Shown here piece by piece: positions 1-43,097 of a stretch of DNA of 43,097 nucleotides. Numbering within the stretch: the stretch's first letter is position 1; the number at the start of each line of letters is the position of its first letter. The stretch comes from Candidatus Mediterraneibacter intestinipullorum (GTDB taxonomy: Bacteria; Bacillota; Clostridia; Lachnospirales; Lachnospiraceae): the NCBI GenBank assembly GCA_019118665.1, contig DWYM01000008.1, forward strand, positions 1 to 43,097, in the 5' to 3' direction. The position numbers and the translations under genes are program-made. Under the pieces are notes generated by a model. The model saw only the letters and a program-made list of their open reading frames with translations. It was not told the DNA's origin and did no database searches.

Positions 1-543
1 ACGGAGCATGTGTCCATTGCTTCCCTTCCGGGAATGAGGGAGCGGACGCTTGTGATCAACGGCTTTTCCAAAGGGTTCGCGATGACAGGCTGGCGTCTTG
101 GCTATTGCTGCGGTCCCCAGGCGCTAATCGAGCAGATGACAAAACTCCATCAGTTCGCGATCATGTGCGCGCCGACTACCAGCCAGTATGCCGCTGTCGA
201 GGGGCTGAGAAACTGTGACGATGAAGTGGCGGAGATGAGGAAATCTTATGACCAGAGGAGGCGTTTCCTCATGCACGAGTTCGCTCGCATGGGTCTGGAG
301 TGTTTTGAGCCCTTCGGAGCGTTTTATGTATTTCCCAGCATCCGGGAGTTTCATATGTCTTCCGAAGAGTTTGCGACAAGGCTTCTGGAAGAAGAAAAGG
401 TGGCGGTCGTACCGGGGACCGCGTTTGGCGAATGCGGGGAAGGCTTTCTGCGGATTTCCTATGCATATTCACTGGAGGACTTAAAGGAAGCGCTGGGCCG
501 TCTGGAGCGCTTTATCCAGAGGCTCAGAAATGAACGTGAGTGA
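1..543 (+). CDS. Class I/II pyridoxal-phosphate aminotransferase, 3' part
   Basis: The reading frame is open from the first base, so the gene begins upstream of the window; about 180 C-terminal residues are present. The segment SKGFAMTGWRLGY is the PLP-lysine motif of fold-type I aminotransferases: the Lys forms the Schiff base and the following Arg contacts the cofactor phosphate. The C-terminal small domain (FGAFYVFP, VVPGTAFGECGEGFLRISYA) is also typical of the aspartate/aromatic aminotransferase group. These enzymes exchange amino groups between an amino acid and a 2-oxo acid in the cytoplasm; the substrate cannot be read from this fragment. The stop overlaps a GTG just upstream of trmL, so the two are probably co-transcribed. 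The GTG at base 10 is internal, not the start. Confidence 0.93.
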   Translation, partial: TEHVSIASLPGMRERTLVINGFSKGFAMTGWRLGYCCGPQALIEQMTKLHQFAIMCAPTTSQYAAVEGLRNCDDEVAEMRKSYDQRRRFLMHEFARMGLECFEPFGAFYVFPSIREFHMSSEEFATRLLEEEKVAVVPGTAFGECGEGFLRISYAYSLEDLKEALGRLERFIQRLRNERE

Positions 544-560
544 AAGGACGGACATCAGGC

Positions 561-1052
561 ATGCTGAATATTGTACTCCTTGAGCCGGAGATCCCGGCGA
601 ATACAGGGAACATCGGAAGGACCTGCGTGGCGGCGGGAGCAAGGCTGCACCTGATCGAGCCGCTGGGGTTCCGTCTTTCTGAAAAGGCGCTGAAACGCGC
701 GGGCATGGATTATTGGAAGGATCTGGACGTGACGACATATATGGATTATCCGGATTTCCTCGCCAGAAATCCCGGAGCCAAGATCTATATGGCGACCACA
801 AAGGCGCAAAAGGTATACACAGAAGTATCTTACGAGCCTGACAGCTATATCATGTTCGGGAAGGAGAGCGCGGGGATCCCGGAGGAGATCCTCGTGGAAA
901 ATAAAGAGAACTGCGTGAGGATTCCCATGATGGGGGATATCCGGTCCCTGAACCTGGGAAATTCCGCTGCGATCGTGCTGTATGAAGCGCTGCGGCAGAA
1001 TGGCTTTAAGGGCATGGAATTAGGAGGAGACCTGCATCACCTGAGATGGTGA
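561..1052 (+). CDS. trmL: tRNA (cytidine(34)-2'-O)-methyltransferase TrmL
   Basis: The 163-residue product is a SPOUT-class methyltransferase. It opens with NIVLLEPEIPANTGNIGRTC and ends with the knotted SAM-binding region (MFGKESAGIPEE, RIPMMGDIRSLNLGNSAAIV). TrmL 2'-O-methylates the wobble base C34 or cmnm5U34 of tRNA-Leu isoacceptors as a homodimer. The ATG at 561 is chosen because family members start at this point and an AAAGGA lies about 12 bases upstream. A GTG at 540 would add seven residues and overlap the aminotransferase stop. The stop codon lies inside the transcription terminator hairpin. Confidence 0.93.
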   Translation: MLNIVLLEPEIPANTGNIGRTCVAAGARLHLIEPLGFRLSEKALKRAGMDYWKDLDVTTYMDYPDFLARNPGAKIYMATTKAQKVYTEVSYEPDSYIMFGKESAGIPEEILVENKENCVRIPMMGDIRSLNLGNSAAIVLYEALRQNGFKGMELGGDLHHLRW

Positions 1053-1067
1053 ACAGGTCTTCTTTTT
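1028..1067 (+). terminator. Intrinsic terminator overlapping the trmL stop
   Basis: AGACCTG (1028-1034) pairs with CAGGTCT (1054-1060), and an inner TCACC/GGTGA (1037-1041/1048-1052) extends the stem. A TTCTTTTT tract follows at 1060-1067. The last eight codons and the TGA of trmL form part of the hairpin, so a terminating ribosome would cover it. Confidence 0.8.
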
Positions 1068-1113
1068 GATAAACGGACTGTTTCCACCGCGGGTATGCGT
1101 ATTCTGTCCGCTT

Positions 1114-2004
1114 TCATGAGTTGATGTGTTCCACCAGATGGACAAATTCATCCATCTCCCGGGTACGCCATTTTTCTTTGTGGGAGAAGATCTGCTGGTA
1201 GAGTGTGACGTGAAAGTCGGCCACATTCACCAGAGAGAGCCTGCCCTGCTTCACGCTCTGCTCCACCGCGTACCAGGGCAGCAAAGAAATCCCCCGGTTG
1301 TTCTCCAGCATTCTGATGAGAAAAGAAGTGTTGCTGCACTCCAAAAGAGGGGTGAGGATGATCCTCCGGGAGGCCAAAAACCGGTCCAGCACCCGGCGGT
1401 AATTGGCTTCCCGCTCGGTGAGATAAAAGGGTTTGTCGAGCAGCTGTTCCACGGTCAGTTCGGGAAGTTCCCCCAGCTCCGCGCTCAAAGAGGAGGAGGC
1501 AACAAAGACCACTTCCTCCCGCTGCTCCGCCAGCTTATGCCAGTTGTTGTTGTACTGCGGCTCATCCAGTATGTAGATCATGTCCAGTTCTCCGCGCTCC
1601 ATCTGCTCGATCAGCATCTCGGGCTCTCCGGTGGTGACACGGATGGCCACCTTCGGATGTTTGTTGCAGTAGAGTCGGAGAACAGCGGGCAGTTTGAAAA
1701 AGCACAGCGATTCGATAGTGCCGATATGAAGCTGGCCGTGGAGCTCTCCGGTGTCAGACATGAAGAGTCTGGCTTTATTGACTTCGTTGAGCACATTATA
1801 GGCCTGTTCCAAAAACTGAGTCCCCGGCGCGGTCAGAGAGACACGCTTGCCCATGCGGTCAAACAGCCGGATATGGAGATCCTTTTCCAACTGCTGGATT
1901 TGCACGGTCACAGCAGATTGGGAGTATCCAAGGCTTTCCGCCGCCTTGGAAAAGCTCTTTAGCTGGGCCACTCGAATGAATGTGTTGATTTGACGCAATT
2001 CCAT
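1114..2004 (-). CDS. LysR family transcriptional regulator
   Basis: The 296-residue product has an N-terminal winged helix-turn-helix (residues about 1-60; MELRQINTFIRVAQLKSFSK, SLGYSQSAVTVQIQQLE) followed by a periplasmic-binding-like effector domain, the standard LysR architecture and length. The ATG at 2004 is preceded by GGAGG eight bases upstream; an in-frame upstream ATG at 2028 has no such site. The gene is divergent from the symporter-sdaAB-sdaAA cluster, which is the classic arrangement for a LysR activator controlling the neighbouring operon. The effector is therefore inferred to be serine or a related amino or dicarboxylic acid, but nothing in the sequence proves it. Confidence 0.92.
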   Translation of the reverse strand: MELRQINTFIRVAQLKSFSKAAESLGYSQSAVTVQIQQLEKDLHIRLFDRMGKRVSLTAPGTQFLEQAYNVLNEVNKARLFMSDTGELHGQLHIGTIESLCFFKLPAVLRLYCNKHPKVAIRVTTGEPEMLIEQMERGELDMIYILDEPQYNNNWHKLAEQREEVVFVASSSLSAELGELPELTVEQLLDKPFYLTEREANYRRVLDRFLASRRIILTPLLECSNTSFLIRMLENNRGISLLPWYAVEQSVKQGRLSLVNVADFHVTLYQQIFSHKEKWRTREMDEFVHLVEHINS

Positions 2005-2074
2005 ACCGCTTATCCTCCATCGGCTCACAAAGGTTGTATTAATTTTTTTGAATGATAAGATTAGATTTATGAAT

Positions 2075-2112
2075 TTTACTTTTAATTGTAGTCATGATAT
2101 ATTAAAAATATC
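2075..2112 (+). promoter_or_regulatory. Promoter and palindrome for the serine-use operon
   Basis: A -35 TTTACT (2075-2080), 17-bp spacer and extended -10 TGA-TATATT (2095-2103) lie in the divergent intergenic region. The palindrome GATAT-N7-ATATC (2096-2112) overlaps the -10 and is a candidate operator, possibly for the LysR protein. Promoter match is good; the operator role is inference. Confidence 0.55.
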
Positions 2113-2189
2113 AAATAGTCAAGGGAATTTTGTGCAAAATAACACAAAAACACAGAAGAACACAAAAGAACAAGGAGGTTGTATCGTTT

Positions 2190-3410
2190 ATGGAAAAGAA
2201 AAAATTTAAACTTGGCTTACTTCCCAGACTCATCATCGCTATCATCATTGGTATCCTGTTTGGACAGTTCCTGCCGGAATGGTTCTGCAGGATCGTGGTG
2301 ACTGCATCCACAATTTTCAGCACATTCCTGTCCTTTGTCATCCCCCTGATGATCTTGGCCTATGTGACCATGGGAATTGCCAACCTGAAGAACGGCGCCG
2401 GCAAGCTGCTGCTGATCACTGTCGTGATCGCCTACGTTTCCACACTGATTGCCGGTTCATCGTCCTATCTGGTGTCCAGTAACCTGTTCACCAGCTTTAT
2501 GAGTGCGGACGTCCTGGAGCAGATAGCGGCCACGGCGGACAACTCTCTGGAGACCTATTTCAGCCTGGACATCCCTGTCCTGCTGGATACTCTCTCCGCG
2601 GTGGTACTGGCCTTTATGCTGGGTCTGTGCCTGTCTACCCTGCGGGGAAAGACGATCGGCGATACTCTTTATAACAGCATGAGCGATTTCTCGGGTATCA
2701 TCGATAAGGTGCTCCACTCAGTCATCATCCCTCTTCTGCCCCTTTACATCTGCGGGACATTCACCAATATGACGAAATCCGGTCAGACCTTCGCTATTCT
2801 GGGGGTACTCTGGAAGGTCTTCCTGGTGGTCATCGTGATGCATCTGGTCTGTATTTTGTTCCAGTTCCTGGTAGCGGGCGTTGTCAGCAAAAAGAATCCT
2901 TTTACGCTGATAAAAAATCAGATCCCCGGCTACACTACCGCCCTGGGCACCCAGTCCTCAGCCGCTACTATTCCAGTGAATCTGCAGTGCGCGGAGGCCG
3001 ACGGTGTTTCTGATGAGATCCGCAACTTTGTGGTTCCCTTGTGCGCCAACATACATATGGCGGGCTCCATGATCACCATTACTGCCTGTGCTACGGCGGT
3101 ATGCCTGATGAATCAGATCCCGATCGGCCTGTCCACAGTGATTCCGTTTATCATGACCCTGGGTATTGCCATGGTGGCGTCCCCCGGCGCTCCCGGCGGC
3201 TCCATTATGACAGCCCTGCCCTTCATGTATATGATTTTCGGCGTGGAAGCCGGAGATCCCGGCGGATCCCTCTGCGCTATCATGGTAGCTCTGTACATTA
3301 CGCAGGATTCCTTCGGTACTGCATGCAATGTTTCCGGTGACAACGCCATTGGCGTTATTGTGGAGACCATTTATCAGAAGTTTATCAAAAAATCCCATGC
3401 GGAAGCCTGA
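2190..3410 (+). CDS. Dicarboxylate/amino acid:cation symporter (probable serine/threonine uptake)
   Basis: The 406-residue, strongly hydrophobic product belongs to the DAACS (SLC1-like, GltP/SstT) family. Family hallmarks are a serine-rich re-entrant loop (GTQSSAATIPVNLQCA), the PLCANIHMAGS helix, and near the end the substrate/cation signature QDSFGTACNVSGDNA. It would import an amino or dicarboxylic acid with Na+ or H+ across the plasma membrane. ATG 2190 is preferred over the upstream GTG at 2130 because AAGGAGG sits ten bases before it. It is followed 36 bases later by the serine dehydratase genes, so serine (or threonine) is the likely cargo; that is inferred from context, not from binding residues. 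Confidence 0.88.
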   Translation: MEKKKFKLGLLPRLIIAIIIGILFGQFLPEWFCRIVVTASTIFSTFLSFVIPLMILAYVTMGIANLKNGAGKLLLITVVIAYVSTLIAGSSSYLVSSNLFTSFMSADVLEQIAATADNSLETYFSLDIPVLLDTLSAVVLAFMLGLCLSTLRGKTIGDTLYNSMSDFSGIIDKVLHSVIIPLLPLYICGTFTNMTKSGQTFAILGVLWKVFLVVIVMHLVCILFQFLVAGVVSKKNPFTLIKNQIPGYTTALGTQSSAATIPVNLQCAEADGVSDEIRNFVVPLCANIHMAGSMITITACATAVCLMNQIPIGLSTVIPFIMTLGIAMVASPGAPGGSIMTALPFMYMIFGVEAGDPGGSLCAIMVALYITQDSFGTACNVSGDNAIGVIVETIYQKFIKKSHAEA

Positions 3411-3446
3411 CAGACTGGCAGCCAGGGATAGGAAAGGAGAATAGTC

Positions 3447-4115
3447 TTGTCCTATATCAGTGTTTTTGACGTGCTCGGACCCGACATGATCGGTCCCTCC
3501 AGCTCTCACACGGCGGGAGCGGCTGTCATCGCCTTTATGGCTCATAAGATGATCGCCCCGCCGCTGGAGAAGGTGGAATTCACTCTTTATGGTTCTTTTT
3601 CCAAGACCTACCGCGGGCATGGAACAGACAGGGCCCTGCTGGGAGGCATCATGGGATTTGGCGCGGATGACGCCCGCATCAGGAATTCTTTTGAGATAGC
3701 TGATGAGCGGGGGCTGGATTACAGTTTTACTCCTCGCGACACGGTGGATGACATACATCCCAATACCGTGGATATCCGCATGGAGAATGCCGTCGGACGA
3801 GTGGTGACGGTGCGGGGTGAATCGCTGGGCGGAGGCAAAGTGCGTATTTCCCGGATCAATGGTGTATCGGTGGATTTTACCGGAGATTACAGCACGGCCA
3901 TCGTGGTCCAGCAGGATAAACCCGGTGTGGTAGCCCACATCACCAAGATCCTCAGCGACAGCAATGTCAACATTGCCTTTATGCGGCTGTTCCGGGAGGC
4001 TAAAGGACATATAGCCTATACCATCGTGGAATCCGATGGGCAGTTCCCGGAGGGGATTGCGGAACCGCTGCGGGCAAATCCAAATGTACACGATGTTATG
4101 ATCGTGGAATTGTAG
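3447..4115 (+). CDS. sdaAB: L-serine ammonia-lyase, iron-sulfur-dependent, subunit beta
   Basis: The 222-residue product is the small subunit of the two-gene L-serine dehydratase of anaerobic Firmicutes. It begins with SVFDVLGPDMIGPSSSHTAG, the signature of the family, and ends with an ACT domain (residues about 152-222; KPGVVAHITKILSDSNVNIA), which usually binds an amino acid regulator. With the alpha subunit it deaminates L-serine to pyruvate and ammonia. The start is a TTG at 3447 with AAAGGAGA six bases upstream. It lies between the symporter and sdaAA, 17 bases before the latter. Confidence 0.95.
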   Translation: MSYISVFDVLGPDMIGPSSSHTAGAAVIAFMAHKMIAPPLEKVEFTLYGSFSKTYRGHGTDRALLGGIMGFGADDARIRNSFEIADERGLDYSFTPRDTVDDIHPNTVDIRMENAVGRVVTVRGESLGGGKVRISRINGVSVDFTGDYSTAIVVQQDKPGVVAHITKILSDSNVNIAFMRLFREAKGHIAYTIVESDGQFPEGIAEPLRANPNVHDVMIVEL

Positions 4116-4132
4116 GGAAGGAGGGATAGTTC

Positions 4133-5002
4133 ATGGAATTTAATTCTGCCAGGGAACTTCTGGAGCTGTGCCAGAAAGAACATTGCCCCATTTCTGAGAT
4201 CATGCGCCGCAGGGAATGCGCGCTGGGTGAGTGGAACCGGGATGTGGTGGATCATCATATGTCACAGGTTCTGGAGATCATGCGCAATTCAGCCTTCCAG
4301 CCTTTGAAAAATCCGGTCAGATCCATGGGCGGTCTTATCGGTGGGGAGGCAAAAAAACTCCACAGACATGCCGCTAAGGGTAAGGCCATCTGTGGAGATG
4401 TACTGCTTCGGGCCATCACCTATGCTGTCGCGGTACTGGAGGTCAACGCCTCCATGGGGTTGATCGTAGCGGCGCCCACTGCCGGATCTGCCGGCGTGGT
4501 GCCCGGACTCCTGCTGGCATTGCAGGACTGCTATAAGATTTCCGATGACCGGCTGGTAGACGCCCTTTTCAACGCCGGCGCCGTTGGGTATCTGGCTATG
4601 CGCAACGCCACGGTAGCCGGAGCTGTAGGGGGATGTCAGGCAGAGATCGGCGTGGCAGCAGCCATGGCAGCTTCAGCCACGGTGGAGCTGATGGGCGGTA
4701 CACCGGAACAGTGCCTGGACGCAGCCTCCACTGTGCTGATGAATATGCTGGGCCTGGTGTGCGACCCGGTGGGCGGTCTGGTAGAGTACCCTTGCCAGAA
4801 CAGGAATGCCTCCGGTGCTGCTAATGCGCTGCTCGCAGCCGAATTTTCCCTCAGTGGGATTTCCCAGCTCATTCCTTTTGACGAGATGTTGGATACCATG
4901 TATGCAGTGGGCAGGCGCATTCCCCTGGAGCTTCGGGAGACTGCTCTGGGCGGCTGCGCGGTCACCCCTTCCGCCTGTGAGCGGTGTGGCGGATGCGGCT
5001 GA
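4133..5002 (+). CDS. sdaAA: L-serine ammonia-lyase, iron-sulfur-dependent, subunit alpha
   Basis: The 289-residue catalytic subunit contains the glycine-rich APTAGSAGVVPGLL segment and three cysteines placed as in the family for an oxygen-sensitive 4Fe-4S cluster: C168 (GGCQAEIG), C210 (VCDPVGG) and C221 (YPCQNRN). The cluster acts as a Lewis acid on the serine hydroxyl. An additional Cys-rich end (CERCGGCG) is present. The gene begins with ATG after GGAAGGAGGG and follows sdaAB directly; an intrinsic terminator 50 bases past the stop ends the operon. Together with the symporter the pair feeds serine carbon into pyruvate. Confidence 0.95.
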   Translation: MEFNSARELLELCQKEHCPISEIMRRRECALGEWNRDVVDHHMSQVLEIMRNSAFQPLKNPVRSMGGLIGGEAKKLHRHAAKGKAICGDVLLRAITYAVAVLEVNASMGLIVAAPTAGSAGVVPGLLLALQDCYKISDDRLVDALFNAGAVGYLAMRNATVAGAVGGCQAEIGVAAAMAASATVELMGGTPEQCLDAASTVLMNMLGLVCDPVGGLVEYPCQNRNASGAANALLAAEFSLSGISQLIPFDEMLDTMYAVGRRIPLELRETALGGCAVTPSACERCGGCG

Positions 5003-5052
5003 AAGCAGCCCGCCTGCTCCTTTATTGCCGGGCTATCCGACTAAAATCATGG

Positions 5053-5090
5053 AGCGCGTCCCAGTTATGGCCAGGGGCGCGCTTTGTTTA
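5053..5090 (+). terminator. Intrinsic terminator of the serine-use operon
   Basis: AGCGCGTCCC (5053-5062) pairs with GGGGCGCGCT (5074-5083), ten base pairs with one G-U, around an 11-base loop, followed by TTTGTTTA. A second hairpin, AAGCCGC-GCCC-GCGGCTT (5120-5137), lies in the leader of the next gene and lacks a U-tract. Confidence 0.78.
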
Positions 5091-5197
5091 TCACCGGGCA
5101 GCGGCAGGCCTGATCCGAAAAGCCGCGCCCGCGGCTTATCTGAATACGGACAGAATAGCCGACATGACTGGCTGCATAGAAAAGGAGGAGATTTTTC

Positions 5198-5656
5198 ATG
5201 CGTATCAAAGAGTATCTGCGGAGAAAGGTTGCGTTTATTGCCAGCGTGATCGAGATCGCCATTTCCATCATCGTGCTCATTGCCATTGTCACTGTGGGTG
5301 TGCAGGTGGTGCGCGAGGCGCTTGATCTTGCGGGAGACCCATGGGGGCAAGAGGGATTTACGGTGTTCCTGGGCCACGCGTTCAATCTGATCATCGGGGT
5401 GGAGTTTATCAAGATGCTGGCCAAGCATACGCCTGGCTCTGCCATTGAGGTGCTGCTGTTTGCCATCGCGCGCCAGATGGTGGTGGGACACACCACGCCG
5501 CTGGAAAATTTGATCGGCATCGTCACCATCGCCCTGATCTTCGCCATCCGCAAATTTCTGTTTGTTCCTTCTTTCGGCGAGCATTCGGCGTTTCATAAAG
5601 AGGAGGATGAGGCGGGCGGGTCTGCAGACGCGGGCGGAGCGCCTCGGCAGGAATGA
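5198..5656 (+). CDS. PsiE-like small integral membrane protein
   Basis: The 152-residue product has about four hydrophobic helices (residues about 12-32, 50-68, 78-94 and 103-123) and a short charged, glycine-rich cytoplasmic tail. The segments GVEFIKMLAKHTPGSAIEVL and ARQMVV resemble the phosphate-starvation-inducible PsiE family, whose biochemical role is unknown. The ATG at 5198 has GGAGGAG ten bases upstream. It stands alone between the serine-use terminator and the V-ATPase operon. Family assignment is from motif recall and is moderate; membrane location is clear. Confidence 0.68.
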   Translation: MRIKEYLRRKVAFIASVIEIAISIIVLIAIVTVGVQVVREALDLAGDPWGQEGFTVFLGHAFNLIIGVEFIKMLAKHTPGSAIEVLLFAIARQMVVGHTTPLENLIGIVTIALIFAIRKFLFVPSFGEHSAFHKEEDEAGGSADAGGAPRQE

Positions 5657-5690
5657 CACTTCAGACTGGAATCAGAATTTCCCCTTTGCT

Positions 5691-5747
5691 TATAATTGTT
5701 ATATAATGGGCTGGACTTTAGTGTTAAGATTATGCTAAGATTATTAT
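5691..5747 (+). promoter_or_regulatory. AT-rich promoter region of the V-ATPase operon
   Basis: Two TATAAT hexamers (5691-5696 and 5702-5707) lie upstream of the first ATPase gene. No convincing -35 hexamer is seen at 16-18 bp from either, so the exact promoter is uncertain, but this is the only promoter-like stretch before the nine-gene operon. Confidence 0.35.
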
Positions 5748-5817
5748 CTGCATGAAGCAGGAAGTATTGGAAAAACTAAGAAAACAGAAATCTGCCGGGA
5801 AAGGTGGTGCACATATC

Positions 5818-6126
5818 ATGGTGGAAGAGACGATCCGATCGATCCGCGAGACAGAGGAGGAGGCGGATGAGATCATAAGAGAAGCGGAGAAAAAGAGCCG
5901 TGAGATACTTGCTGAAGCGGAGAAAAGAGCCGAAAAGGCTTCAGAGGAAATATTAAGCAGAGCAAGGTCAGAAGCTCTGACAACCGTGGAGCAGGCGAAA
6001 ACAGGAGGAGAGCGCAGCATGGCGGACGCAGAGGCGGAGACAGAAAAAGCTGTCCTTGCCCTGAAAGAGTCTGCCCTGTCGAGGGAGAAGGAAGCGGTTG
6101 ACCTTGTGCTCTCTATGCTTGTGTGA
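5818..6126 (+). CDS. V-type ATP synthase peripheral-stalk subunit G/H-like (E. hirae NtpF equivalent)
   Basis: The 102-residue product is almost entirely charged, alanine-rich coiled coil (repeating EEADEIIREAEKKSREI-type heptads). This fits the small peripheral-stalk subunit that pairs with subunit E as a stator of V/A-type ATPases. ATG 5818 is chosen because AAAGGTGG lies ten bases upstream; an in-frame ATG at 5752 would add 22 residues not expected in the family. It is the first gene of the operon, 38 bases before subunit I, the position held by ntpF in Enterococcus hirae. Coiled coils diverge fast, so the assignment rests on context as much as sequence. Confidence 0.8.
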   Translation: MVEETIRSIRETEEEADEIIREAEKKSREILAEAEKRAEKASEEILSRARSEALTTVEQAKTGGERSMADAEAETEKAVLALKESALSREKEAVDLVLSMLV

Positions 6127-6164
6127 AACCGGCATAATGGAAACAGTAAAGGAGGGATAAGTAA

Positions 6165-8668
<2,504 letters not shown>

Positions 8669-8686
8669 CAGAAGGAGAAGAAGAGC

Positions 8687-9280
8687 ATGAGTGGACTGGA
8701 TAAAATGAAATCCCGGATCCTTGAGGAGGCGGAGCAGTCTGCACAGGAGATCATTGAAAAAGCCGAAGCGGATGCCGAAGCAGTTGTGAAAGCGGCTGTG
8801 GAAGAGGCGCATGCCGAGGCGGCGAAGCTCCGGGAGAAGGCAGAGCAGAGCGCCGCGGACTACGCGAAGCGCGCGGCATCCTCGGCGGACATGCGCAGGA
8901 AGCAGGCAAATCTTGCCGCAAAGCAGGACGTGATCAGCGCTGTGCTGGGAAAAGCATATGACACCGTCATGGAGCTGGATGCGGACGAGTATTTCGGCAT
9001 GCTTGAGAAGATCCTGGAAAAACATGTGCTCCCGGAAAAGGGGGAGATCTGCTTTTCTCAGAGAGATCTCGCGCGGATGCCGGAAGGATTCACAGGAAAG
9101 ATCAAGACTATCGCCGCCTCAAAAGGCGGAAGCCTGGCGCTCTCAGACGAAGCGCGCCGGATCGACGGAGGCTTTCTCCTGATATACGGTGGGATCGAAG
9201 AAAACTGTACGATAAAGGCAGTGTTCGACTCAAAGAGAGAAGAACTGTCAGACCGGGTGAAAAGGCTTTTGTTCGGATGA
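8687..9280 (+). CDS. ntpE: V-type ATP synthase subunit E (peripheral stalk)
   Basis: The 197-residue product has an N-terminal long coiled coil (residues about 5-90, alanine/glutamate-rich) and a compact C-terminal domain (KGGSLALSDEARRIDGGFLL, IEENCTIKAVFD) that caps the catalytic head, as in subunit E of V/A-ATPases. It pairs with the small coiled-coil subunit at the operon start to form the stator. ATG at 8687 has AGAAGGAG upstream. It lies 18 bases after ntpK and 24 before ntpC. Confidence 0.93.
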   Translation: MSGLDKMKSRILEEAEQSAQEIIEKAEADAEAVVKAAVEEAHAEAAKLREKAEQSAADYAKRAASSADMRRKQANLAAKQDVISAVLGKAYDTVMELDADEYFGMLEKILEKHVLPEKGEICFSQRDLARMPEGFTGKIKTIAASKGGSLALSDEARRIDGGFLLIYGGIEENCTIKAVFDSKREELSDRVKRLLFG

Positions 9281-9304
9281 ACATGACCGCAAGGAGGGTT
9301 TAAC

Positions 9305-10276
9305 TTGAATAATACAAAATATGCGTATGCGGTTGCGCGTATCCGCGCCCTGGAAGTCTCTCTCTTTTCCGACGCAGTGATCGAACAGCTCCTGGCGTGC
9401 AGGACAGCGGAGGAGGCCCTTCGGTCTGTGATGGAAAAGGGATGGGGAGACGTGTCAGGAAATGCGGATATGGACGCGGTGCTGAAGCGGGAGGAAGAAA
9501 AGACCTGGGAGGTCATCCGCGATGTGGCGCCGGATATGAGCGTCTTTGACGTGCTTTCCTATCCGAAGCTGTATCACAACTTAAAGGCAGCGGTCAAGGA
9601 AGTCTGCACGGAGAAGCGGACGCCGGGCATCTTTTATGATGACTGTGATATCCCGGGCAGTGAAATGCTCCGCATCATCGAGAACCGGGAGTTTTCAAAA
9701 CTTCCCGGAAACATGGGAGGCGTGGCTGAGGAAGCGCTTGAGATGCTGCTCCACACAAGGGATGGACAGCTCTGTGATATTATGATCGACAAAGCGGCGC
9801 TGGAGGCCATCCGCGAGGCGGGCAGACGGTCCGGGGAGCCGATCATAGAGGATTACGCGGACACTACCGTGGCGATCGCGGATATCAAGATCGCGGTGCG
9901 CTCCCATAAGACAGGAAAGAGCGGGGACTTTATGCGCAGCGCCATGGCGGAGTGTCGGAGCGTCAATGCGGAACAGCTGATCCGCGCGGCGCTTGCCGGC
10001 GAGGAGGAGATCGTCCGGTATCTGGAAGGGACTTCCTATGCGGGCGGAGCGGACGCGCTGAGAGAATCCCCATCAGCTTTTGAACGCTGGTGCGACAACC
10101 GCATGACAGAGACATTGAAACCGCAGAAATATGAGACATTTTCCGTGGGACCCCTGCTCGGATATCTGATCGCGCGGGAAAATGAGATCAAGACAGTTCG
10201 GATCATTCTGACAGGAAAACAGAACGGTTTTCCCGATGACGCGATCCGGGAAAGGATAAGGGAGATGTATGTATAG
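9305..10276 (+). CDS. ntpC: V-type ATP synthase subunit C (d-type, rotor socket)
   Basis: The 323-residue, mostly helical product matches the V-ATPase C/d (AC39-like) subunit, which sits on the c-ring and couples it to the D-F central axle. The N-terminus (YAYAVARIRALEVSLFS) and the closing GYLIARENEIKTVRIILTGK are characteristic. It starts with TTG at 9305, preceded by AAGGAGG eight bases away. Its end overlaps the subunit F gene by eight bases. Confidence 0.93.
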   Translation: MNNTKYAYAVARIRALEVSLFSDAVIEQLLACRTAEEALRSVMEKGWGDVSGNADMDAVLKREEEKTWEVIRDVAPDMSVFDVLSYPKLYHNLKAAVKEVCTEKRTPGIFYDDCDIPGSEMLRIIENREFSKLPGNMGGVAEEALEMLLHTRDGQLCDIMIDKAALEAIREAGRRSGEPIIEDYADTTVAIADIKIAVRSHKTGKSGDFMRSAMAECRSVNAEQLIRAALAGEEEIVRYLEGTSYAGGADALRESPSAFERWCDNRMTETLKPQKYETFSVGPLLGYLIARENEIKTVRIILTGKQNGFPDDAIRERIREMYV

Positions 10277-10595
10277 GATTGCAGTGGTCGGCGATTATGA
10301 CAGTATCTACGGATTCGCCGCAGTGGGACTGGACATCTGCCCTGTGAAGGACCGGGAAGAGACGCTCCGAAGGCTGAAACAGCTGGCGGAGGACGGATAT
10401 GGCATCATCTATATCACAGAAAAAGCCGCTGAGGAGCTGGGCAGCGGGCTGGATGAGTACCTGGAGCGGAGACTTCCGGCAGTCATACAGATCCCGGGCG
10501 TGTCAGGAAATACAGGCGCCGGTGTGGAAGGCGTTAAAAAGACCGTGGAGCAGGCGGTCGGGTCAGATATTCTGTTTGGAGGAGTAGGCGAATGA
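10269..10595 (+). CDS. V-type ATP synthase subunit F (central stalk; E. hirae NtpG equivalent)
   Basis: The 108-residue product is the small Rossmann-like subunit that binds the D axle. Features are [20 protein letters not shown], a central [12 protein letters not shown] strand-helix, and [14 protein letters not shown] near the end, which closely fit bacterial V-type subunit F. The ATG overlaps the end of ntpC and the stop overlaps the ntpA start (ATGA), so it is tightly coupled in translation. Naming differs between systems: this is subunit F but is called NtpG in E. hirae. Confidence 0.93.
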
Positions 10596-12358
10596 GCACA
10601 GGAGTTATCAAAAAGGTTGCAGGACCTCTCGTGATCGCAGAGGGAATGCGCGATGCAAATATGTTTGACGTGGTCCGTGTGTCCGATCAGCGTCTTATTG
10701 GCGAGATCATCGAGATGCATGGGGACGAGGCGTCCATCCAGGTGTATGAGGAGACTTCGGGACTGGGGCCGGGCGAGCCGGTGGAGTCCATGGAAGTGCC
10801 CATGTCCGTGGAGCTGGGACCTGGGCTGATCACCAGTATTTACGACGGCATCCAGAGACCTCTGGATGATATCATGAAAGTATCGGGAAATAATTTAAAG
10901 CGCGGCGTGGAGGTGCCGTCTTTAAAGCGCGACCTGAAATGGGAGTTCGTTCCCACCGTGGCCGTGGGCGATGAAGTGGACGCGGGAGATGTGATCGGCA
11001 CGGTGCAGGAGACTGTGCTCGTGCAGCAGAAGATCATGGTCCCATATGGAGTAAAAGGAACGGTCAGGGAGATCAAAGCAGGAGAATTTACGGTAGAAGA
11101 AGTTGTGGCAGTGGTCGAAACGGAAAAAGGGGACAGAGAGCTGACCCTGATGCAGAAATGGCCGGTACGCCGCGGGCGTCCGTATAAGAAAAAACTTCCG
11201 CCTGAGATGCCCCTTGTCACAGGTCAGAGAGTCGTCGATACGTTCTTTCCCATTGCCAAGGGGGGAGTGGCGGCAGTGCCCGGACCCTTTGGAAGCGGGA
11301 AGACCGTGATACAGCACCAGCTCGCGAAATGGGCGGAAGCGGATATTGTGGTCTACATCGGATGCGGCGAGCGCGGCAATGAGATGACGGACGTGCTCAA
11401 CGAGTTTCCGGAGCTGAAAGATCCGAAGACAGGACAGCCTCTGATGCAGAGAACAGTCCTGATCGCCAATACCTCAGATATGCCTGTGGCTGCCCGGGAG
11501 GCGTCGATCTATACCGGGATCACCATTGCGGAGTATTTCCGTGACATGGGGTATTCAGTGGCGCTGATGGCAGACTCCACATCCCGGTGGGCAGAGGCTC
11601 TCCGTGAGATGTCGGGACGTCTGGAGGAAATGCCCGGTGAGGAAGGCTATCCGGCATATCTGGGAAGCCGCCTGGCACAGTTTTATGAGCGGGCAGGGCA
11701 TGTGATATCCCTCGGAAAAGAAGGAAGGGAGGGAGCCCTGTCCGTGATCGGGGCGGTATCCCCTCCGGGAGGAGATACATCCGAGCCGGTATCCCAGGCG
11801 ACGCTGCGTATCGTGAAGGTGTTCTGGGGGCTGGATTCCGCGCTGGCGTACAAGAGACATTTCCCGGCGATCAACTGGCTGAACAGTTATTCGCTGTATC
11901 TGGATGATATGGAGAAATGGTTCAATGCGAATGTGGCTGAGGACTGGATGGCGGGGCGTCAGAAAATGATGACCCTCCTCCAGGAAGAGGCGGAGCTGGA
12001 AGAAATCGTGAAGATGGTGGGGATGGACGCGCTTTCACCGGGGGACCGGTTGAAGATGGAAGCGGCCCGGTCCATCCGGGAGGATTTCCTTCATCAGAAT
12101 TCATTCCATGAGGTGGACACTTATACTTCATTGAAGAAACAGCATATGATGATGATCCTCGTCAACGCGTTTTATGACAGGGCGTCAGAGGCGCTCACCC
12201 AGGGCGCGGACTTAAGGAAACTGATCTCCATGCCGGTGCGTGAGCAGATCGGACGTTTCAAATATGTCCGGGAGGATGCGCTGGATGAAGAATTCGGGAA
12301 AACAGACGAGGAACTGAGCGTTCAGATCGCCAATGCGTTTGAAAAGGAGGGACGGTAG
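10592..12358 (+). CDS. ntpA: V-type ATP synthase subunit A (catalytic)
   Basis: The 588-residue catalytic subunit contains the P-loop GPFGSGKT at residues 231-238 (Lys237 contacts the nucleotide phosphate), the Walker B region ([18 protein letters not shown]), and the bulge domain (about 110-190) that separates V/A-type A subunits from F-type beta. Three copies alternate with subunit B in the hexameric head and hydrolyse or make ATP. The start overlaps the subunit F stop by four bases, with GGAGG upstream. The next gene starts immediately after the stop with no gap. Confidence 0.97.
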
Positions 12359-13783
12359 ATGCCCAAAGAGTACAGAACTATACAGGAAGTAGCCGGACCG
12401 CTGATGCTTGTGCGCGGCGTGGAGGGCGTGACATATGATGAGTTGGGGGAGATCGAGCTCGCGGATGGCGAGACAAGGCGCTGTAAGGTGCTGGAAGTCA
12501 ACGGAAGCGATGTTCTCGTGCAGCTCTTTGAGAGCTCCACAGGGATCAACCTCTCCAACAGCAAGGTGCGTTTCCTGGGGCGGAGCATGGAGCTGGGTGT
12601 GTCCGAGGATATGCTGGGACGCGTGTTCGACGGACTGGGACGTCCCATCGACGATGGCCCGGAGATCCTGCCGGACGCCCGCATGGATATCAACGGACTG
12701 CCCATGAATCCGGCGGCGAGGAGCTACCCGGAAGAGTTTATCCAGACCGGCGTTTCCGCCATTGACGGTCTGAACACCCTGGTCCGTGGACAGAAGTTGC
12801 CTATCTTTTCCGCATCGGGACTGCCCCATGCCCAGCTCGCGGCGCAGATCGCGCGGCAGGCAAAGGTGCTGGGGACAGATGAGAACTTTGCCGTTGTATT
12901 CGCGGCAATGGGGATCACCTTCGAGGAGTCCAACTTCTTTATCGAAAGCTTCCGCGAGACAGGGGCGCTTGACCGTACCGTACTGTTTGTCAACCTGGCG
13001 AACGATCCTGCCATCGAGCGTATCGCAACGCCAAAGATGGCGCTGACCGCGGCAGAGTACCTTGCCTTTGAAAAAGAGATGCATGTGCTGGTCATCCTGA
13101 CCGATATCACGAACTATGCGGACGCGCTCCGGGAGGTGTCCGCTGCCCGCAAGGAAGTGCCGGGACGCCGGGGCTATCCGGGATACATGTACACGGACCT
13201 CGCGTCCATCTATGAGAGAGCGGGGCGCCAGAATGGGAAAAAGGGAAGCATCACTATGATCCCTATCCTGACCATGCCCGAGGATGACAAGACCCATCCC
13301 ATCCCGGACCTGACCGGATATATCACAGAGGGACAGATCATCTTAAGCCGGGAGCTCTACCGCAAGGGGGTAACCCCGCCGATTGACGTGCTCCCCTCTC
13401 TGTCTCGTCTGAAGGATAAGGGTATCGGCGAGGGAAAGACCCGGGCAGATCATTCCAACACCATGAATCAGCTTTTTGCCGCCTATGCCCGCGGAAAAGA
13501 CGCGAAAGAACTCATGGTCATCCTGGGCGAAGCGGCATTGACGGAGATCGACCTCATGTACGCGAGATTTGCCGACGCGTTTGAGAAAGAGTATGTTTCC
13601 CAGGGCTACAACGCTGACCGCAGCATCGAGGAGACGATGGACATCGGCTGGAAACTGTTGCGCATGCTCCCGCGTACAGAACTGAAACGTATCGACGACA
13701 AATATTTGAATATCTATTACGAGACTGACCCCGAAGCGCAGCGGAGCGGGTCTGTCCCGGAAGCCCTCCGGGGCGAAAAATAA
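12359..13783 (+). CDS. ntpB: V-type ATP synthase subunit B (non-catalytic)
   Basis: The 474-residue product is homologous to subunit A but lacks a P-loop: the equivalent position reads [14 protein letters not shown]. Other hallmarks are the N-terminal [34 protein letters not shown] and [20 protein letters not shown], which contributes the arginine-finger face to the catalytic site. It starts on the base after the ntpA stop, with AAGGAGGG inside the end of ntpA. Length is normal. Confidence 0.97.
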
Positions 13784-13796
13784 AGGAGGAGGCATT

Positions 13797-14453
13797 TTGG
13801 CGGCAAAACAGGTGAATCCGACCCGGATGGAACTGACACGTCTCAAGAAGAAACGGATCACTGCCATCCGAGGTCATAAACTCTTAAAAGACAAGCGGGA
13901 TGAACTGATGCGCCAGTATCTTGACCTTGTCCGCGAGAATATGGAAGTACGCGTGAAGGTGGAGGCCGGCATTAAGTCTGCGAACCGGAATTTTGTTATT
14001 GCAAAGGCGGGAATGTCTGAGGCAGCGCTCAACACCGCGCTTATGGCGCCGAAACAGGAGATCGCTCTGGAGGCAGGCGAGAAGAATGTCATGAGCGTGG
14101 ATATTCCGACTTTTGAATATAAGATGCGGACAGCAGATGAGAACGATATCTATTCTTATGGATTCGCATTCACATCCAGTGATCTGGACGGAGCGGTGAG
14201 ATCACTGGCAGACGTCCTGCCGGACATGATCCGCCTTGCGGAGTGTGAGAAGGCGTGCCAGCTCATGGCGGCGGAGATCGAGAAGACAAGGCGGCGTGTC
14301 AACGCGCTGGAGCATGTCATCATTCCTGAGACGGAGGAAAGTATCAAATATATCACGATGAAACTGGATGAGAATGAAAGAAGCACCCAGATCCGTCTGA
14401 TGAAGGTAAAAGACATGATGCTAGAGGAAGCGCATCATTACAGTGAGGATTAA
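13797..14453 (+). CDS. ntpD: V-type ATP synthase subunit D (central axle)
   Basis: The 218-residue product forms the long antiparallel coiled coil of the rotor shaft: N-terminal PTRMELTRLKKKRITAIRGH and KLLKDKRDELMRQYL, C-terminal RRVNALEHVIIPETEESIKY. Both are diagnostic of V-type subunit D. It starts with TTG at 13797, eight bases after AGGAGGAGG. It is the last gene of the operon and is followed within 30 bases by a strong terminator. Confidence 0.95.
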   Translation: MAAKQVNPTRMELTRLKKKRITAIRGHKLLKDKRDELMRQYLDLVRENMEVRVKVEAGIKSANRNFVIAKAGMSEAALNTALMAPKQEIALEAGEKNVMSVDIPTFEYKMRTADENDIYSYGFAFTSSDLDGAVRSLADVLPDMIRLAECEKACQLMAAEIEKTRRRVNALEHVIIPETEESIKYITMKLDENERSTQIRLMKVKDMMLEEAHHYSED

Positions 14454-14482
14454 AATAGAATCAGAATAGAGCGTAAACAGTG

Positions 14483-14540
14483 AAAAAAGATCCATCGGAC
14501 TCTGTTGCCTTGTCTGGCAGCAGGGTACGGTGGATTTTCT
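14483..14540 (+). terminator. Intrinsic terminator of the V-ATPase operon
   Basis: A long hairpin has CCATCG/CGGTGG (14492-14497/14528-14533) as outer stem and CTCTGTTGCC/GGCAGCAGGG (14500-14509/14516-14525) as inner stem with two G-U pairs. An A-run precedes it and ATTTTCT follows, so it could act in both directions. Confidence 0.75.
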
Positions 14541-14624
14541 GTTTGCTAGGAATACTTTGATGCGGCAGTCTCACATTTTTTGCGCGTCCGGTTATGGGAA
14601 CCGCCTTGTTTCATTTTCCCGGCG

Positions 14625-14660
14625 CAGAAACCAGATTATGCACAGAAACCAGATTATGCC
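14625..14660. repeat. Two 18-bp tandem repeats next to the permease promoter
   Basis: The 17-mer CAGAAACCAGATTATGC occurs at 14625-14641 and again at 14643-14659, an exact period of 18. The second copy ends directly against the -35 hexamer of the permease promoter, so it may be an operator or a replication-slippage duplication. The rest of 14454-14754 holds only the terminator and the promoter. Confidence 0.85.
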
Positions 14661-14688
14661 TTTACAGACTCTTTGTATGTGTTACAAT
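14661..14688 (+). promoter_or_regulatory. Promoter of the AI-2E family permease gene
   Basis: TTTACA (14661-14666), a 16-bp spacer and TACAAT (14683-14688) form a near-consensus vegetative promoter about 65 bases before the permease ATG. Confidence 0.65.
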
Positions 14689-14754
14689 GGTACTGTCAAT
14701 GACGGCCAAAAGCATATGGCGGTGACAAATATTGATATCCGGACAGGAGGACTT

Positions 14755-15954
14755 ATGAAGCTGGACAGAGAAAATATGAGGAAATTAAAAGAACTGATCC
14801 TATTTACGATCATCATCCTGATCGCGCTTTGGAATTACAAGATTCTTTTTGAGTGGATCGGAGTTGCGTTCCGGATCATCCTTCCTTTCATTATGGGCGG
14901 AGGGATCGCGTTTATACTGAATATTCCCATGAGCTTTCTGGAAGAAAAGCTGTTTCAGAACAAGCATCTCAAAGACAAAAAGATCGCAAAAAAACTGGCA
15001 CGGCCGGTATGCCTGATACTGACGCTGGCCATCGTGATCGGGGTCGTGGTACTGGTCATGTTCGTAGTGATCCCCGAACTGACGCGTACTTTCCTGTCGC
15101 TGGGGAAGACGATCCAGACGTTTATTCCGGAGGCGCAGCGATTCCTGGAGGATATGTTCACTGACAACAAAGAGATCCAGGCATGGCTCTCCAATCTGAA
15201 TCTGGATGTAGGAAAACTTACAGACAGTATTATGTCGTTTTTCCAGAACGGCGCGGGAAACGTGCTGAACTCGACCATGTCAGCTATCGGTTCCATTGTG
15301 AGCGGAATGACGACTTTTGTGATCGCGTTTGTCTTTTCCTGTTATGTCCTTCTTCAGAAGGAAAAGCTGAATATGCAGGTAAAGAAGGTGCTGTACGCTT
15401 ACTTTTCTGAAAAACGCGTGGAGTGGATGTTCGAGGTGGGAAGTCTGGCGTCAAAAGCATTTTCCAGTTTCTTTACCGGACAGTGCGTGGAGGCGCTCAT
15501 CCTGGGGGGAATGTTCTTTATCGTAATGAGCATTCTCAATATGCCATACACTCTGCTGGTCAGTGTGCTGATCGCTTTCACAGCTCTGATCCCGATCTTC
15601 GGCGCGTTCATCGGGTGTTTTGTGGGCGCGTTCCTGATCCTGATGGTGGATCCGATGCAGATGATCGCATTCGTAGTGACGTTCCTGATCCTGCAGCAGA
15701 TCGAGGGAAACCTGATCTACCCGAAAGTAGTGGGGAGCTCGGTGGGGCTTCCTTCCATCTGGGTGCTGGCCGCGGTAACCATCGGCGGCAGTCTGATGGG
15801 GATAGTAGGGATGCTCATCTTTATTCCCATCGTGTCAGTCATATATACGTTATTCCGGGCGAGTGTGTATAAAAGAATAAAGAAAAAGCTGAAAGCTGAA
15901 CAGGCGGCAGGCGAGGCCGTCAAAGCTGACGGCGAGACAGAAGAGGGACTGTGA
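14755..15954 (+). CDS. AI-2E family transporter (PerM / YtvI-like)
   Basis: The 399-residue product has about eight membrane helices with a soluble loop region in the middle. The C-terminal block (GSSVGLPSIWVLAAVTIGG, MGIVGMLIFIPIVSVIY) is the conserved core of the AI-2E transporter superfamily. Members export varied small molecules; some (Bacillus YtvI group) are sporulation membrane proteins of unknown cargo. ATG 14755 is chosen because CAGGAGG lies just upstream; an open frame back to 14530 crosses the promoter and repeats and is not coding. It precedes the dipicolinate synthase genes but is separated from them by a terminator, so a link to dipicolinate is only a suggestion. Confidence 0.87.
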   Translation: MKLDRENMRKLKELILFTIIILIALWNYKILFEWIGVAFRIILPFIMGGGIAFILNIPMSFLEEKLFQNKHLKDKKIAKKLARPVCLILTLAIVIGVVVLVMFVVIPELTRTFLSLGKTIQTFIPEAQRFLEDMFTDNKEIQAWLSNLNLDVGKLTDSIMSFFQNGAGNVLNSTMSAIGSIVSGMTTFVIAFVFSCYVLLQKEKLNMQVKKVLYAYFSEKRVEWMFEVGSLASKAFSSFFTGQCVEALILGGMFFIVMSILNMPYTLLVSVLIAFTALIPIFGAFIGCFVGAFLILMVDPMQMIAFVVTFLILQQIEGNLIYPKVVGSSVGLPSIWVLAAVTIGGSLMGIVGMLIFIPIVSVIYTLFRASVYKRIKKKLKAEQAAGEAVKADGETEEGL

Positions 15955-15969
15955 AAACAGCCCCTTTTT
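15944..15969 (+). terminator. Intrinsic terminator overlapping the permease stop
   Basis: AGGG-A-CTGT, loop GAAA, ACAG-C-CCCT (15944-15965) with one A/C mismatch, then a run of T (15965-15969). The TGA stop at 15952-15954 lies in the hairpin. Confidence 0.72.
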
Positions 15970-15996
15970 CTATATGTGGATAAACTGCCGGGCGGG

Positions 15997-16024
15997 AACT
16001 GTTTCCCCTGATCTGCATATAGTG
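15997..16024 (+). promoter_or_regulatory. Candidate mother-cell sigma-K-type promoter for dpaAB
   Basis: AAC at 15997-15999, a 16-base spacer and CATATAGTG at 16016-16024 fit the Bacillus sigma-K pattern (AC at -35, CATANNNTA at -10) except for the last base. Dipicolinate synthase is a known mother-cell, late-sporulation gene, so the location makes sense. It also lies in a GGGAA-CTGT-TTCCC palindrome. Short motif; moderate to low certainty. Confidence 0.45.
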
Positions 16025-16046
16025 AAGAAAAAAGGAAAAAGACAGA

Positions 16047-16949
16047 TTGATAGCAGATACAGGTAAAATTGTTGTGGCAGGCGGAGATATGCGCCAGGTC
16101 TTTCTGGCGGAAATCCTTTCATCAAAAGGATATCGGGTGACGGCATGCGGACTTTGCGGCAGGACGGATGATCACAGGATCCGGAGGGCGGACACACTGA
16201 AAGAAGCGCTGGAAGATGCGGATGTGGTCGCGGCTCCCGTGCCTTTTTTTAGTGCGGGCAAAATCTCCGGGAAGTATCAGATCTCGGATATGGATGTAGA
16301 AACACTCCTGCGGGAAATGACGGAAAACGGCATCCTGTTCGGCGGCAATATCCCATCTGACGTGGGGAAACGCTTCCGGGACAGAGGGGTCACGGTATAC
16401 GATATGATGAAAGATGAATATGTGGCAATGCAGAATACAGCGGCAACCGCGGAGGGAGCCATAGCCGAAGCGATCAAAAGGAGCCCCCGGAATCTGTCAA
16501 AAAGCCGGTGCATGGTCCTGGGATACGGAAGGTGCGGGAGCACCCTTGCGCTTCTGCTCAGAGGATTTTCCTGCCATTTGACAGTGGTGGAGCGGGATGC
16601 GGCCAGAGCGGCGGGAGCGTCTGTTCTGGCAGACAGAGTCCTCACAGGACAGGGACTGGCGGAGGAAATAGGGGACGCGGAATTTATCTTCAACACTGTG
16701 CCCGAAAAAATCCTGAACAGAGAAGAACTGCTCAGGGTAAAAAAATCTGCCTGGATCTTCGACCTGGCCTCATCGCCGGGAGGAGCGGACTATACGGCGG
16801 CCTCTGAGCTGTCCCTGAATGTTATGCCTCTTCCGGGACTTCCCGGAAAATATTCCCCCGAAACTTCTGCAGAGATTCTGGCGGGCTTTATCGGGAACAG
16901 ACTTGGCGCTCTGCCGGCTGACCGGTTCTGCAAAGGATCTGTCGTATGA
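16047..16949 (+). CDS. dpaA: Dipicolinate synthase subunit A
   Basis: The 300-residue product resembles Bacillus SpoVFA/DpaA. It has an N-terminal Rossmann segment (VVAGGDMRQVFLAEIL), a TAEGAIAEAIKRSP region, a second dinucleotide-binding fold (CMVLGYGRCGSTLALLLRGF), and FDLASSPGGADYTAA with LPGLPGKYSPETSAEIL near the end. With DpaB it oxidises dihydrodipicolinate to dipicolinic acid in the mother cell, and the product is packed with Ca2+ into the spore core. The start is a TTG at 16047 after AAAGGAAAAA. The next gene begins 13 bases after its stop. Confidence 0.93.
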   Translation: MIADTGKIVVAGGDMRQVFLAEILSSKGYRVTACGLCGRTDDHRIRRADTLKEALEDADVVAAPVPFFSAGKISGKYQISDMDVETLLREMTENGILFGGNIPSDVGKRFRDRGVTVYDMMKDEYVAMQNTAATAEGAIAEAIKRSPRNLSKSRCMVLGYGRCGSTLALLLRGFSCHLTVVERDAARAAGASVLADRVLTGQGLAEEIGDAEFIFNTVPEKILNREELLRVKKSAWIFDLASSPGGADYTAASELSLNVMPLPGLPGKYSPETSAEILAGFIGNRLGALPADRFCKGSVV

Positions 16950-16962
16950 TATAGGTGAAGCT

Positions 16963-17541
16963 ATGGAGTTGAAAGGCAAGAAAATAGGAGTGGCGGTAAC
17001 CGGCTCCTTCTGCACATATGAAAAGGTATTTGAGCAGCTTGAGAAGCTGAAAGAAACCGGGGCTGAGATCGTGACGATCTTTTCGGATGCCTCCCAGACG
17101 ATCGACAGCCGTTTTGGAGCGGCGGAGGATTTCATGAAGAAAGCGGAGCGGATCACAGGCGCGGAGCCTCTGCGCACCATCAGCCAGGCGGAACCGATAG
17201 GTCCCAAAAGCCTGCTGGATCTTCTGATCATACTGCCCTGTACAGGAAATACCATAGCGAAGCTGGCAAATGGGATCACGGATACCCCTGTCTTAATGGC
17301 TGCGAAAGCGCATCTGCGCAACGAGAAGCCCCTCCTGATCTCTATATCTACCAACGATGCGCTGGGAATGAACATGAGAAATATCGGGCTTTTGCTCAAT
17401 GCGAAAAATATTTATTTTGTTCCCTTCGGGCAAGACTCCCCTGAGAAAAAACCAAACTCCATGATCGCGAAGACGGAACTTGTCATCCCGGCAGCCGAGA
17501 TGGCGCTGGAAGGAAAGCAGTACCAGCCTGTTATCCGGTAG
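16963..17541 (+). CDS. dpaB: Dipicolinate synthase subunit B
   Basis: The 192-residue product is a flavoprotein-like (Dfp fold) subunit: GVAVTGSFCTYEKVFEQLE at the N-terminus, LPCTGNTIAKLANGITDTPV, and ISTNDALGMNMRNIGLLLN. It fits SpoVFB/DpaB in length and order after dpaA. ATG 16963 is chosen for AGGTGA seven bases upstream; an open frame back to 16819 overlaps dpaA in another frame and is not used. The stop lies at the beginning of a 3 x 21-bp repeat array. If that stop were read through, the frame would continue for 20 codons of heptad repeats to 17604. Confidence 0.93.
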   Translation: MELKGKKIGVAVTGSFCTYEKVFEQLEKLKETGAEIVTIFSDASQTIDSRFGAAEDFMKKAERITGAEPLRTISQAEPIGPKSLLDLLIILPCTGNTIAKLANGITDTPVLMAAKAHLRNEKPLLISISTNDALGMNMRNIGLLLNAKNIYFVPFGQDSPEKKPNSMIAKTELVIPAAEMALEGKQYQPVIR

Positions 17542-17602
17542 ATTCATGTTCAAGACCGGCAGATTCATGTTCAAAATCAGTACAGTCATGTTCAGAAGAG
17601 GT
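17540..17602. repeat. Three 21-bp tandem repeats between dpaB and asnB
   Basis: Units at 17540-17560, 17561-17581 and 17582-17602 share the core TCATGTTCA. The first two agree at the first 14 bases; the third is more diverged. The 21-bp period equals two DNA turns, so bound proteins would lie on one face. The array runs from the dpaB stop into the asnB ribosome-binding region. Confidence 0.85.
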
Positions 17603-17609
17603 GAAAGCT

Positions 17610-19463
17610 ATGTGTGGAATTGCAGGATTTTACAGCGGCAGACGGAACTATACAGGGGAGGAGAGCAGGTGGCGGACTGTTTTGGATGAGATGAACCGGG
17701 CACAGAAGAGGCGGGGGCCTGACGAGGAAGGAACCTGTCTCTATGCCCACTGCGGGCTTGCCCATGTCCGCCTGTCCATCATTGATCTGGACAGAGGAAG
17801 ACAGCCCATGACAAGAGCCGCGGGAGGAAAGCGATGTACGGTTTCCTTTAACGGCGAAATCTATAATATGCCGGAGCTGCGCAGGGAGCTGGAGCGAGAA
17901 GGCGCCGTATTCGAGTCCCACAGCGATACGGAAGTCATTTTACAGGGATATCTCCTGCATGGAAAAGAGTATGTGGAGAAGCTCAATGGGATCTTTGCCA
18001 TTGCCCTGTGGGACTCTTGCGAGGACAGTCTGTATCTGTTTCGGGACAGAGTGGGGGTAAAGCCTCTTTTCTATATGATACAGGAGGATACCCTGATCTT
18101 CGCGTCAGAATTGAAAGGGATTTTTGCCTATCCCGGAGTACGTCCGGTACTGGACCGCGACGGACTCTGCGAGATATTTGCTCTGGGGCCGGCAAAAACA
18201 TATGGCAAAGGTGTGTTCCGAGGCGTGTATGAGGTGCTTCCGGGACATTATCTGCGCTGCCGGGACGGTGTGTTCCGGGATGTCTGCTATTGGAAGCCGC
18301 AGAGCGCGCCCCATGAAGATTCTTTTGAAGAAACTGTGGAAAAGACAGCGTGGCTCGTTGAGGATTCAATCAGAAAGCAGATGTTATCGGATATACCGAT
18401 CTGTACCTTCCTTTCCGGCGGCGTGGACAGCAGTCTGGTAACCGCGGTCTGTGCAGAGGAGCTGAGAAAGAAGGGGAAGGAGCTGAACACGTTCTCCTTT
18501 GACTTTGACGGAAACGGAATGTATTTTAAGGCAAACTCATTCCAGCCCAGTCAGGACAGACCGTGGGTGGATAAGATGGTGGAGTACTGCCGGACAAAAC
18601 ACCGCTATCTGGAATGCGGAAATGACGAGCTGATCGAATGTCTCTTTAAATCAGTAGAAGCGCGCGACCTTCCCTGCATGGCGGACGTAGAGTCTTCTAT
18701 GCTCTATTTCTGCTCAAAAGTCGGCGGATATCATAAGGTGACCCTGACCGGGGAATGTGCGGATGAGATTTTCGGAGGTTATCCCTGGTTTCATAAAAAG
18801 GAAGCCTTTGAGATGCATGCGTTTCCTTGGTCTTATGACATGGCGGCAAGGCAGGCGCTGCTTTCGGATGATCTGATCCGGTCGCTGCCCATGGAGGAAT
18901 ACGCAAGGGAAGCCTATGAGCGCACTGTCAGCGAGACTCCCAGGTGTGAGGATGACACACCGGTGGAACGGCGCAGGAGGGAAATTTCTTATCTCAATAT
19001 GAAATGGTTTATGGCAACACTGCTGGACCGCATGGACCGGACCAGTATGTACTCGGGCCTGGAGGCCAGGGTCCCCCTGGCGGACCACCGTATCATAGAA
19101 TATGTCTGGAACGTGCCATGGGAGATGAAGTGCCCGGACGGACTGGTGAAAGGACTCCTGCGCAACGCCGGCAGAGGGAAGCTTCCCGATGAAGTGCTGT
19201 TCCGGAGGAAAAGTCCGTACCCGAAGACCTATCACCCTGATTATGAAAAGCGTCTGGGCCGGATGCTCCTTGAAGTGATGGAGGATGTGAAAGCTCCTGT
19301 CCGGGAGCTGCTTGATGCAGAGAAGGTAAAACATTTTCTGGAGACGCCGTCTGATTACGGACGTCCATGGTACGGCCAGCTCATGGCGGGTCCCCAGATG
19401 CTGGCATATATGCTCCAGGTGAATTACTGGCTGGAGAAATATAAGATCGAGATCCGGCTGTGA
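17610..19463 (+). CDS. asnB: Asparagine synthase (glutamine-hydrolysing)
   Basis: The 617-residue product has the two domains of AsnB. The N-terminal Ntn glutaminase begins MCGIAGFY, with Cys2 as nucleophile, and contains FNGEIYNM. The C-terminal synthetase domain has the PP-loop SGGVDSS near residue 270 and LTGECADEIFGGYPWF. It makes asparagine from aspartate, glutamine and ATP. The ATG at 17610 is taken because the Cys must follow the initiator Met; AGAGGTGA is the ribosome-binding site. A GTG at 17601 would bury the Cys. It follows dpaB by 68 bases without a terminator, so read-through from the sporulation genes is possible; B. subtilis has a sporulation-linked paralogue (AsnO), which makes this worth noting but not proven. 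Confidence 0.94.
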   Translation: MCGIAGFYSGRRNYTGEESRWRTVLDEMNRAQKRRGPDEEGTCLYAHCGLAHVRLSIIDLDRGRQPMTRAAGGKRCTVSFNGEIYNMPELRRELEREGAVFESHSDTEVILQGYLLHGKEYVEKLNGIFAIALWDSCEDSLYLFRDRVGVKPLFYMIQEDTLIFASELKGIFAYPGVRPVLDRDGLCEIFALGPAKTYGKGVFRGVYEVLPGHYLRCRDGVFRDVCYWKPQSAPHEDSFEETVEKTAWLVEDSIRKQMLSDIPICTFLSGGVDSSLVTAVCAEELRKKGKELNTFSFDFDGNGMYFKANSFQPSQDRPWVDKMVEYCRTKHRYLECGNDELIECLFKSVEARDLPCMADVESSMLYFCSKVGGYHKVTLTGECADEIFGGYPWFHKKEAFEMHAFPWSYDMAARQALLSDDLIRSLPMEEYAREAYERTVSETPRCEDDTPVERRRREISYLNMKWFMATLLDRMDRTSMYSGLEARVPLADHRIIEYVWNVPWEMKCPDGLVKGLLRNAGRGKLPDEVLFRRKSPYPKTYHPDYEKRLGRMLLEVMEDVKAPVRELLDAEKVKHFLETPSDYGRPWYGQLMAGPQMLAYMLQVNYWLEKYKIEIRL

Positions 19464-19493
19464 CGGCAAAAGCACATGGCGGGAAAGCCGTCA

Positions 19494-19522
19494 TTGAAAA
19501 ATCTGTCGTTTCATGATAGCAT
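19494..19522 (+). promoter_or_regulatory. Probable promoter of the subtilisin-like protease gene
   Basis: TTGAAA (19494-19499), 17-bp spacer and extended -10 TGA-TAGCAT (19514-19522). A TGACGGC/GCCGTCA hairpin (19461-19467/19487-19493) just upstream, without a U-tract, may end asnB transcripts weakly. Confidence 0.45.
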
Positions 19523-19602
19523 CAATGTACGGTGACATTGTGCGGCTGGGTCTGTACAGTGAGGTGTTTCAAGGGATGGTATCACTCGGATGGGAGGGAA
19601 AA

Positions 19603-22600
19603 GTGAGAGTACAAAAGAGATGGCTGGGGCTTTCTCTGGCGCTGTTCCTGGCGTTTCAGACCGCACTGCCGGCTGCGGCGGCAGATGTGGAAGGGGTCGG
19701 GAATGTTTCCTCACAGGAGGACGCTCTGTCAGAGGATGGCGGAACAGGAAAAGAATATGAGGGAGAATACGCGGAGGGCAGGGCGATCGTAAAAGTGTCC
19801 GGAGAGTTCTTCCAGAGGCGTGCGAGGCGCTCTGCTCCTTCCTTTGTATATGAGACACTGATGGAGCTGGATTCCGGCAGCGGGAAGGGAGCGGGGTTCC
19901 GTTCGGCATCGCCGGCGGGCGACAGCATTGTCCTGGTGCGGTCAGACAGCATGTCCACAGAGGAACTGATACAGTCGCTGGAGGAACAGCCCGGGGTGGA
20001 ATATGCGGAGCCTGACTATGTGATCCGGGCGTACAGCGTACAGCCTGCTGTGTCCGTCAATGAACCCGGGGGCGTTTACTTTGGCTGGCAGTGGCATTTG
20101 CAGAGCCGGGACGAGGCTGCCGGCAGCACGAACGTGCCCTATATATGGGATGAAAATTCTGGAAGCCCGGTCCACTCCACAGGGACAGGCACAGCCGTGG
20201 TGGCTGTGCTCGACAGTGGGATCGATTATACGAATCCTGACCTTGCGCCCAATATGTGGGATGATGGGACCGGTTCCTGTGGTTATGATTTCAGCCCCTC
20301 CGCTGAGAGTCCGGAGGGAGATGCGGACCCCATGGATGTATACGGTCACGGAACCCATGTGGCAGGCATTATAGGGGCCGTCGGACAGGGAGTCAGTGGA
20401 ATGGCCCCCAATATAAAGCTTGCCGCCCTTAAGGTGCTGGGGGACGATGGGAGCGGGCTGCTCTCCGCGGGCATCCGGGCATATGATTACATTTGCAGGC
20501 ACAAAGAAGCGGGCGCTGACATCGTGGCAGCGAATAACTCCTGGGGAGGACATGCCCCCAGCAAAGCTCTGGAGGAAGCGGTGGATCACGCCGGGCAGCT
20601 CGGGATCATTTCTGTGATGGCGTCCGGAAATGAGGGGCAGGATAATGATGCGTCGATACAGCTGCCTGAGTCGGGCAATCCGCTGGCGTCTCTGACGGTC
20701 AATGCGTCCGACCGGGAAGGCAGAGCCGCTGCCTTCAGCAATTTCGGACAGATCAACACAGACCTGTATGCTCCGGGCGTGGATATTTTCTCCACATATC
20801 CTGTTGCGAAGGGAACCGCTTATCCGGTGTTCCCTTCAGGGGATGGCAATCCGGCTGTAGTCTATAACGCGGATATGACGGCCTTAGAGGGGGACTCGGT
20901 TGAAGCGGTTGAGGAAAGCGGCAGTGCAAACAGCGTCACTTTGTCCCTGCCGTCTGCGGAGGATCCTTCCCTCAGATGGGAAACAAGAGCCGGGGCCGTG
21001 GGCGATACGCTGGGGCTCCAATGGGCGCTGGGAGATATGAGAGTGTTCAGGGACCGCGCAAACTATCTGGGTCTTACGATGGGTGTGACGGACGAGGTTC
21101 AAAGTGAGCGGGGAAGGCTCATAAAGATACAGGTTCAGATAAATGGGGAAAACGGTCCTGTGTGGGCGGATGTAAGCACAGCAGACACCTCGGTGGAGTA
21201 CGGCGCTCCCGGACCGGTGACGGTTTCTCTTCGGGATGTGAAGGACTCTGTCATATGGGAGGACTTTCGGATACGGATCCTTCGGACCGCGGCACAGCTT
21301 GATCTGGATCAGAGCCTGTCGTTTCGTCTGGAGGGGCTGCTCCTGGCAGAGGAGACAGCGCCGTACCGCTTTCTGTCCGGAACATCTATGGCCGCGCCGG
21401 CAGTGACAGGGGCGGTCGCCCTCTTAAGCGACGCTTATGGGGTGAGCGGCATTGAGGATCCGGAGGAACAGGCTCAGGCCATGTACGAGATCCGGGCAAG
21501 GCTTGCCGGAGGAGTGACCCGCACAGAGGAGATGTCGGATACCTGCGTGTCGGGAGGATATTTAGATCTGGAGAAGGCGGTGACGACCCCATATCCGGTG
21601 CTGGATGAACTGACCCAGCAGGGCAACAGGGGGATCCTGAAGGGATATTTCTTTGGGAGTGAGGGCACTCTTACAATGGACGGAGAAGAACTCCGGGTAT
21701 CCGAGTGGACCGACACTCAGATTACATTTACACTGCCGGCGGGAACTGCCGAAGGAATGCATGTCTTCCGCGTGACAGACACTGAAACGGCGGCGGATGG
21801 CAGCCAGTACGGACAGGATCATTTTCAGACCGAGGCGGTCTCTCCGTCAGCGGGAGGAGAGTTGTTTGAAAAGCTTTCTTCACCTGACCTGACACAGCTT
21901 GGAGTGGAGCTTGGCTTTGAGCAGATCAATCCGGTTTCCGCAGCGGCTGTAAACGGAAAGGTCTATGTGGCTTCCGATGAGTTTAAAGCTCTGTCTGACG
22001 CCGGGGAAATAAGAGTCCTGCTGGCGTATGACACCGTTTCGGAAACATGGAGCAAAGCGGAGCTGCCCTTTATCGGAGCAGATAGGCTGATACAGATCGC
22101 CGCGTCAGGGGACAGGCTCTATATCCTGGAAAATGCGGAGACAGGAATACTTGTGGTACATTCCTACGATCCCCTTTTGGGAGATACAGAGGTCCTGTCC
22201 GAGATCAATACCGGAGAACCGTTCTATAACAGTGGCTTCATATACGGCGGGGACAGCCTGTGGATCGCGGGCGGAGCCCGGCTAAGCTACGCGGAAACAC
22301 AGGAGTCTGTTGCCTATGTTTTCCGTGTGGATGTAAAAACAGGGATGTCTCAGGAACTGCCGTCCCTCGATGTGGCGCGGAGCACTCCGTCGCTGGGATT
22401 CTCAGGAGGGAAGCTGATCGTCACAGGGGGAGAAAATCCTGACGGTCAGTGGGAAAGCACAACGCAGATATGGGACGGCTCGGCATGGATGCAGGGAGCA
22501 TCCTTCCCGGAAGTCTATGACAATCAGGTGAATATGGCGGCGTCAGGAAGCTTTGGCGGCGGGATGATCGTTTCCGGCATGTTGAGCGACAGGGATCACA

Positions 22601-22992
22601 CAGGAGATACCTGGATGTATGATGTGCAGGCCGGCACATGGACCATGCAGCCCCAAAGGCTGGATGACACAAAAGTGCTCTGGGCCGGCGGCGCTGTGGG
22701 CGGAGATCATTTCTATGTCTTTGGGCTTACAAATGTGGGAAATGATATCGAATATATGTTTTACCGCCTGAAAGTGCAGGACACAGCGCCCGGCGGCGGA
22801 GGCACAGTCCCGGAAACTCCTTCTTCTGACGCGGCCGGCAAAAATCCGCAGTCCGGGACAGAGGACGGAAGAGCGGTCAAGACCGGGGACGCGGACCTTA
22901 CAGCGGCCGTGCTCCTGATGCTCACGGCGGGCATCGCTGCATCGTCCAGTACTGCGTTTGAGATAATATGGAGCAGAAAACGGAGGCGTTAG
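19603..22992 (+). CDS. Secreted S8 (subtilisin-like) peptidase with inserted domain, IPT/TIG-like and Kelch-like modules and C-terminal anchor
   Basis: The GTG at 19603 gives 1129 residues starting with a clear signal peptide (RVQKRWLGLSLALFLAFQ, cleavage near 27). It follows GGGAGGG; an ATG at 19513 lies within the predicted promoter. An I9-like propeptide (about 50-140) precedes the catalytic domain: Asp204 (VVAVLDSGID), His249 (YGHGTHVAG), oxyanion Asn343 (ASGNEG), Ser595 (SGTSMAAP). About 185 residues are inserted between APGVDIFSTYP and the Ser motif, where subtilisin has about a dozen. After it come an IPT/TIG-like beta domain (about 670-740) and a Kelch-type propeller (about 760-1060). 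The end has VKTGD, a hydrophobic helix and RKRRR, resembling a variant wall-sorting signal. Likely a wall-linked processing or degradative protease; substrates unknown. Confidence 0.88.
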   Translation: MRVQKRWLGLSLALFLAFQTALPAAAADVEGVGNVSSQEDALSEDGGTGKEYEGEYAEGRAIVKVSGEFFQRRARRSAPSFVYETLMELDSGSGKGAGFRSASPAGDSIVLVRSDSMSTEELIQSLEEQPGVEYAEPDYVIRAYSVQPAVSVNEPGGVYFGWQWHLQSRDEAAGSTNVPYIWDENSGSPVHSTGTGTAVVAVLDSGIDYTNPDLAPNMWDDGTGSCGYDFSPSAESPEGDADPMDVYGHGTHVAGIIGAVGQGVSGMAPNIKLAALKVLGDDGSGLLSAGIRAYDYICRHKEAGADIVAANNSWGGHAPSKALEEAVDHAGQLGIISVMASGNEGQDNDASIQLPESGNPLASLTVNASDREGRAAAFSNFGQINTDLYAPGVDIFSTYPVAKGTAYPVFPSGDGNPAVVYNADMTALEGDSVEAVEESGSANSVTLSLPSAEDPSLRWETRAGAVGDTLGLQWALGDMRVFRDRANYLGLTMGVTDEVQSERGRLIKIQVQINGENGPVWADVSTADTSVEYGAPGPVTVSLRDVKDSVIWEDFRIRILRTAAQLDLDQSLSFRLEGLLLAEETAPYRFLSGTSMAAPAVTGAVALLSDAYGVSGIEDPEEQAQAMYEIRARLAGGVTRTEEMSDTCVSGGYLDLEKAVTTPYPVLDELTQQGNRGILKGYFFGSEGTLTMDGEELRVSEWTDTQITFTLPAGTAEGMHVFRVTDTETAADGSQYGQDHFQTEAVSPSAGGELFEKLSSPDLTQLGVELGFEQINPVSAAAVNGKVYVASDEFKALSDAGEIRVLLAYDTVSETWSKAELPFIGADRLIQIAASGDRLYILENAETGILVVHSYDPLLGDTEVLSEINTGEPFYNSGFIYGGDSLWIAGGARLSYAETQESVAYVFRVDVKTGMSQELPSLDVARSTPSLGFSGGKLIVTGGENPDGQWESTTQIWDGSAWMQGASFPEVYDNQVNMAASGSFGGGMIVSGMLSDRDHTGDTWMYDVQAGTWTMQPQRLDDTKVLWAGGAVGGDHFYVFGLTNVGNDIEYMFYRLKVQDTAPGGGGTVPETPSSDAAGKNPQSGTEDGRAVKTGDADLTAAVLLMLTAGIAASSSTAFEIIWSRKRRR

Positions 22993-23013
22993 GCGAAAAA
23001 CATTCGAAAAACC

Positions 23014-23043
23014 TTGACTAACTTCCATTTTCCGTGGTACAAT
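23014..23043 (+). promoter_or_regulatory. Promoter of rpmG-secE-nusG, inside the terminator hairpin
   Basis: TTGACT (23014-23019), 18-bp spacer and extended -10 TGG-TACAAT (23035-23043) match a strong vegetative promoter. The -10 forms the apical loop of the terminator, so transcripts starting near 23050 contain only the right arm and escape the terminator. Confidence 0.75.
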
Positions 23044-23075
23044 ACTACGGCGAATGGAAGTTAGGTCTTTTTTTT
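23018..23075 (+). terminator. Intrinsic terminator of the protease gene, enclosing the rpmG promoter
   Basis: CTAACTTCCATT (23018-23029) pairs perfectly with AATGGAAGTTAG (23053-23064). CCGTGGT/ACTACGG (23032-23038/23044-23050) continues the stem around the loop ACAAT, and eight Ts follow (23068-23075). The hairpin is nearly 50 bases long and would stop transcripts coming from upstream. Confidence 0.85.
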
Positions 23076-23148
23076 ATGCCTAAAAATCGATGGTTTTCGC
23101 AGCCATCAGTAACACGCAGGTAAATAAGTAAAAAGCGAGGTGGAAGTT

Positions 23149-23298
23149 GTGCGCACAAGAATTACATTGGAGTGTACGGAATGCAAGAACCGTAACTACA
23201 ACATGACGAAGGATAAGAAAACTCATCCGGACCGCATGGAGACCAAGAAGTACTGCAGATTCTGCAGATCACACACTCTGCATAAAGAGACGAAGTAA
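23149..23298 (+). CDS. rpmG: 50S ribosomal protein L33
   Basis: A 49-residue product begins at GTG 23149 ([18 protein letters not shown]) and ends [16 protein letters not shown]. It has two CXXC pairs (C9/C12 and C36/C39), so it is the zinc-binding form of L33. GAGGTGG lies five bases upstream. L33 sits near the E site of the large subunit. The rpmG-secE-nusG order is the usual one in Firmicutes, and the gene is 20 bases before secE. Confidence 0.95.
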
Positions 23299-23318
23299 TC
23301 GTCGGGAGGAAGTGGCAT

Positions 23319-23516
23319 ATGAGCGAAAATGAAAAGACTCAGAAGAAGGGCTGGTTCAAAGGACTTCAGGCAGAGTTTAAGAAGATTATTTGGCCAGACA
23401 AAAAAACACTTGCGAAGCAGACTACGGCAGTTGTTGTTGTGTCCGTAGTGCTCGGTGCAGTAATCGCGGTGATCGATGCGATCCTGAAATATGGGATTGA
23501 CTTATTGGTAAGATAG
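23319..23516 (+). CDS. secE: Preprotein translocase subunit SecE
   Basis: The 65-residue product has the short single-helix form of SecE: an amphipathic region (FKGLQAEFKKIIWPDKKTLA) containing the conserved WP step, then one transmembrane helix (residues about 36-56). SecE clamps SecY in the Sec translocon. ATG 23319 follows GGGAGGA. It is located between rpmG and nusG, as is usual. Confidence 0.96.
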   Translation: MSENEKTQKKGWFKGLQAEFKKIIWPDKKTLAKQTTAVVVVSVVLGAVIAVIDAILKYGIDLLVR

Positions 23517-23541
23517 TTGACCGCAGCGGAAAGGTGATTTT

Positions 23542-24060
23542 ATGTCAGAGGCAAAATGGTATGTAGTTCATACTTATTCAGGGTATGAAAACAAAGTAAA
23601 AGCGAACATTGACAAGACGATCGAGAACCGCCATCTGGAAGACCAGATCCTTGAGGTCCGCGTTCCCATGGAGGAAGTCACGGAGCTCCGGAATGGTGTG
23701 CAGAAGGCAGTGCAGCGCAAAATGTTCCCGGGATACGTCATGATCCACATGATCATGAATGACGATACATGGTATGTCGTGAGAAATACACGCGGAGTTA
23801 CAGGTTTCGTCGGACCGGGATCCAAGCCGGTGCCTCTCGAAGAGAGCGAGATGGCGAATATGGGCATCAAGCGCGACAATGTGGTCGTCAACTTTGGCGT
23901 GGGCGACACGGTCGTTGTTTTAAGCGGCGCGTGGGAGGGTACTGTGGGTGTAGTGCAGAGCATGAACGACCAGAAAAAGAGCCTGTCCATCAATGTTGAG
24001 CTGTTTGGCCGCGAGACTCCGGTTGAACTTGGTTTTTCAGAAGTGAAAAAAATGGATTAA
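23542..24060 (+). CDS. nusG: Transcription termination/antitermination protein NusG
   Basis: The 172-residue product has the NGN domain (KWYVVHTYSGYENKVKANI; FPGYVMIHMIMNDDTWYVVR; RGVTGFVGPG) and a C-terminal KOW domain (VGDTVVVLSGAWEGTVGVVQ). It binds RNA polymerase and affects pausing and transcription-translation coupling. The start has AAAGGTGAT upstream. It is followed by the first of two matching leader hairpins before rplK. Confidence 0.97.
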   Translation: MSEAKWYVVHTYSGYENKVKANIDKTIENRHLEDQILEVRVPMEEVTELRNGVQKAVQRKMFPGYVMIHMIMNDDTWYVVRNTRGVTGFVGPGSKPVPLEESEMANMGIKRDNVVVNFGVGDTVVVLSGAWEGTVGVVQSMNDQKKSLSINVELFGRETPVELGFSEVKKMD

Positions 24061-24065
24061 AGATG

Positions 24066-24104
24066 AGTGGGAGGGGCGACGCCCCGCCAATACCACAAGG
24101 AGGT
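24066..24104 (+). promoter_or_regulatory. Leader hairpin before rplK (copy 1 of a repeated RNA element)
   Basis: GTGG (24067-24070) pairs with CCAC (24093-24096) across an asymmetric loop (GA / GCCAATA), capped by GGGGC-GAC-GCCCC (24073-24085). The AAGGAGGT ribosome-binding site follows directly. The identical outer part recurs before rplA with a different but still paired apical stem. Such a site next to rplK-rplA is a plausible target for autoregulation by L1; the ligand is inferred. Confidence 0.6.
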
Positions 24105-24112
24105 AATTGAAA

Positions 24113-24538
24113 ATGGCAAAAAAAGTAGAAGGTTATATCAAATTACAGATTCCTGCCGGCAAGGCAACTCCGGCGCCGCTGGTCGGACCTGCGCTTGGAC
24201 AGCACGGTGTAAATATCGTTGAATTTACAAAGCAGTTCAATGCAAGGACAGCAGACCAGGGCGACCTGATCATTCCGGTTGTCATTACAGTATACAATGA
24301 CAGAAGCTTCAGTTTCATCACAAAGACGCCGCCGGCAGCAGTTCTTATCAAAAAAGCATGCAAGATCCAGTCCGGTTCCGGCGTGCCGAACAAGAACAAG
24401 GTCGCAACGATCACAAAGGCTCAGCTTCAGGAGATTGCAGAGATGAAGATGCCGGACCTGAACGCGGCATCCGTAGAGGCTGCTATGAGCATGGTGGCAG
24501 GAACATGCCGTTCCATGGGTGTCGTTGTAGAGGAATAG
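24113..24538 (+). CDS. rplK: 50S ribosomal protein L11
   Basis: The 141-residue product is a complete L11: [39 protein letters not shown], and the rRNA-binding C-terminal domain ([35 protein letters not shown]). L11 forms the GTPase-associated stalk base. ATG 24113 is preferred to a TTG at 24107 on family grounds and AAGGAGG spacing. rplA follows after 79 bases that hold a second leader hairpin. Confidence 0.97.
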
Positions 24539-24570
24539 AGCACTTGGCGATTTATTGAAGCAGGGAAACA

Positions 24571-24607
24571 AGTGGGAGGGACAAATCCCGCCAATACCAC
24601 AAGGAGG
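24571..24607 (+). promoter_or_regulatory. Leader hairpin before rplA (copy 2 of the repeated RNA element)
   Basis: GTGG (24572-24575) pairs with CCAC (24597-24600) with the same GA / GCCAATA internal loop as copy 1, capped by GGGA-CAAA-TCCC (24578-24589). AAGGAGGT follows at once. The apical stem differs from copy 1 but keeps pairing, which argues for a conserved RNA structure rather than a chance duplication. Confidence 0.6.
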
Positions 24608-24617
24608 TTATTGTAAA

Positions 24618-25310
24618 ATGAAACGAGGAAAGAAATATATCGAAGCTGCAAAACTGATTGAGAGAGGAAATCTCTACGATAAGGAAGAAGCAGTTGCATT
24701 AGTAAAAAAAGCAGCAGTGGCAAAGTTTGACGAGACCATCGAGGCTCACATCAGAACAGGATGTGACGGACGTCACGCAGATCAGCAGATCCGCGGCGCG
24801 GTCGTACTTCCGCACGGAACAGGAAAGAAAGTCCGCATCCTTGTATTTGCGAAGGACGCAAAGGCAGAGGAAGCGAAAGCAGCAGGCGCTGATTTCGTGG
24901 GAGGAGACGACCTGATTCCGAAGATCCAGAACGAAGGATGGCTCGACTTTGACGTAGTTGTTGCAACACCGGATATGATGGGCGTTGTAGGACGTCTCGG
25001 ACGTGTTCTCGGACCGAAGGGGCTTATGCCGAACCCGAAGGCGGGAACAGTTACAATGGACGTGTCGAAAGCCATCAACGATATCAAAGCCGGTAAGATC
25101 GAGTACAGACTCGACAAGACAAACATTATCCATGTGCCGATCGGTAAGGCTTCCTTTACCGAGGAGCAGTTAGCGGACAACTTCCAGACGCTTATTGACG
25201 CGATCAACAAGGCAAGACCGGCAGCAGTTAAGGGCCAGTACCTGAAGAGCATTACGCTCACATCCACAATGGGACCGGGCGTAAAGGTCAACCCCTTGAA
25301 ACTTGCATAA
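24618..25310 (+). CDS. rplA: 50S ribosomal protein L1
   Basis: The 230-residue product is a full-length L1: [60 protein letters not shown] and the closing [17 protein letters not shown]1 forms the mobile E-site stalk and in many bacteria represses its own mRNA. ATG 24618 follows AAGGAGGT. Unusually, rplJ and rplL do not follow; a terminator comes next and the rest of the ribosomal cluster resumes at 41.2 kb. Confidence 0.97.
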
Positions 25311-25395
25311 TGATCAATAAATAAAAGAAATATTTGACAGTCTTTGGAGCAGGTGATACACATTGCTTGTATAAAAGGATTGTCACTGGTAAAGC

Positions 25396-25451
25396 AGGCT
25401 ATACCGATTATGCGCATTTATTTAGAATGTGGCAGAGGTATAGCCTTTTTT
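25396..25451 (+). terminator. Intrinsic terminator after rplA
   Basis: AGGCTATACC (25396-25405) and GGTATAGCCT (25437-25446) form a perfect ten-base stem with a smaller hairpin in the loop, followed by TTTTTT (25446-25451). It lies in the 299-base gap between rplA and fruK, which otherwise holds the fruK promoter. A short open frame at 25334-25540 spans it and is not credible. Confidence 0.8.
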
Positions 25452-25511
25452 GCGCTGTTATGCCGGAAAGGAAGCTAAAAATCAAATTTGTGCAATATAA
25501 ACCAAATTCAG

Positions 25512-25565
25512 TCACAAAATATGTGAATTATTTTGATTGAATTTGAATGAATATGACTGTATAAT
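25512..25565 (+). promoter_or_regulatory. fru operon promoter with upstream palindrome
   Basis: TTGAAT (25537-25542), 17-bp spacer and TATAAT (25560-25565) precede fruK. A perfect palindrome TCACA-AAATA-TGTGA (25512-25526) lies just upstream, and TTGAAT/TGAATGAAT direct repeats cover the -35. These are candidate sites for the DeoR-type regulator encoded at the end of the operon; the binding is inferred. Confidence 0.6.
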
Positions 25566-25609
25566 GAAACCATCAAAGGAGTTGGAGGAAATGAAATGGA
25601 GGAATTGCA

Positions 25610-26515
25610 ATGATCTACACAGTCACTTTTAATCCGTCCTTAGATTACATCGTCTCTGTCGACGATTTTCAGCTGGGACTTACGAACCGTACCAGATCCG
25701 AGCTGCTCCTTCCGGGAGGAAAAGGGGTCAATGTGTCAGTCATCCTGAAGAACCTGGGGATAGAGAGTACTGCTCTTGGCTTTGTCGCAGGATTCACAGG
25801 GGCGGAAATCACCCGAAAAGTGGAGGAGATGGGGGTACGCTCTGACTTTATTCCGGTGAAAGAGGGAATCTCCCGGATCAATGTTAAGCTGAAAAGCATT
25901 GATGGGACAGAGATCAACGGCATGGGACCGGACATTGGGAGAGACAAGGTGGCAGAACTGATGGAGAAGCTGAAGGTTCTGGGGCAGGGCGATGTGATCG
26001 TCCTGGCGGGAAGCATCCCGACGGCAATGCCGGACGATATTTACAGCTGGATTCTGGAGCAGTTGGAGGGCAGAGGCGTTACCTCCGTGGTGGACGCCAC
26101 AGGGGACCTGCTCCTGAATGTGCTGAAATATCACCCCTTCCTCATCAAACCGAACAGCCATGAGCTGGGAGATATTTTCGGGGTCAAGTTAAAGGCCAGA
26201 GAGGATGTAGTCCCCTACGCAAAGAAGCTCCAGGAAATGGGCGCCAGAAATGTGCTTGTATCAATGGCAGGAGAAGGAGCGGTGCTGGCGGCGGAGGATG
26301 GCAGTGTGTACGATGCGCCTGCTCCGAAAGGAGTTCTTGTAAATGCTGTGGGCTCCGGCGATTCCATGGTAGCAGGGTTTACTGCGGGCTGGATGGAAAA
26401 GCAGGATTACAGACATGCGTTTTACATGGGCGTTGCATCGGGAAGCGCAAGCGCTTTTTCGGAGTATCTGGCTACAAGAGAGGAAATCATGGATCTGTAT
26501 GAGCGGATCATATAA
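25610..26515 (+). CDS. fruK: 1-phosphofructokinase
   Basis: The 301-residue product is a PfkB/ribokinase-fold kinase: MIYTVTFNPSLDYIVSVDDF, LPGGKGVNVSVILKNLGIES near the N-terminus, and NAVGSGDSMVAGFTAGW with the catalytic Asp251 near the end. It phosphorylates fructose-1-phosphate, made by the PTS transporter next door, to fructose-1,6-bisphosphate. The ATG has GGAGG upstream. It is 38 bases before fruA. Confidence 0.95.
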   Translation: MIYTVTFNPSLDYIVSVDDFQLGLTNRTRSELLLPGGKGVNVSVILKNLGIESTALGFVAGFTGAEITRKVEEMGVRSDFIPVKEGISRINVKLKSIDGTEINGMGPDIGRDKVAELMEKLKVLGQGDVIVLAGSIPTAMPDDIYSWILEQLEGRGVTSVVDATGDLLLNVLKYHPFLIKPNSHELGDIFGVKLKAREDVVPYAKKLQEMGARNVLVSMAGEGAVLAAEDGSVYDAPAPKGVLVNAVGSGDSMVAGFTAGWMEKQDYRHAFYMGVASGSASAFSEYLATREEIMDLYERII

Positions 26516-26553
26516 AATGAATGGAAAATATCTTCGGAAAGGGAGGTCATAAA

Positions 26554-28467
26554 ATGAGGATCACAGATTTGCTGGATAAGAGGAGCATTTCCCTTATAGG
26601 AACTCCTCAGACAAAGAACGAGGCGCTGGACCAGATCATTGACTTGATGGTACAGAGCGGAAAAATAAGTGACAGGGAGGCGTACAGGCAGCAGGTGTAC
26701 GAGCGTGAACAGGAGAGCACGACCGGAATCGGGGAGGGGATCGCCATTCCTCACGGCAAGTGTGACGCAGTGACAAAGCCAGGTCTGGCAGCCATGGTCA
26801 TAAAGGAGGGCGTGGAGTTTGACGCGTTGGATGGAAAACCAGTCACGCTCATGTTCCTGATCGCGGCTCCCAACACAGAAGACAACGTGCATCTGGATGT
26901 TTTGAGTAAATTGTCTGTGCTCATGATGGATGAGAAGTTTGCAGACAATCTAAGAAATGCCGGGAGTGTGGATGAATTTCTCCAGATCATCGACAGGGCG
27001 GACGAGGAGGAGCGAGGCATTGACGAGAGGCTGGCAAACGGAGACCAGATCGGAGCGGGAGCATTTCACATACTTGCAGTTACTTCCTGTCCCACTGGTA
27101 TCGCACACACTTACATGGCGGCAGAGGGGATCGAGAAAGCGGCAAAGGCAAAGGGCTGTTCTGTAAAAGTGGAGACACGAGGATCCGGCGGGGCAAAGAA
27201 CGTGCTGACACCAGAAGAAATCCGTAACGCAGACTGCATCATCGTTGCAGCAGACGCGCAAGTCCACATGGAGCGCTTCAACGGAAAGAAAGTGATCCAG
27301 TGCCAGGTATCTGACGGCATCAGCAAGGCAGACCAGTTGGTGGAGCGGGCAATGTCAGGAAACGCTCCCATCTATCATGGGACCGGAGAGAGCGAGGCAT
27401 CCGCGTCAGGCGGCGCAAAATCCGGCGGGGCTGGACACAAGATTTATACACAGCTCATGAACGGCGTGTCACATATGCTCCCCTTTGTAGTGGGCGGAGG
27501 CATCCTGATCGCCATTGCATTTCTCATCGACGGTCTTTCAGTGGATCTGAACGCACTGCCTGCTGACCAGAGGGGAGACTTTGGAACGCTCACATCGCTG
27601 GCAGCGCTTTTCAAAGGCATCGGCGATACGGCGTTTGGCTTCATGCTTCCGGTGCTGGCAGGCTTTATCGCCATGGCGATCGGGGACAGACCGGCGCTGG
27701 CGGTAGGATTTGTGGGAGGCATGATGGCATCCGGCGGGAAATCCGGTTTCCTCGGAGCGCTTGTGGCAGGCTTTGCTGCAGGATATCTTATCCTGGGTCT
27801 CAGAAAACTGTGCGGGAAGCTGCCTCAGGCTATCGAGAAGATCGCGCCGGTGCTGCTCTATCCGGTATTCGGAATCCTCATTATGGGTCTGCTGATGAAT
27901 TTCATTGTGGAGCCGGTCATGGGAGGCATTAACACCGCGCTCAACACCGGACTTTCCGGCATGGGAGAGACGAGCAAGATCCTGGTGGGGCTTATCCTTG
28001 GGGGCATGATGGCGATCGACATGGGAGGTCCGTTCAACAAAGCTGCCTATGTGTCTGGCACAGCGTCCATTGCGGCTGGAAATTATGAAATCATGGCAGC
28101 AGTCATGATCGGCGGAATGACGCCACCCTGCGCCATTGCCCTTGCAACATTGCTGTTCAAGAACAAATTTACTAAGGAACAGAGAGAGACAGGGCCGACA
28201 AACTTTATCATGGGACTTGCATTTATCACAGAAGGCGCTATTCCATTCGCGGCGTCCGATCCGCTCCGTGTGCTTCCGTCCTGTATCGCGGGATCAGCGG
28301 TAGCAGGCGCGTTGTCTATGGCGTTCGGATGCACGCTGATGGCTCCCCACGGCGGAATCTTCGTATTCCCTGTAGTGGGAAATCCGCCGATGTATCTGGC
28401 AGCGTTGGTTGTGGGGACGCTGATTTCCACAGTTCTTCTCGGAATGCTCAAAAAGAAGGTGGAATAA
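26554..28467 (+). CDS. fruA: PTS fructose transporter subunit IIABC
   Basis: The 637-residue product fuses all three enzyme II domains. EIIA is residues about 1-150, with the phosphorylated His67 in GIAIPHGKCD. EIIB is about 170-270, with phosphorylated Cys179 in SCPTGIAHTYMAAEGIE. EIIC is about 295-637, with ten or so membrane segments. It imports fructose and phosphorylates it at C1. ATG 26554 is chosen for AAAGGGAGG ten bases upstream; an in-frame ATG at 26521 lacks one. It lies between fruK and the regulator. Confidence 0.95.
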   Translation: MRITDLLDKRSISLIGTPQTKNEALDQIIDLMVQSGKISDREAYRQQVYEREQESTTGIGEGIAIPHGKCDAVTKPGLAAMVIKEGVEFDALDGKPVTLMFLIAAPNTEDNVHLDVLSKLSVLMMDEKFADNLRNAGSVDEFLQIIDRADEEERGIDERLANGDQIGAGAFHILAVTSCPTGIAHTYMAAEGIEKAAKAKGCSVKVETRGSGGAKNVLTPEEIRNADCIIVAADAQVHMERFNGKKVIQCQVSDGISKADQLVERAMSGNAPIYHGTGESEASASGGAKSGGAGHKIYTQLMNGVSHMLPFVVGGGILIAIAFLIDGLSVDLNALPADQRGDFGTLTSLAALFKGIGDTAFGFMLPVLAGFIAMAIGDRPALAVGFVGGMMASGGKSGFLGALVAGFAAGYLILGLRKLCGKLPQAIEKIAPVLLYPVFGILIMGLLMNFIVEPVMGGINTALNTGLSGMGETSKILVGLILGGMMAIDMGGPFNKAAYVSGTASIAAGNYEIMAAVMIGGMTPPCAIALATLLFKNKFTKEQRETGPTNFIMGLAFITEGAIPFAASDPLRVLPSCIAGSAVAGALSMAFGCTLMAPHGGIFVFPVVGNPPMYLAALVVGTLISTVLLGMLKKKVE

Positions 28468-28518
28468 TCTGAAAAACAGGCGTACAATAGAGAAAATACG
28501 ATTATGGGAGAGATGGGG

Positions 28519-29262
28519 ATGTTATCAGAACAAAGATATGCGAGGATACTCGGTCTTCTGGAGGAGAAGAAGAGCATTACAGTGGCAGAGGTCACAGAAC
28601 TCCTTGGTATTTCCGAATCAACTGCACGCCGGGATATCACGGCTCTGGACCGGGCCGGGAGACTGACAAAGGTATTTGGAGGAGCCGTGACGAGCAGCGG
28701 CTCCTTTGTTACACAGGAGCCCACGGTCGCTCAGAAAGTGGAAGTGCATAAGGCGGAAAAGATACAGATTGCCCGGCGGGCGGCAACCATGGTCGAGGAT
28801 ACGGATTTTGTTTATCTGGATGCAGGGACGACCACCGGGTATATGATTGAATTTCTTGGACGGACAAAAGCGTCTTTTGTCACCAACGCGGTGGCGCACG
28901 CACAGAAACTGGCTGCTCAGGGGAGCCGGGTCTTTCTTGTGGGCGGGGAACTGAAGAGCTCCACCGAGGCAGTCATCGGCGCTCAGGCAATGGAAATGCT
29001 GGAACGGTATCATTTTACAAAAGGATTCTTCGGGACAAACGGAGTCACAAAAAAGGAGGGCTTTACCACCCCTGACGCGGGGGAAGCGCAGGTCAAACGG
29101 ACAGCCATGCGTCAGTGCTGGAAGTGCTATGTCCTGGCTGACAGCGCCAAATTCGGGTATGTCAGCGCCGTCACATTCGCCTCCTTTGAGTCCGGGGTGA
29201 TACTGACCGAGAAGATCGTGGAGGGATATCAGGAAGGGGACAGGCTGATCCGGTGCGAGTAG
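28519..29262 (+). CDS. fruR: DeoR/GlpR family transcriptional regulator of the fructose operon
   Basis: The 247-residue product has an N-terminal DeoR winged helix (LSEQRYARILGLLEEKKSIT, TELLGISESTARRDITALD) and a C-terminal sugar-phosphate-sensing DeoRC domain (DAGTTTGYMIEFL, FGTNGVTKKEGFTTPD). Such regulators normally repress fru genes until fructose-1-phosphate or a related ligand is present. ATG 28519 is preferred because GGGAGAG lies just before it; ATGs at 28504 and 28513 are in frame. The gene is last in the operon, whereas many Firmicutes place fruR first. Confidence 0.88.
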   Translation: MLSEQRYARILGLLEEKKSITVAEVTELLGISESTARRDITALDRAGRLTKVFGGAVTSSGSFVTQEPTVAQKVEVHKAEKIQIARRAATMVEDTDFVYLDAGTTTGYMIEFLGRTKASFVTNAVAHAQKLAAQGSRVFLVGGELKSSTEAVIGAQAMEMLERYHFTKGFFGTNGVTKKEGFTTPDAGEAQVKRTAMRQCWKCYVLADSAKFGYVSAVTFASFESGVILTEKIVEGYQEGDRLIRCE

Positions 29263-29680
29263 GCCCAGAGGGAGCCTTCCAGAGGAAGCTGTACTGACCG
29301 TTGGCATAGTAAAGCGAGGCAGGATTGTTTTTCGCAACCCCCAAAGGGCTGGGCGAAAAATAGTCCTGCCTCTTCACATTTCGGGACTGCTATTCTTTTC
29401 CTTTGACAAGGCCTGCACGTTTTCGTGTAAACAGCGATTATGATAAGCGCCAGGTCAAACAGACCCTGTCTAACCCAAAGCAACGACCTGTTTGAGGAAT
29501 AGAATCCATCTGTTCTTTGGATATATGCTGCCAGAGCCCCAATTGTCGCGGTGAAAGACATCGTTCCTGTTATATACATTTATCATTTTTGCTCACTCTA
29601 TTCAATAACTGTTTTCAACAGTAGAATACCCTAGTCCAGATAAAATGCCACGCTCTTTCGTTCAACAGGAGCCTCCGTTA
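29263..29680. other. Non-coding interval downstream of the fructose operon
   Basis: About 420 bases without a supportable gene. It contains a long interrupted palindrome (29316-29372, listed separately) and a TCAAACAG/CTGTTTGA inverted repeat (29455-29462/29488-29495). A minus-strand open frame with a hydrophobic stretch (29229-29579) crosses the palindrome and the fruR end, has no clear ribosome-binding site, and may be a remnant of a lost gene. Sequence composition shifts toward AT from here to about 30.7 kb. Confidence 0.5.
29316..29372. repeat. Long interrupted palindrome
   Basis: GAGGCAGGA (29316-29324) pairs with TCCTGCCTC (29364-29372). After a 3/3 internal loop, TTTTTCGC (29328-29335) pairs with GCGAAAAA (29353-29360), and CCC-N3-GGG lies in the loop. 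There is no U-tract on either side, so it is a poor terminator. It looks more like a dispersed repeat or mobile-element end, or an RNA-processing hairpin. Confidence 0.7.
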
Positions 29681-29709
29681 TTTACAAAAATTACTGGTAC
29701 TAATATAAT
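29681..29709 (+). promoter_or_regulatory. Promoter of the XRE-type regulator
   Basis: TTTACA (29681-29686), a 17-bp spacer and TATAAT (29704-29709) form a near-consensus promoter about 100 bases before the ATG. The leader contains a GGTTGC/GCAACC inverted repeat (about 29742-29770), a possible autoregulatory site. Confidence 0.65.
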
Positions 29710-29811
29710 GAAAATAAGGAAATGTCGTGATCGTAATTGATGGTTGCCTATTAGTTGGCAGCACGCAACCTGCATTATAAGTTAAAATCAGAGTGAAAGG
29801 AGGTGCTGGAT

Positions 29812-30312
29812 ATGGCACTGAGCGAGAATATTAATGCACGGCGTACACAGCTCAACATGTCCCAAGAGTATGTTGCCGATCAATTAGGCATTAGCCGACA
29901 GGCCGTTGCAAAATGGGAAGCAGGAAAAAGCAGACCAACAGCGGTCAATTTAGCGGAGTTGGCTTCTCTATTTGAAATGAGCATTTCAGAACTTGTTGAT
30001 CCTCAAAAGTATGCTGAGGGTCAACAAGCGCAAGAGCAGAAATATAGGGATAACCATAAAAATTCAAAAATGCTTCTGGCAGCCGGATTTGTCTTACTTT
30101 TTATCACATCAAAGGATATGGGTAAAAAGCATAAACTCGAACCATTGCAGATTATCATTGGACTTGCTATGATTTTTTCCATTTTCTTTTTGCCGCGTAC
30201 CATTCCTTTGGAACAAGTTGGAGTCAAGTATCTTCTTGCTGATATTGTTACTGCCATCTGCGGAATTATATTAAGTTTAAAATATTGGCGGCATATCTGG
30301 AGAGTCAAATAA
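29812..30312 (+). CDS. XRE family helix-turn-helix regulator with C-terminal membrane domain
   Basis: The 166-residue product begins with a Cro/C1-type HTH (residues about 3-60; MALSENINARRTQLNMSQEY, ISRQAVAKWEAGKSRPT). After a charged linker it has about three membrane helices (residues about 87-102, 116-132 and 140-156). Such membrane-tethered XRE proteins are common in Firmicutes and often act as local regulators or stress sensors; the target is unknown. ATG 29812 has AAAGGAGGT seven bases before it. The codons are visibly more AT-rich than those of neighbouring genes, hinting at separate ancestry. Confidence 0.85.
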   Translation: MALSENINARRTQLNMSQEYVADQLGISRQAVAKWEAGKSRPTAVNLAELASLFEMSISELVDPQKYAEGQQAQEQKYRDNHKNSKMLLAAGFVLLFITSKDMGKKHKLEPLQIIIGLAMIFSIFFLPRTIPLEQVGVKYLLADIVTAICGIILSLKYWRHIWRVK

Positions 30313-30377
30313 GGAAAATGACCAGCGTGCCAATATCTTTATAAATAACTAAATAGCTCGCCGCCTGCCAGCGGCAG

Positions 30378-30414
30378 TGCCAAACAGGAGATCTTTGAAA
30401 GGTTTCCTGTTTTT
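30378..30414 (+). terminator. Intrinsic terminator after the XRE-type gene
   Basis: AAACAGGA (30382-30389) pairs with TCCTGTTT (30405-30412), running into TTTTTC. The remaining 30415-30681 holds only the next gene's promoter region. Confidence 0.65.
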
Positions 30415-30572
30415 CTTATGGCATTTATTAAGGAGTTTTAGACTATAACTGCTGCAATACATGATATGCGCATGCATAATCCCCACAGACTGTCTTGAAG
30501 GAGTGTATTCGGCAGGTGGTAACATATGTTTGACGAACTAACAGATTCTGCTTAAAAAATGTTGTTAAGTTA

Positions 30573-30612
30573 TTGACAAAGGAGTGACTGACAAATTAAA
30601 ATAATCTATAAT
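30573..30612 (+). promoter_or_regulatory. Promoter region of the giant surface protein gene
   Basis: TTGACA (30573-30578) with TAAAAT (30597-30602) at 18 bp is one option. A second -10, TATAAT (30607-30612), lies 17 bp after GTGACT (30584-30589). The two overlap, so one or both may be used. Confidence 0.55.
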
Positions 30613-30681
30613 AGACAAAAATTGGCAACTTTAATTAGACATGATCTTTAAATTATCAGTAATGTTAAGGAGAGGGAAAAA

Positions 30682-33600
30682 ATGAAGATGAAAAATGCAT
30701 GTGCTCTTATTATGGCAGCAGCAATGGTAGTGTCAGGAGGCAGCCCGATGCTGCTTTTTGCAGAGACTTCTCAGTCTGCGGATACATCATTGTCAGATCA
30801 AAGCGCGGTCAAAGCGGCATGGGATCCTTTGCCAAGAACAGTCAATCTCGTCCAGGAGGACGGCTATACGGCAGGCATAAAGGACCCGGCTGTTCCCACA
30901 TCATCGACTATGAGCTGGGCGGCAAATGGAGACGCAAGCTGGCTGTATTTTGGAAATTATTACTACAATGACGGTCAAACAAAGCAGCCGCTTAAATGGA
31001 GGGTGCTTGACAGCTCATCCCCCAGTGACAACGCGACGGAGGACAGCTTCCTGCTGATGACAGATCAGATTGTGGACCGTGTATTGTATAATGAGAACAT
31101 CAATACATATCAGGTGCGCTGGCCTGACAGCAACCTGCGAAAATGGCTGAACTCTGAGCAGTACAGCGGTTCTTATACAGAGGGCGGTTTCCTTAATAAT
31201 GCCTTTGATGAGGTGGAACAGAGCGCGGTTAAGACTACTACCTGGCCTGACACCGGAAACTTCATGCATCTTGACACACCAGCGGTGAATGAGAAGGTGT
31301 TTCTCCTTGCTGCAAGAGAGATGGACAAAGCGGAGTATGGATTCTATCACTATGGCATATCCGGCGTTGTGCAGTCCACTACACGCATGACGTCCACACC
31401 TTATGCAAGAGCGCAGGGCGTTGCTGTCAACTCGATCGGATTCTCGAATTATTATTTGCGCTCGGTAACGGATCCGGGGTGGGGAGAGGGCTACTATATC
31501 CCAGGCATGGTAGGCGTGGACGGTTCGTATTTTTCCGAGACGGCGGGGATGCTGCAGTCCGGTATCCAGATGTTTAATGACTTCGATATCATGGACATAT
31601 CCATTGCCGGGGTGGCGCCTGTGGTCCACATTGGATGGGATTCTGTCCTGTTTGTTTCAGAACACAGTTCGGAAAAGCCTGGGATATTCCAACCCACGGC
31701 AGCATCAGACCGTAAAGACTGGGATGTGACTCTGCTGAATGATGACAACAAGCTGAACGCAAAGATCACGAATACGGCAAGCTCGGTGAGCGTCTATGCC
31801 GGAGACCAATTGCAGGCAGAAGTCAGCGGCGTTGATACAGAGCGAGGGTATGACCGCATTTCCGCTATGCTGGTAAATTCCTCAGGGTCAGTTGTGGCTT
31901 ATGGTGCGATCAGTAGTACAGCACAGGATGGAGAATACCAGGTTCCACTGCCGGAGGATCTTAAAGAAGGCTCCTACACATTGAAGATATTCGCGGAGAA
32001 GGTGGGTTACGGAACGGAACAGGCGGGCAGCGACTATGCCAGCCATCCGGTGGATATTCCTGTCAAGATCATTCCTGAGGAAGACGGACCGGCGCTCTCG
32101 GCATCACATCTGGGAAGCTATGCTTCTGTTTACGGCGATGATATGAGTGAGTTTGCATCCACGCTTGTCATTGAAAATGTTGGAAATGTAGATGCAGAGA
32201 TTGAAAGTGTCAAAGTTACGCCGGAAGATAGATTTGAAGTTTCTGCGACCGGGGATAATACTGTCACAGCCGGAGGGACCAACACCTCGTGGAAGATAAG
32301 CCCGAAAGCTGGCATCAGCCGCGGCGTCAATGATGCTGTGGTCACGATTTCTTACCGGAGAGGCATGGAGCTTATAGAAACAACTGCCGGGATGAGGATG
32401 ACGGTCAGCCCGAAGCCGGTGACTGTGACCGTGGCTGCAAAACCGGGTGTGGAGTGGGAGCAAGATGAGACAGAGCCATTGAAGCTGCACATGTGGGCGA
32501 CCCTTATCTGGGAAGAGGAGGAAGGATACTACAACAGCTGGGACACGAACTGGGCAAAACTGAAAGACGATGACCCGACCAATGACGATGAGTTTGATGA
32601 AAACTGGGACGGTCCCATGCAGGCTACATATGAGGGCATTGACGGAGAGACAAAGTACGCTACGGTGCTTTATAATTACAGCACCTATTTTGAGTATCCC
32701 ACAGGGCTGCATCCGAGACGGTATCAGTTGAACGTGGAGGTCAGTGACCCGAACTATATCCTGACCGGGCTGGAAGGTTTTACGACCCTGGACTTTAACT
32801 GGGGAGAGATTGACGGTGTACCTCAGCTTCCAACCACTCCGCCTCCGGCAGTCCAGGATTTCTGGATCAATTATAACGAGGAGACAGTCACGTTGCTGGT
32901 GTCAGATGCTGGAGTGAAGGTACATCTTGCTAATACAAAAGAGGATTTTTCTGGAACGATGATCTACAATGGGGATTCTATCACGGAATATATCAATGAC
33001 GCCGGAGAGGAGCGCACTGTTCTCTATCTCCAGACCACGGCAGATGCAGCGGGCGTTGCATCCGCCTCAACTCCGGTAAAGATACCGCTCAGGAGAGAAG
33101 CGCCGGAGAAGATCGGCTCTGAGAAGACAAGCGGCCCCGGGCGCAGTGACGGTGCGCTCACAGGTCTGACCACTGATATGGAATATCGCAAGCAAGGTGA
33201 GACAGCGTGGACGTCTGTCATATATCCGGGGAAAGTGACCGGACTTTCTGCGGGTACATATGAGGTGCGTTATAAAGCACAGGTGGATGATCAGGCACGC
33301 TGGGACAAAGAGAATGAGAAACTTTTCAACAATGAATTTGCTTCTGCCTCGGCGGAGGTGGTCATAGATGATGACGAGGCGTCAGGGGCGATCCTGAATA
33401 TTGAAGTTGAAGATCCTTCGGGAGATGGCCTGGCCGTGCTTGGATATGCTGATTATGGGGCTGATTATGCGGAGCTGTTGGATACTGTGGAAGTCACGGT
33501 AACAAACAGTGGTACGGACACAGGTACGATTTCTGATATCAGTTCTACAGGCGGGAATTTTGGGTGGCTCAACGCTGAAAATGCAGTCAAAGAGATTGCT

Positions 33601-36600
33601 CCTGGAGTGAGCGAGACTTATACGGTTGGATTGCTTCCTGATGCTGGAGCTGGTCAGCACAATGAATATGTTGTGGTAAAATATGACGAGACACAGAGTG
33701 TTACGGATAATGAAGTTCTGCTATCGGTTAATATTAGAAAAGCAAGTCAGGCAAAACCAGCCGCGCCGGCTAAAGATACAGTTACATCAACGAGCATTAC
33801 CCTGAAACCCGGGGACGAAAGCGGTAAGGGCACTGCCAATTATGGTCTGGTAAAAGATGGGACGACCACATGGCAAGAGAGCCCTACATTTACAGGATTA
33901 AACCCGGATACAGAGTACAGCTTTAAGATCAAGTTCTCCGGGGATACGAACTACAATGCTTCCCCGGAATCAGACACAGTGACTATCCGTACTGCCGAGG
34001 CAGAACAGTACGAAATGGCAGTCAGTAGTATGGAGCTGGCACCAGTTGTCTACGGTGAAAGCCCGGTGGCAACAGCGATTTCTTTGAAAAATACCGGAGC
34101 AAGCCAGCTGACAGGTGTGACCATCACTGCGGTAAGCGGAGAGACAGATTCGTTTGTCATCACGGAGGGGAACACTACGATCAGAGTCTCCTCAACAGAC
34201 GAATCATGGAAAATCGCTCCAAAAGAGAGCTTAGGAGCTGGGAATCACGAAGTGACGCTTCGGGCTGATTCTGCTGAGACGGAACCGCAGGAGTTTACCG
34301 TTACTCTTACAGTAGAAAAAGCAGAGCAGACAGCGCCCGATGCGCCGAGTGCGGAAACTGTCTCTGCCCGGTCCATAACCCTTGAGGCTCAGACATCTTC
34401 TCAATCTGGCGTGAATGCACAGTATCGTATGCGCAAAGCAGGTATGGAAAAGTGGGGAGACTGGCAGTCAGAGGTTGAGTTTGCGGATCTTACGCCAAAC
34501 GTGAAGTACGAGTTTGAGGCGTACTACCCGGAGACGGAAAATTATAAGATTTCTGAGGGAAGCGACATTGCTGAGGTCACAACGAAAAAAGCAGCGCTTA
34601 GTGTTGATGGGAATTTGAGCGCGTCAGGAGAATATGGGATATCCTTGAGCGAGCTTAAAATTTCATCAGAGAATGTTACTGTGACGGATGACCAACAGAA
34701 AGCTGTGAATGGTTCGTGGGCATGGGAGAAAGCCCTCTCCGGCGATGAGCGCCCTGTTGTAAATGGAACTAAGAATTATACGGCAGTATTTACTCCTGCC
34801 GAAAATGCAGATCAGTATGAAGCAGTGACACAGGATGTACTGCCAGTGATAACAGCAAAAAGTGTAGTGGTCACTGTAAAAGGTGATGCTGCGCAGGATA
34901 TATCCAATATTACAGGGCTGCAGGCCGAGTATGAGGATGTGGATGGACAGGTTCAGGAAGCAGTAGTCCTGTACAATGGCAAGACAGATTTGCCGAAAAC
35001 ACCGGGTTCTTATACGATAAGCGTTCAGATCTCTGATACAAATTATGCGGTTCACAGCTTTACTGGACCGGAAACTTTTGAAATCAATGACAGCGCTCTG
35101 AATGAGGCAAAGAAAAATGCACAGGCTGTGATCCAGGACCTTGAGTATCTGAGCACAGAGAAAAAACAGGAATATTTAACCCAAATCGCAGATGCAGTGA
35201 CGGTATCTGACGTGGAAGATATTGTTGAGTCAGCTGAACAGGAAAATGCTGCAGAAGAACTGTCGCATAAAAAACAAGAAGCGAAAAAGGAAATTGAAGG
35301 TCTGGTGAACCTGTCAGAAACACAGAAGACGCAGTATAAAACAAGTGTAGATAATGCGCAGACAGTCCAGGCGGTGGAAGAAGCCTTGACTGCTGCAAAA
35401 GCAGCGGACGCAGCTGCCCTGACAGCAAAGAAAGAAGCTGCAAATGCAGAGATTGAGGAGCTGACAAATCTTACAGAAGAGCACAAGGCAGAATATAAGA
35501 CTCGGGTGGAAGAAGCTGAGACGATCGCAGCCGTAGATGAAATACTTGCAGAAGCGAAAGCGGCAGACCAGGCTGCGGGAGACGCGGCGGCTCTTGAAGC
35601 GAAGAAGGAAGAGGCCCAAAAAGCGATCGATGAGCTGCAAAACCTGACCGATGAGCAGAAGACAGAGTATAAGTCTCAGGTAGAAGAAGCAAATGATATC
35701 GAGGAAGTTGAAACTACGCTGGAGGCAGCCAAAGCAGCGGACGCAGCTGCCCTGACAGCGAAGAAAGAAGCTGCAAATGCAGAGATTGAGGCGCTGACAA
35801 ATCTTACAGAAGAGCAGAGACAGGAATATAAGTCTCAAGTGGAAAAAGCAGAGACAATCGCAGCCATAGACGTAATACTTGCAGAAGCGAAAGCGGCAGA
35901 CCAGGCTGCGGGAGACGCGGCGGCTCTTGAGGCGGAGAGGGAAGAGGCCAAAAAAGCGATCGATGGACTGCAAAACCTGACTGATCTGCAAAAGGCTGAT
36001 TATAAGGCTCAGGTAGAAGCGGCAGACAGCATCAGCGCTGTTCAGGAGATTGTTGTGGCAGCGCAGATGGCAGACGGGGCTGCAGCGCTTCGGGCGAAGA
36101 AAGAATCTGCAAAAACAGCTATCGCCGGGTTACCGAACCTGACCGAGATACAGAAATCCGAATACGAGTCCCAAGTGGAAGCGGCACAGAGCATCAGTGA
36201 AGTCCAGGAAGTGCTCCAGACAGCACAGGCGGCTGATACAGCAGCACTTGAAACAAGGAGAACAGAGGTTGCTGCAACGATCAGTAATTTGACATATCTG
36301 ACGGATGAACAAAAGCAGGCATACGCAGACCGAGTTTCTTCGGCTGCCACAATAAAGGAGATTGACACAATCCTTTCGGAAGCGCAAGAGGAAAATATCA
36401 CGGCCGCCGAAACTCTGGAACAGGCGAAGGAGTCAGCGAACGCGGCGCTCATGGGCCTGAAATATCTGAGCGATGAGAGGATGCTATTCTACCAGACCAA
36501 GATCAGCGAGGCTCAGGATGTAGATGTGGTCAGCGAGATCCTGGCAGAGGCAAATGCAGAAAATGCTCGTCTTCAGCTAGAAGAACAGCTCAGACAGAAG

Positions 36601-37371
36601 AAAGAAACTGCAAAAAATGAACTTGGCACACTTATATACCTGGATGCAGCGGCACAGCAGAACTATAAAGATCAGATTGATGCTGCTCTTACAATGGAGG
36701 CTGTGGATACATTGCTGGCAGCAGCACGGCAAGAAAATGCATCTCTTGAAGAAGCAGCAAACCTGAACGAGGCAAAAGTGTCTGCGAAGGCGAGGATCAA
36801 TGCGCTTGAATATCTGAGTGAGCAGACAAAACAGGCGTATACGGCACAGATAGATGCGGCAGCTTCAGAGGCAGAGCTTGCCATTATACTTGATGCTGCG
36901 ATCGCGGAAAATTCTGCGGCGCAGACAGAGGCAGTGCTCACAGCTGCAAAAGAACAGGCAAATGTTGCGATCCATGCTCTGGCTGGACTTTCCGCACAGG
37001 AAAAAAGCCAGTTTGTCAGCCAGATCCGAGCGGCCCAAACTGTGGAAGAAGTTCAGACGATCCTGGCTGCTGCTGAACAAAAAAGCCAGGAGAATCTTGC
37101 CTCACCAGGTTCGGGAACAGGTACGGATACGAACCCTGGCGCAGGCTCCAATACCGGGACTGGAGGAAATACGAACACAGGAGGAAATGCACAAAATGTG
37201 CAGGATGTACAGACTCCGGTGAGGACTTCTGGAAAAGGAGACTCCGGTGTGCCTCGCACAGGTGAGGCAGAAGGTCGATTGGCTGTTCTGATGTGGGTGG
37301 GCTGTATTGCCATGGCTGTGGCTGGTGCGGCAGGCGCTGTCGGAAAGAGATTCAGAAGACAGTCTCACTGA
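30682..37371 (+). CDS. Giant secreted multidomain surface protein with GA-like repeats and sorting signal
   Basis: The 2229-residue protein starts with a signal peptide (about 1-27). Residues about 86-325 form a DUF6273-like domain (LKWRVLDSS, LRKWLNSEQY). Next come beta-sandwich modules: several CARDB/Ig-like (about 345-575 and 905-1025), two fibronectin-III-like units (LNPDTEYSFKIKF; LTPNVKYEFEAYY) and MBG-like strands. From about 1470 to 2140 there are about twelve repeats of 53-58 residues resembling GA (albumin-binding-type) three-helix modules, with a consensus like LTEEQKxxYKxQVExAxTI. A Gly/Thr/Asn-rich linker leads to VPRTG (2190-2194), a hydrophobic helix and a basic end, a sortase-type signal. 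An adhesin or host-protein binder is inferred. The ATG follows AAGGAGAGG. Confidence 0.87.
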   Translation: MKMKNACALIMAAAMVVSGGSPMLLFAETSQSADTSLSDQSAVKAAWDPLPRTVNLVQEDGYTAGIKDPAVPTSSTMSWAANGDASWLYFGNYYYNDGQTKQPLKWRVLDSSSPSDNATEDSFLLMTDQIVDRVLYNENINTYQVRWPDSNLRKWLNSEQYSGSYTEGGFLNNAFDEVEQSAVKTTTWPDTGNFMHLDTPAVNEKVFLLAAREMDKAEYGFYHYGISGVVQSTTRMTSTPYARAQGVAVNSIGFSNYYLRSVTDPGWGEGYYIPGMVGVDGSYFSETAGMLQSGIQMFNDFDIMDISIAGVAPVVHIGWDSVLFVSEHSSEKPGIFQPTAASDRKDWDVTLLNDDNKLNAKITNTASSVSVYAGDQLQAEVSGVDTERGYDRISAMLVNSSGSVVAYGAISSTAQDGEYQVPLPEDLKEGSYTLKIFAEKVGYGTEQAGSDYASHPVDIPVKIIPEEDGPALSASHLGSYASVYGDDMSEFASTLVIENVGNVDAEIESVKVTPEDRFEVSATGDNTVTAGGTNTSWKISPKAGISRGVNDAVVTISYRRGMELIETTAGMRMTVSPKPVTVTVAAKPGVEWEQDETEPLKLHMWATLIWEEEEGYYNSWDTNWAKLKDDDPTNDDEFDENWDGPMQATYEGIDGETKYATVLYNYSTYFEYPTGLHPRRYQLNVEVSDPNYILTGLEGFTTLDFNWGEIDGVPQLPTTPPPAVQDFWINYNEETVTLLVSDAGVKVHLANTKEDFSGTMIYNGDSITEYINDAGEERTVLYLQTTADAAGVASASTPVKIPLRREAPEKIGSEKTSGPGRSDGALTGLTTDMEYRKQGETAWTSVIYPGKVTGLSAGTYEVRYKAQVDDQARWDKENEKLFNNEFASASAEVVIDDDEASGAILNIEVEDPSGDGLAVLGYADYGADYAELLDTVEVTVTNSGTDTGTISDISSTGGNFGWLNAENAVKEIAPGVSETYTVGLLPDAGAGQHNEYVVVKYDETQSVTDNEVLLSVNIRKASQAKPAAPAKDTVTSTSITLKPGDESGKGTANYGLVKDGTTTWQESPTFTGLNPDTEYSFKIKFSGDTNYNASPESDTVTIRTAEAEQYEMAVSSMELAPVVYGESPVATAISLKNTGASQLTGVTITAVSGETDSFVITEGNTTIRVSSTDESWKIAPKESLGAGNHEVTLRADSAETEPQEFTVTLTVEKAEQTAPDAPSAETVSARSITLEAQTSSQSGVNAQYRMRKAGMEKWGDWQSEVEFADLTPNVKYEFEAYYPETENYKISEGSDIAEVTTKKAALSVDGNLSASGEYGISLSELKISSENVTVTDDQQKAVNGSWAWEKALSGDERPVVNGTKNYTAVFTPAENADQYEAVTQDVLPVITAKSVVVTVKGDAAQDISNITGLQAEYEDVDGQVQEAVVLYNGKTDLPKTPGSYTISVQISDTNYAVHSFTGPETFEINDSALNEAKKNAQAVIQDLEYLSTEKKQEYLTQIADAVTVSDVEDIVESAEQENAAEELSHKKQEAKKEIEGLVNLSETQKTQYKTSVDNAQTVQAVEEALTAAKAADAAALTAKKEAANAEIEELTNLTEEHKAEYKTRVEEAETIAAVDEILAEAKAADQAAGDAAALEAKKEEAQKAIDELQNLTDEQKTEYKSQVEEANDIEEVETTLEAAKAADAAALTAKKEAANAEIEALTNLTEEQRQEYKSQVEKAETIAAIDVILAEAKAADQAAGDAAALEAEREEAKKAIDGLQNLTDLQKADYKAQVEAADSISAVQEIVVAAQMADGAAALRAKKESAKTAIAGLPNLTEIQKSEYESQVEAAQSISEVQEVLQTAQAADTAALETRRTEVAATISNLTYLTDEQKQAYADRVSSAATIKEIDTILSEAQEENITAAETLEQAKESANAALMGLKYLSDERMLFYQTKISEAQDVDVVSEILAEANAENARLQLEEQLRQKKETAKNELGTLIYLDAAAQQNYKDQIDAALTMEAVDTLLAAARQENASLEEAANLNEAKVSAKARINALEYLSEQTKQAYTAQIDAAASEAELAIILDAAIAENSAAQTEAVLTAAKEQANVAIHALAGLSAQEKSQFVSQIRAAQTVEEVQTILAAAEQKSQENLASPGSGTGTDTNPGAGSNTGTGGNTNTGGNAQNVQDVQTPVRTSGKGDSGVPRTGEAEGRLAVLMWVGCIAMAVAGAAGAVGKRFRRQSH
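35401..36066 (+). repeat. 333-bp tandem duplication inside the giant surface gene
   Basis: Bases from 35401 recur from 35734 with high identity (both begin GCAGCGGACGCAGCTGCCCT). The period is 333 bp (111 codons), that is, two GA-like repeats copied as a pair. The frame is kept, so copy-number change would alter protein length by 111 residues. Confidence 0.85.
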
Positions 37372-37448
37372 TTTTAAAAATACATTTGTGAAGCACTAGC
37401 CTATGGAGAATGGGGCTACAAATCAGTAATATATAAGTCAGATATTAC

Positions 37449-37499
37449 GGCGTCAATGCGCAGAGCATATTGCTTTTTGTGCATTGATGCCTGTTTTTT
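37449..37499 (+). terminator. Intrinsic terminator after the giant surface gene
   Basis: GGCGTCAATGCGCA (37449-37462) pairs with TGTGCATTGATGCC (37478-37491), 14 base pairs with two G-U, with a small AGCA/TGCT hairpin in the loop, then TGTTTTTT. The 297-base gap to the next gene otherwise contains its promoter. Confidence 0.82.
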
Positions 37500-37607
37500 G
37501 TTGAGGGATATGTGTTTTTGCACAAATAAGCAGATCATATTTATTATAAGTTAAACAAAATTATCAAAAGATGTCAAAAAAGTGAAAGACAATGTATGAT
37601 TATCAAA

Positions 37608-37636
37608 TTTACGGGCCGGACAAACTTTGATACGAT
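37608..37636 (+). promoter_or_regulatory. Possible promoter of the chimeric surface gene
   Basis: TTTACG (37608-37613), a 17-bp spacer and extended -10 TGA-TACGAT (37628-37636) are each four of six matches. Plausible but weak. Confidence 0.4.
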
Positions 37637-37668
37637 TTTATCATCAAAAATGAAAAGGAGCTCGTTTT

Positions 37669-39906
37669 ATGAAGAAAAAACTTGTAGCGCTCATGTTGAC
37701 TATGGGTATGGTGCTGGGACTGGCAGCCTGTGGAGGAGGCGGATCCTCTTCGGACCAGAGCGGAGGGAATGCCTCTTCAGGAAGCGAGGATGGCGGTGAC
37801 CTGCCTGTCCTGAAAGTGGCGGTCATGCCTTTCCTGAACTGCCTGCCCGTGCAGTATATGATCGAGAATGGGCTGGATGAGGAGAATGGTTTCAAGATCG
37901 AGACCGTTTACTTTGCCAACGGTACTGCAATGAACGAGGCGCTGGCAGCTCCGGTATCGGGCTGGTATATGGGAGATATGGGGCAAGTGCTGGCCGCGGA
38001 GGAGAGATCGGGCACAACAGATGATTCGTCAGGTTCTACCAGTACAGTCTCAGAGACGATCACGACAAAAATCCAGGCGGAGGATGCAGTTCTCAGTCTG
38101 CCCCTGGGAGACAATGTAGGAACTGATTTTGTAAAAAAAACAGAGGCAAACTCTGATGGCGGCGCACACATCAAGACGTCCGCTATAGGCGCTGCGGTGA
38201 CTCTGACGTTTGAGGGCACAGGTATCCGTTTCTATACGAAGCTTGGAAACCAGGCGGGACAACTGTCCGTGCAGATTGATGACGGCGAGGCGGAGACGAT
38301 TGATGAGTACACAAGCGGAGCCGCGCAGTTTAAGAGCAAGCTGTACGAGAATCTGGAACTGAGTGAGACAAATGAGTCTCATACGATTGTTCTTACAACA
38401 CTGGACGGCGACAGAACGAACTTTAATTTCGATTACTTTGAGGTGATCAGCTTAGACGCTGAGGTTCCTGTGGAAGAGCCGGATGTGCCGGAAACACCGG
38501 ACACAACAATAGAGGTGACGACGAACATTCAGGCGGAAAACACCGAGTATGTGACGCTGGATCCCGGGATTGGGTCTGACATGGCAAACAGCTTTGTAGT
38601 AGAGAATGAAAGTAAATCCAGCGGCGGCGCTCATATCAAGACATCAAAGATCGGCGCCACGGTAACGCTGACGTTTGAAGGTACAGGTGTGCGCTTCTTC
38701 ACTAAAAAGGGAAATGGTGCAGGGCTGCTTTCTGTTACACTTGACGGACAGGAAAAGGGTACTATTGATGGATACATAAACAGCAATACGGCTCAGTTTC
38801 AGGAGATGCTGTTTGAGGCGCTGAATCTCAGTGATGTAAATGAAGAGCATACTCTCGTTCTTACGACAATGAGTGGAGCTCGGTCTAATTTCAATTTCGA
38901 CTATTTCGAGGTCATTCTGGATGATGTCAATAACATTTCCTTCGCTCCGGGAGATAAGGAACGCAGCGGTATCCGTGTGGAAGCTTACGGCGGCGGTACA
39001 TATGAGCATATTTATATCAAAGACTGTAATATTTTCGATGTCCGCGGCTACAATGGACAGGACTCCATATGGGATGTAGTGCCGGAGGGAGGCGGTACGA
39101 CTTTCTATGGTTCAAGGACGACGCATCGTACAGGCGGTATCAATATTGTAAGCCATACGATGAGAGACCTGACAAATGCCGCGAGCTCTTCAACTGCCGG
39201 CGATGTTATTGACGAACAACCTACGATTTTTAACGATGTGCTCATCGAAGGCAACACAGTTGAAAACTGTTATGCAAACGGTATCACCACAACAAATGTC
39301 CGAGGAGCGCTGGATGAAAGGGAAAATCGGCATACGAAAGTAGTTATCAGGAATAATGTGATACGCAATGTACAGCGCGCGGGAATTATTCCTCTGTACA
39401 CATCAGGATGCCTTGTAGAGTACAATCTGGTCGATACATTCCAGCAGACAACACAAGGCTATGGATGCGGGATCTGGTGCGACCGCGCGAATGATATGAT
39501 ATTCCAGTATAACGAAGTGTGCAACGGCAAGAACACTATGGATGGAATGGCATTCAATCTTGACGACATGACGGAGAATGGTATCATCCAGTATAACTAT
39601 TCCCATAATAATGTGGGCGGCGGGGTCATGCTCCATATAAGGACGAACTCGTACAACAGAAATAATACAGTGCGTTATAATCTCAGTGTGAATGACACAG
39701 CTAACTATGCTGCCATCAGGCGGTTATCGTGTGTGTCGGCGAGGGTGTCGATACAAAGATACAGAACGCAAGAGTATATAACAACACATTTATCAACAAT
39801 AATGCAGTGCATCCTGTATACAAGGGAGACCAAATCCTGTTCGAGAATAATATTTTTTACTTCCCGAATACAGGAATGGAATCCAGAAATGACGCTTATG
39901 ATATAG
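37669..39906 (+). pseudogene. Chimeric surface protein, 5' part up to a frameshift (lipoprotein head, two CBM-like modules, beta-helix)
   Basis: The frame encodes 745 residues, but only about 684 look genuine. It starts with a lipoprotein signal (lipobox L18-A-A-C21) and a Gly/Ser linker. Residues about 45-95 (LPVLKVAVMPFLNCLPVQYM) resemble the start of an NMT1/THI5-type ABC solute-binding protein, which is then cut short. Two similar modules follow (about 133-262 and 285-416), each ending NFNFDYFEVI, and look like galactose-binding-fold carbohydrate-binding domains. Residues about 425-684 form a right-handed parallel beta-helix (VLIEGNTVENCYANGITT, KVVIRNNVIRNV). After about R684 the frame turns to basic, serine-rich nonsense while the beta-helix continues in another frame. 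Likely a broken gene, or a sequencing error. Confidence 0.75.
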
Positions 39907-41210
39907 GAGTGAATACTTCTTTCAAAAATAATGTGTTCGCAGGCTCCCATTCTTCCAGCGAACCGCAAAATGCAGGTGAAAACAGCGGAAATGTATACGT
40001 TGACATATCCCCGCTGGCGGGAACCTTCTATGGCTCTGAGACTCTGGAAGAGGCAAAGGAGATGGCAAAGCTTGTCCATGGTTCCGTAGCGCTTAAGATG
40101 GGGGATACGCCAATCCTTACTGCGGGAAGTGTGGAGGAGGACTTCTATGGAAATCCGGCGATAGCTTCGGACGGAACGGTTAACGCAGGTATCTACAATG
40201 GAGAATCTGTGGACCTGATCCCAGATGAGGGAGAGCCCGGAATGAGACCGATGCCGGGAAGTGACGAAGAGCCTTCGGAAGACGAATATAACGTGGAGTA
40301 TGTTGAAGCCGAGAGCGATGTTGTCCAAAAGAGTGACGGATACAGAGTAGTTTCGGGTGATCAGTCCCAGGGATATAACGATACCCATGTTCATTTCCAG
40401 GATACCACGGCATATGTTGAGTACACATTCACAGGAAAAGCAATATCTGTATATACCAAGACAGGGGCAGGGGCCGGAGTGGCTGCTATCATCCTTGACG
40501 GAGAGCAGGTCGGGGTAGATGATCAGTATACTTCCACGCAGCAGTTTAATAAACGCGCTTATACAGTTGTATTTGAGGAAGAGGGAGAACATACGATCCG
40601 GCTGGAAAATACCGGTGTCAAGAATCCCTCGTCCACAGGATACGGATTTAATATCGACTGCTTTAAAGTATTCCGTGAGAAGGACAGCAACAACAACCTT
40701 ACCTCCCTCAGCTATTCCCTGAATGGGGAAACATCGGTATCTGTTCCGGGATTTTCGCCGGAAACACTGTCCTATGCCGTGACATTGCCAACAGGTACGA
40801 CAGGCACGATCCAGCTTTCAGGAACCGCGGAGAGCAGCGCTGCAAGCACAGTGTCCGATGAGGCTGTCATTTCAGGGGGGACTGCTACAGCCACATTGAC
40901 GGTCACTGCGTTAAACGGCGATACAAGAGTGTACACTGTGAATTTTGCCGTGGAGCAGACGGAACAGACTCCGGGAACAGGCACGCAGCAGCCGGGAACC
41001 CAGACGCCTCTTGGCGCCCAGACGCCATCAGGCACGGTGAACCAGCCGGGCACGCAGACCTCTGCGGGCAATGTTCAGTCTGGCGCTGCGCAGGGGATGA
41101 CTCCGGCGACCGGCGATGAGACGAATGTGCCGGCCGCGTTTTTCGCCATGGCAGGAGCTGCGGCGGTACTGGCAGTTATCTATAAGAGAAGACTGACGAA
41201 AAATTCTTGA
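39729..41210 (+). pseudogene. Chimeric surface protein, 3' part after the frameshift (beta-helix end, CBM-like, cadherin-like domain, anchor)
   Basis: This frame continues the protein of the previous entry: beta-helix coils (ARVYNNTFINNNAVHPVY, ILFENNIFYFPNT), then a third carbohydrate-binding-like module (about 40288-40675; TAYVEYTFTGKAISVYTKTG). Next are a cadherin-like beta-sandwich (about 40690-40955; LTSLSYSLNGETSVSVPGF), a Pro/Gly/Thr/Gln-rich linker, and TPATGD with a hydrophobic helix and KRRLTKNS, a variant wall-sorting signal. It has no signal peptide or ribosome-binding site, so it would not be made and exported alone. Restoring one missing base near 39720 joins both parts into about 1180 residues. 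Its stop (TGA 41208-41210) lies in the -35 of the rplJ promoter. Confidence 0.75.
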
Positions 41211-41235
41211 CATAATAAAAAAACTGTGCTATTTT
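41207..41235 (+). promoter_or_regulatory. Promoter of rplJ-rplL
   Basis: TTGACA (41207-41212), a 17-bp spacer and extended -10 TGC-TATTTT (41227-41235). The perfect -35 contains the stop codon of the upstream surface gene. Transcription would begin near 41242, at the start of the L10 leader. Confidence 0.72.
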
Positions 41236-41241
41236 ATACTG

Positions 41242-41365
41242 GCAACTGCCGAAGACAGTAGGTGCTGTAAAGCGTAAGGATAACCCGCCTACCGAGGAAA
41301 GTCAGATTTATTACGCAAGTATGAATTTACGAGCCTCTGTGTCTTTGCGCACAGAGGCTTTTTTA
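41242..41365 (+). ncRNA. L10 leader (ribosomal protein L10 autoregulatory RNA) with attenuator
   Basis: The leader has the conserved parts of the L10-binding RNA: AACTGCCGAAGACAGTAGGT, then AAGGATAACCCGCCTACCGAGG. It ends in an intrinsic terminator, AGCCTCTGTG/CACAGAGGCT (41332-41341/41350-41359) plus TTTTTT. In Firmicutes free L10-L12 complex binds the leader and favours termination, lowering rplJ-rplL expression. The terminator ends 50 bases before the rplJ start. Confidence 0.85.
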
Positions 41366-41414
41366 GTAAAACTTTGGCAGTACACGCAAAATAAATAAGG
41401 AGGTGTACCAGAAA

Positions 41415-42014
41415 GTGGCAAAGGTTGAATTAAAACAGCCGATCGTTCAGGCGATCGCAGAAGAGATCAAAGACGCTCAGTCAGTTGTTCTCGTAGACTA
41501 CCGCGGACTGACAGTTGCCGAGGATACGGAACTGCGTAAGCAGCTCAGAGAGGCTGGCATCGTCTATAAGGTTTACAAGAACACGATGATGAAAAGAGCT
41601 TTCGAAGGAACAGAGTGTGAAGCTCTGGAGAGCTGCCTGGAAGGGCCAAGCGCTATCGCTATTTCCAAGGATGACGCGACCGCACCGGCAAGGATCCTGT
41701 GCAAGTTCGCAAAAGACGCTCCGGCTCTTGAACTCAAGGGCGGTGTAGTCGAAGGAACAGCTTATGATGTGGCTGGACTGACAGAGCTTTCCAAGATCCC
41801 ATCAAGAGAAGAACTTCTCTCCAAGCTGCTTGGAAGCTTGCAGTCACCGATCAGCAACTTTGCTCGTGTTATCAAGCAGATCGCAGAGCAGGGCGGCGCG
41901 GCAGACACAGCGGAAGCTCCGGCGGAGGAAGCGGCAGCTGAGACAGCAGAGGCTCCGGCAGCGGAAGCGGCAGCTGAGACAGCAGAAGCTCCGGCTGAGA
42001 CAACAGAGGAGTAA
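41415..42014 (+). CDS. rplJ: 50S ribosomal protein L10
   Basis: The 199-residue product has the L10 globular domain (AKVELKQPIVQAIAEEIKDA, SVVLVDYRGLTVAEDTELRK, YKVYKNTMMKRAFEGTE) and the C-terminal helix (about 133-165) that holds L7/L12 dimers. It ends in an unusual 35-residue Ala/Glu/Pro tail made of repeated AEAPAEEAAAETAEAP-like units. GTG 41415 is preferred because AAGGAGGT lies ten bases upstream; a GTG at 41403 overlaps that site. It is regulated by the L10 leader. Confidence 0.95.
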   Translation: MAKVELKQPIVQAIAEEIKDAQSVVLVDYRGLTVAEDTELRKQLREAGIVYKVYKNTMMKRAFEGTECEALESCLEGPSAIAISKDDATAPARILCKFAKDAPALELKGGVVEGTAYDVAGLTELSKIPSREELLSKLLGSLQSPISNFARVIKQIAEQGGAADTAEAPAEEAAAETAEAPAAEAAAETAEAPAETTEE

Positions 42015-42033
42015 AAATCAGGTAAATACAGAA

Positions 42034-42057
42034 TGCCGGAAGGAAAAACAGCCGGCA
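42034..42057 (+). other. Hairpin between rplJ and rplL
   Basis: TGCCGG (42034-42039) and CCGGCA (42052-42057) form a six-base stem with a 12-base loop and no U-tract, in the 85-base gap. It may protect or punctuate the message to help make more L12 than L10; that role is inference. Confidence 0.5.
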
Positions 42058-42099
42058 GCATAAGAAGATCAGAAATTATAGAAAATGGAGGATATTAAA

Positions 42100-42477
42100 A
42101 TGGCTAAATTGACAACGGCTGAGATGATCGAAGCGATCAAAGAGTTATCAGTATTAGAGTTAAACGAGCTTGTAAAGGCTTGTGAAGAAGAGTTCGGCGT
42201 ATCTGCGGCAGCAGGCGTTGTAGTTGCGGCAGCAGGCGGAGAAGCAGCAGGCGGAGCTGCTGAGAAGGATGAGTTTGATGTAGAGCTTGTATCCGCTGGA
42301 GCTTCCAAGGTTAAAGTTATCAAAGTAGTTCGTGAGATCACAGGTCTTGGACTGAAAGAGGCGAAAGAGCTTGTTGACAACGCTCCGAAGGTATTGAAAG
42401 AGGGCGTTTCTAAGGCTGAGGCTGAGGAGATCAAGACAAAACTTGAGGCTGAGGGCGCTGAAGTCAACATGAAATAA
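42100..42477 (+). CDS. rplL: 50S ribosomal protein L7/L12
   Basis: The 125-residue product is a full L12. It has an N-terminal dimerisation domain ([20 protein letters not shown]), an alanine/glycine-rich hinge (about 38-56), and the C-terminal factor-binding domain ([40 protein letters not shown]). Multiple copies bind L10 and recruit translation GTPases. ATG 42100 follows GGAGG. Confidence 0.97.
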
Positions 42478-42490
42478 TCAACCCTTAAGA

Positions 42491-42529
42491 AAGACCGCAG
42501 GCAGCAGGAATGCTTCTGTGGTCTTTTTT
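42491..42529 (+). terminator. Terminator/attenuator between rplL and rpoB
   Basis: AAGACCGCAG (42491-42500) pairs with CTGTGGTCTT (42516-42525) with one G-U, then TTTTTT to 42529. In many bacteria a leaky terminator here lowers rpoBC relative to rplJL; here a separate rpoB promoter follows. Confidence 0.82.
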
Positions 42530-42668
42530 GTTCCGAAAGCAAAACGAAAAATGCTTCAGGCCGCATATGTGGCGGTGTAAAACCCGAATGCCGTCGAGTA
42601 AATGTCGTATAAGGGCGCAATGATATCATATATGGGGAAAAATGTCAAGAAAAATCTGAAAAAGGTTG

Positions 42669-42698
42669 TTGACAATAAAAAGAGCTGTGTGTTATAGT
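42669..42698 (+). promoter_or_regulatory. Promoter of rpoB
   Basis: TTGACA (42669-42674), an 18-bp spacer and extended -10 TGT-TATAGT (42690-42698) form a strong promoter about 105 bases before the rpoB ATG. Apart from this and the terminator, 42478-42802 shows nothing. Confidence 0.75.
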
Positions 42699-42802
42699 AA
42701 AAAATGCACTATTATGGAAAGCTATGCCATATTCCGTGTATTGATTACTGTGAATCGGCTCTTTTCATATTTGTATAGATTAACAAGAGGAGTGAAACGT
42801 CA

Positions 42803-43097
42803 ATGGAGAAAAACAGGATCCGTCCCATTAAAACCGGAAAAAGCTTCCGCATGAGCTATTCCAGGCAGAAGGAAGTATTGGAAATGCCAAATCTCATTGA
42901 GGTTCAGAAGGATTCCTATCAGTGGTTTCTGGATGAAGGTCTCAAAGAGGTGTTCGACGATATTTCCCCCATCGCTGATTACAGCGGACATCTGAGTTTG
43001 GAATTCGTGGATTTTGCACTTTGTGAGGATGATGTGAAATATACGATCGATGAGTGCAAAGAACGCGATGCGACATATGCGGCACCCCTGAAAGTCA
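42803..43097 (+). CDS. rpoB: DNA-directed RNA polymerase subunit beta, 5' part
   Basis: The gene runs off the window after 98 codons. The N-terminus reads [20 protein letters not shown], then [20 protein letters not shown] and [20 protein letters not shown], the standard opening of bacterial RpoB. The ATG at 42803 has AGAGGAG ten bases upstream. It follows rplL as expected, with a terminator and its own promoter in between. Confidence 0.97.

Follow-up and report, generated by a model that had tools for sequence, protein, structure and literature searches.

In the window, by which we mean the whole analysed stretch of 43,097 nucleotides, the genes of ribosomal proteins L11 (rplK) and L1 (rplA) are each preceded by a copy of the same conserved hairpin, and each copy is very probably, judging from sequence, an L1 operator adjoining the Shine-Dalgarno sequence of its own cistron. 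The coordinates are presented in Table 1. NCBIfam models confirmed the frames starting at 23319, 23542, 24113 and 24618 as SecE, NusG, L11 and L1, respectively, and 79 bases separate the rplK stop from the rplA start. According to the L1 protein, the closest named relative of the assembly is Candidatus Mediterraneibacter colneyensis (98% identity), and the titles of the relatives indicate that the family is Lachnospiraceae.

Table 1 Features of the rplK-rplA region of the window
Feature	Position	Strand	Basis
L1-operator-like hairpin, copy K, 5' of rplK (L11)	24067..24096	+	sequence; R1 32.2 bits
AAGGAGGT, Shine-Dalgarno of rplK, abuts hairpin	24097..24104	+	sequence
rplK, ribosomal protein L11 (ATG at 24113)	24113..24538	+	NCBIfam TIGR01632, 1.2e-59, over cut-off
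L1-operator-like hairpin, copy A, 5' of rplA (L1)	24572..24600	+	sequence; R1 36.2 bits
AAGGAGGT, Shine-Dalgarno of rplA, abuts hairpin	24601..24608	+	sequence
rplA, ribosomal protein L1, presumed repressor (ATG at 24618)	24618..25310	+	NCBIfam TIGR01169, 6.6e-103, over cut-off

Both copies follow a common plan, in which GUGG, GA, an apical stem, GCCAAUA and CCAC are followed at once by AAGGAGGU and the start of rplK or rplA. Copy K consists of GTGG, GA, GGGGC, GAC, GCCCC, GCCAATA and CCAC, and copy A of GTGG, GA, GGGA, CAAA, TCCC, GCCAATA and CCAC, with AAGGAGGT next in each case. The first-pass annotation had described two copies with an identical GTGG/CCAC outer stem, GA / GCCAATA asymmetric loop and following sequence, one before each cistron and each touching the ribosome-binding site, and direct reading bore this out: these parts show no difference between the copies, and AAGGAGGT abuts both hairpins. 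It was also right that the apical stems differ and yet stay paired (GGGGC/GCCCC versus GGGA/TCCC), with the reservation that this comparison of two copies yields just one compensatory pair, the fourth (G-C in copy K, A-T in copy A), the fifth pair being present in copy K only.

To what extent the hairpins exceed chance was assessed with a covariance model, R1, constructed from 36 sites of relatives, each 28 bases long, with the window sites excluded. Its alignment (A2) contains one length class only; an earlier alignment (A1) was set aside because of gaps placed at the 5' end. When R1 was run against the 2.5-Mb assembly, the window hairpins ranked first and second among the three matches reported at E <= 10, with 36.2 and 32.2 bits compared with 19.1 bits for the third (scoring covered 150 of 1433 first-look candidates). 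Since a model built without the window sites places both of them at the top, a chance origin is unlikely, and the hairpins are real and conserved. The exact pattern GTGGGAG-N8-35-ATACCAC matched the assembly three times, twice at the window hairpins, and had 0 matches when read backwards; the third match (C61:12923) sits in what was judged by eye to be a helix-turn-helix-like frame and was rejected as chance.

The search was extended to a near set of 107 loci (30 from the window's own genome and family plus 80 relatives, minus three duplicates), first in the window and 99 near loci and then in the other seven near loci together with three rRNA loci. In total, 156 R1 matches were kept, 151 of them at E <= 1 from the first search and five from the second, while three rows in rRNA loci, each of ~12.5 bits, were dropped. 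All 156 kept matches in the 107 related loci precede rplK (68) or rplA (88), at 12-39 bases from the start, and GGAG lies 1, 2 or 4 bases after CCAC in 88 of 88 model-found rplA sites. The idea of a conserved RNA that is very probably a protein site thus gained support, and a covariance search, the kind of check that had been proposed, found the sites conserved in relatives. When the whole window was compared with Rfam 15, L10_leader was the sole match, and over the hairpins no family scored at or above its gathering threshold. In a search of 23900-25650, the best Rfam 15 match was RAGATH-33, which overlaps the end of copy A; its 22.7 bits lie below the cut-off of 120.4, and it was taken as chance.

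The L10_leader match (RF00557, 41231-41373, 79.6 bits) is a separate ribosomal-protein leader 5' of rplJ. The genes rplJ and rplL (L10 and L7/L12; NCBIfam) lie ~16 kb downstream of rplA (25310-41231), beyond sugar-phosphotransferase-like genes and large surface-protein-like frames named by eye from their translations; of the 102 loci whose sequence extends for 1400 bases or more beyond rplA, 69 have rplJ within the available stretch. Immediately 3' of rplA, the segment 25335-25451 is strongly folded (z -4.8 for 25308-25470) and forms two hairpins in succession, with a T run after the second. This is probably the operon terminator, though the first hairpin is long for one.

The distribution of the sites is uneven among the relatives. 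Counted as the union of R1 and the stem motif over the 104 near-set loci in which both leaders are readable, both sites are present in 70, the rplA site only in 24, the rplK site only in 7 and neither in 3, so that a site precedes rplK in 77 and rplA in 94. The union replaced two earlier counts of the same 104 loci that missed visible variants: the strict pattern gave 63 with both, 8 with rplK only, 25 with rplA only and 8 with neither, and the model alone gave 61, 6, 26 and 11, respectively. On visual inspection, some sites still escape the union: weak ones 5' of rplA in L087, L098, L105 and L108 and 5' of rplK in L107, as well as half-sites in L094 and in L099. In the class, 98 genomes were searched, 95 of which have L1, and 60 regions spread over families were taken; the 58 loci with both leaders readable comprise 20 with both sites, 26 with rplA only, 4 with rplK only (one of them, L134, doubtful by eye) and 8 with neither, three of which (L131, L137 and L166) show a short-stemmed rplA site by eye. 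The background, 36 motifs in 120,280 bases of reverse strands and rplK coding sequence, corresponds to 0.022 expected per 75-base leader. As a side observation, 12 of the 60 class loci (L119, L122, L124, L125, L126, L134, L144, L145, L146, L152, L155 and L167) carry TGGGAGGTGG within 30 bases 5' of the rplK start, in leaders whose hairpin is missing or uncertain.

The presence of two copies in one genome might also reflect recent duplication or gene conversion, the second copy having no role of its own. Copies from the same genome are indeed slightly more alike than those taken from close relatives (mean 0.413 versus 0.364 in a neighbour-restricted control, with 1 of 5000 draws as high). However, when the rplK sites of 62 genomes were compared with the nearest relative's rplK site and with the genome's own rplA site, 42 were closer to the former and 17 to the latter (3 ties); starting from the rplA sites, the figures were 43, 16 and 3. 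We regard such an origin as very unlikely; each site appears to be ancient and to have been passed down at its own position. Concerted evolution was likewise rejected for the pair, as the excess is weak and inheritance in place dominates.

The secondary structure was examined by folding and by covariation. Minimum-energy folding of four stretches did not return the outer GUGG/CCAC stem and gave z-scores of -0.6 to -1.6. Alignment A3, in which 150 of the 151 matches from the first R1 search (113 distinct rows) were fitted to R1, contains double changes at two of the seven pairs, both apical, in 11 cells; none of 500 shuffles reached 11, and slid versions of the structure reached at most 1. In the same alignment, all 500 shuffles attained the number of further pair types (2), and the covariation score of 0.048 was exceeded by three slid versions (0.064-0.076). 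A stem-free count was also made from the end motifs, which 222 of 329 leaders contain; 187 of these were distinct, and 186 were of sufficient length. Apical pairs 2 and 3 were paired in 171 and 150 of the 186 sites, above the maxima of 165 and 131 in 2000 shuffles, and pairs 1, 4 and 5 were no higher than in shuffles; at pair 1, the 5' letter cannot vary. The outer stem is nearly invariant in A3, an invariance partly built into the search patterns, and because it hardly varies, it gains no support from covariation. An irregular stem-loop with an internal bulge is therefore a candidate form for the element: the apical stem covaries at two pairs, and the outer stem is near-invariant and not given by folding.

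Another important question is which protein would recognise the sites. A search for 23S rRNA in the window's own assembly gave no match, and the comparison was made with four rRNA loci from three related genomes. All four carry GGTGGGAG, and in all four GATAGGTGGGAG is followed, 51 bases on, by GATACCACC (three loci) or GATACCATCC (one locus, the second copy of G035). The mRNA sites are framed by GTGGGAG and ATACCAC, and these ends match the 23S region, which we take to be the L1 stalk, in the three related genomes; in L115, the motif corresponds to approximately rRNA nucleotides 2117-2173 (arithmetic from a 1500-base flank). One of the three dropped R1 rows is a weak match to the rRNA L1 site (L116:2218-2274, minus strand, 12.5 bits, E 1.6), but the other two, elsewhere in the rRNA loci, score the same 12.5 bits, and this match alone is therefore no evidence; the case for mimicry is made by the end motifs that mRNA and rRNA have in common. 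A 2024 review (PMC10931766) states that L1 binds helices H76 to H78 of 23S rRNA and that its mRNA sites closely resemble the 23S site. Given the match of the site ends to the L1-stalk region, L1 is the likely ligand of the predicted sites.

The first-pass annotation had named "L1 (or L11)" and suggested the 23S comparison; of the two, L1 stands as likely, and nothing in the analysis, in which the 23S comparison covered the L1-stalk region, points to L11. A role of L11 in place of L1 could be argued from the copy 5' of the L11 gene and from the 7 of 104 related loci counted with the rplK copy only, but it is barely plausible given the match to the L1-stalk region and the 24 of 104 loci counted with the rplA copy only. 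Nor is it at all probable that the hairpins act without a protein ligand, as translation or mRNA-stability elements near a strong Shine-Dalgarno sequence: their place directly 5' of AAGGAGGT at both genes would suit such elements, whereas the unpaired and outer letters are conserved and match a protein-bound rRNA region, and 16 of the 28 columns are invariant in the 36 model sites (about ten of them fixed by the collecting pattern).

We propose that L1 acts as follows. The mRNA hairpin would copy the ends of the 23S L1-stalk site, a likeness seen at the sequence level in relatives, and L1 in excess of free rRNA would bind the hairpins. Both hairpins run up to the Shine-Dalgarno sequence, and bound L1 would therefore be expected to keep the 30S subunit from binding at either gene. 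With one site per cistron, L1 could repress rplK and rplA also where the distance between them is too great for tight translational coupling. Read from raw sequence, this Lachnospiraceae-like genome very probably uses feedback by L1 acting through a separate operator for each cistron.

The natural one-site and two-site relatives provide material for asking why two operators persist. In the ten loci in which rplK and rplA are separated by 20 bases or fewer and both leaders are readable, there is no rplA site; seven have the rplK site, and three (L144, L155 and L169) have neither. Where an rplA site was counted, no gap is shorter than 49 bases in the near set or 42 in the class set. The near-set loci in which the rplA site was counted as missing have gaps of 4, 13, 17 and 18 bases, together with six of 58-182 bases, in which four weak variants and two half-sites are visible by eye. 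The number of L1 sites may possibly follow operon architecture, although we hold this only tentatively: where rplK and rplA nearly touch, the rplK site might suffice through coupling, and where they lie apart, rplA might need a site to itself and that of rplK might even be lost, so that L1 could repress the two genes to different degrees. The pattern is only suggestive and partly trivial, because a hairpin with its Shine-Dalgarno sequence needs ~45 bases.

The first-pass annotation had known of no standard description of the duplicated layout; the literature, however, contains one. Section 3.1 of the same review (PMC10931766) places the L1 sites 5' of rplK in Proteobacteria and, in Actinobacteria and Cyanobacteria, 5' of rplA. 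It also describes cases with a site at both genes, Firmicutes being its example (citing Fu et al. 2013), and on the basis of Mikhaylina et al. 2021 it adds Thermus thermophilus and Thermotoga maritima to the two-site form. The two-site layout is already known, Firmicutes included. In PMC7247131, devoted to new ribosomal leaders, L1/L11 or rplA/rplK are mentioned once, in the reference list. The site is widespread in the class, yet no Rfam 15 family reached its cut-off at the window hairpins. L10_leader (RF00557) is likewise an autogenous ribosomal-protein leader, located in the same window, but it is a different RNA with a different protein and lies 5' of rplJ. The Proteobacteria L1 operator resembles the window hairpins in its position 5' of rplK and in rRNA mimicry, which is probable for the window, and differs in having one site instead of two, as far as the review's description goes (PMC10931766). 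The two-site operators of Firmicutes, Thermus and Thermotoga share with the window a site 5' of rplK and another 5' of rplA; their irregular bulged stem-loop and mimicry of the 23S L1 site have putative counterparts in the window, and at the level of that description no difference from the window hairpins was found (PMC10931766).
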